A stretch of DNA of 64,000 nucleotides from Geomonas azotofigens (lineage in GTDB: Bacteria; Desulfobacterota; Desulfuromonadia; Geobacterales; Geobacteraceae): the NCBI RefSeq assembly GCF_018919395.1, contig NZ_JAHLME010000006.1, positions 124,001-188,000 on the forward strand, read 5' to 3'. The position numbers and the translations under genes were made by a program. Positions 1 to 64,000 of this stretch are shown here, one piece after another (the stretch's first letter is position 1; each line of letters opens with the position of its first letter). The notes below the pieces were generated by a model. It had not been told where the DNA came from and did not search any database. It saw only the letters and a program-made list of their open reading frames with translations.

Positions 1-2160
1 GAGAACAAGGGCAAGGCCTTCGCCACGTACATAGCGTCGGTGTGCACGGATGCGTTGATCCTGCGGGACGCCCTGCAGTTGGACGCGCTGGTCGCGGAGG
101 TGCATGACGACGAGGTGGTCTATACCGTCATCGAGGACGACAACGGAACCGCGCTCACGACGGCCACGGCCAGCCTGAAGGGTCATCACCCCCTGCTGGC
201 AAGGCACCTGCAAAAGCTCCCCGCCGAAGCGCCCCTCGACACCATCCTCAAATCCCTGAGGCAGGACGAGAACATCATCGAGCTGTCCCAAGGGGTCAAG
301 GTCGATTCGTCGCAGCTCGGCACCGTCCACATCGGGCTCAGCAAACACAATATCCATGCGCAACTGGTGCGCCAGGCATTCATCATCCTGATGGGGATGC
401 TGTTCATGTCGGTCACGCTCGCCATAACCCTCAACGTTGCCGCGAACCGGTTGGTGCTGCGCCCGGTGAGCGAACTGGCCCAGGTAGCCAACCAGCTCTC
501 CGCCGGCAACATGGCCGCCAGGGTCACCTCCACGTCGGTCGGCGAAATAGAGACCGTCTGCAAGAGTTTCAACGTCATGGCCGAGCGGCTGGAACGGGAC
601 ATCGGTGAACTCCGGCAGGCCGAGGCCAGCGTGCGCCAGGCGCAGGAATCCCAGGAGGCCATCTTGAACTCGATGCCGGACCTCATGTTCCGGATCGACC
701 GGGACGGGGTCATCATCGAATTTCACTCTTCGCAGATGGGCTTGCTTTACCTCCCGCCGGAGCAGTTCATGGGGAAGAGCATCCCCGACCTCCTGCCGGA
801 AGAGCCGACCCGGATCATCATGGCGGCCCTGGAAGAAGCGGCAAGAACCGGCTCCCACCGGGGTGCGATTTACTCCCTCACCATGCCGCAAGGAGAGATG
901 TGGTTCGAGCTTTCGGTGACCGCGATGGGCAACCCGTGCACGGGTTTCATCATGCTGGCCCGAGACGTCACAGAGCGCAAGCGGATGGAGGAAGAACAGC
1001 AGCAACTCGAAAAACAGCTGCTGCATGCCCAGAAACTGGAAAGCCTCGGCGTACTCGCCGGGGGCATCGCCCATGACTTCAACAACATCCTCATGGCCAT
1101 CATGGGCAACGCAGAACTCGCGCTCATGCGCCTCGACAAGGAATCCCCCGCGATAGGGAACCTGCGCAGCATCGAACAGGCCTCCGCGCGCGCCGCGGAC
1201 CTGGCGGCCCAGATGCTCGCCTATTCCGGCAAGGGGAAGTTCATCATCGAGCACCTGGACCTGAATCGCCTGCTGCAAGAGATGCTGCACATGCTCGAGG
1301 TCTCCATATCCAAGAAAGCACAGCTCAGCTTCGAACTCGCCGAGTCGCTCCCGCTCGTCGAGGCCGATGCGACCCAGATCCGCCAGGTCGTCATGAACCT
1401 CGTCATCAACGCCTCAGAAGCGATCGGGGACAACAACGGGACCATCTCGGTCAAAACCGGGAGCATAACGTGCGACCGCAACTACCTGAAAAACATGTGG
1501 CAGAACGAGGAACTGGCGGAGGGGAGCTATGTCTACCTGGAGATAGCGGATACCGGCTGCGGCATGGACAAGGACACCTTGGCGAGGATGTTCGATCCCT
1601 TTTTCACCACCAAGTTCACCGGGCGGGGCTTGGGGATGGCGGCGGTGCTGGGGATCATCAGGGGGCACAACGGGGCACTGGTCGTGGACAGCGAACCGGG
1701 CCGAGGGACCACCATCAGGATACTCATCCCGGCGGGCGAGCAGCAGACCGAGGTCCACCACCACCCCCCGCCAGAGGAGGAAGATTGGCAAGGCGCGGGA
1801 TATGTTCTTCTTGTCGATGATGAGGAGACGGTGCGCAACATTGGCGCCGAGATGCTCAGGGAACTCGGCTTTTCCCCGATAAGCGCCAGCGAGGGTTGCG
1901 AAGCTATCGACCTCTACAAGGCGGTCGCGGGTATCCGGTTCGTGATCCTGGACCTGACCATGCCACACATGGACGGCGGACAGTGCCTGACCGAGCTGAA
2001 GAAGCTAGATCCCTCGGTACAGGTCATCATGTCCAGTGGCTACAGCGAGGTTGAGCTGCAGCGGAAATTTTACGGCCAGGAAGTCGCGGGGTTCATCCAG
2101 AAGCCTTATAGCCTTTCGGCGCTCAGGAAGGTTTTAAAAGCGATCAGTCCAGGCACCTGA
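1..2160 (+). CDS. Hybrid sensor histidine kinase with receiver domain (5' end outside window)
   Basis: Membrane signalling kinase that probably autophosphorylates on His and passes the phosphate to its own C-terminal receiver. The frame is open from base 1, so the true start lies upstream; the GTG at 40 is only an internal codon. Visible parts in order: the end of an extracytoplasmic sensor region, a membrane segment (about bases 385-450), HAMP, a PAS domain (about 650-980), HisKA with the AHDFNN phospho-acceptor (His codon 1071), an HATPase domain with NLVINASEAI, DTGCGM and GRGLGM boxes, and a receiver starting LLVDDEE with its acceptor Asp at 1951 in ILDLTMPHMDG. There is no DNA-binding output domain. 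Its end overlaps the convergent radical SAM gene by 17 bp. The stimulus cannot be read from what remains. Confidence 0.93.
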   Translation, partial: ENKGKAFATYIASVCTDALILRDALQLDALVAEVHDDEVVYTVIEDDNGTALTTATASLKGHHPLLARHLQKLPAEAPLDTILKSLRQDENIIELSQGVKVDSSQLGTVHIGLSKHNIHAQLVRQAFIILMGMLFMSVTLAITLNVAANRLVLRPVSELAQVANQLSAGNMAARVTSTSVGEIETVCKSFNVMAERLERDIGELRQAEASVRQAQESQEAILNSMPDLMFRIDRDGVIIEFHSSQMGLLYLPPEQFMGKSIPDLLPEEPTRIIMAALEEAARTGSHRGAIYSLTMPQGEMWFELSVTAMGNPCTGFIMLARDVTERKRMEEEQQQLEKQLLHAQKLESLGVLAGGIAHDFNNILMAIMGNAELALMRLDKESPAIGNLRSIEQASARAADLAAQMLAYSGKGKFIIEHLDLNRLLQEMLHMLEVSISKKAQLSFELAESLPLVEADATQIRQVVMNLVINASEAIGDNNGTISVKTGSITCDRNYLKNMWQNEELAEGSYVYLEIADTGCGMDKDTLARMFDPFFTTKFTGRGLGMAAVLGIIRGHNGALVVDSEPGRGTTIRILIPAGEQQTEVHHHPPPEEEDWQGAGYVLLVDDEETVRNIGAEMLRELGFSPISASEGCEAIDLYKAVAGIRFVILDLTMPHMDGGQCLTELKKLDPSVQVIMSSGYSEVELQRKFYGQEVAGFIQKPYSLSALRKVLKAISPGT

Positions 2161-3499
2161 ACACCCCGGAGCTCCAAAGGCAGCTGCCGCAGGGCTCGGT
2201 GTTGACGTAGCAGTCCTGGTCGAAGCGCTCGGCCTGGACCAGGTCGCAGGGGGAGGTATTGCACTCGGCGCAGGAAGGGTAGTCGTGGCGCACCACGTTC
2301 TCCCGGTAGCCGCGGAACGCCGGGCTGTTCCAGATCTCCAGCACGCCGCGATCCTTCACGTTGCCGAACACCCAGGGAAGGACCGGGTGCTGCCAGCCGT
2401 TGGCGTAGGAACGGCAGCTGTGCCACAGGTGGTAGCAGGGATGCATGCCGCCGTCCCAGGAGACGAAGGCGCTCCCCTTCTCGACGAAGCTGCAGCCGCG
2501 CTTCTCGCGCCGGGCGATCTCCGGCAGCCTCAGGTCGATCCCGGTCCGGCGCGCCACCTGCGCCGCCTCCTCGAAGATCCCCTGGCTTTCATGGATCTGC
2601 ACCATATCCATGGCGAAAAGCCGCTTCAGGTCCAGCGTGATGCCCCGCTGGTTCGCGTCCGCCTTCATCGCCGCCACGAAATCGATGACCCGCCTCTCCT
2701 GCTCGGACTTGCGGTAGCTCCACAGGATCTCGAAGTAACGGCTGATGTCGATCCCTTTAAGGTCGGCCTTGCTCTTCCAGCTCTGGTACAGGGTGATCGC
2801 CTCGTCGCTGCAGAGGTCGTAGCTGCACTGCTTGAGGTGCGGTTCGTCGAACGGGTGCAGGTGGGAGACCAGCGCGAAGCTGACCCCGAACTCGGCGGCC
2901 CAGGAGAGCGCCGCGGGGAGCTGCGCCAGGTTGTCGCGCATCACCACGAACTCGACGCCAATCTCCATATCCGGGCGGTGACAGGCTGCCTTGGCGGCGC
3001 CCAGGGCGTTCAGGGCGTGCTCGAGGTCCACCAGCTGGCTCCCTGAGCGGATGGAGCTGAAGGTGGTGGCGTCGACGCCATCCATGGAGAGGCAGACCCG
3101 GTCCACACCGGCATTGAGAAGCGACACGGCGCGCAGGTGCGAGAGGAGCAGGCCGTTACTCTGGAAACCGATCCAGCTACCCGCCGGCATCAGCTTCTTG
3201 GCCCGGCTGATGAAGTGCTCCAGGCGCGTGTTCAAGAGCGGTTCGCCGACGCCGTTCAGCACCAGCGCCTCCAGGTTGGGGAGCGCCGGTTCCAGCTCGC
3301 TGAAGGTGGCCAGATCGAGGTCTCCCTCCTTGGCCCGGCTGCCGTCACCGTTTTGCTTCATGCACATGACGCAGTTCAGGTTGCAGCGGCTGGTGGTTTC
3401 CACGAACAGTTTGGAAGGGTATTCCCGAAAGGCCGGCTCGTTGACCGGCATGAATTCAGACAGCGCCGCTGCGTTGCTTTGCATCCCGTTGATCCTCAT
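2144..3499 (-). CDS. Radical SAM/SPASM protein, putative metalloenzyme maturase
   Basis: 451-residue radical SAM enzyme. The [4Fe-4S] site is CNLNCVMC (Cys39, 43, 46), followed by a GVGEPLL motif and a Cys-rich C-terminal SPASM region (CSFVEKG, HPCYHLWHSC, CAECNTSPCD, CGSCLW) expected to hold auxiliary clusters. Proteins of this layout in Geobacter are usually named putative metalloenzyme radical SAM/SPASM maturase; that name is from memory and the substrate is unknown. The start at 3499 has GGGGAG seven bases upstream. It lies 181 bp downstream of, and in line with, the ETF:quinone oxidoreductase operon, so it may modify a product of that operon or the aldehyde oxidoreductase nearby (inference). 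Its last 17 bp overlap the convergent kinase gene. Confidence 0.85.
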   Translation of the reverse strand: MRINGMQSNAAALSEFMPVNEPAFREYPSKLFVETTSRCNLNCVMCMKQNGDGSRAKEGDLDLATFSELEPALPNLEALVLNGVGEPLLNTRLEHFISRAKKLMPAGSWIGFQSNGLLLSHLRAVSLLNAGVDRVCLSMDGVDATTFSSIRSGSQLVDLEHALNALGAAKAACHRPDMEIGVEFVVMRDNLAQLPAALSWAAEFGVSFALVSHLHPFDEPHLKQCSYDLCSDEAITLYQSWKSKADLKGIDISRYFEILWSYRKSEQERRVIDFVAAMKADANQRGITLDLKRLFAMDMVQIHESQGIFEEAAQVARRTGIDLRLPEIARREKRGCSFVEKGSAFVSWDGGMHPCYHLWHSCRSYANGWQHPVLPWVFGNVKDRGVLEIWNSPAFRGYRENVVRHDYPSCAECNTSPCDLVQAERFDQDCYVNTEPCGSCLWSSGVFRCLD

Positions 3500-3680
3500 T
3501 GCTGCTCCCCTCGCCCCCCGGGAAACGGCCGGACCGGGGAGGTGCCGCCCGCGTCAAGACGTCCCGTTCGGCCCTCCCGGGAGGCGAGAGTTCCGTGGAG
3601 CCGGTGATGGCTCCCTGTTCAGTATCCAGTAGTCCAGTAGTAGGGTTTGGCAGTTGCAGTTGCCAGCCCCTGCCCCTGCC
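3500..3680. repeat. Intergenic spacer with short tandem repeats
   Basis: This 181-bp gap contains no gene that I can support. It starts with a CCCCTCGCCCCCCGGG palindrome-like stretch. From about 3624 to 3680 it carries TCCAGTAG twice, GCAGTT twice and CCCCTG twice in succession. The same kind of low-complexity spacer recurs near other gene ends in the window. Confidence 0.6.
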
Positions 3681-5648
3681 TTACCTCAGCCCCTCGGCCA
3701 CCAGTTCCGCGATGTCTTTCACGGTGGTGCCGCCGTTGGAGCGGTCCTTCAGCCCGTCTTCCATCATGGTCATGCAGTAAGGGCAGGTGGTGCAGATGGT
3801 GCCGGGATTCCCCTCCAGCGCCTCGCTGACCCGGTTCAGGTTGATCCTCTCGCCCAGGTGCTCCTCCATCCACATGCGCCCGCCGCCTGCGCCGCAGCAG
3901 AAGGAGTTCTCGCGGTTGCGCTCCATCTCGGCCGGCGCGCTGCCGGTCGCCTGCGCGATGACCGCGCGCGGCGCCTCGTAGACGCCGTTATGGCGCCCCA
4001 GGTAGCAGGAATCGTGGAAGACGATGTTGCCACCCTTCTTGGCGTGGTGATCGAGCTTCAGTTTCCCTTCCGCCAGGAGCGATTCGATGAACTCCGCGTG
4101 CGGGATCACCTCCAGTTCCAGGCCGTACTGGCGGTAGTCGTTCTTGAGCGTGGTGAAGCAGTGCGGGCACTGGGTGACCACCTTGGTCACGCCCTTCTCC
4201 TGGAACTGCGCCACGTTCTCCCGGGCCATCTTGTCGAAGAGGTACTCGTTGCCAAGCCGGCGCAGGCTGTCGCCGCAGCACTTCTCCTCCTTGCCGAGGA
4301 TGCCGTAGGAGACGCCCGCCGCCTCCATGATCCGGGTCATGGCCAGGGTCACCTGTTTGCTGCGGGAGTCGAACGAGCCGGCGCAGCCAACGAAGTAGAG
4401 GTACTCGGTGGTGCCCGCCTCGAACTGCCGCACCTCGCGGCCGCCGGCCCACTTGCCGCGCTCGCCCGGCGCGATCCCCCACGGGTTGGAGCGCTGCTCC
4501 ATGTTCTCGAAGAGGTTCAGGAGCTCTTCCGGGAAGTCGGCTTCCATCTGCACCAGGTGCCGGCGCATCTTGGTGATCTTGGGCATCTGCTCGATGAAGA
4601 CCGGGCAGGCGGCGAGGCAGGCGCCGCAGCTGGTGCAGGACCAGAGGGCGTCGGGCTTGATGCTCCCTTCCGCGTCGCCGATTACCGGCACGGTCGGCTC
4701 GCCGCCGCGCTGCAGGAGACCACCGTTGGCCAAAAGGTTCACCTTGATGTCGTGCATCACCAGGCGCGGGTTGAGCGGCTTGCCGGTGCTGGCGGCCGGG
4801 CAGGATTTCTCGCAGCGGCCGCACTCGGTGCAGGAGAAGGAGTCGAAAAGATCCTTCCAGGTGAAGCGGTCAATGCTGCCGGCGCCGTACACGTTCCCCT
4901 CGACGAACTCCTCGCGCGGTTGCGTGTTGGGGGTATCGAGCCCCTTGAAGAAGCAGTTGGGGATCGCCGCCAGGATGTGCATGTGCTTGCTGTAGGGGAG
5001 GTAGTTCAGGAAGAACAGGAGCACGCCGGCATGCAGCCACCAGGAAACCTGGGCGACACTCTTCAGCGTCTCGGGCCCCTGCCCCGCCAGCAGCGAGGCG
5101 AGCGCCAGCGAGACCGGCATGGCCTGCGCCGCCTCCTCCGCGCCCAGGGCGATCTCCGCAGCGTGCAGGCCGAAGTAGGCCAGCATGAGGGTGCCGATCA
5201 TGGAAAGGATGCCGAATGCTTCACCGGTGCGGGCTCCCTCGTAGGGAGGCGCCACCGCTCGACGCACCAGCGCGATCACCACCGCGGTGAGGGCACAGAG
5301 CGAAACGATGTCGAAGACGAAGACCAGCGGCTGGTAGAGCGCCGCCGGCAGTATGCGCGCCAGCTTCGCCGCCGGGAAGACGCCGGCGACCAGGAACTCG
5401 GTGTTGGCGACGGCCAGGATCAGGAACGACCAGAAGATGAAGAGGTGGTTGATGCCGAAGGGACGGCTGACCACGCGCTTTTGGAGGAAGGCGAACAGGA
5501 ACATCCCCTGCAGCCGTTCCGCGAGACTGGAAAAACGGTCCTCGGAGGCTCCGACGCCGACCAGGCTGAAGCGGCGGTAGCAGCTCCAGGCGAAGATCAG
5601 ACCGGCGGCCGCCAGAAGCGGTGTAAAGATGACAGGATCAGGTTGCAT
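3681..5648 (-). CDS. Membrane ETF:(methyl)menaquinone oxidoreductase, HdrD-like Fe-S protein
   Basis: 655-residue fusion of a membrane part and a heterodisulfide-reductase-like Fe-S part. About six hydrophobic segments fill residues 8-280, with His residues suitable for b-type haem. Two [4Fe-4S] ferredoxin motifs follow (CTECGRCEKSCP and CTSCGACLAACP), then two CCG-type Cys-rich domains (EEKCCGDS with CPHC; FCCGAGGG with CTTCPYC). Proteins with this layout next to etfBA are known in Geobacter and Syntrophus as EMO, which moves electrons from reduced ETF to menaquinone during acyl-CoA oxidation. The ATG at 5648 has GAGGGA upstream; a TTG five codons earlier is less likely because the Shine-Dalgarno lies between them. 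It lies 28 bp downstream of etfA, so the two are surely co-transcribed. Confidence 0.92.
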   Translation of the reverse strand: MQPDPVIFTPLLAAAGLIFAWSCYRRFSLVGVGASEDRFSSLAERLQGMFLFAFLQKRVVSRPFGINHLFIFWSFLILAVANTEFLVAGVFPAAKLARILPAALYQPLVFVFDIVSLCALTAVVIALVRRAVAPPYEGARTGEAFGILSMIGTLMLAYFGLHAAEIALGAEEAAQAMPVSLALASLLAGQGPETLKSVAQVSWWLHAGVLLFFLNYLPYSKHMHILAAIPNCFFKGLDTPNTQPREEFVEGNVYGAGSIDRFTWKDLFDSFSCTECGRCEKSCPAASTGKPLNPRLVMHDIKVNLLANGGLLQRGGEPTVPVIGDAEGSIKPDALWSCTSCGACLAACPVFIEQMPKITKMRRHLVQMEADFPEELLNLFENMEQRSNPWGIAPGERGKWAGGREVRQFEAGTTEYLYFVGCAGSFDSRSKQVTLAMTRIMEAAGVSYGILGKEEKCCGDSLRRLGNEYLFDKMARENVAQFQEKGVTKVVTQCPHCFTTLKNDYRQYGLELEVIPHAEFIESLLAEGKLKLDHHAKKGGNIVFHDSCYLGRHNGVYEAPRAVIAQATGSAPAEMERNRENSFCCGAGGGRMWMEEHLGERINLNRVSEALEGNPGTICTTCPYCMTMMEDGLKDRSNGGTTVKDIAELVAEGLR

Positions 5649-5676
5649 GAAAGAATCCCTCAATAAGTAATAAAAA

Positions 5677-7026
5677 TTAGGCCGCCTTGACGTCCTTCAC
5701 CTCGACGTTACCCTTGCTCGCCTTCATCTCGCGCAGGGCGGCGATGAGGGCGGGGACCACGTCGAACAGGTCACCCACGATACCGTAGTTGGCCACCTCG
5801 AAGATCGGGGCCTCCTTGTCGCGGTTGATGGCGACGATCAGGTCGGAGTCCTGCATCCCCACCAGGTGCTGGATCGCGCCGGAGATGCCGCAGGCGATAT
5901 AGATCTTGGGACGCACCGTCTTGCCGGTCTGCCCCACCTGCCGGTCGCCCGGCATCCACCCCGCGTCGACCGCGCTGCGCGAGGCGCCCACCTCTCCGCC
6001 CAGTTCGTCGGCCAATTCCTGCAGTATGGCGAAGTTCTCCTTGGCCATCATGCCGCGCCCGCCCGAAACGATGAACTCGGCACCGGCGATGTCGACATCC
6101 CCCGCCTTCTTGTCGCGGATCACCTGGAGCACCTTGGTGAAGATATCCGCCTCGGAGATGGGGAGGCTGACCGGGACGATCTTGCCGGTCCGCCCCGGCA
6201 TCTGCGCCGGCATCGGCATCACGTGGGAGCGTACCGTCGCCATCTGGGGGCGGAACCGGTCGCACATGATGGTCGCCATGATGTTGCCGCCGAAGGCCGG
6301 CCGGGTCTGCATCAGGTTACGCTTGCCGTCGATGTCGAGGCCGGTGCAGTCCGCGGTGAGGCCGGTCTTGACCCGGGTCGCCACGGCGCCGGCCAGGTCG
6401 CGTCCCATGCCGGTCGCACCCATGAGGACGATCTCCGGCTTGTACTTGTCGATCAGGTGGCACAGGGCGTCAAGGTACGGGTAGGTGCGGTAGTGCTTGA
6501 GTACCGGCTGGTCCATGAGGTAGGCCTTGTCCGCGCCGTAGCTGAAGGCCTCGTGGCACAGGTGCTCCACCTGGTCCCCCATGACCACCGCGCAGAGTTC
6601 AACGCCCAGCTTGGCGGCGAGTTCCTGCCCCTTGCCCATCAGTTCCCACGATACGCGGGCCGCCTCCCCTTCGGTCTGCTCCACGAAGACCCAGACGCCG
6701 CGGTAGGCCGCCACCAGTTCGCGGCGCGCCAGTTCCTCCGGGTCCGCATCCTCTTCGGAAAGGTCCTGCTGTCCGGCGAGCTGCGCCAGAATCTCCAGCT
6801 CCTCAGGCGTATAGAAGATCTCCAGGGCCGCCCCCGGGCAGGCCTTCACGCACTTGAGGCAGCCGATGCACTTGGAGAGTTCGATCTGCGGTTCGCCCGC
6901 GTCGCTCATCTGGATGCCGTCCACCGGGCAGCTGCTCTGGCAGCGCGCGCCGCAGGCGATGCACTTCCCCTCGATCAGCCTGACCTTCCCCCGCGGCTTT
7001 TTCGGTTTGTTTTTAAGCTCAGCCAT
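5677..7026 (-). CDS. etfA: Electron transfer flavoprotein alpha subunit with N-terminal ferredoxin domain
   Basis: 449-residue EtfA. The first 75 residues hold two cluster motifs, [13 protein letters not shown] (an unusual CxxCxxxCxxxCP) and [12 protein letters not shown]. An ETF alpha N-terminal domain follows, then the FAD-binding C-terminal domain ([41 protein letters not shown]). It should pair with the EtfB downstream of its own promoter side and deliver electrons to the membrane oxidoreductase encoded next. The start at 7026 has GAGGAG 11 bases upstream; the 12 extra upstream codons lack a site. The ferredoxin extension separates this EtfA from the shorter copy at 29979-30890 and suggests an extra electron entry or exit point. 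Confidence 0.95.
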
Positions 7027-7047
7027 CTTTATCCCACTCCTCGTCAC

Positions 7048-7104
7048 GTCCATCAGGTCCACCGGCCACCGGTGTCCGCTCAGTCCACAAAGGTTTTGGT
7101 GACG
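7048..7104. repeat. GTCCACC-type nonamer repeat between etfB and etfA
   Basis: The spacer carries GTCCATCAG, GTCCACCGG and GTCCACAAAGG units with a period near nine, ending in GGTTTTGGTGAC. A closely related array with the same tail lies on the other side of etfB at 7994-8060. Confidence 0.6.
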
Positions 7105-7917
7105 CTACACCGCCAGCATGTCGCTGGCCACCAGCTTCTCCAGCAAAAGCCGGGCGGTGCCTGCCGGGTCGCCCATGCCGTCGCCGATGATCTCGCCCGC
7201 CGCGCGCTGCGGCGAGAAGATCCTGCTCACCCAGGTGGGCGAGCCCTTCAGGCCGACGCTGTTGGGGTCCAACTGAAGTTCCTTGTTGTCCCACACCTTG
7301 ACCTCGGCCTTGGCCGCCTTGAGTCGCATGGGGACGGTCGGGTAGCGCGGGCGGTTCAGCTCGCGCACCACGGTGATCATGGCCGGCAGTTTCGCCTCCA
7401 CGATCTCGTAGCGTCCTTCCAGCTTGCGCCGAACCCGGATCTTCTTGGCCAGGAAGTCGAGGTGTTCGATCCGGTCCACCAGGGTAAGTTGTGAGAAACC
7501 GAGGCGGATGGCGATGCCCGGGCCGACCTGGGCCGTGTCGCCGTCGATGGTCTGTTTGCCGCAGAACACGATGCCCACCTCGTCCTCCTGGGCCAGCTTC
7601 CTGATCGCCGCCGCCAGCACGTTGCTGGTGGAAAGCGTGTCCGCGCCGCCGAAGGCGCGGTCGGAGCAGAGGATCGCCTCGTCCACGCCGAGCGCCAGCG
7701 CCTTTCTCAGGGTCGCCTCCGTATTGGGCGGTCCCATCGAGAGCGCGGCCGCCTTGAAGCCGTAGCGGGCCTTCATGCGCAGGCTTTCCTCGAGCGCGTG
7801 GGTGTCGTAAGGGTTGACGATGAAGGGAATGCCATCGCGCACCAGCGTATTGGTCACCGGGTCGATCTGCACCTGTGTCGTATCCGGCACCTGTTTAATG
7901 CAAGCCACTACGTACAT
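7105..7917 (-). CDS. etfB: Electron transfer flavoprotein beta subunit
   Basis: 270-residue EtfB/FixA protein. It binds the alpha subunit and a nucleotide (AMP or a second FAD) and passes electrons from acyl-CoA-type dehydrogenases to the partner ETF-alpha. Visible family features are the N-terminal VVACIKQVPDT, the VNPYDTHALEE stretch, the GKQTIDGDTAQVGP signature, and a C-terminal LNRPRYPTVPMRLKAAK segment. The ATG at 7917 has AGAGGAA upstream; a longer form starting at 7959 has no site. It is the first gene of etfB-etfA-oxidoreductase and is flanked on both sides by related nonamer repeats. Confidence 0.95.
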   Translation of the reverse strand: MYVVACIKQVPDTTQVQIDPVTNTLVRDGIPFIVNPYDTHALEESLRMKARYGFKAAALSMGPPNTEATLRKALALGVDEAILCSDRAFGGADTLSTSNVLAAAIRKLAQEDEVGIVFCGKQTIDGDTAQVGPGIAIRLGFSQLTLVDRIEHLDFLAKKIRVRRKLEGRYEIVEAKLPAMITVVRELNRPRYPTVPMRLKAAKAEVKVWDNKELQLDPNSVGLKGSPTWVSRIFSPQRAAGEIIGDGMGDPAGTARLLLEKLVASDMLAV

Positions 7918-7993
7918 GCAAGTTCCTCTCTCACAAGCAAATTTCCAACTCTCAGCCAACTCTCCGTCAAGCCTTCACCCGCCTTCAGCCACA

Positions 7994-8060
7994 GTCCACT
8001 TATGTCCACCAGGTCCACCGTGTCCACCGGGTCCATCAGGGTTTTGGTGGCTTTGGTGAC
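7994..8060. repeat. GTCCACC-type nonamer repeat upstream of etfB
   Basis: Successive units GTCCACCAG, GTCCACCGT, GTCCACCGG and GTCCATCAG with an exact period of nine, followed by GGTTTTGGTGG and TTTGGTGAC. It is the sister of the array at 7048-7104. Because it lies between the RHH gene and etfB it will be transcribed if these form one unit. Confidence 0.65.
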
Positions 8061-8233
8061 TAGTGGCTAACCCTGGTGAGTTCCCACTGCTCCCTGAACA
8101 GTGCGAACGCCTCGCGCATGATGAAGGAAGCCTTCTTCCCCCTCTTGTCCATCAGTTTCTGGATTGCGTCGCGCTCGTCGTCGCTCATACGGATCGAGAT
8201 GATGTTCACTTTTTTCTGGCTTCTGTCCTTCAT
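8060..8233 (-). CDS. Small ribbon-helix-helix (CopG/Arc-like) protein
   Basis: 57-residue protein found by direct reading. It begins MKDRSQKKVNIISIRMSDDE and continues with helices ERDAIQKLMDKRGKKA and SFIMREAFALFREQWEL. A short basic beta strand (NIISIRM) followed by two helices is the RHH DNA-binding pattern, so it may be a dimeric repressor. The start at 8233 has AGGGGAG upstream. It sits 45 bp after the MOSC gene and 142 bp before etfB, on the same strand, which makes regulation of the ETF operon a reasonable guess. The alternative is an orphan antitoxin, but no toxin gene is adjacent. Confidence 0.75.
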   Translation of the reverse strand: MKDRSQKKVNIISIRMSDDERDAIQKLMDKRGKKASFIMREAFALFREQWELTRVSH

Positions 8234-8278
8234 GACTTCTTCTCCCCTTCTATCTGACGTCCTGAAAATATGCTGCGC

Positions 8279-8710
8279 TTAGAGCAGCTCGATCTCATCG
8301 TCGGGGCGTACCACCCCGCCGCTAATCACCGTGGCAAAGACACCTTCCTTGGGCATGACGCAGTCGCCGGCCTGGTAGTAGATGGCGCAGCGGGTGTGGC
8401 AGACCTTCCCGATCTGGGAGATCTCCAACACGGCCGGGCCGATGCCGAGGCGCGTGCCGATGGGGAGGTGCATCAGGTCGATGCCCCGCGTGGTGATGTT
8501 CTCCGCGAAGTCCCCGGCGCCCACCGACAGTCCAAGTTGCACCATCTTGTCGATGCTCTCCTGGGCTAAGAGGCTCACCTGGCGATGCCAATCCCCCGCG
8601 TGCCCGTCACCGATGATGCCGAAGTTCTCCCGCAGGTGCACCTCCGGCGCCGCCTTCTTTCTCTCGCCCTTGTTGCGGCTTATGTTGACCGCCACTACCG
8701 ATGCGCTCAT
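8279..8710 (-). CDS. MOSC domain-containing protein
   Basis: 143-residue stand-alone MOSC domain of the molybdenum-cofactor sulfurase C-terminal superfamily. Family marks are the early GDGHAGDWHRQVSLL segment, GDFAENITTRGIDL, and near the end GKVCHTRCAIYYQAGDCVMP with conserved Cys residues. Such proteins are thought to carry sulfur or bind molybdopterin; the exact step is not settled. The ATG at 8710 is preceded by GGAGG; a start at 8722 would bury that site. It follows moaA by 93 bp on the same strand, in keeping with a cofactor role for the aldehyde oxidoreductase encoded on the other strand. Confidence 0.85.
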   Translation of the reverse strand: MSASVVAVNISRNKGERKKAAPEVHLRENFGIIGDGHAGDWHRQVSLLAQESIDKMVQLGLSVGAGDFAENITTRGIDLMHLPIGTRLGIGPAVLEISQIGKVCHTRCAIYYQAGDCVMPKEGVFATVISGGVVRPDDEIELL

Positions 8711-8730
8711 AGCTTCCTCCATGTGGTCAA

Positions 8731-8759
8731 GGGGACTGGCACCTGCGGAGCCAGTCCCC
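8731..8759. repeat. REP-like hairpin between moaA and the MOSC gene
   Basis: A perfect 10-bp inverted repeat, GGGGACTGGC / GCCAGTCCCC, with a nine-base loop. It has no T-run, so it is more likely a repetitive extragenic hairpin or an RNA-stabilising stem than a strong terminator. Confidence 0.6.
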
Positions 8760-8777
8760 TGTACCCCGTTTTTTCGC

Positions 8778-8798
8778 TAGCCCCTAGCCCCTAGCCCC
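8778..8798. repeat. Heptamer tandem repeat (TAGCCCC x3)
   Basis: Three exact copies of TAGCCCC just after the moaA stop codon. The seven-base period matches the TTCTACG arrays at 22120 and 22213. Confidence 0.7.
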
Positions 8799-8803
8799 TG
8801 CCT

Positions 8804-9784
8804 TTACCCACCGATCCTCGACATGTTGACCACCGCCTGCTCGGCGCCTTCCTCGGCGATATGGTGCCGTCCCGGCTTCTGGGTCACGATGCTCTTCAGG
8901 GTCTGCCGCAGCGCCTCCGGGTCATCCGATGCCAGTAGCGGCTTCAGGTCCGTCCCCTGTTCCGAGAAGAGGCAGCCGCGCACCCGGCCGGTCGCCGTGA
9001 TCCTGATCCGGTTGCAGCTCTCGCAGAAGTGGCCGGAAACCGGGGTGATGATCCCGATGGCGCCCGCCGCCCCCTGTATCTTGTAGTTCCTGGCCGGTCC
9101 CGCCATCTCCGAGCTGACCAGCGGCAGCAGCGGGTAGCGCTCGCCGATTGCCGCCAGGATCTCGCTCCCCGGCATGCTCTGCGCGCCCCATTCCTCATCC
9201 TTGAGGGTCGGCATGTACTCTATGAAGCGGACCGTGAACGGCTTTTCCAGGGTCAAAGCGGCGAAGTCCAGGATCTCGTGATCGTTCACCCCGCGCATCA
9301 CCACCATGTTGATCTTGAGGGGACCGAAGCCCGCTTTCTGCGCCGCCTCGATCCCGGCCAGCACCCGGCCCAGGTCCGCTCCGCGGGTGATCCTGGCGAA
9401 GGTTTCCGGCTGCAGGGAGTCGAGGCTTATGTTGAGCCTCGCCACCCCGGCATCCTTGAGCGGCTGGGCCAGCTCTTCCAGCAGCAGCCCGTTGGTGGTC
9501 AGCACCAGTTCCTTGAGCCCCGGCAGCGCCGAGAGGCGTCCCAGGAAATCGACCAGCCCCTTCCGCACCAGCGGCTCGCCGCCGGTGACCCGGATCTTCT
9601 CTATCCCCTGCTCCACGCAGGCGGCGGAGACCCGATAGAGCTCCTCGTAGCTCAGCATCTCTTTATGCTCGAGCTTCGCCACTCCCTGCGCCGGCATGCA
9701 GTAACAGCAGCGCATGTTGCAGCGGTCGGTGACCGAGAGTCTTAAGTAGTTGATCCGCCTGCCGTAGGTATCGATCAGTGCCAT
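8804..9784 (-). CDS. moaA: GTP 3',8-cyclase MoaA
   Basis: 326-residue radical SAM enzyme for the first step of molybdopterin synthesis, GTP to 3',8-cyclo-7,8-dihydro-GTP. The N-terminal cluster motif is CNMRCCYC (Cys22, 26, 29), followed by VTGGEPL. The C-terminal second cluster region is HFCESCNRIRITATGRVRGC, and the chain ends in the Gly-Gly tail (SRIGG) needed for catalysis in the family. The start at 9784 has AAGGGAG upstream. Length is typical. It is divergent from the alcohol dehydrogenase gene, with which it shares a 490-bp intergenic region, and leads the minus-strand cluster toward MOSC and etfBA. Confidence 0.97.
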   Translation of the reverse strand: MALIDTYGRRINYLRLSVTDRCNMRCCYCMPAQGVAKLEHKEMLSYEELYRVSAACVEQGIEKIRVTGGEPLVRKGLVDFLGRLSALPGLKELVLTTNGLLLEELAQPLKDAGVARLNISLDSLQPETFARITRGADLGRVLAGIEAAQKAGFGPLKINMVVMRGVNDHEILDFAALTLEKPFTVRFIEYMPTLKDEEWGAQSMPGSEILAAIGERYPLLPLVSSEMAGPARNYKIQGAAGAIGIITPVSGHFCESCNRIRITATGRVRGCLFSEQGTDLKPLLASDDPEALRQTLKSIVTQKPGRHHIAEEGAEQAVVNMSRIGG

Positions 9785-9842
9785 GTCTTACTCCCTTCGG
9801 AAACACGCCTCGCCGTATACAAAGGCAATATCGATACCAATT

Positions 9843-9857
9843 GTTCCGATTCGGAGC
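9843..9857. promoter_or_regulatory. Possible enhancer-binding site (GTTCC-N5-GGAGC)
   Basis: An imperfect dyad of form GTTCC-N5-GGARC. The same architecture recurs at 10008-10022 in the same intergenic region upstream of a sigma-54 promoter. It is also close to the moaA start, so it could act on either gene. Confidence 0.45.
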
Positions 9858-10007
9858 AAAAAGCCGGATCAGCCACTAATGAGGGAGGAACTAAGCTGGT
9901 GAATACATGGGAAACGAACCGATTTTTGCCTTTCTGAATTCAACAAACGCGCGGGGAGCGTGACGGCGGTTGGCGCAGCAAAACGGCCGTTCCACAAAAG
10001 AGCAAAT

Positions 10008-10022
10008 GTTCCATTGTGGAAC
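10008..10022. promoter_or_regulatory. Possible enhancer-binding site (GTTCC-N5-GGAAC)
   Basis: A perfect inverted repeat, GTTCCATTGTGGAAC, about 130 bp upstream of the -24 element, a usual distance for a sigma-54 activator site. A lone half site GTTCCAC lies at 9989-9995. The cognate activator gene is not in this window. Confidence 0.55.
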
Positions 10023-10153
10023 GTCGCAACTGTTCGATTTGAGGACGCAACTTTGCGAGGGACAGCACGGGCGGTAAACACAGCGCCGGTTAAGTATACG
10101 GTATCCTGTGAATATTATTCGATATCCCGAAAAATTGTGTTTACGGCAAATTC

Positions 10154-10169
10154 TGGTACGCACCTTGCG
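10154..10169 (+). promoter_or_regulatory. Sigma-54 promoter for the alcohol dehydrogenase gene
   Basis: TGGTACGCACCTTGCG matches the -24/-12 consensus TGGCACG-N4-TTGCA with the required spacing: GG at 10155-10156 and GC at 10167-10168. It predicts a transcript start near 10180 and a leader of roughly 95 bases. Two GTTCC-N5-GGARC dyads upstream fit an enhancer-binding activator. Confidence 0.75.
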
Positions 10170-10274
10170 ATAGCGTAGAAAACCGTTTTAGGAAAGTGTA
10201 TGCAGCATGGCACCACTATCTTAAAAACAAAAAGAACCGGGTCCAGCCCGGAAAAACAACAGGGGGAAATGAAA

Positions 10275-11438
10275 ATGGCATTAGGAGAGCAGACTTACGG
10301 TTTCTTCATTCCGACGGTATCGCTGATGGGCGTTGGTTCCGCTAAGGAAACCGGCGAGCAGGTCAAGGCACTGGGCGCATCCAAGGCGCTGATCGTCACC
10401 GACAAAGGCCTCTCGGCCATGGGCGTTGCCGACAAGATCAAGGAGCAGGTGGAAGCTGCCGGCGTTAAAGCTATCATCTTCGACGGCGCCGAGCCGAACC
10501 CGACCGACATCAACGTGCACGACGGCGTGAAGGTGTACCAGGAAAACGGTTGCGACGCGATCATCTCCCTGGGCGGCGGCTCCTCCCACGACTGTGGTAA
10601 GGGCATCGGCCTGGTCATCGGCAACGGCGGCCACATCCGCGACTTCGAAGGCGTGAACAAGTCCACCAAATCCATGCCGGCATTCGTCGCCATCAACACC
10701 ACCGCCGGCACCGCTTCCGAAATGACCCGCTTCTGCATCATCACCAACACCGACACCCACGTGAAGATGGCCATCGTCGACTGGCGCTGCACTCCGAACA
10801 TCGCCATCAACGACCCGCTGCTCATGGTCGGCAAGCCGGCAGCCCTGACCGCTGCCACCGGTATGGACGCCCTGACCCACGCGGTTGAGGCTTACGTCTC
10901 CACCATCGCCACCCCGATCACCGACGCATGCGCCATCAAGGCCATCGAGCTGATCGCCGAGTACCTCTCCAAGGCAGTCGCCAACGGCGAAGACCTCGAG
11001 GCACGCGACAAGATGGCTTACGCCGAGTACCTGGCCGGCATGGCGTTCAACAACGCATCCCTTGGCTACGTCCACTCCATGGCTCACCAGCTGGGCGGCT
11101 TCTACAACCTGCCGCACGGCGTCTGCAACGCCATCCTGCTGCCGGCAGTCAGCCAGTACAACCTGATCGCCTGCCCGAAGCGTTTCGCTGACATCGCGAA
11201 AGCCCTGGGCGAGAACGTCGACGGCCTGTCCGTGACCGAAGCCGGCCAGAAGGCCATCGACAGGATCCGCACCCTCTCCGCTTCCATCGGCATCCCGACC
11301 GGCCTCAAGGCCCTCAATGTCAAGGAAGAGGACCTGGCCATCATGGCAGAGAACGCGAAGAAGGACGCTTGCCAGTTCACCAACCCGCGCAAAGCGACCC
11401 TCGAGCAGGTCATCCAGATCTTCAAGGATGCAATGTAA
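10275..11438 (+). CDS. Iron-containing alcohol dehydrogenase
   Basis: 387-residue group III NAD-dependent alcohol dehydrogenase, likely oxidising a primary alcohol to the aldehyde used by the oxidoreductase encoded next. Visible motifs are the nucleotide-binding GGGSSHDCGK, the metal-binding TGMDALTHAVEAY (Asp, His), and the further ligands in YVHSMAHQLGG and LPHGVCNA. The start at 10275 has GGGGG eight bases upstream; the ATG at 10269 is too close to it. Codon choice is strongly biased to GC-ending preferred codons, suggesting high expression. A sigma-54 promoter precedes it, and 408 bp of repeats and leader RNA separate it from the aldehyde oxidoreductase gene. Confidence 0.95.
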   Translation: MALGEQTYGFFIPTVSLMGVGSAKETGEQVKALGASKALIVTDKGLSAMGVADKIKEQVEAAGVKAIIFDGAEPNPTDINVHDGVKVYQENGCDAIISLGGGSSHDCGKGIGLVIGNGGHIRDFEGVNKSTKSMPAFVAINTTAGTASEMTRFCIITNTDTHVKMAIVDWRCTPNIAINDPLLMVGKPAALTAATGMDALTHAVEAYVSTIATPITDACAIKAIELIAEYLSKAVANGEDLEARDKMAYAEYLAGMAFNNASLGYVHSMAHQLGGFYNLPHGVCNAILLPAVSQYNLIACPKRFADIAKALGENVDGLSVTEAGQKAIDRIRTLSASIGIPTGLKALNVKEEDLAIMAENAKKDACQFTNPRKATLEQVIQIFKDAM

Positions 11439-11448
11439 TAATTAAAGT

Positions 11449-11537
11449 CCCCGCCACCGGAGGGGGAGGGTCAGGGAGGGGGGCTTTTCACCGCTGTGCT
11501 TCCCCCCTCCCAACCTCCCCCCTCCGGGGGAAGGGGC
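11449..11537. repeat. G/C-tract inverted repeat downstream of the alcohol dehydrogenase
   Basis: Long complementary tracts (CCCCGCCACCGGAGGGGG; CCTCCCCCCTCCGGGGGAAGG) around GGGGGGCTTTTCACC form an imperfect hairpin shortly after the stop codon. It may end or protect the dehydrogenase transcript. Confidence 0.5.
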
Positions 11538-11553
11538 AACGGCACGACCACCT

Positions 11554-11578
11554 GTAGGGGCGAATAATCATTCGCCCC
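11554..11578. repeat. REP element, GTAGGGGCGAATAAT family, copy 1
   Basis: TGTA followed by a perfect nine-base stem GGGGCGAAT / ATTCGCCCC around AATC. Four more copies lie at 16420, 16500, 52307 and 52390. Confidence 0.8.
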
Positions 11579-11604
11579 CGCACTTCCCGCTCGATGCGGG
11601 CAAT

Positions 11605-11690
11605 AGGCAACACCGCCTGCGGGCCCAACCGGCGCGCAGGCCCGAACACATGCAAGAGATGCGTAAGCGGTGTCGGGTCAGTCACGCATC
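11605..11690 (+). promoter_or_regulatory. Structured stretch upstream of the riboswitch
   Basis: Several complementary segments occur here: ACACCGC with GCGGTGT, GGGCC with GGCCC, and GATGCGT with ACGCATC. They could be a leader fold, a terminator of the upstream transcript, or a repeat. I see no sigma-54 promoter and no clear -10/-35 pair for the aldehyde oxidoreductase transcript. Confidence 0.35.
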
Positions 11691-11696
11691 AAAAAA

Positions 11697-11773
11697 TCTC
11701 CGAGCCGTCGCAGCCTAAAAGGGACCTTCCCTCATGGCTCCAGGCCAACGGGTTTCGCTGGAAACGGTGGAGC
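11697..11773 (+). promoter_or_regulatory. Molybdenum/tungsten cofactor riboswitch (Moco/Tuco RNA motif)
   Basis: The RNA matches my memory of the Moco motif: CTCCGAGCC at the 5' side, an AAAAGGGACCTTCCC hairpin, GGCTC closing the second stem, GCCAACGGGTTTCGCTGG, GAAAC, and GGTGGAG at the 3' side. Stems read directly are CTCC (11698) with GGAG (11769), GAGCC (11702) with GGCTC (11736), GGGA with TCCC, and GTTTC with GAAAC. Just downstream, CTCCCT (11774-11779) is fully complementary to the Shine-Dalgarno AGGGAG (11831-11836) of the aldehyde oxidoreductase gene, so translational control is likely. Moco or Tuco subtype is not decided here. Confidence 0.8.
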
Positions 11774-11846
11774 CTCCCTCTTGGAAAGGAGTCCCGGCGG
11801 TCAGCGCTGCCGGTAGAACTAAACAAAAACAGGGAGCTTGAAAAGC

Positions 11847-13577
11847 ATGGATAAGATTTTTCGCGTCAACATGACCGACCTCACCACCAAGATCGAAGAA
11901 GTACCGGCAGCATGGGCAGGCCTGGGTGGCCGTGGCCTCACCTCCACCATCGTGGCCGCCGAAGTACCGCCGACCTGCCACGCGCTTTCCGCCGACAACA
12001 AGCTGGTGTTCGCACCGGGCCTTCTGACCGGCACCCCGGCCGCCAACTCCGGCCGTCTCTCCGCAGGCGCCAAGAGCCCGCTCACCGGCGGCATCAAAGA
12101 GTCCAACGCCGGCGGCACCGCGGCGCAGATGCTGGCGAAACTCGGCATCAAGGCCCTCATCATCGAAGGCGCACCGAAAACCGGCGCCTGGTACAACCTG
12201 GCCGTGGGCGTGAACGGCGTCACCATCAACGAGGAGAAGGAACTGCTGGGCCTTGGTAACTTCGCCGTCATCGACGCGGTCGAGGCCCGCCTGGGCAAGA
12301 AGACCGGCGTCCTCACCATCGGCCCGGCCGGCGAACTGAAGATGACCGCCGCCAACATCTCCGTCAAGGACCCCGACAGCAAGATCCGCAGCCACGGCCG
12401 TGGCGGCCTGGGCGCAGTCATGGGCTCCAAGCAGATCAAGTTCATCTCCATCGACGGCGAAGGCGCACCGGGCGTGAAGATCGCCGATCCCGAGAAATTC
12501 AAGGGCGCAGCCAAGGTGTTCGCCAAGGCGCTTCTCGACCACCCCGTTTCCGGCGAGGGGCTGCCGACCTACGGCACCAACGTCCTGGTCAACATCCTCA
12601 ACGAGGCCGGCGGCCTCCCCACCAAGAACTTCACCGTCGGCCAGTTCGAAGGCCACGACAAGATCTCCGGCGAGACCATGCACGACACCATCGCGGCCCG
12701 CGGCGGGAAGGTCAAGCACGGCTGCCACGCCGGCTGCATCATCCAGTGCTCGCAGGTCTACAACGATAAAGACGGCAAGTACGTCACCTCCGGCTTCGAG
12801 TACGAGACCATCTGGGGCCTGGGCGCCGACTGCTGCATCGACAACCTGGACGACATCGCCCGCGCCGACAACCTGATGGACGACATCGGGATCGACTCCA
12901 TCGAGACCGCGGTCATGTTCGGCGTGGCCATGGAGGCCGGCATCCTTAACTGGGGCGACTCCAAGGAGATGCTCCGCCTGCTGACCGAGGAAATCGCCAA
13001 GGGGACCGCGCTGGGCCGCGTCCTGGGCGGCGGCGCAGGCTCCGTCGGCCGCACCTACGGCGTGACTCGCGTACCGGTCGTCAAGAACCAGGGCATCCCG
13101 GCCTACGACCCGCGCTCCGTCAAGGGGATCGGCATCACCTACGCCACCTCCACCATGGGCGCCGACCACACCTCCGGCTACACCATCGCCACCAACATCC
13201 TGAACGTCGGCGGCTACGTCGATCCGCTCAAGAAGGACGGCCAGGTCGAGCTCTCCCGTAACCTGCAGATCGCGACCGCCGCGGTCGACTCCACCGGTAT
13301 GTGCATCTTCGTCGCCTTCCCGGCGCTGGACATCCCGGAGTGCCTGCCGGCCCTGATCGACATGATCAACGCCCGCTTCGGCATCGCCCTCACCGGCGAC
13401 GACGTCACCAACCTGGGCAAGCACATCCTGAAACTGGAGCGTGACTTCAACCAGAAAGCCGGCCTCACCAGCGTCCACGACCGCCTGCCGGACTTCTTCA
13501 AGACCGAGCCGGTCGCGCCGCACAACGCGGTGTGGGACTTCACCGACGCGGAAATCGACGAGTTCTGGAACTTCTAG
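11847..13577 (+). CDS. Aldehyde:ferredoxin oxidoreductase, tungsten-pterin enzyme
   Basis: 576-residue AOR-family enzyme. It oxidises aldehydes to carboxylic acids, or reduces acids, at a tungsten bis-pterin site and transfers electrons through one [4Fe-4S] cluster. The N-terminal domain has the pterin-binding LGGRGLTS and the PLTGGIKESNAGG region. The cluster ligands are in HGCHAGCIIQCSQ (C-x3-C-x3-C, as in many bacterial members, where the archaeal form is C-x2-C-x3-C) and DSTGMC near the C-terminus. The ATG at 11847 has AGGGAG ten bases upstream. Neighbours are an alcohol dehydrogenase before it and moaD-, moeB- and moeA-like genes after it; no Fe-S or FAD subunit gene (AorA, AorC type) is adjacent. 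Codon bias suggests high expression. Confidence 0.93.
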   Translation: MDKIFRVNMTDLTTKIEEVPAAWAGLGGRGLTSTIVAAEVPPTCHALSADNKLVFAPGLLTGTPAANSGRLSAGAKSPLTGGIKESNAGGTAAQMLAKLGIKALIIEGAPKTGAWYNLAVGVNGVTINEEKELLGLGNFAVIDAVEARLGKKTGVLTIGPAGELKMTAANISVKDPDSKIRSHGRGGLGAVMGSKQIKFISIDGEGAPGVKIADPEKFKGAAKVFAKALLDHPVSGEGLPTYGTNVLVNILNEAGGLPTKNFTVGQFEGHDKISGETMHDTIAARGGKVKHGCHAGCIIQCSQVYNDKDGKYVTSGFEYETIWGLGADCCIDNLDDIARADNLMDDIGIDSIETAVMFGVAMEAGILNWGDSKEMLRLLTEEIAKGTALGRVLGGGAGSVGRTYGVTRVPVVKNQGIPAYDPRSVKGIGITYATSTMGADHTSGYTIATNILNVGGYVDPLKKDGQVELSRNLQIATAAVDSTGMCIFVAFPALDIPECLPALIDMINARFGIALTGDDVTNLGKHILKLERDFNQKAGLTSVHDRLPDFFKTEPVAPHNAVWDFTDAEIDEFWNF

Positions 13578-13588
13578 GAACCACCATT

Positions 13589-13622
13589 ACCCGGCGTGAC
13601 GGAAGTCACGCCGGGTTTTTCC
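13589..13622 (+). terminator. Intrinsic terminator after the aldehyde oxidoreductase
   Basis: A perfect 12-bp stem ACCCGGCGTGAC / GTCACGCCGGGT with a GGAA tetraloop, followed by TTTTT. The downstream cofactor genes are then read only by read-through or their own promoter, giving much more enzyme than cofactor-gene transcript. Confidence 0.9.
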
Positions 13623-13648
13623 GTTTGAGCCAAACAAGCAGGTGCCGC

Positions 13649-13873
13649 ATGAAGATAACACTCAAGCTTTTCGCCACGTTCAGAAACGGCAGGTTCAAGA
13701 TCGCCGAGCAGGAGCTCGCCGAGGGGACCGAGGTGCGCCAGGTGGTGCTGGGCCTTGGGCTTACCGAGGAGGAAATCGGCATCGTCATGCTCAATGGCCG
13801 GCACGGTGAACTGGACAGCAAGCTCGCCAACGGCGATACCCTTTCGCTCTTTCCCCTGGTCGGAGGAGGCTGA
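13649..13873 (+). CDS. MoaD/ThiS-like sulfur carrier protein
   Basis: 74-residue ubiquitin-fold protein ending in Gly-Gly-Gly (FPLVGGG). The C-terminal glycine is the site that is adenylated and thiocarboxylated to donate sulfur to the pterin dithiolene. Sequence marks are the beta-grasp start MKITLKLFATFRNG and a HGELDSKLANGDTLSLFP tail. The start at 13649 has AGCAGG upstream; longer versions would run through the terminator. The stop overlaps nothing but is followed after one base by the E1-like gene, its expected activating partner. Similar small proteins accompany bacterial tungsten AOR genes. Confidence 0.88.
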   Translation: MKITLKLFATFRNGRFKIAEQELAEGTEVRQVVLGLGLTEEEIGIVMLNGRHGELDSKLANGDTLSLFPLVGGG

Positions 13874-13874
13874 T

Positions 13875-14726
13875 ATGCGCAAGGTCATCACTTTCCTGAA
13901 AGAGCAGACCAAGGACGGCCTGCTTCCCTGGAGCGCCCAGGATGCCACCGCCCAGCGCTTCCACCTGAGCCATGCGGCGGTCGAGCTGCTCGCCCTGCAA
14001 AACGGCCTCTACCCGGCGCGCTACCAGCGCAACCGGAACATGATCCAGGTCGACGAGCAACTGCGCCTGTTCCAAAGCCGCGTCGCCGTGATCGGCTGCG
14101 GCGGCCTGGGGGGCTACGTCCTCGAGGAACTGGCGCGGCTGGGCGTCGGACAGATCATCGCCATCGACCCCGACATCTTCGAAGAGCACAACCTGAACCG
14201 GCAGATCCTCTCCACCCCCGCGTTGCTGGGACAGCCCAAGGCGGCGGTAGCGGCCGAGCGACTGGCGCAGGTGAATCCCGCCGTCACGGTCACCGCCATC
14301 CAGGACTACTTCTGCCTTGCCAACGGGCACGAGCTCTTAGCAGGGGCGCACATCGCGGTGGACGCGCTGGACAGCATCTCGTACCGGCTGCAGCTCGCCG
14401 AGTTCTGCACCCTGGCCGGCATCCCCATGGTGCACGGCGCCATCGGCGGCTGGTACGGCCACGTCGCCTCCCAGTTTCCCGGCGAGACCACGGTGCAGCA
14501 GATCTATCGCCACTGGGTCGCCGGCAAGGGGATCGAGCAGCAGCTCGGCAACCCGAGCTTCACCCCCGCCGTCGTGGCGAGCCTGGAAGTCGCCGAAGTC
14601 TGCAAGATCCTGCTCGGCAAGGGTGAACCACTCAGAAACCGCAAGCTGACGATTGACCTGCTGGAAATGGAGATGCAGGAGATCTCCTACGCTCCGGTCC
14701 CGGTCACCCTGGTGGACGCGGCCTGA
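13875..14726 (+). CDS. MoeB/HesA/ThiF-family adenylyltransferase
   Basis: 283-residue E1-like enzyme predicted to adenylate the C-terminus of the MoaD-like protein encoded just upstream. The ATP-binding Rossmann motif is VIGCGGLGGYVLEELARLG, followed by DPDIFEEHNLNRQIL and, later, VDALDSISYR. About 65 residues precede the Rossmann domain, an N-terminal addition not in standard MoeB. The paired CxxC zinc motifs of typical MoeB are absent. The start at 13875 has CGGAGGAGG upstream and lies one base after the preceding stop codon, so translation is coupled. A dedicated activator for the aldehyde-oxidoreductase pterin is the likely role. Confidence 0.88.
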   Translation: MRKVITFLKEQTKDGLLPWSAQDATAQRFHLSHAAVELLALQNGLYPARYQRNRNMIQVDEQLRLFQSRVAVIGCGGLGGYVLEELARLGVGQIIAIDPDIFEEHNLNRQILSTPALLGQPKAAVAAERLAQVNPAVTVTAIQDYFCLANGHELLAGAHIAVDALDSISYRLQLAEFCTLAGIPMVHGAIGGWYGHVASQFPGETTVQQIYRHWVAGKGIEQQLGNPSFTPAVVASLEVAEVCKILLGKGEPLRNRKLTIDLLEMEMQEISYAPVPVTLVDAA

Positions 14727-14739
14727 CCGTTGCGCCGCT

Positions 14740-14776
14740 CCCCCCTCGCCCTTTGGGAGAGGGCTGGGGTGAGGGA
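14740..14776. repeat. CCCTCGCCC-type extragenic palindrome
   Basis: CCCTCGCCCTTTGGGAGAGG runs into GCTGGGGTGAGGGAG, forming an imperfect hairpin. Related copies lie at 18018, 18086, 48863 and 52343. Confidence 0.6.
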
Positions 14777-14854
14777 GAACCAAAGCGGCACCGCTGCCGC
14801 TACAAAAAACAAGCGACGCCGTCGACGACGCCGCTCAGAGCACCGAGGTGCATC

Positions 14855-16096
14855 ATGCCAAGCTTTGAAGAAGCGCGCGGCATCATACTGGCCCACGTAG
14901 CCCCGTTGGGCGGGGAACAGGTCCTTCTCTCCGATGCCCTGGGTCGGGTGGTCAGCACGGACATCATGGCCCCCTGGGACCTGCCGCAGTACGACAACTC
15001 GGCCATGGACGGCTATGCCGTGCACGCCGCCGATTGCACCTCGGTCCCGGCCCGTCTCGACATCACCGGATTCCTTCCCGCCGGAGGCGAGGGTTGTCCC
15101 GCGGTAAGCGTCGGCTGTGCGGTACGGATCATGACCGGCGCCCCCATCCCGCCCGGATGCAACGCGGTGGTCCCCATCGAAGAAACAGAGCAGGAAGGCG
15201 ACCAGGTCGTCATCAACCAGCGAGTGCTCCCCAAGCAGCATGTCCGGGTCAAAGGTAGCGACGTCGCCTGCGGCACCCAGGTCCTCCCCGCCGGCAGCCA
15301 GCTCCGCCCCGCCGAGATCGGCATGCTGGCCGCCATGGGACAGGCGCTGGTGCCGGTGTATCGCAAGGCGCGCGTGGCGATCCTTTCCACCGGCGACGAA
15401 CTGATCGAGCTGGGCGAGAGCCCCAAGGCCGGCAAGGTCATCAACTCCAACGCACTCTCCCTGGCCGCCGCGGTGCGCGAGGCGGGAGCGGAACCGGTGC
15501 TGCTCGGCATAGCGCGGGACAACCTGGAGAGCCACCGGGACAAGATGCGGGAAGGGCTTTGCTGCGACGCCCTGATCACCTCGGCAGGCGTCTCCGCCGG
15601 AGACCGCGACCTGGTCCGGGAGGTTGCCGCGAGCCTCGGCGCCGAAGAGCTGTTCTGGAAGATCGGCATGAAGCCGGGCGGCCCCACCGCCTTCTCGGTC
15701 TGGCAGGGAAAGCCGATCTTCTCGCTCCCCGGCAACCCGGTATCCACCATGGTGACCTTCGAGCTGCTGGTGAAGCCCGCCCTCTTGAAGATGATGGGGC
15801 ACCACCGGGTACTTCCTCCCTTCGTGAAAGGGATTCTCGCCGAAGACGCCCATAAAAAGCCGGGCAAGCTGCACTTCATCCGGGTCACGGTGAAAAAGCG
15901 CCACGGCAGGCACGTCGCCTACTGCGCCGGCGAGCAACACACCGCCATCCTGAGCACCATGACCAGGTGCGACGCCCTGGCCGCCCTCCCCTGCGACGCC
16001 ACCTTCATCCCGGCCGGAAGCGAAGTCGACCTGGCGCTGATGAGGGAAGTGGAGCTTTTGAGCGAGGGGGAAGTCGGCATAAGGTGCTGCTCCTGA
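14855..16096 (+). CDS. moeA: Molybdopterin molybdenumtransferase MoeA
   Basis: 413-residue MoeA that inserts the metal oxyanion into adenylylated molybdopterin; beside a tungsten-type enzyme it may insert tungstate. Domain order is the usual one: N-terminal SAMDGYAV, RIMTGAPIPPGCNAVVPIEE, a central MPT-binding domain (STGDELIELGE, GKVINSNALSLAAAV, TSAGVSAGDRDLV, KPGGPTAFSVWQGKPIFSLP, GNPVS), and a C-terminal beta domain. The start at 14855 has GAGG upstream. A repeat element of about 128 bp separates it from the moeB-like gene. A short membrane-peptide gene and a terminator follow. Confidence 0.95.
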   Translation: MPSFEEARGIILAHVAPLGGEQVLLSDALGRVVSTDIMAPWDLPQYDNSAMDGYAVHAADCTSVPARLDITGFLPAGGEGCPAVSVGCAVRIMTGAPIPPGCNAVVPIEETEQEGDQVVINQRVLPKQHVRVKGSDVACGTQVLPAGSQLRPAEIGMLAAMGQALVPVYRKARVAILSTGDELIELGESPKAGKVINSNALSLAAAVREAGAEPVLLGIARDNLESHRDKMREGLCCDALITSAGVSAGDRDLVREVAASLGAEELFWKIGMKPGGPTAFSVWQGKPIFSLPGNPVSTMVTFELLVKPALLKMMGHHRVLPPFVKGILAEDAHKKPGKLHFIRVTVKKRHGRHVAYCAGEQHTAILSTMTRCDALAALPCDATFIPAGSEVDLALMREVELLSEGEVGIRCCS

Positions 16097-16196
16097 AGCA
16101 GAACCAAAACTGAACGTGTCATAATAATAATTAATTTGGTATATTTTCCTTCTCGAATATGCGATAAAGCAGATGGTAAGTTTCGGGAGGTGAACT

Positions 16197-16286
16197 ATGC
16201 AAGAGATGTTGATTTTAGGTGGCATTGTGGTGGGCTGGATCGTGCTGCAGCGCTTCATCCTGCCCAGCATGGGGATCGAGACGTGA
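16197..16286 (+). CDS. 29-residue predicted membrane peptide
   Basis: Found by direct reading: an ATG at 16197 with an excellent Shine-Dalgarno (GGGAGGTGAAC) opens a 29-codon frame, MQEMLILGGIVVGWIVLQRF and nine more residues, ending in TGA at 16286. One hydrophobic segment covers residues 5-22. An intrinsic terminator 70 bp downstream supports a real short transcript. The function is unknown. It follows moeA by 100 bp and could be a small transporter or oxidoreductase subunit. Support is the ribosome site and terminator only. Confidence 0.55.
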   Translation: MQEMLILGGIVVGWIVLQRFILPSMGIET

Positions 16287-16353
16287 ATGTCTCCCGCATG
16301 TTCCTCCGGTCGGGGGAAGAAGAAGAACGAAGAGAAAGAGCAGGAAGGATAAG

Positions 16354-16389
16354 AAAGGGCGCCGCTACAAGCAGGCGCCCTTTCTTTTT
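16354..16389 (+). terminator. Intrinsic terminator
   Basis: AAAGGGCGCC and GGCGCCCTTT form a perfect 10-bp stem with a ten-base loop, followed by CTTTTT. It would end the moaD-moeB-moeA-small-peptide transcript. Confidence 0.88.
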
Positions 16390-16419
16390 GTTGTGATGAT
16401 ATTTCCCCTCGCACCAACC

Positions 16420-16444
16420 GTAGGGGCGAATAATCATTCGCCCC
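16420..16444. repeat. REP element, GTAGGGGCGAATAAT family, copy 2
   Basis: GTA plus the nine-base stem GGGGCGAAT / ATTCGCCCC, identical in the stem to copy 1. The rest of the 16390-16571 gap holds copy 3 and no gene I can support. Confidence 0.8.
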
Positions 16445-16499
16445 CCTTACCGCACCTGCGTCTCTCTCGCCATCGGCAGAGGTCGGGGCACCAAAGGCT

Positions 16500-16524
16500 G
16501 GGCAAATAATTATTTGCCCCTACA
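16500..16524. repeat. REP element, GTAGGGGCGAATAAT family, copy 3 (inverted)
   Basis: GGGCAAATAATTATTTGCCC followed by CTACA. It is a variant in opposite orientation to copy 2, 56 bp away; the pair forms an inverted tandem. Confidence 0.8.
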
Positions 16525-16571
16525 GCGAGCAACGGACGAGGGGACGCCCCCTTCGTCCGTTGCCGTTGCCG

Positions 16572-17966
<1,395 letters not shown>

Positions 17967-18017
17967 GTTACTTCTCCTTTCGATGGGTTAACTTCTACGC
18001 TTTTTGTTGGTTTAAAT

Positions 18018-18054
18018 CCCCTCGCCCCCCGGGAGAGGGGCAGGGGTGAGGGCG
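18018..18054. repeat. CCCCTCNCCC-type extragenic palindrome
   Basis: CCCCTCGCCCCCCGGGAGAG with GGGCAGGGGTGAGGGCG forms a hairpin in the sahR-ahcY spacer. Confidence 0.6.
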
Positions 18055-18085
18055 CCGGTATCTGCCGCGCCATCCTTTGAAAAGA

Positions 18086-18128
18086 CCCCTCACCCGCCCT
18101 ACGGGCATCCTCTCCCACAGGGAGAGGG
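18086..18128. repeat. CCCCTCNCCC-type extragenic palindrome, second copy
   Basis: CCCCTCACCCGCCCTACGGG followed by CATCCTCTCCC and AGGGAGAGGG. It is the partner of the copy at 18018 in the same spacer. Confidence 0.6.
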
Positions 18129-18129
18129 A

Positions 18130-19047
18130 TTACTCTTTCACCGCCTTGACCAGCAGCACACTCTCCTGGCCGGCCCCGGAGACAAGCCGCTGTACGAAGA
18201 CGTCGGCAAGGCCTGCGCCCTTCAGCCATCCCTGCAGTTCATCCTCTTCAAAACCAAGCCACTGGTCCGCAAGTTGCTCCCGGGCCCACTCCCGCTCGTG
18301 GCGCGCCAGGTCGGCCAGCACCAGCGTCCCCTGCGGTTGCAGCACCCTGACGATTTCGGTGAGCACCGCCTGCGGATCGGGAGCATGGTGCAGCACCATG
18401 TTGGCCACGACGCATCCGGCACCGCCGTCGGCAATGGGAAGATGGGTCATCTCCCCGAGCCTCAACTCCGCCCCGGGGACCCCGTCCTCGATCAGGCGCC
18501 GCCGCGCCTCCACCAGCATCGCCGGGGAATGGTCCACGCCGATCACCTGCCGTGCCTTGCGCGCCAGTTGCGCCATCAAGGTCCCGGTGCCGACACCGAT
18601 CTCCAGCAGCACGGGAACCTCGGGGACCAGCGCCAGCAGGTTCTCCTGGTACTCCGGCACCGGCAGCAGCGTGCGCGACAGTTCGTCCCACTGGGCCGCA
18701 TGCTGATCGAAGAACTCGAGGCTCCGCTTGCGGCGGGCGTCCAACGCCTGCGCCACGGCGGCGAGATCGCTGCGCCGCTCGGGAAGCTGCCCCAGCGCGC
18801 GCTCGAACTCCGGACGAATGGCGCTGAAAAAAGGGTTCTCTCCCCCCGCGCGGTAGTAGCTCCAGGTCCCCTGGCGCTTGACCGAGAGCACGCCCGCCTC
18901 CGCCAGGATCTTCAAGTGCCGCGAGATGCGCGACTGCCCCATCCCCATGATCTGGGTCAGCTCCTGTACGGTGAGTTCGGAGTTGAGCAGCACCGCCACC
19001 AGCCGCAGTCGGCACGGATCGGCCAGCGCCTTGAAAAGTTCCAGCAT
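18130..19047 (-). CDS. sahR: SahR-type regulator: ArsR HTH fused to SAM-methyltransferase-like domain
   Basis: 305-residue fusion. Residues 1-85 are an ArsR winged helix (FKALADPCRLRLVAVLL, LTQIMGMGQSRISRHLKILA). Residues 130-300 are a class I methyltransferase-like domain with the SAM/SAH site VLLEIGVGTGTLMAQLA and VVANMVLHHA. Fusions of this kind next to ahcY are known as SahR, which senses S-adenosylhomocysteine and controls the SAM cycle. It precedes ahcY on the same strand, and metK is 3 kb away. The ATG at 19047 has only a weak AAGG 12 bases upstream, and the palindromic site at 19050-19096 ends right against it, so autoregulation by blocking the promoter is likely. Confidence 0.85.
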   Translation of the reverse strand: MLELFKALADPCRLRLVAVLLNSELTVQELTQIMGMGQSRISRHLKILAEAGVLSVKRQGTWSYYRAGGENPFFSAIRPEFERALGQLPERRSDLAAVAQALDARRKRSLEFFDQHAAQWDELSRTLLPVPEYQENLLALVPEVPVLLEIGVGTGTLMAQLARKARQVIGVDHSPAMLVEARRRLIEDGVPGAELRLGEMTHLPIADGGAGCVVANMVLHHAPDPQAVLTEIVRVLQPQGTLVLADLARHEREWAREQLADQWLGFEEDELQGWLKGAGLADVFVQRLVSGAGQESVLLVKAVKE

Positions 19048-19049
19048 CG

Positions 19050-19096
19050 TTATATCAACCTTGGTCGTTTAGTTAAATCAAGTTTTCTTGATATAA
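19050..19096. promoter_or_regulatory. Palindromic operator, probable SahR site, upstream of sahR
   Basis: TTATATCAA (19050-19058) and TTGATATAA (19088-19096) are exact inverted copies. Inside lies a second perfect dyad ATCAAG-TTTT-CTTGAT (19077-19092). On the minus strand TTGATT and TGATAT with an 18-bp spacer could be the promoter, overlapping the site. GGTTGATAT also occurs upstream of metK. Confidence 0.6.
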
Positions 19097-19152
19097 CACG
19101 GTGCGCGGCCGCTGGCAAGGCAAAAACCATATTATTTACCGCTCATTGGACG

Positions 19153-19186
19153 AAAAATCCCCCTGCAGCGCGGGCCACAGGGGGAT
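19153..19186 (-). terminator. Intrinsic terminator after the nitronate monooxygenase-like gene
   Basis: Read on the minus strand, ATCCCCCTG and CAGGGGGAT form a nine-base stem with a 12-base loop, followed by TTTTT. Confidence 0.85.
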
Positions 19187-19211
19187 GTCAGATGTCATTT
19201 GTTGTTGGCTA

Positions 19212-20303
19212 TCAGGCCGCCTGGTCCTCGGCGATGGCAGCTGCCTCGGCGAAGATCTCGTCGAAGATCTCCTGCACCGTCTCGATGCGGGTCGCCTTCC
19301 AGGCGTTGGTGCCGCAGAAGATGAGGCCGGAGTCGACCTCGCCGCGCTGGGCACGGTCCAGCGACTTCACGATGCAGAAACGCTCGCCGCTCTCCTTGTA
19401 GGAGCACTTCTTGAGGCAGCCGTAGGAGCAGACGGAACCGTGGTCGCGGTCGTAGGAGGCGATCCCTTCCTGGTTAGTGAGGATGGCGCGGCCGGGCAGA
19501 CCGGCGGGGCTCATGATCAGGCCGATGTCCTCTTTCTTGCAGTCCAGGTAGGCCTGTTTGAAGGCGTCGTCGGCGTCGCACTCGACGGTGGTGACGAAAC
19601 GGCTCGCCATCTGTACCGCATCGGCCCCTTCGGAGAGCGCGTGCAGCACGTCGGCGCGGTCCCAGATGCCGCCGGCGGCGATGATCGGGATATCAAGTCC
19701 GTACTCGCTGCGGAAGAACTCCTTCACGCCGCGCACCGTTTCGTACTGGTCATACTCACCGGTGCCGATATTCTCCATCTTCTCACCGAGGTGCCCCCCG
19801 GCGGTGTCCGGATCCTCGACCACGACCGCATCGGGCAAACGGTTGTAGGCCTTGTCCCACTTTTTGGCGATGAGCTGGGCGGCACGCACGGAAGAGACGA
19901 TCGGTACCAGCGCCACGTCCGGTGCATGCGCGGTCAGCCCCGGGAGGGTCATGGGCAGGCCGGCGCCACAGACGAGCACCTTGGCTCCCGCCTCGACGGA
20001 GGCGACCACCAACTCCTCGAAATCGGACAGGGCGACCATGACGTTGACGCCGATGATGCCGTCCGGGGCGATCTCGTAGGCCTTCCTGATTTCATCTTTG
20101 AGCGCCACGGAGTTGCTTTTGAGATAGTTCTTGCCGTCGAAGAACTCGCTGTTCAGGGTGATGCCCGGGGATGCCACCAGCCCGACGCCGCCGCACTTGG
20201 CAACGTGCCCGGCCAACGATCCTGCGGAAATCCTCACTCCCATGCCGCCCTGGATCAGCGGGTAACGTGCCTCGTGTTTGCCAATGCGCAACGGTTTGAA
20301 CAT
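19212..20303 (-). CDS. Nitronate monooxygenase / 2-nitropropane dioxygenase-family flavoprotein
   Basis: 363-residue FMN-binding TIM-barrel protein of the NPD/FabK-like family. It begins PLRIGKHEARYPLIQGGMGV, followed by CGGVGLVASPG, the VEDPDTAGGHLG flavin loop, IPIIAAGGIWDRADV and ALSEGADAVQMASRFVTT. The last 100 residues are Cys-rich (CSYGCLKKCSYKES, CIVKS), unlike simple nitronate monooxygenases, and suggest an added metal or Fe-S site. The substrate is unknown; detoxification of nitronates or an enoyl reductase role are both possible. The start at 20303 has AGGAGGAGC upstream. It is divergent from the two-component pair and has its own terminator. Confidence 0.82.
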   Translation of the reverse strand: MFKPLRIGKHEARYPLIQGGMGVRISAGSLAGHVAKCGGVGLVASPGITLNSEFFDGKNYLKSNSVALKDEIRKAYEIAPDGIIGVNVMVALSDFEELVVASVEAGAKVLVCGAGLPMTLPGLTAHAPDVALVPIVSSVRAAQLIAKKWDKAYNRLPDAVVVEDPDTAGGHLGEKMENIGTGEYDQYETVRGVKEFFRSEYGLDIPIIAAGGIWDRADVLHALSEGADAVQMASRFVTTVECDADDAFKQAYLDCKKEDIGLIMSPAGLPGRAILTNQEGIASYDRDHGSVCSYGCLKKCSYKESGERFCIVKSLDRAQRGEVDSGLIFCGTNAWKATRIETVQEIFDEIFAEAAAIAEDQAA

Positions 20304-20452
20304 ATGCTCCTCCTGACTGTCTGACTGCACCGTAAACACATTAACAGAGAAGCTGAAATTATTTTGTAATAGTAGTGTAAAACAAAGGAGCCTCTCCCCC
20401 ACAGATACCCCTTGCAAAAACCCGGCAGCGATGCTACCAGTGGGGCATGAAA

Positions 20453-21406
20453 ATGAACCGGAAACTATCCAACCCGTTGATTGCATTGATAGGGATCCAG
20501 CTGATCTGGGTGGTGATGGTCATCTCCTGGATCTACTGGTTCATCGGCAGGAGCAAGGAATTCCGTAACCTCGCCTTGCGCTACAAGCCGGAACTGTTGA
20601 CCCAGGGGATGGAGTGGATCGTCCTGGTTGAGGGTCTGTTGATGGCCATCGCCATCCTGGCCGGTGTCTATGTCATCTTTCTCTACTGGCGCCGCCAGGC
20701 GAAGCTCTACCTGCAGCAGCGCAGCTACATATCCCAGTTGACCCACGAACTCAAGTCGCCGCTCGCCTCGATCCAGTTGCACCTGGAAACGGTGAAGATG
20801 CGGGACCTCCCCAAGGAGAAACTGGACGGCTTCATCGACACCATGCTCTCCGATACCGACCGGCTCAACATCCTGACCAGCAACCTGCTCATGGCCACCA
20901 GGATCGAGTTCGGCCAGTTGGGGGACAAGGCGAAGAAGATCGACTTCTCCGAGTTCGTCACCAGCTACCTGCAGGGGAAGATGAGCGATCTCCCCGAGGG
21001 GGGGAAACTGACCCTGGAGGTCGAGCCCAACATCAACGCGACCATCGACGTCGAGGGTATGGAGATGGCGCTCAGGAACCTCTTCGAGAACGCGCTGCTC
21101 TACTCGCCCGTTTCGCCCGAGATCAGGGTGACGCTCAAGCGCAGCGCAAGCGGCCGGCAATGCCAGCTCGACTTCCAGGACAACGGCAAGGGACTCAAGA
21201 AGAACGAACTGGAGAAGATCTTCGACATGTTCTACCGGGTGCGCACCCCGGGTGAGAACATCAGGGGAACCGGGCTGGGGCTTTACATCGTCAGGTCCGT
21301 GGTCAACGCCCACGACGGCAAGATCTCCGTCGAGAGCCCGGGACTCGGCAAAGGCTGCACCTTCCATATCACCCTGCCACTCCAGGGCAGGCAGCAGCGA
21401 GGTTAG
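20453..21406 (+). CDS. Sensor histidine kinase, two transmembrane segments
   Basis: 317-residue membrane kinase. Segments at about residues 7-31 and 54-78 enclose a very short extracytoplasmic loop of some 20 residues, too small for a classic ligand domain, so it may sense within the membrane or through a partner. Then come HisKA with the phospho-acceptor in LTHELKSPLASIQ (His98), and an HATPase with ALRNLFENALLYSP, DNGKGLKKNE, FYRVRTPGENIRGTGLGLYI. The start at 20453 has GGGG seven bases upstream; the ATG two codons earlier is too near. Its stop is two bases before the response regulator start, so they form one operon. Confidence 0.92.
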   Translation: MNRKLSNPLIALIGIQLIWVVMVISWIYWFIGRSKEFRNLALRYKPELLTQGMEWIVLVEGLLMAIAILAGVYVIFLYWRRQAKLYLQQRSYISQLTHELKSPLASIQLHLETVKMRDLPKEKLDGFIDTMLSDTDRLNILTSNLLMATRIEFGQLGDKAKKIDFSEFVTSYLQGKMSDLPEGGKLTLEVEPNINATIDVEGMEMALRNLFENALLYSPVSPEIRVTLKRSASGRQCQLDFQDNGKGLKKNELEKIFDMFYRVRTPGENIRGTGLGLYIVRSVVNAHDGKISVESPGLGKGCTFHITLPLQGRQQRG

Positions 21407-21408
21407 GC

Positions 21409-22113
21409 ATGTCCGGCGAGAAACCGCACATACTGCTCGTCGAGGACGAGATGCACCTGGCGCGCGGCATCACCTTCAACCTGGAACAGGAAGGTTACCT
21501 GGTGAGCCACGTCGAAAGCGGCGAAGAGGCGCTCGACAAGGTCACCATGGAGAAGTTCGACCTGATCATCCTGGACGTGATGCTCCCCGGCATCGGCGGC
21601 TTCGATGTTTGTCAAAAGATCCGTGGGCTCGATTCCAGGGTGCCGGTGCTGATGCTGACGGCGCGCTCCGCCGAGAGCGACCGGATCTCCGGGCTCGCCG
21701 CCGGGGCCGACGACTACCTGGTGAAACCCTTCAACCTGAAAGAGTTCCTGCTCAGGGTATCGGGGATGCTGCGCCGCAGCGCCTGGTACCGGCCGGAACC
21801 GGTGGAGGAAGGGTATCGCTTCGGCGACAACGAGGTGTTCCTGCTTTCCTACCGAGCCAGGACCAGGCAGGGTGAGATCGATCTCACCGACCTCGAGGTG
21901 CGCATGCTGTCGCTGTTCTTCCATCGCGAGGGGGAGGCGATACCGCGCGGCGAGATCCTGGAAAGCGTCTGGGGCTACGCCACCGACGCGGAGACCAGGA
22001 CCCTGGACAACTTCATCGTGCGGCTCAGGAAGTACTTCGAGCCTGAGCCCTCGCGCCCCGTGTTCTTCCAGACCGTGCGCGGGGTCGGGTACCGGTTCAG
22101 CAGGAAGAGCTAG
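21409..22113 (+). CDS. OmpR-family response regulator
   Basis: 234-residue regulator and partner of the kinase just upstream. The receiver holds LLVEDE, the acceptor Asp56 in IILDVMLPGIGGFD, and the switch Lys in DDYLVKPFNLKEFL. The C-terminal winged helix is OmpR-like, with DLTDLEVRMLSLFF, ILESVWGYATDAETRTLDNF, IVRLRKYFE and a final GVGYRF. The target genes are not known; autoregulation or control of the divergent flavoprotein gene is possible. It is followed by heptamer repeats and a bidirectional terminator. Confidence 0.94.
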   Translation: MSGEKPHILLVEDEMHLARGITFNLEQEGYLVSHVESGEEALDKVTMEKFDLIILDVMLPGIGGFDVCQKIRGLDSRVPVLMLTARSAESDRISGLAAGADDYLVKPFNLKEFLLRVSGMLRRSAWYRPEPVEEGYRFGDNEVFLLSYRARTRQGEIDLTDLEVRMLSLFFHREGEAIPRGEILESVWGYATDAETRTLDNFIVRLRKYFEPEPSRPVFFQTVRGVGYRFSRKS

Positions 22114-22119
22114 AACCGG

Positions 22120-22147
22120 TTCTGCGTTCTATGTTCTACGTTCTACG
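22120..22147. repeat. Heptamer tandem repeat (TTCTACG type, x4)
   Basis: TTCTGCG, TTCTATG, TTCTACG, TTCTACG in direct succession after the response regulator stop codon. An inverted array lies at 22213-22240 on the other side of the terminator. Confidence 0.75.
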
Positions 22148-22174
22148 TTGAACAACCAACAACACCCCCTAAAC

Positions 22175-22208
22175 AAAAAGGCCCTCCGGAATCCGGAAGG
22201 CCTTTTGC
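22175..22208. terminator. Bidirectional intrinsic terminator between the response regulator and metK
   Basis: AAAAAGGCCCTCCGG and CCGGAAGGCCTTTT form a long stem with one mismatch; an A-run on one side and a T-run on the other allow termination of both convergent transcripts. Confidence 0.88.
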
Positions 22209-22212
22209 TTTT

Positions 22213-22240
22213 AACGTAGAACACAGAACGTAGAACGGGT
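22213..22240. repeat. Heptamer tandem repeat, inverted copy (AACGTAG type)
   Basis: AACGTAG, AACACAG, AACGTAG, AACGGGT, which is the TTCTACG array read from the other strand. The two arrays flank the terminator symmetrically. Confidence 0.75.
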
Positions 22241-22243
22241 TTC

Positions 22244-23413
22244 TTAGATGCCCGCCTTCTCCTTGATGAGTGCCGCCTTGTCGGTGCGCTCCCAGGTGAA
22301 CTCGGGGAGCTCGCGGCCGAAGTGGCCGTAAGCCGCGGTCTTCCTGTAGATCGGACGCAAAAGGTCGAGCTGCTCGATGATGGCGCGCGGACGCAGGTCG
22401 AACACCTCGCGCACGATCTCGGAAATGCGCTTGGACGGGATCTTGCCGGTGCCGTTGCAGTCGACCATGACGGAGACCGGCTCCGCGACGCCGATGGCGT
22501 AGGCTACCTGTACTTCGCAACGCTCGCAGATCTCGGAAGCTACCAGGTTCTTGGCGACATAGCGCCCCATGTACGCCGCGGAACGGTCCACCTTGGAGGG
22601 GTCCTTGCCGGAGAACGCGCCGCCGCCGTGGGCGCCGTGCCCGCCGTAGCTGTCGACGATGATCTTGCGGCCGGTGAGACCGCAGTCTCCCATCGGGCCG
22701 CCGATGACGAAGCGCCCGGTCGGGTTGATCAGGAACTTGGTGTTGGCGTCCATCAGGTTGGCCGGGATGATCTTCTTGATGACTTCCTCGATGATCCCTT
22801 CCTTGATCATCTCGTAGGAGACCTCGGGGGAGTGCTGGGAGGAGATGACGATGGTATCGACGTGGACCGGCTTGTCATCGATGTACTGGATCGAAACCTG
22901 GGATTTGGAGTCGGGACGGAGGAAGTCGAGCACGCCGGTCTTTCTGACGTCGGCAAGCCTGGAAACCAGCTTGTGCGCCATGAGGATCGACATCGGCATC
23001 AGTTCGGGGGTCTCGTTGCAGGCGAAGCCGAACATGAGGCCCTGGTCGCCGGCACCCTGCTCCTTGAACATCCCCTCACCCTCGGTGACACCCTGGGCGA
23101 TATCGGGGGACTGCTTGTCGATGGAGGTGAGCACCGCGCAGGTTTCCCAATCGAAGCCCATGGCGGAATCGTTGTAGCCGATCTCCTTGATGGTCTCACG
23201 GACGATCTTCGGGTAGTCGATGACGGCATTGGTGGTGATTTCACCAGCGATGACCGCCATGCCGGTGGTCACCAGGGTTTCACACGCCACGCGGGACTTG
23301 GGATCCTGGGTCAGGATCGCATCAAGGATCGCGTCGGATATTTGGTCGGCAACCTTGTCCGGATGCCCCTCAGAAACAGACTCGGACGTAAAGATGAAGT
23401 CCTTCATTTCCAT
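22244..23413 (-). CDS. metK: S-adenosylmethionine synthetase
   Basis: 389-residue methionine adenosyltransferase making SAM from methionine and ATP. Signatures seen are [58 protein letters not shown], the [19 protein letters not shown] loop and [12 protein letters not shown]. The ATG at 23413 has GGGGG nine bases upstream; a second ATG two codons later is less well placed. It has its own sigma-70 promoter (TTGACA-N17-TACAAT). A GGTTGATAT sequence upstream resembles the site at sahR, so SAM-cycle control may be shared. Confidence 0.97.
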
Positions 23414-23464
23414 AAGGTAAAACCCCCTAACGAAGTGTGGTTCAGGTAGCTGTAAAGCCTGCAG

Positions 23465-23493
23465 ATTGTATAGTTGGCGATAACCTTTGTCAA
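23465..23493 (-). promoter_or_regulatory. Sigma-70 promoter of metK
   Basis: On the minus strand, TTGACA (23488-23493) and TACAAT (23465-23470) are separated by 17 bases. A transcript start near 23458 gives a leader of about 45 bases. GGTTGATAT lies shortly upstream of the -35 element. Confidence 0.85.
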
Positions 23494-23689
23494 TAATTAA
23501 ATGCAACCAATATCAACCAGTTCCGCCGCGTTACGGAGCGATACCAGAGTGACTGAATCATAATTAATTGCCTCCAACAATTTCCCCGATACAATCTTTT
23601 CCGTCGAGCAGTCCTTGTGTACCCCCATCAGTGCAAGAGCGGCGCGACGATGATCTTTTAGGCGAGACGATCTTAAAGGGGAGGATACA

Positions 23690-24196
23690 ATGAGAGTCTT
23701 GTGGCTGGTAATACTGTGCCTGTTTCTGGGAGCCTGCGGTGGGGGATCCGGTTCGACCGGAAACTCGGGAGACGATGGCAACGTGCTCACTCCGGAACCG
23801 GTGCCCGGAACCGCCCGCCTCGGTATCGTCACCCTGGGACCTGCCGCGGATTCGGTTCTCTATGCCGCACAATTCACCCTGCGCCTCCCCCCCGGGGTCA
23901 CCCTCCCCTCCACCAGCGCCAGTGTGCTTCCCGAAGGGGTGCTGGTACCGGCGGTGAGCGGCAGTTACACCGGCGCCAGCTTCCTGCAGGCCGCCGCCCC
24001 CGGACAGGTGCTGCTGGTGAACCTCGCCCATCCCGCCGGGCTCACCGTCGGCCCCCTGGCGACCCTCACCTGCCAGGTGGCTGCGGGGGTGGCGCCAACG
24101 GCCGACACCTTCACCCTGGAGAGTTTTTCAGCCCGCGACGCCAACGGCGCCGTCCTCCCGGGCATCACCGCGAGACTTACCCTGCAAACGCAATGA
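23690..24196 (+). CDS. Putative lipoprotein with cohesin-like domain
   Basis: 168-residue exported protein. The signal peptide ends in a lipobox LGAC, so Cys16 should be lipidated, and a low-complexity GGGSGSTGNSGDDG linker follows. The rest (ARLGIVTLGP, LYAAQFTLRLPPGV, VNLAHPAGL, ATLTCQVAAG, FTLESFSARDANG) has the alternating strand pattern of a cohesin/CBM-like beta sandwich. I cannot name a specific function; a surface adhesion or scaffold role is possible. The start at 23690 has GGGGAGG upstream. It ends before a strong hairpin shared with the convergent ppi gene. Confidence 0.75.
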   Translation: MRVLWLVILCLFLGACGGGSGSTGNSGDDGNVLTPEPVPGTARLGIVTLGPAADSVLYAAQFTLRLPPGVTLPSTSASVLPEGVLVPAVSGSYTGASFLQAAAPGQVLLVNLAHPAGLTVGPLATLTCQVAAGVAPTADTFTLESFSARDANGAVLPGITARLTLQTQ

Positions 24197-24225
24197 GCGG
24201 CTGGCGCATCCAGCGCCAGCCGCTC
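24195..24225. terminator. Strong hairpin between convergent genes
   Basis: GAGCGGCTGGCGC and GCGCCAGCCGCTC form a perfect 13-bp stem with a five-base loop. There is no T-run, so it may act through RNA stability or factor-aided termination for both convergent genes. Confidence 0.7.
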
Positions 24226-24266
24226 ACCTGTTGCCTTCCCCTGCAGGGGAAACAGCGAATCCTTCC

Positions 24267-24782
24267 CTACTCGGCCAGCTTGATGGAGTTGATGAAGACC
24301 GGCTCCACCGGCACGTCCTGGTGGCCGCCCTTGCTCCCGGTTTTCACCTCGCGGATCGCGTCGACGACGTCCATCCCTTCGATGACCTGGCCGAACACGG
24401 CGTAGCCGAAGCGGTCCGGGGTCTTGCCGGCGTGGTCGAGGAACGCGTTGTCCACCACGTTGATGAAGAACTGGGAGGTGGCGCTGTCGACCACGGCGGT
24501 ACGGGCCATGGCCAGGGTGCCGCGCACGTTCTTCAGGCCGTTGGTGGCCTCGTTCTTGATGGCGAACTTGGTCTTCTTCGGCTGCATGTTCTCATCCAGC
24601 CCGCCCCCCTGGACCATGAAGTTCTTGATCACGCGGTGGAAGATGGTGCCGTCGTAGTAAGCGTCCTTGACATAGGAGAGGAAGTTGCGCACGGAGATGG
24701 GCGCCTTGTCCTTGAAGAGCTCGATCTTAACGGTGCCCATCGAGGTCTCCATGACGACTACGGGATTCTTTTCATCAGTCAT
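24267..24782 (-). CDS. Cyclophilin-type peptidyl-prolyl cis-trans isomerase
   Basis: 171-residue cyclophilin without a signal peptide, so a cytoplasmic protein-folding helper. Core motifs are [39 protein letters not shown] and [18 protein letters not shown]. It is slightly longer than E. coli PpiB. The start at 24782 has AAGGAG upstream. It is divergent from the peroxiredoxin gene across 193 bp. There is no evidence of an operon partner. Confidence 0.94.
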
Positions 24783-24975
24783 TATGTTGCTCCTTTATAT
24801 TTGGTTTGATACACCATTCCGAGTTGCAGCGGTCTTCAATACCACACAAAGAAGTGTGTGTGAAGTTTTTACTGGTTGGAGCGATGTAGCTACGGTATCA
24901 TGTACAGTCAGCGATTCTACCAGAACTGGCTTTGCAATGCAGCTATAGTATTAAAATATTCACAGGAGTATTCGA

Positions 24976-25611
24976 ATGAACGTCTCAACCATCACCCTGT
25001 TGGCTGCACTGACACTCTCGATTTTCACCACGGCACTGCCGGTAGCGGCCGCATCGGACCTGCAGCAGGTCGCCAAGGTCGGTGAGCCAGCTCCGAACTT
25101 CAAGCTGGACGCCTGGGTCGGCACCACCGCCGGCAAGGAGTTCAAGCAGATCTCGCTGGACGATTATCGCGGCAAGTGGGTGCTGCTCTTCTTCTACCCG
25201 ATGGACTTCACCTTCGTCTGCCCCACCGAGATCAAGGGGTTCAACCAGGCGCTTCCCGAATTCCAGAAGCTGAACACCGTCGTCCTCGGCGCCTCGACCG
25301 ACAGCAAATACTCGCACCTGGCCTGGGTGCAGCGCGGCGACCTGGGCAACCTCCAGTACCCCCTGCTTTCCGACATCAAGAAGGAAGTGGCGGAGAAATA
25401 CGGCGCCCTGGACGAGAAAGAAGGTGTGGCCCTGCGCGCGCTGTTCATCATCGACCCGGATGGCGTGCTGCAGTACCAGGTGGTGCACAACCTCGACGTG
25501 GGCAGGAGCGTCGATGAGACCATGCGCGTCCTCGAGGCGCTGCAGACCGGCTCGCTCTGCCCCCTGGGGTGGAAGCCGGGCCAGAAGACCCTCGGCAAAC
25601 CCCAACCGTAG
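24976..25611 (+). CDS. Exported 2-Cys peroxiredoxin (AhpC/Prx1 family)
   Basis: 211-residue peroxidase that reduces hydrogen peroxide and organic peroxides. An N-terminal signal sequence (residues 1-25, LLAALTLSIFTTALPVAAAS) indicates a periplasmic enzyme, unusual because Prx1 proteins are mostly cytosolic. The peroxidatic Cys82 is in DFTFVCPTEI and the resolving Cys195 in TGSLCPLGWKPG. The start at 24976 has CAGGAG upstream. The periplasmic reductant is not encoded nearby; a c-type cytochrome or thiol protein would be needed. It probably protects the many exported redox proteins of such an organism. Confidence 0.93.
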   Translation: MNVSTITLLAALTLSIFTTALPVAAASDLQQVAKVGEPAPNFKLDAWVGTTAGKEFKQISLDDYRGKWVLLFFYPMDFTFVCPTEIKGFNQALPEFQKLNTVVLGASTDSKYSHLAWVQRGDLGNLQYPLLSDIKKEVAEKYGALDEKEGVALRALFIIDPDGVLQYQVVHNLDVGRSVDETMRVLEALQTGSLCPLGWKPGQKTLGKPQP

Positions 25612-25641
25612 CCATCCCGACGGGGGCGGACATTCCGCCCC

Positions 25642-27678
25642 CTACCCCATCATCGCCTTCATCTTGGCGAAGAAATCCTCGGCGCTCTTCTCCGCTTCCT
25701 CCGGCGTCACTTCCTTTGCCACCCCGCTTTGCTGCACGTTCAGCACCGTCCCCGGGATTTCCTCCAGAAAACGAGACGGTACCCGCTCCTCGAGTTTGCC
25801 GTACTTCTTCCGGAACAGCGTCCGCGTCATCACCAGCTGCTGCCGCGCCCGCGTGATGCCTACGTAGCACAGGCGCCGCTCCTCGTCGATGCTGTCGTCC
25901 TCGTAGATGGCCCTTTTATGGGGCAGGATCTCGTCCTCCATCCCCACCAGGAACACGAAGGGGAACTCGAGCCCCTTGCTGGAGTGCAGCGACATGAGCG
26001 TCACCGCGTCCTTGCCGTGATCCTTCTTGTCCTTGCCGGAGAAGCGGTCCTCGTCCATGAGCGATACCTTCTCGATGAAGCCCCCGAGCGTCGCCTGCGG
26101 CACCCGCTCCTCGTAGGCCGCCATCGAGTTGATGATCTGCTCCACGTTCTCCACCTTGCGCCGCGCCGCCTTCTGGTCGTCGATGGTGCGGAAGATCTCC
26201 TCCTCGATCTTCAGTTTCTCGAAGAGCGCCTTCCCTTTCTCGGCCAGCCCCCCTTCCGCCCGGAAGTCGGCCGCGGCATCGAGCAGGGTATGGTGAAAGG
26301 CGAGCACCTTGTCCCTGATCGCCTCGGAGATCCCCTCGATCTCGCCCACCCGGCTGAACGCCTCGAACAGCGGGATCTCCTTTTCCAGCGACCACTGGTT
26401 GATGCGGATCACGGTGCTGTCGCCGATGCCGCGCCTGGGGAAGTTGACGATGCGCAGGAGCGCCACCTCGTCCAGCGGATTGGCGATCACCTTCAGGTAG
26501 GAGAGGGAATCCTTGACCTCCTTCCTTTCGAAGAACTGGGTGCCGCCGACCAGCACGTAGGGGATGTCCTCGAAGCGGAGCTGCTCCTCGAAGGAGCGGC
26601 TCTGGGCGTTGGTGCGGTACAGGATGGCGAAGTCGCTGTAGGGGGTGTCCTTCTTGAAACGTTCCAGCTGGATGCGCTCCACCACGGAAGTCGCCTCCTC
26701 CTCGTCGTCCTGGACGATGCAGAGATCGATGAGCGGCCCCTGCCCGGAGGCGGTCCACAAACGCTTCGCCTTTCTCACCTTGTTGTTGCCGATGACGCTG
26801 TTGGCGGCGTCCAGGATGTTCCCGGTCGAGCGATAGTTCTGCTCCAGCTTGATGGTGCGGCACCCCTTGAAATCCTTCTCGAAGTCGAGGATGTTGCCCA
26901 CGTCCGCGCCGCGCCAGCCGTAGATGGACTGGTCGTCGTCCCCCACCACGCAGAGGTTCTTGCAGCCGGCGGCCAGGAGATTCACCAGGAGGTACTGTGA
27001 CGAGTTGGTGTCCTGGTACTCGTCGACCATGATGTAGCTGAAGCGCTCCTGCCAGTGCTTCAAGACCGGCGGGTGGTGCTGCAAAAGTTCCGCGGTCAGC
27101 ATGATGATGTCGTCGAAGTCGATGGCGTTGAACGCCTTCAGCGCGGACTGGTAACGCGGGTAAACCAACGCGGCCATCATGTCGATGTCGTCGAGCGGGT
27201 TGGGGGCGAAGCGGTCCGGCGGGATCAGCTTGTTCTTGGCGCCGGAGATGCGCCAGATGATGCTCTCCGCGTCGTACTTCTTGCTGTCGGTGTTGACCTC
27301 GCGCACGATCTGGCGCACGAGCCCGACCTGATCCGCGGTCGAATAGATCGAGAAGTTCTTCTTGTAGCCCAGGCGTTCGATGTCGCGTTTCAACACGCGC
27401 ACGCCCAGAGAGTGGAAGGTGGAGAGCACGATCCCCTTGGAATCCCTGCGTCCCACCAGGTGCTCCACCCGCTCCTTCATCTCCTTGGCCGCCTTGTTGG
27501 TGAAGGTCACGGCGAGGATCCGGTCGGGCGGCACCTTCATGTTCAGGATCAGGTGCGCGATGCGGTAGGTGATCACCCCGGTCTTGCCCGACCCGGCGCC
27601 GGCCAGGACCAACAGGGGCCCCTCCGTGTGCTTCACGGCGGCGAGTTGTTCGGGATTGAGACGGGACAGATCGAGCAT
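25642..27678 (-). CDS. UvrD/Rep-family ATP-dependent DNA helicase
   Basis: 678-residue superfamily I 3'-5' helicase, close in length to Rep. Motif I is AGAGSGKTG (residues 26-34), motif Ia TFTNKAAKEM, motif II VDEYQDTN, motif III GDDDQSIYGWRGAD, motif IV QNYRST, motif V HSSKGLEF and motif VI YVGITRAR. The start at 27678 has GAGG upstream. Likely roles are removal of proteins ahead of forks or repair synthesis. It is divergent from ligA across about 210 bp, and convergent with the peroxiredoxin gene with 30 bp between. Confidence 0.93.
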   Translation of the reverse strand: MLDLSRLNPEQLAAVKHTEGPLLVLAGAGSGKTGVITYRIAHLILNMKVPPDRILAVTFTNKAAKEMKERVEHLVGRRDSKGIVLSTFHSLGVRVLKRDIERLGYKKNFSIYSTADQVGLVRQIVREVNTDSKKYDAESIIWRISGAKNKLIPPDRFAPNPLDDIDMMAALVYPRYQSALKAFNAIDFDDIIMLTAELLQHHPPVLKHWQERFSYIMVDEYQDTNSSQYLLVNLLAAGCKNLCVVGDDDQSIYGWRGADVGNILDFEKDFKGCRTIKLEQNYRSTGNILDAANSVIGNNKVRKAKRLWTASGQGPLIDLCIVQDDEEEATSVVERIQLERFKKDTPYSDFAILYRTNAQSRSFEEQLRFEDIPYVLVGGTQFFERKEVKDSLSYLKVIANPLDEVALLRIVNFPRRGIGDSTVIRINQWSLEKEIPLFEAFSRVGEIEGISEAIRDKVLAFHHTLLDAAADFRAEGGLAEKGKALFEKLKIEEEIFRTIDDQKAARRKVENVEQIINSMAAYEERVPQATLGGFIEKVSLMDEDRFSGKDKKDHGKDAVTLMSLHSSKGLEFPFVFLVGMEDEILPHKRAIYEDDSIDEERRLCYVGITRARQQLVMTRTLFRKKYGKLEERVPSRFLEEIPGTVLNVQQSGVAKEVTPEEAEKSAEDFFAKMKAMMG

Positions 27679-27680
27679 GA

Positions 27681-29894
<2,214 letters not shown>

Positions 29895-29916
29895 GAGTCG
29901 CCGGAAACATTTGGCA

Positions 29917-29950
29917 AACGGCGCGGCAAACGGACGGTTGCCGCGCCGTT
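29917..29950. terminator. Hairpin terminator between ligA and the second etfA
   Basis: AACGGCGCGGCAA and TTGCCGCGCCGTT form a perfect 13-bp stem with an eight-base loop. It serves two convergent genes. Confidence 0.8.
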
Positions 29951-29978
29951 GTTGGTTAAGCTCCGCGTCTTGCGGGGG

Positions 29979-30890
29979 TCACTTGGCAAGTTTTGCCGTC
30001 AGCGCCGGTACGAACTGCATCACGTCGGCCACCACCAGCACATCCGCCACCTCGCCTATGGGGGCATCCTTGTCCTTGTTGATCGCCACGATGAACCCGG
30101 ACTTCTTCATCCCCGCCAGGTGCTGAATGGCGCCGCTGATGCCGCAGGCAACATAGAGCTTGGGACTCACGGTCTGCCCGGTCACCCCCACCTGCGCCCC
30201 CGCCTCCATCCAACCGCTGTCGACGACCGGACGGCTCGCCCCGACCTCGCCTCCCAACACCTTGGCAAGTTCGGCGATCACCGGCAGGTTCTCTTTCTTG
30301 CCGACACCGCGCCCGGCACTGACAATGATCTCCGCCCTGGTCAGGTCGACTCCCTTGCGGACAGCCGCCTCGTACCCCAGGAACTCGGTCCTCCCCTCTC
30401 CCGCAACCTCCAGGGTCTGCTTTAGGGGCGCGCCCCCCGGCACCAGCGCCGGGAACGCTCCTCCCTGCAGGGTGAGTACCACGGGGCCGCCGACCGGCCG
30501 TACCACCTGCCGCATCTTTTGACTGCAGCAGGGACGCTCGAAACCTCCCTCGGCCAAGGCGACCACCTCGGAAACCTGCGGCGCCTTGAGCAAGGCCGCC
30601 ACACGCGGCGCCAGATCCCAGCCGTAGGAGGTGTGCATGAACACCACGTAGTCCGGCTTTTCCCGTTCCACCGCAGCCTGCACCAACCGCTTGTGCAGAT
30701 CGGGGTTGTACTCCCCGTACTTGCCGGCATCGGCCAGGTAGACGGTCCCCCCGTAGCTCGGCAAGGCCGCGTCGTTGCCGATCAGCACCATGGCGGTCTC
30801 GGCTCCCAGTTGCGATGCGAAGCCGAACAGTTCGTAGCTGTACTCCAAGAGTTTTCCATCACGGCTTTCGCCGACGAGTAAAACTTTCAT
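29979..30890 (-). CDS. etfA: Electron transfer flavoprotein alpha subunit, second copy
   Basis: 303-residue EtfA lacking the ferredoxin extension of the copy at 5677-7026. The FAD domain shows [47 protein letters not shown] and FIVAINKDKDAPI. The N-terminal domain (MKVLLVGESRDGKLLEYS) is typical. A Cys-Cys pair (RPCCSQK) lies mid-chain. It starts ten bases after the etfB stop with AGGGGGGGAA upstream. With no oxidoreductase gene alongside, it presumably shares the membrane acceptor encoded near 4.6 kb or serves a different dehydrogenase. Confidence 0.95.
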   Translation of the reverse strand: MKVLLVGESRDGKLLEYSYELFGFASQLGAETAMVLIGNDAALPSYGGTVYLADAGKYGEYNPDLHKRLVQAAVEREKPDYVVFMHTSYGWDLAPRVAALLKAPQVSEVVALAEGGFERPCCSQKMRQVVRPVGGPVVLTLQGGAFPALVPGGAPLKQTLEVAGEGRTEFLGYEAAVRKGVDLTRAEIIVSAGRGVGKKENLPVIAELAKVLGGEVGASRPVVDSGWMEAGAQVGVTGQTVSPKLYVACGISGAIQHLAGMKKSGFIVAINKDKDAPIGEVADVLVVADVMQFVPALTAKLAK

Positions 30891-30900
30891 GGTTCCCCCC

Positions 30901-31677
30901 CTAGCGCAAAACCGCCGTCTTGTCCTTGAGTATCCCGATTAGCCGGTCGACCTGGTCCGCAACCTCACCCTCCAGGACCACCCCACCCCCCTTCTTGGCC
31001 GGCGCGCTGAACTGCGCCAGCACCAGCCTGGCTTCCTCCTGCAGCAACTGCTCAACCGGGATGACGGCCACCTCTTTCTTCTTCGCCTTCATGATGTTGG
31101 GCAGCGTCGGGTAGCGCGGTTGGTTCAGGCCAAGTTGGCAGGTAACCAGGGCCGGGGTCTTCAGCCGCACCGTCCCTTTCACCCCTCCTTCGAGCTCCCG
31201 CTTCACGGTCACGGTGCCGTCGGCGTACTCGAAAGCGACCACGGTCGTGGCGCAGGGGTAACCGAGCGCCTCGGCGACGGCCACCCCCACCTGGGTTGAT
31301 CCCCGGTCGAGCGACTGCATTCCGGTGAAGATGACGTCGAAGCCCTCCCCCTTGGCATATGCCGCTATGATCGAGGCGATCTGGAAGGGATCCTTCAGGT
31401 GGGCAGCCGGGTCGCGCACGTGCACGGCACGGTCCGCCCCCATGGCAAGCCCCTTCTTGATGGCCTCCACGACACGATCCGGACCCACCGAGAGGAGCGT
31501 TATCTCCGGTTCCCCCCCCAACTGCTCCTTGAGCAACACCGCCTGCTCGATGGCGTATTCGTCGTACTCGTTGACCCGAAAGGCGAGATCGGTCTCCGCA
31601 TACCAGACGCCCGCGGCATCCGGCCGGAAACGAGACTCCATGTCAGGCACCTGCTTGACGCATACCAGGATCTTCAT
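30901..31677 (-). CDS. etfB: Electron transfer flavoprotein beta subunit, second copy
   Basis: 258-residue EtfB paralogue, first gene of a two-gene etfBA operon. Signatures include ILVCVKQVPDME, VNEYDEYAIEQAVLLKE, FTGMQSLDRGSTQVG and LNQPRYPTLPNIMKAKKKE. The start at 31677 has AGGAGG upstream, and a minus-strand promoter TTGACA-N16-TATTCT lies about 85 bp further up. The GMQSLDRGSTQVG loop differs from GKQTIDGDTAQVG in the first copy, so the two ETFs may accept electrons from different dehydrogenases. Confidence 0.95.
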   Translation of the reverse strand: MKILVCVKQVPDMESRFRPDAAGVWYAETDLAFRVNEYDEYAIEQAVLLKEQLGGEPEITLLSVGPDRVVEAIKKGLAMGADRAVHVRDPAAHLKDPFQIASIIAAYAKGEGFDVIFTGMQSLDRGSTQVGVAVAEALGYPCATTVVAFEYADGTVTVKRELEGGVKGTVRLKTPALVTCQLGLNQPRYPTLPNIMKAKKKEVAVIPVEQLLQEEARLVLAQFSAPAKKGGGVVLEGEVADQVDRLIGILKDKTAVLR

Positions 31678-31760
31678 AATGAACCTCCTCCGGCGTTACG
31701 GACAGTTGGCCGACACCTGCACCTTACTTCCGTTCGCCGGGAATGATATCGCTTACTTAG

Positions 31761-31788
31761 AGAATATAGGAGGAAGCTGATGTGTCAA
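31761..31788 (-). promoter_or_regulatory. Sigma-70 promoter of the second etfBA operon
   Basis: Minus-strand TTGACA (31783-31788) and TATTCT (31761-31766) with a 16-base spacer, upstream of etfB. Confidence 0.65.
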
Positions 31789-31877
31789 ACTTTTTCATGA
31801 GCTGGCGAGGCCGCCCGGGGAGGCGTACCGGCTCCCGCCGGGGAGTACGGGAAGATTACAGGTGGGAAACGGGGGAG

Positions 31878-32066
31878 CTAGAGCCAGTAGGCCGACTCCT
31901 CACGGCGGCCGCCCGATGTCGCCTTGTGCTTCAACCCCTGCTCCAGGTCGCACAACAGCTGGGCGAGTTGGCGAAAGAGCTGGTTTTTCGCGGCGATATC
32001 GTCGGTCTTGTCAAGATTGGCCAGGAGTTTCAGGTAGTTGGCATAAGCCTCGTCAAAGGTATCCAT
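31878..32066 (-). CDS. Small helical protein of unknown function
   Basis: 62-residue soluble, acidic-to-neutral protein (MDTFDEAYANYLKLLANLDK, then KNQLFRQLAQLLCDLEQGL) that is predicted to be almost entirely alpha-helical, with one Cys. The start at 32066 has GGAGGAG upstream, which supports translation; a start at 32102 does not. It lies between the etfB promoter region and the GGDEF gene on the same strand as both. I do not recognise a family. Confidence 0.6.
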   Translation of the reverse strand: MDTFDEAYANYLKLLANLDKTDDIAAKNQLFRQLAQLLCDLEQGLKHKATSGGRREESAYWL

Positions 32067-32181
32067 AGCAGGCTCCTCCAGTGTCGGCGCTTCGGGGCGC
32101 AAAGCAGGAGGTAACCTTTACCTTCAAATTAGATTTTTTTCAAGTGTTTTCTTAAAAAAAATTAACCAGAGCAGATGGGCG

Positions 32182-33102
32182 TCAGGTCGCCATCGTTTCC
32201 ACCCTGTTGCGGCCGTTCTGCTTGGCGCGGTAGAGCGCCTCGTCAGCCTGGCGGAACAGGGAGTCGATGTTGTCGACCTGCGGGGATGGATAGGTGGCGA
32301 CCCCGGCGCTGACGGTCACGGCCAGGTCCTGCAGGGGGGGCGGGAAGGTGAAATCAAGCACGGCCTGCCGCAGGCGCTCCGCGGCGACCACCCCACCCTC
32401 CAGCGAAGTGCCGGGGTAGAGCACGACGAACTCCTCGCCGCCGTAGCGCGCCGCGCTGTCATAGGCGCGCATCTGCTGCTGTACCACGCTGGCTACCGAG
32501 GCGAGCACGACGTCGCCGTTTTGGTGACCGTAGGTGTCGTTGACCTGCTTGAAGAAATCGATGTCGATGATGACCAGGGAGAGGCTCTCGCGGTTGCGCC
32601 TGGCCCTGAAGAACTCGGCCTCCAGCACCTCGGCGAGGTAGCGCCGGTTGAAGAGCCCGGTGAGGTGGTCGATGTTGGTGAGTCGCTTGAGTTGCTCGTT
32701 GGCTTTTTTCAGCTCGTCCTGCAGGGACTTGATCTTGAGCTGCACCTTGACGCGGGCCACCAGTTCGCCGGCGTCGAAGGGCTTGGTGAGGTAGTCGCTC
32801 GCCCCCTGCTCCAGTCCCCTGACCTTGGAGTTGAAGTCCTGCTTGCCGGTCAGCATGATGATCGGGAGCCCCTGCAGGTCGGGACGCGAGGCGACCAGTT
32901 GCAGGAACTTGTAGCCGTCCATGCGCGGCATCTCGACATCACAGATCACCAGGTCGGCCTTGCAGTCGATGAGGGTCTTGAATCCCTCCATCCCGTCCTT
33001 CGCTTCCCGGTACTGCTCGAACAGCCCAACATCCTGCAGGGTCCGTATCACCTGCTCCCGGATGGCAGCCGAATCGTCGATCACGAGTGCACAACTGGAC
33101 AT
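32182..33102 (-). CDS. Response regulator with GGDEF domain (diguanylate cyclase)
   Basis: 306-residue PleD-like regulator. The receiver has VIDDSAAIREQ, acceptor Asp55 in LVICDVEMPRMDG, and Lys in SDYLTKPFDAGEL. A coiled linker (QLKIKSLQDELKKANEQLKR) leads to a GGDEF domain whose active site is RYGGEEF. The inhibitory RxxD site (RAYD, five residues before GGEEF) is intact, so product inhibition is expected. It should make cyclic di-GMP on phosphorylation. The start at 33102 has GGGAG upstream. No kinase gene is adjacent. Confidence 0.93.
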   Translation of the reverse strand: MSSCALVIDDSAAIREQVIRTLQDVGLFEQYREAKDGMEGFKTLIDCKADLVICDVEMPRMDGYKFLQLVASRPDLQGLPIIMLTGKQDFNSKVRGLEQGASDYLTKPFDAGELVARVKVQLKIKSLQDELKKANEQLKRLTNIDHLTGLFNRRYLAEVLEAEFFRARRNRESLSLVIIDIDFFKQVNDTYGHQNGDVVLASVASVVQQQMRAYDSAARYGGEEFVVLYPGTSLEGGVVAAERLRQAVLDFTFPPPLQDLAVTVSAGVATYPSPQVDNIDSLFRQADEALYRAKQNGRNRVETMAT

Positions 33103-33225
33103 GATGTCTCCCACCGGCATGGCTCACAACAGCAGCGGCAGCGCCCGACGCCCCCCCCGGCGCCGCGGACGAGGACGCGGCCTGGAAAGCATCACGAGGT
33201 GCCAGAAGCCGCACGGCACCCTACC

Positions 33226-33384
33226 TTATGAATTTCGGAATGGCTTGATAAAAAAGTAGATAATCAGCAGGAACGGAAAGGAAGAAAAAGCCGCCTCGAG
33301 GTTCCCTTTGAAGAGCTGCCACGTGCCGAACGTTATTACGGCGACGGTGAATAAAATAATCAATACAGCGGCGAGTTTGTTCAT
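33226..33384 (-). CDS. 52-residue predicted membrane protein
   Basis: Found by direct reading: the frame starts MNKLAAVLIILFTVAVITFG and ends FFIKPFRNS. Two hydrophobic segments (residues 4-20 and 33-47) flank TWQLFKGNLEAAF, an amphipathic turn, suggesting a hairpin membrane protein. No good Shine-Dalgarno precedes the ATG, which lowers confidence. Base composition is more AT-rich than the neighbours. It sits between the GGDEF gene and a small unknown gene. The rest of 33103-33469 holds nothing I can support. Confidence 0.5.
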   Translation of the reverse strand: MNKLAAVLIILFTVAVITFGTWQLFKGNLEAAFSSFPFLLIIYFFIKPFRNS

Positions 33385-33469
33385 AGCGGGATAGTAACTA
33401 AAGTTTCAGGAAGTTGTCCAGATATTTTAGATCTGAAGTGACAGAAGCGGGCGCGGGGATGACTGCTGG

Positions 33470-33745
33470 TCAGGGTGTGTTCCAGTCCCAGCAGAACTTC
33501 AGTTCATCCTCGGTGACGAAGAGCTCGCAGCAGGTCTTCTTGAAGGAGGCTTGGTTGGCGGCGTTGTCGACCTCCTCTTGCACCTTCGTCTCGATGACTG
33601 AATCTGGAAGGTCGAGGTTCTTCTCGAAGGCCCCTTCCACGAGCCCCGGGCGCCACCCCGCCTCTTTGAGCTGGATCTTGAACAGCCCTATATGGATGCT
33701 GTTGTTGACGCCGTAATCGACCAGCAGGAGCACATTCTTGGCCAT
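33470..33745 (-). CDS. Conserved-looking hypothetical protein, 91 residues
   Basis: Soluble protein beginning MAKNVLLLVDYGVNNSIHIG, followed by an acidic middle (KNLDLPDSVIETKVQEEVDN) and an end with FKKTCCELFVTEDELKFCWD. The Cys-Cys pair and third Cys could bind metal. The first strand resembles the start of a small Rossmann or DsrE-like fold, but I cannot assign a family. The start at 33745 has GGGAGG upstream, so translation is likely. Confidence 0.65.
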   Translation of the reverse strand: MAKNVLLLVDYGVNNSIHIGLFKIQLKEAGWRPGLVEGAFEKNLDLPDSVIETKVQEEVDNAANQASFKKTCCELFVTEDELKFCWDWNTP

Positions 33746-33808
33746 GTCACACCTCCCTATCAGCTATGAGCCAGCCGCCATGCCACAGGCTGCGCGAACC
33801 GTTCTAGA

Positions 33809-34690
33809 TTACCACAAAAGTGCCCTTTCAGACTGGAACTCGAGCCAATTGCCGGAGATGGGATCCTTGAAGCGCAGCCGCCGTGCCAGAAGCTGCAGCG
33901 GCTTGTCGAAATCGTCCGGCCGGCTTGGCTGCAGGCGCGGGTAAAGCCTGTCGTTGAGGATCGGCACTCCCAGCGAACTCAAGTGCACCCGGAGCTGGTG
34001 CGTCTTGCCGGTGAGCGGGCTGAGCGAGAACAGGGAGTCTCCCCCCCGCTCTGCGAGCAGGCGGATGTCGGAGCGGGCGTTGGGCACTCCGGGCTCGGTC
34101 GCCATGACGAACCAGGGCTCCCCCGGCACCAGCCTGCTCTCCACGAGCCAGCGGTCCCTGCCGTCCGGCACCCGCCCCGCGCCGACCGCACGATACTCCT
34201 TCTCGATGCAGCCGTCCCTGAACAGCCCGCAGTAACGACCGCGCGTTTTCGGGTTCGTCGAGAAAAGGACCAGCCCCGCGGTCTCCCGGTCGATCCGGTG
34301 CAGCGGCACCAGGTGGTGGATCCCGGTCCGCTCCCGGAGCCGGTGCAAGAGGCTTTGATTGAGGTAGGCGCCGCCGGGGGTCACCGGCAGGAAATGGGGC
34401 TTGCACGCCACCAGCAGCTCCTCGTTTTGAAACAGGATCTCTTCCTCGAAAGGGATCTCCCGTTCCGCCTCAATCTCCCTGAAATAGAAGACCCGCTTCT
34501 GGGGAGCGTACGGCGTGGCGAGGCCGACCGGCGCGCCGTCCTCACCGAGCACCTTGCCCTGCGCGATGCGGCTCTCCCACACCTCGCGCGGTATCCTCGG
34601 AAAACGCTCCAGCAGGAAGGCGAACACCGTCGGATAAGGGTGCTCGAGCCTGGGCATGGTCACCTTGGCGGGATATTGGGAGATCGACAT
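33809..34690 (-). CDS. RluA-family pseudouridine synthase
   Basis: 293-residue RNA pseudouridine synthase. The catalytic motif is HRIDRETAGL (Asp134), and the C-terminal signature LTGKTHQLRVHLSSLGVPIL is intact. An N-terminal region of about 90 residues (FAFLLERFPRIPREVWESRI) may be an S4-like RNA-binding part. The start at 34690 has AAAGG upstream; a longer open frame adds 56 low-quality residues without a ribosome site. The target RNA is not predictable from sequence; tRNA or 23S rRNA are the family's usual targets. Confidence 0.88.
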   Translation of the reverse strand: MSISQYPAKVTMPRLEHPYPTVFAFLLERFPRIPREVWESRIAQGKVLGEDGAPVGLATPYAPQKRVFYFREIEAEREIPFEEEILFQNEELLVACKPHFLPVTPGGAYLNQSLLHRLRERTGIHHLVPLHRIDRETAGLVLFSTNPKTRGRYCGLFRDGCIEKEYRAVGAGRVPDGRDRWLVESRLVPGEPWFVMATEPGVPNARSDIRLLAERGGDSLFSLSPLTGKTHQLRVHLSSLGVPILNDRLYPRLQPSRPDDFDKPLQLLARRLRFKDPISGNWLEFQSERALLW

Positions 34691-34843
34691 GGCGGGCCTT
34701 TGACAAAAGTTCGGCAGGCGTGGGGATGCGGTGCGACGCCCTGCCGGCTGACAACCGGGAACGTCGGCAGGATAGCACGGACCGCCCGCGCAGGCAATCA
34801 CGCCGCAGGCCCGGCGCCCGAGCGACGGGCGCGACGCGGGACG

Positions 34844-34874
34844 AAAAAAGAGGGGCAACCCGTCGATTGCCCCT
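34844..34874 (-). terminator. Intrinsic terminator after the nitroreductase
   Basis: On the minus strand AGGGGCAA and TTGCCCCT form an eight-base stem, followed by CTTTTTT. Confidence 0.87.
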
Positions 34875-34935
34875 AGTGTTGGACGGCCGGCAGAAAGGGC
34901 CGATCACAAACTGGTAGGCGCCCCGGCGCCCGTAG

Positions 34936-35472
34936 CTACAGGTACGGGACGCCCCATTTCTCGTTGAAGGCGACCTGCGCCAGTTCCTTGCGCGGGCGCG
35001 GGTTGGGCGACTGGTCCGGATACCCAAGCGGCGTCATCCCCACGACCCGGATCCCCTCGGGGATGTCCAGCGCGCGCTTGATCTCCCGCTCGTCGAACCA
35101 CCCCATCCAGCAGGTGCCCAGGCCGAGGCCATGGGCGGCGAGGCAGAGGTGGTCAAAGGCCAGGGCCGTGTCGGCCACGAAGTACTCGATGCCGTTTTCG
35201 ACCCCGCTCTCGGCCGGATCTGCGCAGACCACGATGACGCAAGGCGCCGAAGCTATTGCCTTTTTGCCCGGATTGTCATCGGGAAAGGCATCGGCCAGGG
35301 CGGCTCGCGCCCCGGGCTCGGTCAGCACCAGGAAGCGCCAGCACTGCAGGTTCTTCCAGGATGGCGCCAGCCGCGCCATATTGAGCACTTGTTTTATTTT
35401 GGCTGGCTCCACAGGTGCAGGCTTGAACTTTCTGATGCTGCGACGGCCGGTGATGGCCTGAAAAATGTCCAT
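34936..35472 (-). CDS. Nitroreductase-family flavoprotein
   Basis: 178-residue FMN-dependent NAD(P)H oxidoreductase of the nitroreductase fold. It begins MDIFQAITGRRSIRKF, the flavin-phosphate-binding start of the family, and includes MARLAPSWKNLQCWRFLVL, DTALAFDHLCLAAHGLGLGTCWMG and MTPLGYPD. The start at 35472 has AGGAGAG upstream. It is divergent from a merR gene across 181 bp, so the MerR protein may control it. The physiological substrate is unknown. Confidence 0.9.
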   Translation of the reverse strand: MDIFQAITGRRSIRKFKPAPVEPAKIKQVLNMARLAPSWKNLQCWRFLVLTEPGARAALADAFPDDNPGKKAIASAPCVIVVCADPAESGVENGIEYFVADTALAFDHLCLAAHGLGLGTCWMGWFDEREIKRALDIPEGIRVVGMTPLGYPDQSPNPRPRKELAQVAFNEKWGVPYL

Positions 35473-35591
35473 GAACCAAACTCTCCTGATGTATCGTTGC
35501 CTCAATTGATACCGCAAAAACACTGTTTTGTAAACGATCATTTTTGGATAGCCCGCTTTTCGAGTTGGCGGGTGTCACCGCGGGAAAGCGA

Positions 35592-35620
35592 TTGACACTC
35601 AGAACGCCATGTTCTAGATT
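35592..35620 (+). promoter_or_regulatory. Promoter of merR with operator-like dyad in the spacer
   Basis: TTGACA (35592-35597) and TAGATT (35615-35620) are 17 bases apart. Within and at the end of the spacer AGAAC-GCCAT-GTTCT forms a perfect inverted repeat, the place where MerR proteins usually bind. Confidence 0.7.
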
Positions 35621-35653
35621 AGCTGGGTATTTATTTCCACCGTGAGGTTTTTC

Positions 35654-36067
35654 ATGGACATCATCAACGACGGCGAAGAGATAACCTCGATCGGGGAGGT
35701 CGCCGCAGCGCTCGGACTCACCACCAGGACCATCCGCTACTGGGAGGAAGTCGGCATCATCGAGAGCGTCCCCAGAAGCGATGGCGCCACGCGCGGCTTC
35801 ACCCCGTATTACGTGCGCCGCATCAAGTTCATCATCAAGCTCAAGGAGTTGGGGCTCACCATCAAGGAGATGCAGGACCTCTACGCCGCGTACGGCGAAG
35901 CGAAGCAGACCGAGCGAATGGTGCCGCGCCTGGTGGAAATCCTGGACGAGCACATCGAGAAGATCGACGACAAGATGGCGCGGCTGGCGTCGCTGCGCAG
36001 CGACATCGTCAGCTACCGGCAGCACATGCTCAACAAGTTCGGCACCTCCACGGCCAGCGGCGCCTGA
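35654..36067 (+). CDS. MerR-family transcriptional regulator
   Basis: 137-residue regulator. The N-terminal HTH reads TSIGEVAAALGLTTRTIRYW and then EEVGIIESVPRS; the wing and dimer helix follow (YYVRRIKFIIKLKELGLTIKEMQDL), then a long coiled coil. There are no conserved Cys residues, so metal or redox sensing is unlikely, and there is no large ligand domain. The start at 35654 has GAGG eight bases upstream. A dyad within its own promoter suggests autoregulation, and the divergent nitroreductase is the nearest other target. Confidence 0.88.
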   Translation: MDIINDGEEITSIGEVAAALGLTTRTIRYWEEVGIIESVPRSDGATRGFTPYYVRRIKFIIKLKELGLTIKEMQDLYAAYGEAKQTERMVPRLVEILDEHIEKIDDKMARLASLRSDIVSYRQHMLNKFGTSTASGA

Positions 36068-36138
36068 CGCGCCGCCCCTTCGCCCCTGCCCGCCCTCCCC
36101 TCACCGACGGCGCAAGGCGCCGCGAAACGGCACCCCAC

Positions 36139-37386
36139 ATGAGATTCACAGCAGACCTGCACATCCACTCCCGCTTTTCCAGGGCGACCAGCCGCGACCT
36201 CGACCTCCAGCGACTCTGGCGCTGGGCCCAGTTGAAGGGGATCCGGGTGGTCGGCACCGGCGACTGCACCCATCCCGGGTGGCTCACTGAACTGGAGCGG
36301 GAGCTGGTCCCCGCCGAGACGGGGCTTTTGCGCCTGCGCCGGGAACCTTCCCCCGACCAGGTGCCGAAAAGCTGCCGCGCCCCGGTCTCCTTCCTGATCA
36401 GCGGCGAAATAAGCTGCATCTACCGCAAGGGGGGACGCACCCGGAAGGTGCACTGCCTGGTACTGCTCCCCGACTTCGCGGCCGCCCGCCGGCTGAACCT
36501 CCAGCTTGCCCGCATCGGGAACCTCGCCTCCGACGGCAGGCCGATCCTGAAGCTGGACGCCAAGGACCTGCTGGCCATGGTGCTTCACTCCTCCCCGTGC
36601 GCGCTCCTCATCCCCGCCCATGCCTGGACCCCGCACTTCTCCATCTTCGGCGCCTGTTCCGGGTTCGAGTCGCTGCAAGAGTGCTTCGAGGATCTCGCCC
36701 CCGAGGTGCACGCCATCGAGACCGGCCTCTCCTCCGACCCGGCCATGAACTGGCGCCTGTCGGTCCTGGACGGCGTCACGCTCATCTCCAACTCCGACGC
36801 CCACTCCGCCAACAAGCTCGGGCGGGAGGCGACCATCTTCGACACCGAACTCTCCTACGACGGCGTCCACCAGGCGATAGCCGGCGGCAAGGGCGTGGCG
36901 GGGACCATCGAATTCTTTCCGGAACAGGGGAAATACCATGCCGACGGCCACAGGTGCTGCGGCGTCAGGTTCTCGCCCGAGGAGACCATCGCCCACGGCT
37001 ACCGCTGCCCCGCCTGCGGCGGCAAGCTGACGGTGGGGGTGCTGCACCGGGTGGAACTCCTGGCGGACCGGGCGGCAGGGGCGAGACCCGAGCAGGCGCC
37101 CCCTTTCTGGTCCTTGATACCGCTCATCGATCTGATCGGGGGGGCTCTGCGGGTCGGCAGTTCCAGCAAGAAGGCCGAGGCGCTCTACTTCGAGCTTTTG
37201 AGCGGCCTGGGGAACGAGTTCCACATCCTGTTAGAGGCGCCGCTGCACGAAATAGCCGCCAGGTCGACGGCGACACTGGCGGCTGGAATCGGCAGGATGC
37301 GTGCGGGCGAGGTGGAGATCGAGCCGGGCTACGACGGCAAGTTCGGCACCGTCTCGGTCTCCGCTTCGGAAGAGGATGCTACTTGA
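36139..37386 (+). CDS. PHP-domain protein resembling endonuclease Q
   Basis: 415-residue protein. It opens with PHP metal ligands (FTADLHIHSRFS) and continues with VVGTGDCTHPGW, SGEISCIYRKGGR, IPAHAWTPHFSIFG, the long EVHAIETGLSSDPAMNWR and LISNSDAHSANKLGREAT. After the PHP domain comes a four-Cys zinc motif (HRCCGVRF with YRCPACGGKL) and a C-terminal helical part. This order is that of EndoQ, which nicks DNA 5' of deaminated bases and is best known in archaea; such proteins are often mislabelled UvrD-like helicase though no helicase motif is present. The end overlaps the convergent dsbC-like gene by eight bases. The ribosome site is weak. Confidence 0.82.
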   Translation: MRFTADLHIHSRFSRATSRDLDLQRLWRWAQLKGIRVVGTGDCTHPGWLTELERELVPAETGLLRLRREPSPDQVPKSCRAPVSFLISGEISCIYRKGGRTRKVHCLVLLPDFAAARRLNLQLARIGNLASDGRPILKLDAKDLLAMVLHSSPCALLIPAHAWTPHFSIFGACSGFESLQECFEDLAPEVHAIETGLSSDPAMNWRLSVLDGVTLISNSDAHSANKLGREATIFDTELSYDGVHQAIAGGKGVAGTIEFFPEQGKYHADGHRCCGVRFSPEETIAHGYRCPACGGKLTVGVLHRVELLADRAAGARPEQAPPFWSLIPLIDLIGGALRVGSSSKKAEALYFELLSGLGNEFHILLEAPLHEIAARSTATLAAGIGRMRAGEVEIEPGYDGKFGTVSVSASEEDAT

Positions 37387-38086
37387 GCAGTTCGTCGAGC
37401 CGGTTCACGTCGGCGCCCACCACCATCTGCCCGTTGATGAAGAAGGTGGGAGTCCCGGTCACGCCGGCCTTCCTGGCCAGCTCCATGTGCTCCTGGGCCA
37501 ACCGCTTGATCTCCGGGGAGGCGGGCTTCGCGCCCGCGGGGATATCCTGCCCCAGCATCATGGCGTCGTAGGCCTGCGCCTTGTTCTCGGCGGAGAGGAT
37601 GTACTCGATCTTGGTGATCGCCCCCGGGTGGGCCAGCGGCGCGAAGAACACGTACTGGGTCACGTCGGTCCTCTTGGTGAAGTACTCGGCGCCCCTGCGG
37701 CAGAACGGGCAGTCCGGATCCGTGAACTCGATCACCACCTTCTTGCCGTCGCCGATCTTGAGCGCCTTGTCCAGCGGCAGGTCCTTGGCCACCTTGGCCA
37801 TCATGGCTCCCTTGCGCTCGGCGGTGCGGCTCTTCAGGTCCTTGCCCACAATCTCGCCGGTCAGTACCAGTTCCTTGTCGGGGTAGTAATAGAAGATGCG
37901 CTGTCCGGTGATGACCTCGTAGAGCCCGGGGATCTCGGTCGGCGTCATGCTGTCGAAGGGCACCTGCGGGAAGGCGCTGCGGAAGGACTCCTCGGCTTTG
38001 ACCGGGGCGGCGGCGAACGAGGTGGCCACCAGGGCGAGCAGAACGCACGCGGAGAAAAGGGCTGTGAAAATTCTTCTAAACGACAT
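37379..38086 (-). CDS. Periplasmic DsbC-like disulfide isomerase/thioredoxin-fold protein
   Basis: 235-residue exported protein. A signal peptide (residues 1-25, ending ATSFAAA) is followed by a DsbC-type N-terminal dimer domain (YEVITGQRIFYYYPDKELVL) and a thioredoxin domain with active site DPDCPFCRRG (Cys126, Cys129) and the cis-Pro loop TGTPTFFING. It is expected to isomerise disulfides or supply thiols for cytochrome c maturation. The start at 38086 has GGAGG upstream. No DsbD partner is in view. Confidence 0.92.
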   Translation of the reverse strand: MSFRRIFTALFSACVLLALVATSFAAAPVKAEESFRSAFPQVPFDSMTPTEIPGLYEVITGQRIFYYYPDKELVLTGEIVGKDLKSRTAERKGAMMAKVAKDLPLDKALKIGDGKKVVIEFTDPDCPFCRRGAEYFTKRTDVTQYVFFAPLAHPGAITKIEYILSAENKAQAYDAMMLGQDIPAGAKPASPEIKRLAQEHMELARKAGVTGTPTFFINGQMVVGADVNRLDELLK

Positions 38087-38186
38087 GGGCGCCTCCAGAT
38101 AGCAATATGAAGCCCCGCCCTGCGGGACAGCGGTAACTATAGCATAGGTTCGCCGCGAACGGCGCCTGAATAATGAGAGTTTTTTT

Positions 38187-39086
38187 CTAAAGAGCGGTCC
38201 CGAAGGCGGCGACGGCGGCGCCCAGCACCCCGGCGTCATCACCCAGCACCCCCGGTTCGACGCGCACCCGCCCCCCGGATATGGCGAAGGTCCGGGAAAC
38301 CAGTTCCCGACGCAGGGACGGGGCCAGGAGGTCGAAGCTCCGCGCCACGCCGCCGCACAGGATCACCGCCTCCAGGTTCAGCAGGTTCACGACACCCGCC
38401 GCCGCGATGCCGAGATAGCGCCCCGCCTCGGCGAAGACGGCGATCGCCGCTGCGTCTCCCTGTCGTGCCCGGCGAGCGACGGCGGCGGCGTCATCCCCGC
38501 CCCGCGCGATGGCGCCGGCCGAGGCGTACTGCTCCAGGCAGCCCCGGCTGCCGCACCCGCAGGGACGCCCCTCCGGCTCCACCGGGATGTGGCCGAACTC
38601 ACCCGCCGCGCCGTCGACCCCGGTCCAGAGCTTCCCGTCCAAAATCAGTCCCGACCCGACCCCGGTCCCCAGGGTGAGCGCGATCAGGGAGCGGTAGCCG
38701 CGCCCGGCGCCGTAGCGCTTCTCGCCCAGCGCGCAGGCGTTGGCATCGTTGAGCGTCGCCACCGGCATCCCGGTCGCCACGGAGAGCTCCCGGGCCAGCG
38801 GCACCCCCTCGAGCACGGGGACGTTGACGCTGGCGCGCACCACCCCGTCGCTGCAGACAAGCCCCGGGACCCCGACCGCGAGCGCCGCCGTGCCAAAGCC
38901 CATGCCGGCGGCCTCCCGCCGCAAGCGCTCGACCCCGCAGAGGAGCCGGGAGAGCAGGGAGGCAAGCCCCGCCGCCGGCAGGGTCGGCTCAGCGCTGCGC
39001 GCCAGCACCCTCCCCTGCCGGTCCACCAGGGCGAACCTCAGGTTGCTCCCCCCAAGGTCGATGCCGATGCACAACTCCCGCCTCAC
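38187..39086 (-). CDS. ROK-family sugar kinase (glucokinase-like)
   Basis: 299-residue ROK protein. ATP site IGIDLGGSNLRFALVD, sugar-binding VATLNDANACALGEKRYGAG, LTLGTGVGSGLILDG, EFGHIPVEPEGRPC and the zinc motif CGCGSRGCLEQYASAGAI are all present. There is no N-terminal HTH, so it is a kinase and not a repressor. The GTG start at 39086 overlaps the HIT gene stop (GTGA), so the two are translationally coupled. Glucose or N-acetylsugar phosphorylation is likely; the exact sugar is not decided. Confidence 0.92.
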   Translation of the reverse strand: MRRELCIGIDLGGSNLRFALVDRQGRVLARSAEPTLPAAGLASLLSRLLCGVERLRREAAGMGFGTAALAVGVPGLVCSDGVVRASVNVPVLEGVPLARELSVATGMPVATLNDANACALGEKRYGAGRGYRSLIALTLGTGVGSGLILDGKLWTGVDGAAGEFGHIPVEPEGRPCGCGSRGCLEQYASAGAIARGGDDAAAVARRARQGDAAAIAVFAEAGRYLGIAAAGVVNLLNLEAVILCGGVARSFDLLAPSLRRELVSRTFAISGGRVRVEPGVLGDDAGVLGAAVAAFGTAL

Positions 39087-39565
39087 GCCCCCTCCGCTGT
39101 CGGGAAGAAGGGGAGCAGCCGGTCGTAGGTCGCCAGCAGGGCCTCGGGGAGCACCCGGATATCAGCCACCACGGACATGAAGTTGCTGTCGCCGTTCCAG
39201 CGCGGCACCACGTGCAGGTGGAGGTGGTCCTCGACGCCGGCTCCGGCGGCCTTGCCGAGGTTCATGCCGATGTTGAAGCCGTCGGGGCTGCTGGAGCGGG
39301 CCAGCACGTCCTTGCAGAGCGCCGCGACGCGGAAGAGTTCCCGCATCTCGTCTCCGGCGAGCTCGCCCAGTTCGGCCGTGTGACGGTGCAGCGAGATCAG
39401 CAGGTGGCCGTTACTGTACGGGTAGCGGTTCAGCATGACGCGGGCAAGCGGGGTGCGATGGATGATCAGGAGCTCCCGGTCGTTCCCCTCAGCACAGAAG
39501 ATGCAGCCCGGAGTCGGCGGCTGCGTCAGGTATTCCACCCTCCAAGGCGCCCAAAGCCTGTCCAT
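39083..39565 (-). CDS. HIT-family nucleotide hydrolase/phosphorylase
   Basis: 160-residue histidine-triad protein. The triad is EDHLHLHVVPRW (His114, 116, 118). An N-terminal CIFC pair and MDRLWAPWRVEYL match the AP4A-phosphorylase-like HIT branch, which acts on dinucleoside polyphosphates or nucleoside phosphoramidates. The start at 39565 has GGGGAGG upstream. It is co-transcribed with the ROK kinase gene. Confidence 0.9.
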   Translation of the reverse strand: MDRLWAPWRVEYLTQPPTPGCIFCAEGNDRELLIIHRTPLARVMLNRYPYSNGHLLISLHRHTAELGELAGDEMRELFRVAALCKDVLARSSSPDGFNIGMNLGKAAGAGVEDHLHLHVVPRWNGDSNFMSVVADIRVLPEALLATYDRLLPFFPTAEGA

Positions 39566-39875
39566 GACATCCTCCCCTTCGTTTCCTGTTATAGCCGCGA
39601 AGATTATCAACCAGATTGTCTCAATTTTCAACCACGACCTGACTTTGCATCACGACAGAGAAGATTCGGGCTATACACCAGATCGATCTGCCGCCCAGGC
39701 CGGAGATTGTACCGGTGCGGCGACATGCTATAATTTCGCATCCCATCCCAGCTTCCCTTATTCAGACGCACCTCGCTGTGGCAGCACCGTTTCCTTCTTT
39801 AGCACGCGAACGTCGCTTCAACCGTTTTTCCAGTCCGGATAACTCACCGTCACCACCTGTTACGAGGAGGATGTC
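39566..39875. other. Divergent intergenic region between HIT and maeB
   Basis: 310 bp without a gene. It is more AT-rich than its surroundings and holds the maeB promoter (39707-39734). I see no repeat or stable hairpin. Confidence 0.5.
39707..39734 (+). promoter_or_regulatory. Sigma-70 promoter of maeB
   Basis: TTGTAC and a perfect TATAAT (39729-39734) with a 16-base spacer. It would give a leader of about 135 bases before the malic enzyme start. Confidence 0.65.
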
Positions 39876-42125
<2,250 letters not shown>

Positions 42126-42226
42126 GAGGAGCTACGCTGGAACGTCAGGCGGCCGAAGCCCCCACCCCAGCCCCTCCCGCAGAAGGTGGGGGGCGGTCCG
42201 CCGTTGCCGGCATTACCCAAACACAA

Positions 42227-42256
42227 AAGGGACCCCCTGCGGGGTCCCTTCGCATT
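42227..42256 (+). terminator. Intrinsic terminator after maeB
   Basis: AAGGGACCCC and GGGGTCCCTT form a perfect ten-base stem with a CTGC loop, followed by CGCATTTT. A G/C palindrome (CCCCACCCCAGCCCCTCCC) lies just before it at 42161. Confidence 0.85.
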
Positions 42257-42370
42257 TTCCGTAAACGTCTTTCTTTGGTTGCCAGATCCGCCGCGAATTT
42301 GCTATACATGACGGACACTAACCACGCCTGACGCCCGCTTTGGGATGGCGGGAGAAGGACACAACCAGCC

Positions 42371-43120
42371 ATGCAAGACGCGATAGATCCGCTCGACCCG
42401 CTCGACCCGCTCGAGGAAGAGCAGTACCCGACCAGCCTCAACAAGCAGTTGCTCACCGGGCTCGCGGTCTCGCTGGTTTTGCACCTGGTCTGCGCCGTGG
42501 TCCTGCTCGGCATCCCCGGCGGCGGTGAACCCGCGCGCCCCGCGGTAACCTACGTCGACCTCAACACCGTCCCGGCGCCCGTGCCGGCCGCCCCCGCGGT
42601 ACAGCCCCAGCCCCAGCCGGAACCCGAACCGGAACTCCCCCAGGAGGAGGCGGAGCCGCTGCCGCCGACACCTCCCCCGCAACCGGTGCAGGCCGCGCAG
42701 CCCGCGGCACCGCCGCCGCAAGCAGCCCAGCCCCAAACCGCCGTGGAGGAACAATCGCGCACCACCTTCGGCATGGGGCTCACCAAGGGGTACTTCAAGC
42801 CTCTGAGCGACGGCGAGACGCTGCGTCCCGAGATCAAGGAGTACTACATCAGGCTACTGCAGGGAGTGAACGAGAAGTGGTGGCTGGAACAAAAGGATCA
42901 GAAGGTGGCGCCGATCGTGGTGAACATCACCGTCACCCGCAGCGGCGAGATCATTGGCAGCACCATCCTGCAAAGTTCAGGGAACATCGTCTACGACCGG
43001 GCCGTGCAGAAGATGCTGGAGTCGGCCGGCCCGCTGCCTCCGGTACCTCCCAACTACATCGGGGACTTTTTCCAGGCGCCGGTTCGCCTGGTCCCGCCGC
43101 TCAACCTGCTTTCCTGGTAA
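42371..43120 (+). CDS. TonB-family energy transducer
   Basis: 249-residue inner-membrane protein. A short acidic N-terminus (PLDPLDPLEEE) precedes one membrane segment (residues 27-48), a long Pro/Gln/Glu-rich periplasm-spanning linker (PQPQPEPEPELPQEEAEPLP), and a C-terminal TonB domain (IVVNITVTRSGEIIGSTILQ, YDRAVQKMLE). The usual ExbB/ExbD genes are not adjacent. It would couple proton motive force to an outer-membrane receptor. Its end nearly meets the convergent TPR gene (three bases apart). Confidence 0.88.
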   Translation: MQDAIDPLDPLDPLEEEQYPTSLNKQLLTGLAVSLVLHLVCAVVLLGIPGGGEPARPAVTYVDLNTVPAPVPAAPAVQPQPQPEPEPELPQEEAEPLPPTPPPQPVQAAQPAAPPPQAAQPQTAVEEQSRTTFGMGLTKGYFKPLSDGETLRPEIKEYYIRLLQGVNEKWWLEQKDQKVAPIVVNITVTRSGEIIGSTILQSSGNIVYDRAVQKMLESAGPLPPVPPNYIGDFFQAPVRLVPPLNLLSW

Positions 43121-43123
43121 GGA

Positions 43124-44992
43124 TCAGGTTCCCTCTTCCAACTCGAGGTCGATGATATCCGGGATCTCCTCACCCGAAAGGGCGGAAAGCCTGCTGGAAG
43201 CATCCTGGTAGGCGGGATTGGCCCGCATCACTTCCCGGTACAGGTCGATCGCCTCCTCCACCGCTCCGCGTCCCTGCGCGAGCACCGCCAGCTCGTAGTT
43301 CAGGCAGGTCCGCTCGTCCTTCGAGATCACGCCAAGGTCGAGGCCGCGCCTCAACAACTCCTCGGCCTTGTCCGGCTCACCCTTGTCGCGGTAGCAGATC
43401 GCCTGCAGGGTCAGGCAGTCGAAACGGCGCTGCGGGTTCCCGGCGGCGATGTCGAACTCCTTGATGGCACCGGCGTACATCCCCATCTCCTTGTAGCCGA
43501 TCCCCAGGTCGTAATGGGACTCCAATTCCTCGATGTCGAGGTCGGTGCCGCTGGCAGCTTGCGGGAAGATCTCCTCCCAGCCGCGTGCCTGCGCCGGTTC
43601 CGGGGCGGCGGACGCTTCCGGCTCGCCGAAAGGCTCCTCCTCCACCGGTTCGAGTTCCAGCTCGGCCTCCTCGAACTCCGTCAGTTCAGCCGCCAGCTCC
43701 GGTTCATCGGGCTCTTGCGGCAGGTCCCCGGCCTCTTCCTCGCCCCAGGAAAAATCGCCGAAAGGCGTTTCCTGCTCGGGCAGGGCCAACTCCAGCTCAG
43801 TTCCCTGGTCGAGGTCCAGTTCGACCACCGGGGCGGCGGGCTCTTCCGGCTCGGCCTCCTCCAGTTCCTCCTCGACCTCGTCGAAGTTCAGGTCCAGCGA
43901 GAAATCGAGCGGGAGATCCACCCCGTGCGCGGGAGAAGCCGCTGGCTCGGGGGACGCCACGGGGGCCTCGGCAACGGGGGCCTCGGCAACGGGGGCCTCG
44001 GCAACGGGGGCCTCGACAACTGAGGCCGGTTCGGGAGTCGGCACCGCCTGGAACATGTCGTCATCCAGGTCGAGCTCGATCTCCTCTTCCCAGGCGATGG
44101 TACCCTGCGGCTCTTCTTCGTTTTGTTCGGTGTCCCAGGGCGCCGGCGCCTCGTACGAGGCCGGGGCTGCAGCCTGGGCAACGGGCGCGGCTTCGGGCTG
44201 CGCCGTCGCGGCGGGCGACGCGAAGGGGTCGGGGAGCTCGGCCTCGGGGGCGTCCCAATCCGGAAGGAGCTGCTCCTCGACCGGAGCCTCCCAGGGGGCC
44301 GCCGCCGGCACGCCCGGCACCTCCTCCTCGGCATCGAACCCCGTCGCCGACAGTCCCTCGTCGGCAAATGAAGGGGCGAGCTGGGGCGCGTCCTGCTCCG
44401 GGAAGAGTTCCTGGACGCGCGCGGCGACCGAGACGACCTCACTATCGAGACCGCGGTTACGCAGGGCCGTCACCAGCGCGGCGAACGCCTCCCGGGACTG
44501 CTCAACGGCTCCGGTCGCATAAAGCAGTTCCGCGTACTTGAGCTTGGTGGCGGAGTGCTCGGCGTCGACGCCAAGCATCGTTTCCACGACCTTAAGCGCC
44601 TCCCTGAGTGCCCCTTCCTTCTCGTACAGCGCCGCTACCTGCCCGTATTCGGCCATCGCATTGCCAATCAGCCCCTGCTGTTGGTTCAGATGCGCGATGG
44701 TGAGCGCGGTGGCGAGATTGCTGGGGTTGAGACGCTGGATCTGCTTGTAGGTGGCGATCGCCTTGAGGAAGTAGCCGTTGTCGGCGTAGTGCTTGCCGAT
44801 ATCCTCGTACTGCTGGATGGCCTCTTCCTTACGGTTGTCACGCACCAGGAGCTCGGCCAGGCGCTGGCGGTACCTGATGTCGCCAGGCTCCATGGCCACT
44901 ACCTGCTGGTAGTCCTTGATCGCCTTGTCGATCTGCCCCTTCAGCACGAACCGCTGGGCACTTTCGAGAATTTTTTCTTTTTTGGAAGCCAA
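43124..44992 (-). CDS. TPR-repeat protein with acidic low-complexity middle
   Basis: 622-residue scaffold-type protein. TPR units fill residues 1-185 (GQIDKAIKDYQQVVAMEPGD, KAIATYKQIQRLNPSN) and return at about 510-615 (YKEMGMYAGAIKEFDIAAGN). Between them lies an acidic, Pro/Ala/Glu-rich stretch of some 300 residues, including four exact VAEAPVA-type repeats from a 15-bp tandem repeat. There is no signal peptide, so it is cytosolic. The start is TTG at 44992 with GAGG seven bases upstream. The function is unknown; a motility or pilus scaffold is possible. Confidence 0.82.
   Translation of the reverse strand: MASKKEKILESAQRFVLKGQIDKAIKDYQQVVAMEPGDIRYRQRLAELLVRDNRKEEAIQQYEDIGKHYADNGYFLKAIATYKQIQRLNPSNLATALTIAHLNQQQGLIGNAMAEYGQVAALYEKEGALREALKVVETMLGVDAEHSATKLKYAELLYATGAVEQSREAFAALVTALRNRGLDSEVVSVAARVQELFPEQDAPQLAPSFADEGLSATGFDAEEEVPGVPAAAPWEAPVEEQLLPDWDAPEAELPDPFASPAATAQPEAAPVAQAAAPASYEAPAPWDTEQNEEEPQGTIAWEEEIELDLDDDMFQAVPTPEPASVVEAPVAEAPVAEAPVAEAPVASPEPAASPAHGVDLPLDFSLDLNFDEVEEELEEAEPEEPAAPVVELDLDQGTELELALPEQETPFGDFSWGEEEAGDLPQEPDEPELAAELTEFEEAELELEPVEEEPFGEPEASAAPEPAQARGWEEIFPQAASGTDLDIEELESHYDLGIGYKEMGMYAGAIKEFDIAAGNPQRRFDCLTLQAICYRDKGEPDKAEELLRRGLDLGVISKDERTCLNYELAVLAQGRGAVEEAIDLYREVMRANPAYQDASSRLSALSGEEIPDIIDLELEEGT
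43961..44020. repeat. 15-bp coding tandem repeat (x4)
   Basis: GGGGGCCTCGGCAAC repeated four times in frame within the TPR gene, with one base changed in the last copy. It encodes repeated Ala-Pro-Val-Ala-Glu units. Copy number change would not shift the frame. Confidence 0.9.
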
Positions 44993-45053
44993 GTTGACGC
45001 CTCATACCCCTGAAATTACGGAGAGCTAAAACTAAATCAAAGCCGGTCCCGTG

Positions 45054-46940
45054 TCAAGGACGATCCTGGGCTGCCGCACGAAGGATTTCCTCGAGCTGCG
45101 CCACCTCGGCACGGGTCAGAGGGCGGTCGTGATAGAGCGCGGGACCGTACACGGTGACGAACCGGGTCAGGTGCCGGTCGTTTAGGCGAGCGGAGAGCTC
45201 GAAGAGCCCCTCGTCCCCTTTTATCTCGCCGGGATGGCGCTTGGCGAGCAGGCGGAGCATGCGCCGCAACAGGCGCGCCTCGACGGTGGGGGGACGCTGC
45301 TTGCGCCAGAAAACCAGAAGCAGCAGCGCCGCGAGCCCCGGCAGGGCCAGGAGCATCGCCGTGCCGAACCAGGGTGGCAGCCGCAGGTCCCGGGCCTTGT
45401 TGCCGGCATTTCGCACCAAAGACAGCTGTTTGTCAAGGTCATAGGTGACCACGGCCTTGTCCCAGTAAAATCCCGTCATGTCGAGGTACATGGCAAGGGT
45501 GCCGGGCGGTTTGCTGCGCACGCTCCCGAGCGCCCAGGCGCTCGGGTCCACCGTCCGCCACCCCACCCCGTCCGTATAGGCCTCCACCCAGACATGCGCC
45601 ATGTCCTCGGTTACCAGGTAGTACCCGCCGACGTCGTTGTAGGTCCCACCGCGGTACCCCCCGACCAGGCGCGAGGGGACCCCCGCCAGCCGCAGCAGTA
45701 TCGCGTAACAGGAGGCGAAGTACTCGCAGTTGCCGCGCTTCTTGTCGAAGAGGAAGGAGTCGAGCGGATCGCCCCCCACCGGAAGGCCGGTGTTGGCGTA
45801 GGTGAGGCGCTGGCCGCGGAAAAACGCCTCCAGGGCCGCCATCTTCTGGTCGCTGTCGCGGCCGGCGCGGGACAATGCGCGCCCTTCGGCCCGCATCCGG
45901 TCCGAAACCCGTTCCGGTAGCCGCAGGTAAAAGTCCCGATCGATGCGCTTGGTCGGGACATTCTCCGCCAGTACCGACTCGGCCAGGTAGCGCACCTTCT
46001 TGTCCAGGGGACGCCGCGACACGAACACGCCGTCGCCGGCGGAATCGTTGCGCAGGCTCGAGATGGAGCGGGTCACGTTGAGCGCGGGGAGATAGGGGGT
46101 GGCAGAGCGCTCCGGATAGATCTCCTGGAGGACGGCGGCGCCCCTCATTACCGATGGCGCATCGCCTGGCACCGGTTCCCTCACCCAGGCGTCGTTTTTG
46201 AACGCGTTCAGCACCACCGCGCGCCAGTACAGTTTCTGTTCCGGCACCTTCGGGGTGATGGCACGCAGCACCACCCCCTTTACTTCCGAGACGGCGGGGG
46301 CGCTGCCGGGCTGCACCGTGTCCGACAAGCCGGTCTTTTTCCCTGCCGGGGCGTTCAGGAAGTTCCAGATCGGGTACTGCGTCCTGGGGAGGAAGAAGAA
46401 GAGAAAGAGGAGCAGCGGCAGCGAGGCGACCGGAATCAGCGCGGCGACCGTCAACACCTTCTTCGCCTCTCTCCCCGGCAGGACCGCGGTGGGATCCTGG
46501 ACGTGGAAGGTCAAAAGCACCAGCGCCACGGCCACCAGGAGCAGCAGGGAGAAGAGGTAGACCAGGAAAATGGCTGAAATCTCGTAGAGCGACGAGGCGG
46601 CCAGACAGAACAGGGATAGGGCGAAGGCTTGCAGGTAGTTGCGCCCGACCCGCTCGCCCAGGAGCCTTACCCCGAGAAAGACCACCAGCAGGTCGGAGGC
46701 CACCGGCACCAGCTGGCTCAGGGAGAACTGAGCGGCGAGGTAGAAAAAGAGCAGTATCGAGGCCGGTGTCAGCACCCGGGGCGGCAGGGCCCGACCCTTT
46801 ACCTGCAGGTAGACCGCCAGCGAGAGCGCCGCCGGGAAGAAGAAACGGGCGAAGGGATCGAGGTAGCCCTGCAGGGGCAGGTAACCGATCAATGCGATGC
46901 AGGCGGTTAGCCCGCTCAAAAGGAGGTCAATTCTTACCAT
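45054..46940 (-). CDS. Transglutaminase-like membrane protein (DUF3488/TgpA type)
   Basis: 628-residue membrane protein. About six hydrophobic segments fill the first 170 residues. The periplasmic transglutaminase-like domain has Cys in KRGNCEYFASCYAILLRLAG, His in DMAHVWVEAYTDGVGW and Asp in RTVDPSAW. A last membrane segment (FGTAMLLALPGLAALLLLVF) and a cytosolic tail follow. The start at 46940 lies 14 bases inside the DUF58 gene. The MoxR-DUF58-transglutaminase trio is a recurring operon whose exact substrate is unknown. Confidence 0.9.
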   Translation of the reverse strand: MVRIDLLLSGLTACIALIGYLPLQGYLDPFARFFFPAALSLAVYLQVKGRALPPRVLTPASILLFFYLAAQFSLSQLVPVASDLLVVFLGVRLLGERVGRNYLQAFALSLFCLAASSLYEISAIFLVYLFSLLLLVAVALVLLTFHVQDPTAVLPGREAKKVLTVAALIPVASLPLLLFLFFFLPRTQYPIWNFLNAPAGKKTGLSDTVQPGSAPAVSEVKGVVLRAITPKVPEQKLYWRAVVLNAFKNDAWVREPVPGDAPSVMRGAAVLQEIYPERSATPYLPALNVTRSISSLRNDSAGDGVFVSRRPLDKKVRYLAESVLAENVPTKRIDRDFYLRLPERVSDRMRAEGRALSRAGRDSDQKMAALEAFFRGQRLTYANTGLPVGGDPLDSFLFDKKRGNCEYFASCYAILLRLAGVPSRLVGGYRGGTYNDVGGYYLVTEDMAHVWVEAYTDGVGWRTVDPSAWALGSVRSKPPGTLAMYLDMTGFYWDKAVVTYDLDKQLSLVRNAGNKARDLRLPPWFGTAMLLALPGLAALLLLVFWRKQRPPTVEARLLRRMLRLLAKRHPGEIKGDEGLFELSARLNDRHLTRFVTVYGPALYHDRPLTRAEVAQLEEILRAAAQDRP

Positions 46941-47832
46941 AACTCGCAAGTTCCGTGAGCAGCATGAGCCGATGACTCCTGGTGCTGCCGGGGGCGATGA
47001 CGCGCTCCCCGAGCTTCAGACCGACCGGCCGTCCCCCCTTGACCAGCCGGTTCACCAGGAACGTGCAGAAGGAAAGACGCTGTTCCAGGTCTCGCCCCGG
47101 GAGCAGGTCCAGGTCGAGCAGCAGCGGTTCGGCCGCGCTCGCCGACAACTCCTTCACCTTGAGCTCCTCGTGCTTGGCTGAGAGGCGCCAGTGGATCAAC
47201 TTGAGAGGCTCGCCCCCCCGGTAATCGGAGATCTTGGCCAACTCGCCATCGTAACCGGCGGCAGCGACGGCAGTCGCCTCACCCGCATCGGGCTTTCCGC
47301 CCGGCGCCGGCACCGGCAGCGGGCGCGGTGCAGGGAAGACGGTGCATGCCTGGTGCACCGGCAGCGAGGCGGCCCGGATGAAGAAGTTGACGGGAAAGGG
47401 AGAACTGATCGAGGCGTCGGGAAGCTGCAGGGGACCGCGCGCCGCAAAGGAAACCAGGAGCGATCCCGTCTGCGGCCGTTTCCTGTCGACCAGGAGAAAC
47501 GAGGTGGTGCCCCCCGCGACGGAGACCCGGATCAGGAAGGACGGCAGGTACCTCTTGCGGTTGTGCAGCTTCACGGAAAGGAAGGTATCGGTGCCGGCAT
47601 AAACCTCGTCGGGCAGATGCACGCTGAGGGCGATCCCGCGGATGTTCAGCCACCCCAGCACACCGGTGGTGGCCATGAAAGCGAGCATGGCGGCAACGAT
47701 GAGAAAGAGGAGGTTGTTGCCGGTATTGACCGCGGATACGCCCAGCAGCAGGGTGAAGGCGACGTACAGCCCGCCCCCCTTGGTGAGCTTTATGTGAGCG
47801 GGAGAGGGATCTCCTTTAAGATCGCGTTTAAT
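46927..47832 (-). CDS. DUF58 protein with probable non-standard start codon
   Basis: About 301 residues. The conserved N-terminus (KLTKGGGLYVAFTLLLGVSA, then NTGNNLLFLIVAAM) lies upstream of the first ATG (47688) in the same frame, but no ATG, GTG or TTG is available there. An ATT at 47832, with AAGGAG five bases upstream inside the moxR end, is the best candidate start and gives a 43-base overlap with moxR. The C-terminal half carries the family DYRGGEPLKLIHWRLSAKHE motif. DUF58 proteins have a von Willebrand A-like fold and work with MoxR ATPases. The gene is certain, the start is not. Confidence 0.85.
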   Translation of the reverse strand: MKRDLKGDPSPAHIKLTKGGGLYVAFTLLLGVSAVNTGNNLLFLIVAAMLAFMATTGVLGWLNIRGIALSVHLPDEVYAGTDTFLSVKLHNRKRYLPSFLIRVSVAGGTTSFLLVDRKRPQTGSLLVSFAARGPLQLPDASISSPFPVNFFIRAASLPVHQACTVFPAPRPLPVPAPGGKPDAGEATAVAAAGYDGELAKISDYRGGEPLKLIHWRLSAKHEELKVKELSASAAEPLLLDLDLLPGRDLEQRLSFCTFLVNRLVKGGRPVGLKLGERVIAPGSTRSHRLMLLTELASYGKN

Positions 47833-48731
47833 ACGTGCTCCTTGTCCACCCCCTCGTGCTCGGGGCGGAAGATGAGGCGGTGCGGACAGACGGCATGGAC
47901 CACGTCCCTGACGTCCTCGGGCGCCACGAAGTCGCGGCCGTGCAGGAAGGCGGCCGCCTTGGCGGCGTCGACCAGGCCGATGCCGCCGCGGGTCGAGAGG
48001 CCGGCCTGGATCAGCGGGTGGTTCCGGGTCGCCCTGATGATGGCGTAGACGTAGTCGGTCACCTTCTCGCCGACATAAACCGCCTTAACCGAGGCGATGG
48101 CCGTGACCAGGTCATCGATACGCACCAGCGCCGGGATGTGCATGATCTCGTCCCTGATGCTCCCCTGCCTCAGGATCCCCTTCTCGATCTCCTCGGGGGG
48201 ATAGCCGATGCCGGTGCGGATCAGGAAGCGGTCCATCTGCGACTCCGGTAAGGGATAGGTCCCCACCTGTTCCACCGGGTTCTGCGTCGCCAGCACCAGG
48301 AACGGCTCGGGGAGCCGATAGGTGACCCCCTCGACGGTGACGCGCCGCTCCTCCATGGCCTCCAGGAGCGCGCTCTGGGTCTTGGGCATGGCGCGGTTGA
48401 TCTCGTCGATGAGGACGATGTTGTTGAAAATCGGCCCCTTGATGAAGTTGAAGCGCCCTTCGGTCCGGTCGAAGACGGAGAGGCCGGTGATGTCGGAGGG
48501 GAGCAGGTCGCTGGTGCACTGGACCCGGCCGAAGGAGAGCCCCAGGGCGCTGGCGAAGGCGAGGGCCATGGTGGTCTTGCCCAGTCCGGGGATGTCCTCC
48601 AGGAGGATGTGACCACCGGTCAAAAGGGACATAAGGCTCAGGCGCAGGGCTCTCACCTTCCCCTTCAGGTGCTGGCTGGAGAGCTCCTCCAGCACCGCGT
48701 TCATCTCGTCTACCTTGGCTAGTTTCTGCAC
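47790..48731 (-). CDS. MoxR-family AAA+ ATPase
   Basis: 313-residue chaperone-like ATPase. Walker A is IPGLGKTT, Walker B VLIDEINRAMPKTQSAL, with sensor 1 LATQNPVEQVGTYPLPE and LSTRGGIGLVDAAKA. It probably remodels or activates the DUF58 partner encoded next. The GTG at 48731 has GGGAGG eight bases upstream and is preferred over a GTG 11 codons earlier. First gene of the moxR-DUF58-transglutaminase operon. Confidence 0.92.
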   Translation of the reverse strand: MQKLAKVDEMNAVLEELSSQHLKGKVRALRLSLMSLLTGGHILLEDIPGLGKTTMALAFASALGLSFGRVQCTSDLLPSDITGLSVFDRTEGRFNFIKGPIFNNIVLIDEINRAMPKTQSALLEAMEERRVTVEGVTYRLPEPFLVLATQNPVEQVGTYPLPESQMDRFLIRTGIGYPPEEIEKGILRQGSIRDEIMHIPALVRIDDLVTAIASVKAVYVGEKVTDYVYAIIRATRNHPLIQAGLSTRGGIGLVDAAKAAAFLHGRDFVAPEDVRDVVHAVCPHRLIFRPEHEGVDKEHVLNAILKEIPLPLT

Positions 48732-48784
48732 GTGGAAAACCTCCCGGGGTGAAGCCACAGCCACTCATTATAACGGCCGTCCCA

Positions 48785-48818
48785 CGAAAAGGAAAGGGCG
48801 CCCGGAATGGACGCCCTT
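48785..48818 (-). terminator. Intrinsic terminator after queDE
   Basis: On the minus strand AAGGGCG and CGCCCTT form a seven-base stem followed by TCCTTTTC. Confidence 0.65.
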
Positions 48819-48862
48819 CGCTGCCATCTGTCTGCTCTATACCCCTCTCTCTTGCAGGAGCT

Positions 48863-48893
48863 GATCGTACCCTCTCCCGAAGGGAGAGGGAGG
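48863..48893. repeat. CCCTCTCCC-type extragenic palindrome
   Basis: CCCTCTCCC-GAA-GGGAGAGGG forms a perfect nine-base stem in the queE tail. Confidence 0.65.
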
Positions 48894-48913
48894 TGGACAG
48901 ACGACGCCCTCTT

Positions 48914-49666
48914 TTACAGCTGCCCCATGAACTTGTGGGTCTGCGGGATGACCCGCACCTCCCGAAGCGAGGAACAGAGTTCCTGGAGCTCGAGGGTGCG
49001 CAGGGCGTCGATGCCGATACCGCCGTCGTCGCGGGTCACCGGCTGCAGGATGAGCGGGATGGCCGGGTCCACCGAGGCGATCATGGCGCAGGAGCGCTGG
49101 ATCTCCCAGTCCTCGGTCTCCTGCCCCACCACGATCTTCACGAAGACCTCCTTCATGGCGGCCAGTTCCAGGAAGGCATGGTGCTGGTCCCACAGTTCCG
49201 GGCAGCCGGTGGAAGAGGGAAGCTTGATGTCCATGCCGATGCTGTTCAGGTGCGGGATGAGCGGCGCCAGCGCCTCGGGAAGCGTGCCGTTGGTCTCCAG
49301 GTAAATGGGGAGGAGCTTCTTCAGCACCGGCAGCCACTCTTCGAGCAGCGTGCCGAAGAGGAGCGGCTCCCCACCGGTGATGCTGATGGAATGGTGGATG
49401 CCGGGCCACGCAGCGGTCCAGCTCTCGATCAGCGTCGCCACGCGCTCCAGCGGCACAGGGTTCGGCACCTTGAAGAAGTCGCGCCGGCCGGGGGTCAGCT
49501 CCAGCAGGCAGTCGTCGGGAACCGCGCTCATGCCGGGGGTATCGCAGAACTTGCAGCTCAGGTTGCACCCGGAGAAGCGCAGGAACACCTGGCGCAGCCC
49601 GACCAGCACCCCCTCCCCCTGGATGGAGGAGAAACATTCGACCAGGGGCGCCTGCAGTTTACTCAT
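48914..49666 (-). CDS. queE: 7-carboxy-7-deazaguanine synthase
   Basis: 250-residue radical SAM enzyme turning 6-carboxytetrahydropterin into 7-carboxy-7-deazaguanine on the queuosine path. The SSIQGEGVLVG start and the cluster motif CNLSCKFC (Cys34, 38, 41) are clear, followed by SITGGEPLL and LETNGTL. It keeps the C-x3-C-x2-C spacing. It overlaps the queD stop by eight bases, so the two are coupled. Confidence 0.95.
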   Translation of the reverse strand: MSKLQAPLVECFSSIQGEGVLVGLRQVFLRFSGCNLSCKFCDTPGMSAVPDDCLLELTPGRRDFFKVPNPVPLERVATLIESWTAAWPGIHHSISITGGEPLLFGTLLEEWLPVLKKLLPIYLETNGTLPEALAPLIPHLNSIGMDIKLPSSTGCPELWDQHHAFLELAAMKEVFVKIVVGQETEDWEIQRSCAMIASVDPAIPLILQPVTRDDGGIGIDALRTLELQELCSSLREVRVIPQTHKFMGQL

Positions 49667-50027
49667 AGTAGCTCGCCGCCGCGAAATCCGATTCCCAGAC
49701 CGTGACCATCTCCACCTTGACCTTGTCCGAGCCGAAGATCTTGGTCAGCTCATGGTACAGGTACCGGGCGATGTTTTCCGATGACGGGGAAACCTCCGCA
49801 AACGGTGCCAGTTCGTTCAAATACTTGTGGTCCAGCGTCTTCAAAAGATCGTTGGTCTCCCGCTTGAGGATCTTGAAGTCGATCCCTAGCCCCGCCTTGT
49901 CCAGTTCGTTGGTGGTGATGGAGACCTCGACTTTCCAGTTGTGGCCGTGCAGGTTTTCGCAGTCGCCCTGGTAGTTGATCAGATTGTGGGCCGCGGCAAA
50001 CGCAGTGTGAATGGTGAGACGAAACAT
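49659..50027 (-). CDS. queD: 6-carboxy-5,6,7,8-tetrahydropterin synthase
   Basis: 122-residue QueD, making carboxytetrahydropterin from dihydroneopterin triphosphate. Zinc ligands are His in AFAAAHNL and HGHNW; the catalytic HKYLNEL and the final VWESDFAAASYYE are also seen. The start at 50027 has GGGAGGG upstream. It supplies the substrate of QueE encoded next. QueC and QueF are not in the window. Confidence 0.95.
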   Translation of the reverse strand: MFRLTIHTAFAAAHNLINYQGDCENLHGHNWKVEVSITTNELDKAGLGIDFKILKRETNDLLKTLDHKYLNELAPFAEVSPSSENIARYLYHELTKIFGSDKVKVEMVTVWESDFAAASYYE

Positions 50028-50135
50028 GCCACCCTCCCTTTTCATTATTTTGAGTCCGGTCAATATATCATGAATGTGCAGGAAAAAAACAGCAGAACCA
50101 AACGGGAGATGAGGCCCGACCGCAACCGGCGTGGC

Positions 50136-50489
50136 CTAGATGTTGATGCTCTCTCCCGGTGCGAGGACCGGCGCGGGGGGGGAGGTGATCCAGGTGTAGG
50201 TGAGCACGAAGAAGAGGACGACCAGCGAGAACAGCAGCAGGATGGTGGGGAAAAGGCGCACGGGCGGCTCCCCTTGCCCGTTTTGCAGGAGCCCGAAGGC
50301 GGCCACCAGCACCCCGAAGCCCCCCAGCATCCCGGCCAGGAAGAAGCCCAGGAAGGTAAGGCGCGCCTCGCCCGCGAGGCCGAGCATCAGGAGGGTCGAG
50401 ATCTCGCCATGGAAGAAGGTGGCGACGATCAGGGCGATGATGCCGGCGCAGATGGATCTGATGCCGCGACGCACGGTGGATTTACGCAT
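50136..50489 (-). CDS. Predicted membrane protein of unknown function, 117 residues
   Basis: Three hydrophobic segments (about residues 12-36, 44-68 and 80-98) with a basic N-terminus (MRKSTVRRGIR) and a Pro-rich external tail (ITSPPAPVLAPGESINI). No family recognised. The start at 50489 has GAGG upstream. It follows the tsaC-like gene on the same strand by 27 bp, so they may be co-transcribed. Confidence 0.7.
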   Translation of the reverse strand: MRKSTVRRGIRSICAGIIALIVATFFHGEISTLLMLGLAGEARLTFLGFFLAGMLGGFGVLVAAFGLLQNGQGEPPVRLFPTILLLFSLVVLFFVLTYTWITSPPAPVLAPGESINI

Positions 50490-50516
50490 GGCTGAAAACC
50501 TCGGACCGCAACGGCC

Positions 50517-51125
50517 CTATTCGCACCAACTCACGTCCCCGACACCCTTTCTGAGTATCTCGGGGCGGTCGCCGATCAGGCTGACCACGGAGCTGACGTC
50601 GGCGGAAAGATCGCCGCCGTCCACCACCAGGTCCAGTTGCTTGCCCAGTTCGTGCTCCACCGCCCAGGGGTTGCCGATGGGGTCTTCCCCGGAGAGGTTG
50701 GCGCTGGTGGTGACGATGGGAGCACCGAGCTCCTTCACGATGGCGAGGCAGATCTTGTTGTCGGGAATGCGGATGCCGACCGTTTTCTGCTTGGTCTGCA
50801 AGAGGTCCGGGACCACGGTGGCCGCCTCCAGGACGAAGGTGTACGCTCCCGGGAGCAGGCGGCGCAGCAGCTTGAAGGCGTAGTTGGACACCCGCGCGTA
50901 GCGGGCGATCTCGGACATGTCGGTGCAGATGAAGGAAAACGGCTTCTTCCGGTCACGCTGCTTGATCTGGTAGATCCGCTCGATCCCCTTCTTGCTGAAG
51001 ATGGAGCAGCCGATGCCGTAAGTGGTGTCGGTGGGATAGGCCACGACGCCGCCGTTTTTAAGGACCTCGACCACCTTGGCGATCAGGCGCGGTTGCGGAT
51101 TGTCGGGATTGATTTCAAGCAGCAT
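50517..51125 (-). CDS. L-threonylcarbamoyladenylate synthase family protein (Sua5/YciO/YrdC)
   Basis: 202-residue YrdC-fold protein. KNGGVVAYPTDTTYGIGCS, KQRDRKKPFSFIC, the PGAYTFVLEA loop and TTSANLSGEDP are all present. It probably makes threonylcarbamoyl-AMP for tRNA t6A, though YciO relatives of the same size can differ in activity. It begins two bases after the aminopeptidase stop, without a strong ribosome site, which suggests coupled translation. Confidence 0.9.
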   Translation of the reverse strand: MLLEINPDNPQPRLIAKVVEVLKNGGVVAYPTDTTYGIGCSIFSKKGIERIYQIKQRDRKKPFSFICTDMSEIARYARVSNYAFKLLRRLLPGAYTFVLEAATVVPDLLQTKQKTVGIRIPDNKICLAIVKELGAPIVTTSANLSGEDPIGNPWAVEHELGKQLDLVVDGGDLSADVSSVVSLIGDRPEILRKGVGDVSWCE

Positions 51126-51127
51126 GG

Positions 51128-52231
51128 CTAGTCACCGGGATTGAGCCCCAGAAGCGGCTCGTGCACGAAGCGGCCGTCCTTCTGGATCAGGATGTCGTCG
51201 AACCACAGTTCGCCGTCGCCGGCCAGGATCTTCACCATGTCCCAGTGCACGGCGGAGCGGTTGCCGTTGTCGCACTCGTCGTAGGCCTGACCGGGGGTGA
51301 AGTGGATGGAACCGAAGATCTTCTCGTCGAAGAGGATGTTGCGCATGGGCACCCGGATCTTGGGGTTCACGCCGATGGCGAACTCGCCCACGTAGCGCGC
51401 CCCCTCGTCGGTGTCCAGGATGCGGTTCAGCTCCGCGTCCATGCCCGGCGCGGTGGCCTTGACGATGCGCCCGTTCTCGAACTCCAGGCGGATGTTGTTG
51501 AATTCCTTACCCTGGTACACGGTCGGGCAGTTGTAGGTGATGTACCCTTGCACCGAGTCCCGCACCGGAGCGGTGAAGACCTCGCCGTCGGGGATGTTCA
51601 GGCGCCCGTCGCACTTGATGCCGGGGAGCCCCTTGATGCTGAAGGTGAGGTCCGTGTCGGAGGCCTTGATGCGCACCCGGTCGGCGGCGTCGACGCAGGC
51701 CTTGAGCGCGTCCTGTTTCTTCGACTCCTCCTCCCAGTCCATGCAGCAGGCGGCGAAGAGGTAGTCCTCGTACTCGTCAAGGCTCATGCGCGCTTCCTGC
51801 GCGGCGCCGTGGGTCGGGTAGCGGGTCACCACCCAGCGGGTCCCCTTGACGCGCTGGTCGATGATGGGGCGCACCACCTTGGACCAGGCGATCATGCTCT
51901 TCTGGTTGGCCTGGGCCATCACCATGGAGTTGTCGGCGGCGGAGAGGCCGAAGTAGACGTCCACCTGCTTCATGAAATCGAGCTTGTGCTGCGGGAAGTA
52001 GGCGAGTTGATCGGCGCTGGCGAGGTTGTAGAAGTAGCGGCCGATGTCGGGGATGCTGAACTCGTACTCGACGTACTTGGCCCCCTTCTCGAGGCACAGG
52101 GCGTAGAGCTCCTTGACCAGCGGCGCCCCTTCCAGGCCGGCGCAGGAGATGAGCACCACGTCGCCCGGCTGCACGCGGGCCGAGTAGTTGACCAGGACTT
52201 CGGCGAATTGTCTGACGCGAGGATCTTTCAT
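51128..52231 (-). CDS. M29-family aminopeptidase
   Basis: 367-residue thermophilic-type metallo-aminopeptidase. It starts MKDPRVRQFAEVLVNYSARV with QPGDVVLISCAG, and its metal site region includes the conserved EFENGRIVKATA, GEFAIGVNPKIR and the final SAVHWDMVKIL. The start at 52231 has GGGGG upstream. Cytosolic peptide turnover is the likely role. It leads the aminopeptidase-tsaC-membrane protein group. Confidence 0.9.
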   Translation of the reverse strand: MKDPRVRQFAEVLVNYSARVQPGDVVLISCAGLEGAPLVKELYALCLEKGAKYVEYEFSIPDIGRYFYNLASADQLAYFPQHKLDFMKQVDVYFGLSAADNSMVMAQANQKSMIAWSKVVRPIIDQRVKGTRWVVTRYPTHGAAQEARMSLDEYEDYLFAACCMDWEEESKKQDALKACVDAADRVRIKASDTDLTFSIKGLPGIKCDGRLNIPDGEVFTAPVRDSVQGYITYNCPTVYQGKEFNNIRLEFENGRIVKATAPGMDAELNRILDTDEGARYVGEFAIGVNPKIRVPMRNILFDEKIFGSIHFTPGQAYDECDNGNRSAVHWDMVKILAGDGELWFDDILIQKDGRFVHEPLLGLNPGD

Positions 52232-52306
52232 ATGCGTGCCCCCGTAAGGTGTTTTAAGAATGGGTGACGCGGCTGTCCGGCGGAGCGCCGACAAGCAGGT
52301 TGCATT

Positions 52307-52331
52307 TGTAGGGGCGAATAATCATTCGCCC
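52307..52331. repeat. REP element, GTAGGGGCGAATAAT family, copy 4
   Basis: TGTAGGGGCGAATAATCATT followed by CGCCC. The stem matches copies 1 and 2 apart from the last base. Confidence 0.8.
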
Positions 52332-52342
52332 ATCGTCCACGC

Positions 52343-52379
52343 CCCCTCGCCCTCCGGAAGAGGGTCGGGGTGAGGGCGC
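52343..52379. repeat. CCCCTCNCCC-type extragenic palindrome
   Basis: CCCCTCGCCCTCCGGAAGAG with GGTCGGGGTGAGGGCG. It lies between REP copies 4 and 5, so three hairpins fill this 193-bp spacer. Confidence 0.6.
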
Positions 52380-52389
52380 CTTGGCGGTC

Positions 52390-52414
52390 GGGGCGAATAC
52401 TTATTCGACCCTAC
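52390..52414. repeat. REP element, GTAGGGGCGAATAAT family, copy 5 (degenerate)
   Basis: GGGGCGAATACTTATTCGAC followed by CCTACA. One stem mismatch distinguishes it from the other copies. Confidence 0.7.
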
Positions 52415-52424
52415 AGTGGACATC

Positions 52425-52864
<440 letters not shown>

Positions 52865-52865
<1 letters not shown>

Positions 52866-54121
52866 CAGACGTTGATGTCGGAGTTGGCGAAGGCAGGTGT
52901 GCCGATCCGGCCCAGCATGACCAAGGTCAGCGCATCGTTGTCCAGGATCTCGTTGGCGAGTTCCAGGATGCTCTCGGAGGTGACACGGTCGAACCCTTCC
53001 ATGATCTCGGAAAGCGGCAGCGGGGTGCCGAAGTAGATCTCGTTCTTGGCGAGGCGGGACATCCTGTTGTCGCTGGATTCAAGCGACAGAAGCAGGTTCC
53101 CCTTCAGCTGCTCGCGCGCCCCCTCGAGCTGGTCGGCGGGGACGGGCTCGTTCTTGAAGCGCCCGATCTCGCGCAGCATGATCTCGAGGAGTTCCTTGGC
53201 GTTTTCGGGGCTTGCACCCGCGTAGACCACCAGGGAGCCGGCGTCGGCATGGGATGCGATGTAGGAGTAGACCGAGTAGGCGAGACCGCTCTTCTCGCGC
53301 ACCTCCTGGAACAGGCGCGAACTCATCGAGCCCCCCAGGATGGCGTTCATGATGAAGGCGTCGTAGCGCTGCGGGTGGCTCTGCTGCACCCCCTTGAGCC
53401 CCAGGCAGACGTGGATCTGCTCCAGGTCCTTCTCGACCAGCTCGATGCGGCGCTCGTACACCGGCGGGATCGATTCGCTCCTGCCGTGTCCCGGGGCCAC
53501 GCCCTGCAGGAACTCCTCCAAAAGCGCGGTGAGTTTTTCGTGAGTGACGTTGCCGGCGGCGGTGACGATGATGTCGTCGGCGCGGTACATCTGGTCCTTG
53601 TAGGCGATTATGGCGTCGCGGGAGAGACCGGTGACGCTCTCGGCGTCCCCGAGGATGGACATCCCCAGCGGGTGCCCCTTCCAGAAGTGCTGGTGGAACA
53701 GGTCGTGGATCAGGTCGTCCGGGGTGTCCTCCATCATGTTGATCTCCTGGAGCACCACGCGGCGTTCCTTTTCGATCTCTTCGCTGTCGAAGGTGGAATG
53801 GAGGAAGATGTCGGTCAGAAGGTCGACCGCCCGGGGGAGGAACTTGTCCAGCACCTTGGCGTAGTAGCAGACGTACTCGCGGCTGGTGAAGGCGTTCAGA
53901 ACGCCGCCCACGGAATCGATTTCGCGGGCGATATCCAATGAAGAGCGGCGCTGCGTGCCTTTAAAGAGGAGGTGTTCGATGAAATGGGCGACGCCGTTCG
54001 ACTCCCGCCGTTCATGGCGGGAGCCGTTGGCGACCCAAATTCCGATGGAAACCGAGCTGGCATACGGTATCCGCTCGGTGATGACGCGGATACCGTTATT
54101 TAGGGTGGTCTTTTTAATCAT
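52865..54121 (-). CDS. M16-family zinc peptidase
   Basis: 418-residue processing-peptidase-like protein. The inverted zinc motif is [10 protein letters not shown] (HxxEH) with the downstream Glu in the [16 protein letters not shown] stretch; the C-terminal half has the R/Y pair region [21 protein letters not shown] single M16 chain of this size forms dimers. Genes of this type follow pnp in many bacteria; the substrate is unknown. Start at 54121, 53 bp after pnp. Confidence 0.93.
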
Positions 54122-54174
54122 GGCTAGAACTATACCGGGAAACCCATGAATTGCCAGTTTTCACATGAGAGAAA

Positions 54175-56265
54175 TTATTCGGTGAAGGTCTGGCCCAGGG
54201 CCTCTTTGCGGGACAGCTTGATCTTGCCCTGCTTGTCGATGCCGATGCACTTCACCAGGACCTTGTCCCCTTCCTTGAGGATGTCGCTCACGTTCTTCAC
54301 GCGCTCGGTGTCGAGCTCGGAAACGTGCACCAAGCCGTCGGTGCCCGGGAAGATCTCGACGAACGCGCCGAATTCCATGATCTTCTTGACGGTGCCCATG
54401 TAGAGCTTGCCTTCCTCGGCCTCGGCGGTGAGGTTGCGGATCATCTTGATGGCGAGGTCGCAGGCTTCCTTGTTGTTGGAAGCGATGTTGATCTTGCCGG
54501 TGTCCTCGATGTCGATGGCGACGCCGGTTGCCTCGGTGACGCTCCTGATGTTCTTGCCGCCGGAACCGATGACGTCGCGGATCTTGTCGACCTTGACCCA
54601 GATGGTGGTGATGCGCGGTGCGAAGGAGGAGAGGTCGCCGCGCGGGGTGGCGAGGGTTTTTGCCATCTCGCCCAGGATGTGGACGCGGCCCGCCTTGGCC
54701 TGCGCCAGGGCGGCAGCCATGATCTCGCGGGTCACGCCGCCGATCTTGATATCCATCTGGAGCGCGGTGACGCCTTCGGCGGTACCGGCAACCTTGAAGT
54801 CCATGTCGCCCAGGTGGTCTTCGTCGCCGAGGATGTCGGAGAGGATGGCGTACTCGTCGCCTTCCTTGATGAGGCCCATGGCGATACCTGCGACCGGAGC
54901 CTTGATCGGGATGCCGGCGTCCATCATGGACATGGAGCCGCCGCAAACGGTGGCCATCGAGGAGGAACCGTTACTCTCGGTGATGTCGGAGACGATGCGG
55001 ATGGTGTAGGGGAAGTCGTCGTGCTTCGGCAGCACCTGCTGCAGCGCGCGCTCGGCGAGCATGCCGTGGCCGATTTCGCGGCGCCCCGGGGCGAGGCGGA
55101 AGCTGGTCTCGCCGACGGAGTACGGCGGGAAGTTGTAGTGCAGGAGGAACTTCTTCCTGGAATCACCGTAGAGCGAGTCGATGCGCTGCTCGTCGACCGA
55201 GGTGCCCAGGGTGGCGGCCACGATGGACTGGGTTTCGCCGCGGGTGAACAGGGCGGAGCCGTGGGCGCGCGGCAGGAAGCCGACTTCGGTGGAGATGTTA
55301 CGGATGGTCTTGGTGTCGCGGCCGTCGATCCTGGAGCCGTCCTTGATGATGTGCTCGCGCACCAGGTTGTACTCGAGGTCTTCGATGAACGCCTTGACCT
55401 CTTTCTCGGAACCTTCGAACTCCTCGGCCAGCGCCGCCACGGTCTTCTCGGTGATGGCGTCGATGGCGTCGTGACGCTCGCCCTTCGCCTTGATGCGTAC
55501 CGCCGCTTTCATCTCTTCCTTGGCGAGCGCGTCGACGCGGGCCCTGAGCGCCTCGTTGGCCACCGGGGCCGGGATGTCGCGCTTGACCGGCTGCACCTTG
55601 GCGACCAGTTCTTCCTGGGCCGCCAGGATCCCCTGTACGGCTTCCTTGCCGAAGAAGATCGCTTCGAGGAGGTCATTCTCGGAGACCTCGGAGGCGCTCC
55701 CTTCAACCATCAGGATGGCGTCCTTGGAAGCGGCGATCACGATCTCCATGTCGCTCTTCTCTTCCTGCTCGGCGGTCGGGTTGGCGATGAACTGGCCGTC
55801 AACGCGGCCAACCTTCACACCCGCGATCGGGCCGGCGAAGGGAACGTCGGAAACCATGAGGGCTGCGGAAGCGCCGATCATGGCGAGGATGCCCGGATCG
55901 TGGTCCTTGTCAGCGGAGACCACGGTGGCCATGACCTGGGTGTCGTTCAGGAACCCTTCCGGGAACAGCGGACGGATCGGGCGGTCGATGAGACGGGAGG
56001 TGAGGGTTTCGTTGTCGGAGGGACGACCTTCGCGCTTGAAGAAGGAGCCGGGGATGCGGCCGCCTGCGTAGGCTTTCTCCTGGTAGTTGACGGTAAGCGG
56101 GAAGAAGCCCTGCCCTTCCTTGGCCGATTTCATGGCGACGGCGGTGACGAGCACCATGGTGTCGCCGCTTTTGATCATGACCGCGCCGCTTGCCTGCTTG
56201 GCGATCTTGCCTGTTTCGATAGTGATAGTTTTGCCACAGCACTCTGCTTGTACAGTGTGTACCAT
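54175..56265 (-). CDS. pnp: Polynucleotide phosphorylase
   Basis: 696-residue 3'-5' phosphorolytic exoribonuclease and degradosome component. Two RNase PH domains (first with [19 protein letters not shown], second with [20 protein letters not shown] and [16 protein letters not shown]), then a KH domain ([17 protein letters not shown]) and an S1 domain ([20 protein letters not shown]). The start at 56265 has GGAGG upstream. Two tandem hairpins separate it from rpsO, a layout which in E. coli permits RNase III-based autocontrol. Confidence 0.97.
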
Positions 56266-56374
56266 TGTTACGGCCTCCATTTGGCTTTTGTTCCGGTTGG
56301 TGTTGGGGCCGCCGAGAAAAGCGCCATGCGGGCGTAACTGTACGCCGCAGGGCAGTTTTATCCACGCCCCCAAC

Positions 56375-56397
56375 AAGAAAAAGGGCACGAGGCCCTT
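56375..56397 (-). terminator. Hairpin in the pnp leader
   Basis: Minus-strand AAGGGC and GCCCTT with a five-base loop, followed by TTTCTTG. It lies 110 bp before the pnp start and could be a terminator or attenuator. Confidence 0.65.
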
Positions 56398-56403
56398 ACA
56401 TGA

Positions 56404-56448
56404 TGAAAAAGAGGAAAGGCAATATACCCGGGGAGGTATACTGCCTTT
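56404..56448 (-). terminator. Hairpin after rpsO
   Basis: Minus-strand AAAGGCAGTATACC and GGTATATTGCCTTT form a 14-base stem with one mismatch, followed by CCTCTTTTTC. It begins at the rpsO stop codon and is the likely rpsO terminator. Confidence 0.8.
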
Positions 56449-56450
56449 TC

Positions 56451-56717
56451 TTACCTTCTGATGCCGAGTTTAGCGATGATCGCTTTGTACCTTTCGACGT
56501 CTTTCTTCTTCAGGTAGTCAAGCAGACCCCTTCTCTGACCGACGATCTTCAGCAGACCGCGACGGCTGTGATGATCCTTCTTGTGAGTCTTGAAGTGCTC
56601 AGTCAGATAAGTGATACGCTCCGAAAGAATTGCAATCTGCACTTCCGGCGAACCCGTGTCGGAATCGTGCAGCTTATGAGCTGTGATGATTTCCTGCTTC
56701 TTTTCCGTTTGCAGCAT
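56451..56717 (-). CDS. rpsO: 30S ribosomal protein S15
   Basis: 88-residue S15, an early binder of 16S rRNA needed for platform assembly. [20 protein letters not shown] and [20 protein letters not shown] are the conserved family core. The start at 56717 has AGGGGG upstream. A 128-bp gap to truB is AT-rich and could hold a separate promoter. It is followed by a hairpin and pnp, as in most proteobacteria. Confidence 0.98.
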
Positions 56718-56845
56718 GTGGTTACACCCCCTTCCGCTTCCTAGTTATTTTGCTTATTTATGCCTGCCCGCAGAGACTCACTCCACGGTTTAGATCAAGA
56801 CCTTTAACTCTTATCACAAAAGCAAGTACGTGTAAAGAAGGAATA

Positions 56846-57733
56846 CTAATTGAATACGCGTGCCAGCCGAAGCCCTTTGAGCTTGTCGTACTCCGCTACT
56901 GCCGCGAACCGTTCTCCCAGATAGAGTCGCACCTGTTCCCCCTGGGAAAATGCGCCGGGAGGATCCACGAAATCATGAGACTGCGGCACCACGCCGTTCA
57001 ACACCTTCTTCCCTCCCGCCTCGGTGAGGGAAAGCGCCTTGAGATGGCCGAGTGCCCGGTCCAGCGGCATGAGCAGCTCCTGCTGGTCGGCGGCCCCGGC
57101 GAGCGTCTCGATGCTGATGGCGTCAGCCTCGCGGAAGAGCCCGCTCCTGGTGCGCCGCAGTTCCAAAAGGTGCGCCCCGCAGCCGAGCGCCTCGCCGATA
57201 TCGCAGGCAAGGGTCCTGACGTAGGTGCCGCGCGAGCAGCGCACCGTGAAACAGGCCTCGGGGAGCCGGATCCATTCGAAGGTCAGCGCGTGGATTTCCA
57301 CCTCGCGCGCCTCGCGCTCCACCTCGATCCCCTTGCGGGCCAGCTTGTAGAGCGGCACCCCGCCCTGCTTGATGGCGGAGAACATGGGGGGAAGCTGCTT
57401 CTGGAGCCCGAGGAACTGCGGCACCAGCTGCTCCAGGTCGGCCGGGGTGATGTGCGACCACTCCCGCTCCGAGATCACCGCGCCGGTCAGGTCCTGGGTG
57501 TCGGTGGCAACGCCCAGCCGCAAGACGGCCCGGTACTCCTTCTCCGACTCGTCCAGGAACTGGATCGCCTTGGTCCCCTCCCCCACCGCTACCGGCAGGA
57601 CGCCCGTGGCGAAGGGATCGAGAGTCCCGGTATGGCCGACCTTCTTCTGATTGATGGCGCGACGGACCTTGGACACGATGTCATGCGAGGTGACACCGGC
57701 CGGCTTGTCGATCACGAAAAAGCCGTTCAGCAT
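56846..57733 (-). CDS. truB: tRNA pseudouridine-55 synthase
   Basis: 295-residue TruB, making pseudouridine 55 in the T arm of tRNA. Catalytic Asp39 is in KKVGHTGTLDPFATGVLPV. The KPAGVTSHDIV start and SRGTYVRTLACDIGEALGCG are typical, and a C-terminal PUA-like region is present. The start ATG overlaps the preceding DHH gene stop (TGATG). It is an operon member between nrnA and rpsO. Confidence 0.97.
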   Translation of the reverse strand: MLNGFFVIDKPAGVTSHDIVSKVRRAINQKKVGHTGTLDPFATGVLPVAVGEGTKAIQFLDESEKEYRAVLRLGVATDTQDLTGAVISEREWSHITPADLEQLVPQFLGLQKQLPPMFSAIKQGGVPLYKLARKGIEVEREAREVEIHALTFEWIRLPEACFTVRCSRGTYVRTLACDIGEALGCGAHLLELRRTRSGLFREADAISIETLAGAADQQELLMPLDRALGHLKALSLTEAGGKKVLNGVVPQSHDFVDPPGAFSQGEQVRLYLGERFAAVAEYDKLKGLRLARVFN

Positions 57734-58701
57734 CAGCGCATCTGCTCCAGCCGGTCGAAGACCTGCGCCTTGACCTCGGCGAGCGTGCCGCGCACCATGC
57801 AGCCGGCGGCGTTGTGGTGCCCGCCGCCGCCGAAGGAGGCGGAGACGGCCGAGACGTCGACCTTACCCTTGGACCTGAAACCGACCTTGAAGAGCCCCTC
57901 ATCGACCTGGCGGAAGAAGAGCGCCACCTGCACCCCCTTGATGGATCGGGGGTAGTTGATGAAGCGGTCGGTGTCCTGGGCGGTGGCGCCGGTCTTCTGG
58001 TACATGTCCAGGGTCACGGTGACCGAGGCGTACTCGCCCGAGGGGGAGACGGTCAGGTCGGAGAGCGCCAGCGCGAGGAGCGCGATCCTCTGCAGCGGCT
58101 CGCTCTCGTAGAGGTTCTCGTTCACGGTCCAGGCGTTCACCCCCTTGCCGATCATCTCGCCGGCGATGGCGAAGGACTCGGGGTCGGAGTTGGAGTAGTG
58201 GAAGCTCCCGGTGTCGGAAAGGATCGCGGTGTAGATGCAGAGCGCGGTCGGGTAGTCGACCTCGTCGCCGGCCGCCCTGATGATCCGGTAGATGAGGGCG
58301 GCGGTCGCGCTCGCCTTGGGGTCGATCAGGTTGCAGACGCCGAAGTTCTCGCACCCAAGATGATGGTCGACGTTGATGAAGCGGCCGATCCTCTTGTTCT
58401 CGGTGACCGCCTTGCCGGCACGGCGGAACTCCCCCACGTCGAGCACGAAGCAGACGTCGAAGTCGCGCTCCGGCATCTCGCCGTAGACCTGCTCCGCCAT
58501 CGGGAGAAAGGAGCAGTTGTCGGGCACCGGATCGGAGAGGTAGACGGTGACGTCCTTGCCGCGCGCGGTCAGGTAGTTGGCCAAAGCCAGGGAGGAACCG
58601 ACCGCGTCGGGGTCGGGGCTCTCGTGGCTGGTGATCAGGAAGCTCCGCGCCTGCTCGATCTCCGCCACTATCCGCTTAATCTCAGCTGTCGTCGCCGTCA
58701 T
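57733..58701 (-). CDS. DHH-family nanoRNase/pAp phosphatase
   Basis: 322-residue NrnA-like phosphoesterase that degrades very short RNAs and 3'-phosphoadenosine 5'-phosphate. Metal motifs are SHESPDPDAVGSS, VLDVGEFRR, NVDHHLGCENFG, the SDTGSFHYSNSD loop and the DHHA1 GGGGHHNAAG. The start at 58701 overlaps rbfA by 20 bases, with AAGGAG inside rbfA. Its place between rbfA and truB is common. In this phylum it replaces oligoribonuclease (inference). Confidence 0.94.
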   Translation of the reverse strand: MTATTAEIKRIVAEIEQARSFLITSHESPDPDAVGSSLALANYLTARGKDVTVYLSDPVPDNCSFLPMAEQVYGEMPERDFDVCFVLDVGEFRRAGKAVTENKRIGRFINVDHHLGCENFGVCNLIDPKASATAALIYRIIRAAGDEVDYPTALCIYTAILSDTGSFHYSNSDPESFAIAGEMIGKGVNAWTVNENLYESEPLQRIALLALALSDLTVSPSGEYASVTVTLDMYQKTGATAQDTDRFINYPRSIKGVQVALFFRQVDEGLFKVGFRSKGKVDVSAVSASFGGGGHHNAAGCMVRGTLAEVKAQVFDRLEQMR

Positions 58702-59041
58702 CCGTAGCCCCAATCTCCTTCAGAATCGATTCGATATGCTGGCCGTAATCTAACGAGGTGTCGTACTTGAAGATCACCTCGGGGGTGAAACGCAACTTGA
58801 GGGCCTGGCCGATTTCTTTGCGGATGTAGCCCTTGGCGGAGTTGAGGCCCGCCTCGCTGTTCTTCTTGGCGGCATCGTCACCATGCACCGTGAAGTAGAC
58901 GGTGGCGTGTCTCAGGTCGGGTGTGATCTTCACTCCGGTAATGGTGAGGAAGCCTATGCGGGGGTCCTTGAGACCCTTTATCAGGAGTTCCGAGATGATC
59001 TTGTGGATCTCTTCGGCAACCTTGTCGGAACGCTTTACCAT
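58682..59041 (-). CDS. rbfA: Ribosome-binding factor A
   Basis: 119-residue KH-fold assembly factor for the 30S subunit. It begins VKRSDKVAEEIHKIISELLI and includes KDPRIGFLTITGVKITPDLR and VYFTVHGDD. The start at 59041 follows a 96-bp gap with a strong hairpin after infB, the only long spacer within this operon. Confidence 0.96.
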   Translation of the reverse strand: MVKRSDKVAEEIHKIISELLIKGLKDPRIGFLTITGVKITPDLRHATVYFTVHGDDAAKKNSEAGLNSAKGYIRKEIGQALKLRFTPEVIFKYDTSLDYGQHIESILKEIGATDDGDDS

Positions 59042-59071
59042 GATTGTTTCTCTCTTGTCATAAAACGATAA

Positions 59072-59124
59072 GGGGAGAGCGGCCTCCGCCGCCGGGATGC
59101 CGGACGCGGGACGCCGCTCTCCCC
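59072..59124. repeat. Long hairpin between infB and rbfA
   Basis: GGGGAGAGCGGC and GCCGCTCTCCCC are exact 12-base inverted repeats around a 29-base loop rich in CCG/CGG. No T-run follows on the minus strand. It could set differential stability of infB and rbfA-distal RNA. Confidence 0.65.
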
Positions 59125-59137
59125 GTGTGCTTCACTG

Positions 59138-62026
<2,889 letters not shown>

Positions 62027-62620
62027 CTACTCACGCTCCTCCTCAAAGAAGTTCCTGTACTTTTCCATTTCCAATCCAATCGATCCCACGAAGCCGCTTT
62101 CCATAACAATCAGGACGCTTCTGAGTTCCTTTCCCAACAGTTCCCCAAGGCGCTCCTTGGTGAACAGGGAGATGCAGGGGACCTGCTTGAGCTGCGCCAG
62201 CCCCCTGAACTTTTCGCCGATGTCCGGCGAGATGTCGGTGGCGACGAACAAAAGGCCGGCGCCCCCTTTTTTCAACTTTTCCTGGACCTGGTCCGAGCCC
62301 GACACCACCTTGCCCGCCTTGTTGGCCAGGCTGACGTAGGAGGCGATGCGCTCCTCGAGCTTGTGCAGCACCTGCTGGACCAGCCCCTCTGGGTCGGCGC
62401 CCAGCACCTCCCCCTTGAAGCCGCGGGAGAACTGCTTTTTCTGGGCCGCCTGTCTGAGGCAGGAGGCCTTCAGGCAGGTGTACGCCCCGCGTCCCGGGAG
62501 CTTGCTCTGCAGGTCGGGGACCAGGGTGCGGTCCGGTGCCAGCACGAAGCGAAGCAGCTCGCCCTTGTCCCTGGTCTCACGGCAGGCAAGACAGCTTCTC
62601 TGTGGTGTGGCCTTCGGCAT
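62027..62620 (-). CDS. YlxR (DUF448) fused to an L7Ae-like RNA-binding domain
   Basis: 197-residue fusion. Residues 1-80 are YlxR-like (RSCLACRETRDKGELLRFVL, KLPGRGAYTC). Residues 90-190 are an L7Ae/YlxQ-like domain (SYVSLANKAGKVVSGSDQV, AGLLFVATDISPD). In Bacillus the two are separate genes at this position. RNA or ribosome-related regulation is likely. The ATG at 62620 lies one base after the nusA stop, with GAGGA inside nusA. Confidence 0.9.
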   Translation of the reverse strand: MPKATPQRSCLACRETRDKGELLRFVLAPDRTLVPDLQSKLPGRGAYTCLKASCLRQAAQKKQFSRGFKGEVLGADPEGLVQQVLHKLEERIASYVSLANKAGKVVSGSDQVQEKLKKGGAGLLFVATDISPDIGEKFRGLAQLKQVPCISLFTKERLGELLGKELRSVLIVMESGFVGSIGLEMEKYRNFFEEERE

Positions 62621-62621
62621 C

Positions 62622-63776
62622 TTAATCCTCTTCGGTCGCCTCTACCTCTACCGCTGCCGGCTCGGTGGCCTCGGCCGGCTCTTCGGCCTCCTCGACCTCG
62701 GTGCCGTCATAGGAGGCGAACTGCTGCAGCTCGGCCTCCGCCATGCGGGTCTCGCTCTTGATGTCGATCTTCCAGCCGGTCAGCTTGGCCGCCAGGCGCA
62801 CGTTCTGGCCGCGCTTGCCGATGGCCAGCGAGAGCTGGTCGTCCGCCACGATCACTTCCATGGCGTAATCTTCCTCGTCGACGTACACCTTGGTCACCAC
62901 GGCCGGGGCCAGGGCGTTGCAGGCGAAGCGTGCGATGTCCTCGCTCCAGGGGATGATGTCGATCTTCTCGCCGCGCAGCTCGGAGACCACGTTCTGGACG
63001 CGGGAACCGCGCATGCCGACGCAGGCGCCGACCGGGTCGACGTCGCCGTCATGCGAGTAGACGGCGATCTTCGCGCGCCCGCCCGGCTCGCGCACGACGC
63101 TCTTGATCTCGACGATCCCTTCCGCGATCTCCGGCACCTCGGCCTCGAACAGCTTGGCCAGCATGGTGGGATGGGTGCGGGAGAGCATGATCTGGGGACC
63201 CTTAGTGGTCATGCGGATTTCGGTAATGAGGGCCTTGACGCGGTCGCCCTGGCGGTACACCTCGCGCGGGGCCTGCTCCTTGTGCGGCAAGAGCGCCTCG
63301 GCGCGCCCCAGGTCGACGATCAGGTCGCCCTTCTCGAAACGGCGCACCACGCCGTTGACGATCTCGCCCTGGCGCTCCTGGAACTCGTTGAAGATGGTCT
63401 CGCGCTCCGCCTCGCGCACGCGCTGGATGATCACCTGCTTGGCGGTCTGCGCGGCGATCCTGGAGAAGCCGGAAGCGTCCATCTTCATGCCGATGGAGTC
63501 GCCGATCTCGACCTCAGGGTCTTCCTCGCGCGCCTCGTCCAACTCGATCTCGCGGTAGGAATCCTGCACCTCGTCTACGACGGTAACGAACTCGAACAGC
63601 TCAACCTCACCGATCTCGGGATTATAGTGCGCCTCGAGATCGCGGGTATTGCGAAATTTCTTGTTGGCGGCGGTAAGAACTGCCTGTTCCAGCGCCTCTA
63701 CCACAATACTCTTATCGATGCCCTTCTCTTTTACGATCTGGTCGATCGTGTGTTTGAGGTTAAAGCTCGTTTCCAC
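62622..63776 (-). CDS. nusA: Transcription termination/antitermination factor NusA
   Basis: 384-residue NusA. N-terminal RNAP-binding domain, S1 domain ([20 protein letters not shown]), then two KH domains ([20 protein letters not shown] and [20 protein letters not shown]). It lacks the C-terminal acidic repeats of E. coli NusA and ends in an acidic tail ([20 protein letters not shown]). The start is GTG at 63776 with AAGGAG eight bases upstream. It regulates pausing, termination and rRNA antitermination. Confidence 0.97.
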
Positions 63777-63818
63777 GTCACTGTCTCCTTCTGCTTGCTG
63801 ATAATTGCAAAGTAAAGT

Positions 63819-64000
63819 TTAGAATTCGAATTCGAGGTTGGCCTTGGCCACCTTGTCCAGCGGGATCGAGGCGTGCTGTCCCTCGGTGAGATCGATGCTG
63901 ACCACCCCGTCCTGAACCCCGAGCAGTTTCCCGGTGAAGGTCTTGCGCTTGTTCCCCGCGTCGTCGGTGAGCGTGTCAAAGGTCTTCACCTTGACCAGGT
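63819..64000 (-). CDS. rimP: Ribosome maturation factor RimP (3' part only)
   Basis: The last 60 codons are visible, ending in a TAA at 63819-63821; the start is beyond the window edge. The C-terminal SH3-like domain reads VKVKTFDTLTDDAGNKRKTF, then TGKLLGVQDGVVSIDL and IPLDKVAKANLEFEF. It acts in 30S assembly. Its position just before nusA, 42 bp upstream, is universal and supports the call. Confidence 0.9.
   Translation of the reverse strand, partial: LVKVKTFDTLTDDAGNKRKTFTGKLLGVQDGVVSIDLTEGQHASIPLDKVAKANLEFEF

Follow-up and report, generated by a model that had tools for sequence, protein, structure and literature searches.

The aldehyde:ferredoxin oxidoreductase (AOR) gene of Geomonas azotofigens is preceded by an RNA that resembles a riboswitch, raising the question of what this RNA would sense, and whether and by which route it would turn synthesis of the enzyme on or off. 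The Moco RNA class was defined by Regulski et al. in 2008 (PMC2408646), who, in the part of the paper available to us, already placed such RNAs upstream of cofactor-using enzymes, demonstrated OFF control of E. coli moaA, noted both ribosome-binding-site-type and terminator-type platforms, and tied the 58 of 176 Moco RNAs that lack P3 to the tungsten cofactor and to enzymes using it; the same portion states that direct ligand binding could not be demonstrated for the Moco/W-cofactor class. A 2022 survey, also available in part, uses the name Wco riboswitch (PMC9481103), and the accessible sections of the Pelobacter carbinolicus genome paper predict Moco riboswitches with transcription control for aorA1-aorA3 (PMC3543383). 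As both the 2008 and the P. carbinolicus papers came earlier, the initial annotation of this locus overstated the novelty of a cofactor-using target.

The stretch of DNA analysed here, referred to as the window, comprises 64,000 nucleotides. Its AOR gene (11847-13577, + strand, 576 aa) carries the PF02730 (AFOR_N) and PF01314 (AFOR_C) domains, and the protein matches the PDB sequences 9mqx, 9g7j, 1aor and 8c0z, of which 1aor and 8c0z are tungsten-containing; the window AOR is a putative tungsten enzyme. By AOR protein, the nearest named locus is that of Geomonas diazotrophica (L034), at 100% over the matched segment. An intrinsic terminator on the + strand at 13589-13621 (-25.9 kcal/mol, z -6.06, a stem followed by TTTTT) separates AOR from the ThiS/MoaD-like, ThiF-family and MoeA-family genes (moaD/thiF/moeA), just as had been annotated; if this terminator works, the MoaD/ThiS-family sulfur carrier gene (13649-13873, +, PF02597) would lie outside the transcript of the switch.

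Upstream of the RNA are an Fe-ADH gene (10200-11438) and moaA (about 8804-9787, - strand), the latter with a GGGAG-type Shine-Dalgarno sequence (SD) though no RF01055 match stands ahead of it. A look at the + strand ahead of the leader found no sigma-70-like site, and readthrough from the Fe-ADH gene into the leader is possible. Directly upstream of the RNA, a block at 11658-11690 with GATGCGT/ACGCATC arms is kept in several Geomonas loci and may be a promoter or a regulator site. Further upstream, TGGTACGCACCTTGCG at 10154-10169, ahead of the Fe-ADH gene, resembles a sigma-54 promoter. Besides, the palindromic repeat TAGGGGCGAATAATCATTCGCCCC occurs twice in the window, along with a variant, GGGCAAATAATTATTTGCCC (11555-11578, 16421-16444 and 16500-16519), and several Geomonas loci likewise have it ahead of the RNA. 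A search of PLSDB plasmids for the leader gave no match.

The initial annotation had proposed a Moco RNA ahead of AOR, to be scored against the Rfam covariance model, and cmscan returns a significant RF01055 match at 11686-11807 on the + strand (56.9 bits against a cut-off of 36, E 5.4e-11), spanning model positions 1-135 of 135 and being the sole family above gathering threshold in the whole 64 kb window. By model score, the window RNA is certainly a member of the known Moco/W-cofactor riboswitch class. The P3 columns of the model are deleted in the cmscan alignment, so that the RNA is of the P3-less type; GGAAAC (11760-11765) caps P4 with a GNRA tetraloop, and a receptor-like bulge, CCUAA...AUGG in P2, aligns to the model at sequence level. 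A 26-pair RNAalifold consensus built from 25 aptamers contains the P1, P2, P4 and P5 stems, and nine of its pairs are kept through changes on both sides. In this consensus, the 5' strand of P1 (CTCC, 11698-11701) pairs with GGAG at 11788-11791, the P4 hairpin spans 11750-11775 with its GAAA tetraloop at 11761-11764, and P5 occupies 11777-11784 (11777-11778 with 11783-11784), all on the + strand; GGAAAC is invariant in all 25 aligned rows. The absence of P3 and the association with a gene of a W-enzyme family, the AOR family, both agree with the tungsten subtype and, by analogy, make the W cofactor the predicted ligand. AOR, with its ATG at 11847, is the next gene after the RNA, and its SD, AGGGAG, lies at 11831-11836, both as annotated; the annotated distance of 75 bases does not hold, as P1 ends at 11791, 55 nt ahead of the ATG, and the RF01055 match ends 39 nt ahead of it.

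How the RNA might reach the SD is suggested by the hexamer CTCCCT (11774-11779), which, as had been annotated, is exactly complementary to AGGGAG at 11831-11836; a repeat finder pairs this region as CTCCCTCTT/AACAGGGAG (89% of 9). In the consensus, C11774-U11775 belong to the base of P4 and C11777-C11778 to P5, which rules out the annotated position of an element immediately 3' of the RNA, separate from the aptamer. CCUCCC is invariant across the 25 aligned aptamers and forms the core strand in 43 of 45 AOR leaders, with CCUUCC in the other two (L039, L072). Thus, consensus position and conservation make the anti-SD a strand of the aptamer itself, and by consensus, repeat finder and folding the hexamer would be common to P4/P5 and to the proposed SD-sequestering helix. 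Since one strand would serve both structures, a direction absent from the initial annotation is also suggested, namely that cofactor means ON. In such a mechanism, CUCCC(U) on the 3' side of P4/P5 would, in the ligand-free RNA, pair with the AGGGAG of AOR some 50 nt downstream and keep ribosomes out; the cofactor would stabilise the aptamer, closing P4, P5 and P1 and using up the CUCCC strand, whereby the SD would be freed and AOR translated.

Complementarity alone is weak evidence for this pairing, because CCUCC resembles the anti-SD at the 3' end of 16S rRNA and many SDs can pair with it. AGGAG would suit 16S better than GGGAG, which is complementary to the CUCCC of the aptamer. We therefore took as evidence the counts of SD classes and the folding of chimeric controls. 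Among 80 named AOR loci gathered by similarity, three of them too truncated to judge the RNA, 44 have RF01055 5' of AOR; the gap between the end of the RNA and the gene is 20-42 nt in 42 of these and 91 and 212 nt in the other two. In the 45 RNA-bearing leaders that these form together with the window, the stretch between aptamer and SD is highly variable and the SD barely so. NGGAG occurs 3-14 nt from the start in 41 leaders (all except L067, L092, L095 and L099), and N is G in 39 of them, compared with 15 of 93 in the genes next to AOR loci and, across 400 kb of the G. azotofigens genome, 13 of 76 with simple ORF calls and 21 of 119 when third-position GC guided the choice of ORFs; in the window, with this second way of choosing ORFs, N is G at 5 of 17 sites, AOR being one of the five. 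Allowing up to 28 nt from the start, GGGAG precedes 42 of 45 RNA-bearing AORs and 9 of 33 RNA-less ones.

These counts bear on a reading in which the riboswitch is genuine and the SD:CUCCC match incidental, GGGAG being an inherited SD and any regulation running by another route. Four close RNA-less AORs (L044, L047, L049, L057) retain GGGAG, as such an inheritance would predict, and on a quick AOR tree the co-occurrence of RNA and GGGAG is not significant (median p 0.25 over seven supported independent pairs, which on average comprise 2.6 changing the same way, 0.1 opposite and 4.3 without difference), so that the two change together only as a trend. The GGGAG-type NGGAG of the window moaA, without an RF01055 match, and the ease with which SDs pair with CCUCC point the same way. 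Against this stand the contrast of 42/45 with 9/33, the terminator-type rows described below, which share the aptamer and rarely have GGGAG, and L071, whose AOR follows a decayed RF01055-like RNA (2355-2454, 23.7 bits with model R1, below the Rfam cut-off) and has an SD other than GGGAG. An incidental match is unlikely in our estimation. L085, L088, L091, L093 and L102 have an RNA of another class past the AOR gene, a cobalamin riboswitch (RF00174) whose start lies some 400-475 nt downstream.

Beyond the GGGAG core, the bases of the P5 loop and those 5' of the SD fit each other more closely than in permuted pairs, with p 0.0006 for 43 leaders (L072 and L106, which lack GGGA, were left out) and p 0.017 for the 20 unique combinations. 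The SD helix itself can show little covariation, because its core strand is nearly invariant (43/45). The permutation, Mann-Whitney and Fisher values given here ignore phylogeny, the named loci share species with the census described below, and ORF starts come from simple scripts.

Computed folding gives the pairing a direction. In the window leader, ViennaRNA predicts an SD accessibility of 0.13 unconstrained and 0.68 with the aptamer enforced; the SD:CUCCC pairing score, which adds up adjacent cells and can therefore pass 1, is 0.77, and the accessibility gain is 0.56. When the window aptamer was placed in silico before 111 leaders that belong to other genes of the G. azotofigens genome, the pairing score exceeded 0.5 in 13.5%, a proportion that lends the incidental match some further support, and the gain reached at least 0.5 in 4.5%. 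Averaged over 23 of the 45 AOR leaders, accessibility rises from 0.11 unconstrained to 0.41 with the aptamer enforced. Comparing 22 real leaders with 440 chimeras, in which the same aptamers were joined to leaders of other genes, the median pairing score is 0.91 against 0.004, scores above 0.5 occur in 14/22 against 65/440, and the accessibility gain is 0.30 against 0.12 (p 0.0006). Once the aptamer is enforced, real and chimeric leaders have equally open SDs (0.41 and 0.41, p 0.84), so that aptamer formation is predicted to lift a block specific to AOR leaders, which again points to ON. The score does not exceed 0.5 in 8 of the 22 real leaders, and in L048, L066, L088 and L099 the enforced aptamer frees the SD by at most 0.03. 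The direction is a prediction and not a measurement, as the energy model knows neither the ligand nor tertiary contacts.

The opposite direction has a precedent in the translational OFF control proposed for E. coli moaA, whose Moco RNA represses when Moco is present, according to the available part of the class description (PMC2408646); by this account the ligand would hide the SD, and excess cofactor would shut AOR down. The leaders in which the SD stays largely paired with the aptamer enforced are compatible with it. The moaA ribosome-binding site, however, appears to lie within P1, whereas the SD of AOR stands 39 nt beyond the 3' end of P1, and computed folds with the aptamer enforced have, on average, a more accessible SD, leaving an OFF switch at AOR rather improbable.

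Control might act instead on transcription, through intrinsic or Rho-dependent termination in the AOR leader. Intrinsic terminators were counted in a census covering 146 RF01055 RNAs of the same family; among the matches listed, 40 of its 48 genomes have one. Transcription control is what the accessible text on P. carbinolicus names (PMC3543383), and termination at the E. coli Moco site is reported by TaRTLEt in the portion available (PMC12121620). Among the matches listed, a terminator, defined as a hairpin of -12 kcal/mol or better plus a T-run, follows the RNA in 91 of 106 other rows (one further row has no ORF), including 15/15 rows of the moeA type and 17/17 upstream of an IDDTD-motif protein, and in none of the 39 rows whose target is an AOR gene with 50% identity or more. 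In the window, the spacer hairpin (11795-11812, +, -10.9 kcal/mol, z -1.54) has no U-run and is thus not an intrinsic terminator; together with the 0/39 rows, this rules out an intrinsic terminator in the AOR leader. The many terminators among the other rows favour control of transcription and the two leader findings speak against it; for AOR such control is quite improbable in our estimation.

The AOR rows also differ from the terminator rows in their spacing and SD. Among the matches listed, the RNA ends 26-51 nt before the start in 36 of 39 AOR rows, the remaining three having 152 nt (a tandem RNA), 227 nt and 615 nt (a miscalled start in L174), and GGGAG is present in 34/39 AOR rows against 5/91 terminator rows; with L174 corrected, its true SD being GGGAG, the former count becomes 35/39, and with tandem RNAs before one gene counted once the comparison is 33/38 against 5/83, again among the matches listed. 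The paralogous AORs L019, L172 and L212 (54-56% identity) and the gene L026 lack GGGAG.

The same division is found within one genome. Two more RF01055 RNAs above the cut-off occur in G. azotofigens, L001 before a 247-aa IDDTD-motif protein (SD AGGAG, terminator) and L002 before moeA, named by eye from sequence and position (SD GAGG, terminator). They have the same P3-less aptamer as the AOR leader but are then followed by terminators. Cofactor-using enzymes are not uniformly of the AOR-switch type, since L170, L032, L177 and L145 combine a tandem RF01055 pair and a terminator ahead of a gene that shares 27-32% identity with AOR; among these four, AFOR domains were confirmed in L170 only, and they look benzoyl-CoA-reductase-like by eye.

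Other targets of the aptamer were noted along the way. The conserved IDDTD protein of about 247 aa follows RF01055 and a terminator in L001, L012, L014, L017, L018, L020, L023 and L028, and the two such proteins scanned gave only a sub-threshold Pfam match, to TiaS_TCKD (23.1 against 27 bits). In L009, L157, L188 and L230, RF01055 RNAs, partly in tandem, precede porin-like outer-membrane proteins (by eye), perhaps serving metal oxyanion uptake, and AKTLEDVLKEKG is found near the start of those in L009 and L230. The RNAs of L223, L226 and L229, with matches of 110-111 nt, have about 12 extra bases in the P2 region and stand before an ABC-permease-like gene (by eye).

For the terminator-type RNAs, the models suggest the opposite sense. 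In 45 chosen terminator-type rows, enforcing the aptamer raises the mean terminator probability from 0.65 to 0.89 and lowers the number of rows with a terminator probability below 0.5 from 14 to 1, which would make these RNAs OFF switches on average. CCTTTCC, a candidate antiterminator through its complementarity to the GGAAAGG strand of the aptamer, occurs in 15 of 66 terminator leaders against 2.0 expected from shuffles; its count of 0/36 in AOR leaders says nothing, because 0.0 was expected there. The two RNAs of the same genome do not show the predicted change, with terminator probabilities of 0.98 to 0.95 (L001) and 0.90 to 0.91 (L002); 31 of the 45 rows favour the terminator already without the aptamer enforced, and the antiterminator exceeds 0.5 in only 9/45. 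For these three reasons the reading of opposite direction is weaker than that of the AOR leader, and by this weaker line of inference the aptamer with a terminator before moeA and most other targets in related genomes would be OFF. That one aptamer works in opposite senses in one cell, with CUCCC as anti-SD turning AOR ON and GGAAAGG in an antiterminator turning moeA and others OFF, is thus a tentative proposal from these models, which we hold to be somewhat doubtful.

A protein such as CsrA, whose motif is ANGGA, might instead bind GGA motifs in the aptamer and the SD and do the switching, and the window SD does fit with AGGGA. The motif is not matched by the TTGGGAG or TCGGGAG of many leaders, and a protein site leaves the match to the aptamer strand unexplained, so that switching by such a protein is very improbable. 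CsrA circuits are treated, in the part available, in a review (PMC7652899).

Taken together, the AOR leader is probably a Moco/W-cofactor riboswitch of the P3-less type whose platform acts on translation in the ON sense, a reading to which we give a probability of about 0.58, for the AOR switch alone, on the strength of sequence and computed folds. These likewise favour the annotated combination of a Moco/Tuco-type riboswitch, a translational platform and CTCCCT pairing with the SD. In the computed alternative fold the SD pairs with a strand of the aptamer, and the leader has no terminator, as would be anticipated for a translational riboswitch. We infer the ligand-driven folding, its direction, the translational effect and the identity of the W cofactor; the comparison of leaders suggests, short of proof, that the cofactor switches its own enzyme on by freeing the SD, and it is reasonable to infer that AOR synthesis is tied to cofactor supply.

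If this is true, AOR protein would be made only when there is cofactor to fill it, showing how a bacterium can use translation to keep the making of an apo-metalloenzyme in step with its cofactor supply. Furthermore, with a single tungsten enzyme under an ON switch, the W cofactor could be read out in living cells, and it could be tested cleanly whether the P3-less RNAs respond to the tungsten rather than to the molybdenum cofactor. The platform, with its anti-SD in the aptamer core, is conserved in many Geobacter, Desulfuromonas and Pelobacter relatives, differs from the terminator platforms that accompany this aptamer elsewhere, and appears to be new: in the literature searched, as far as its available parts go, we found no ON switch, anti-SD in the aptamer or opposite platforms described for the Moco class.

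Compared with RF01055 as Regulski et al. describe it in the portion available (PMC2408646), the window RNA shares the GAAA tetraloop, the CCUAA/AUGG receptor region and the P1, P2, P4 and P5 stems, and lacks P3, as do 58 of the 176 members given there. The switch tested in that description is OFF, with which the predicted ON of AOR contrasts: in E. coli moaA the SD apparently lies in P1, whereas in the window the CUCCC of P4/P5 is the proposed anti-SD. Closest in gene and RNA are aorA1-aorA3 of P. carbinolicus, which belong to the same RNA class and the same enzyme family; for these, the accessible part of the genome paper predicts control of transcription and describes no platform (PMC3543383), whereas the leader of the window would act on translation, through an anti-SD inside the aptamer.
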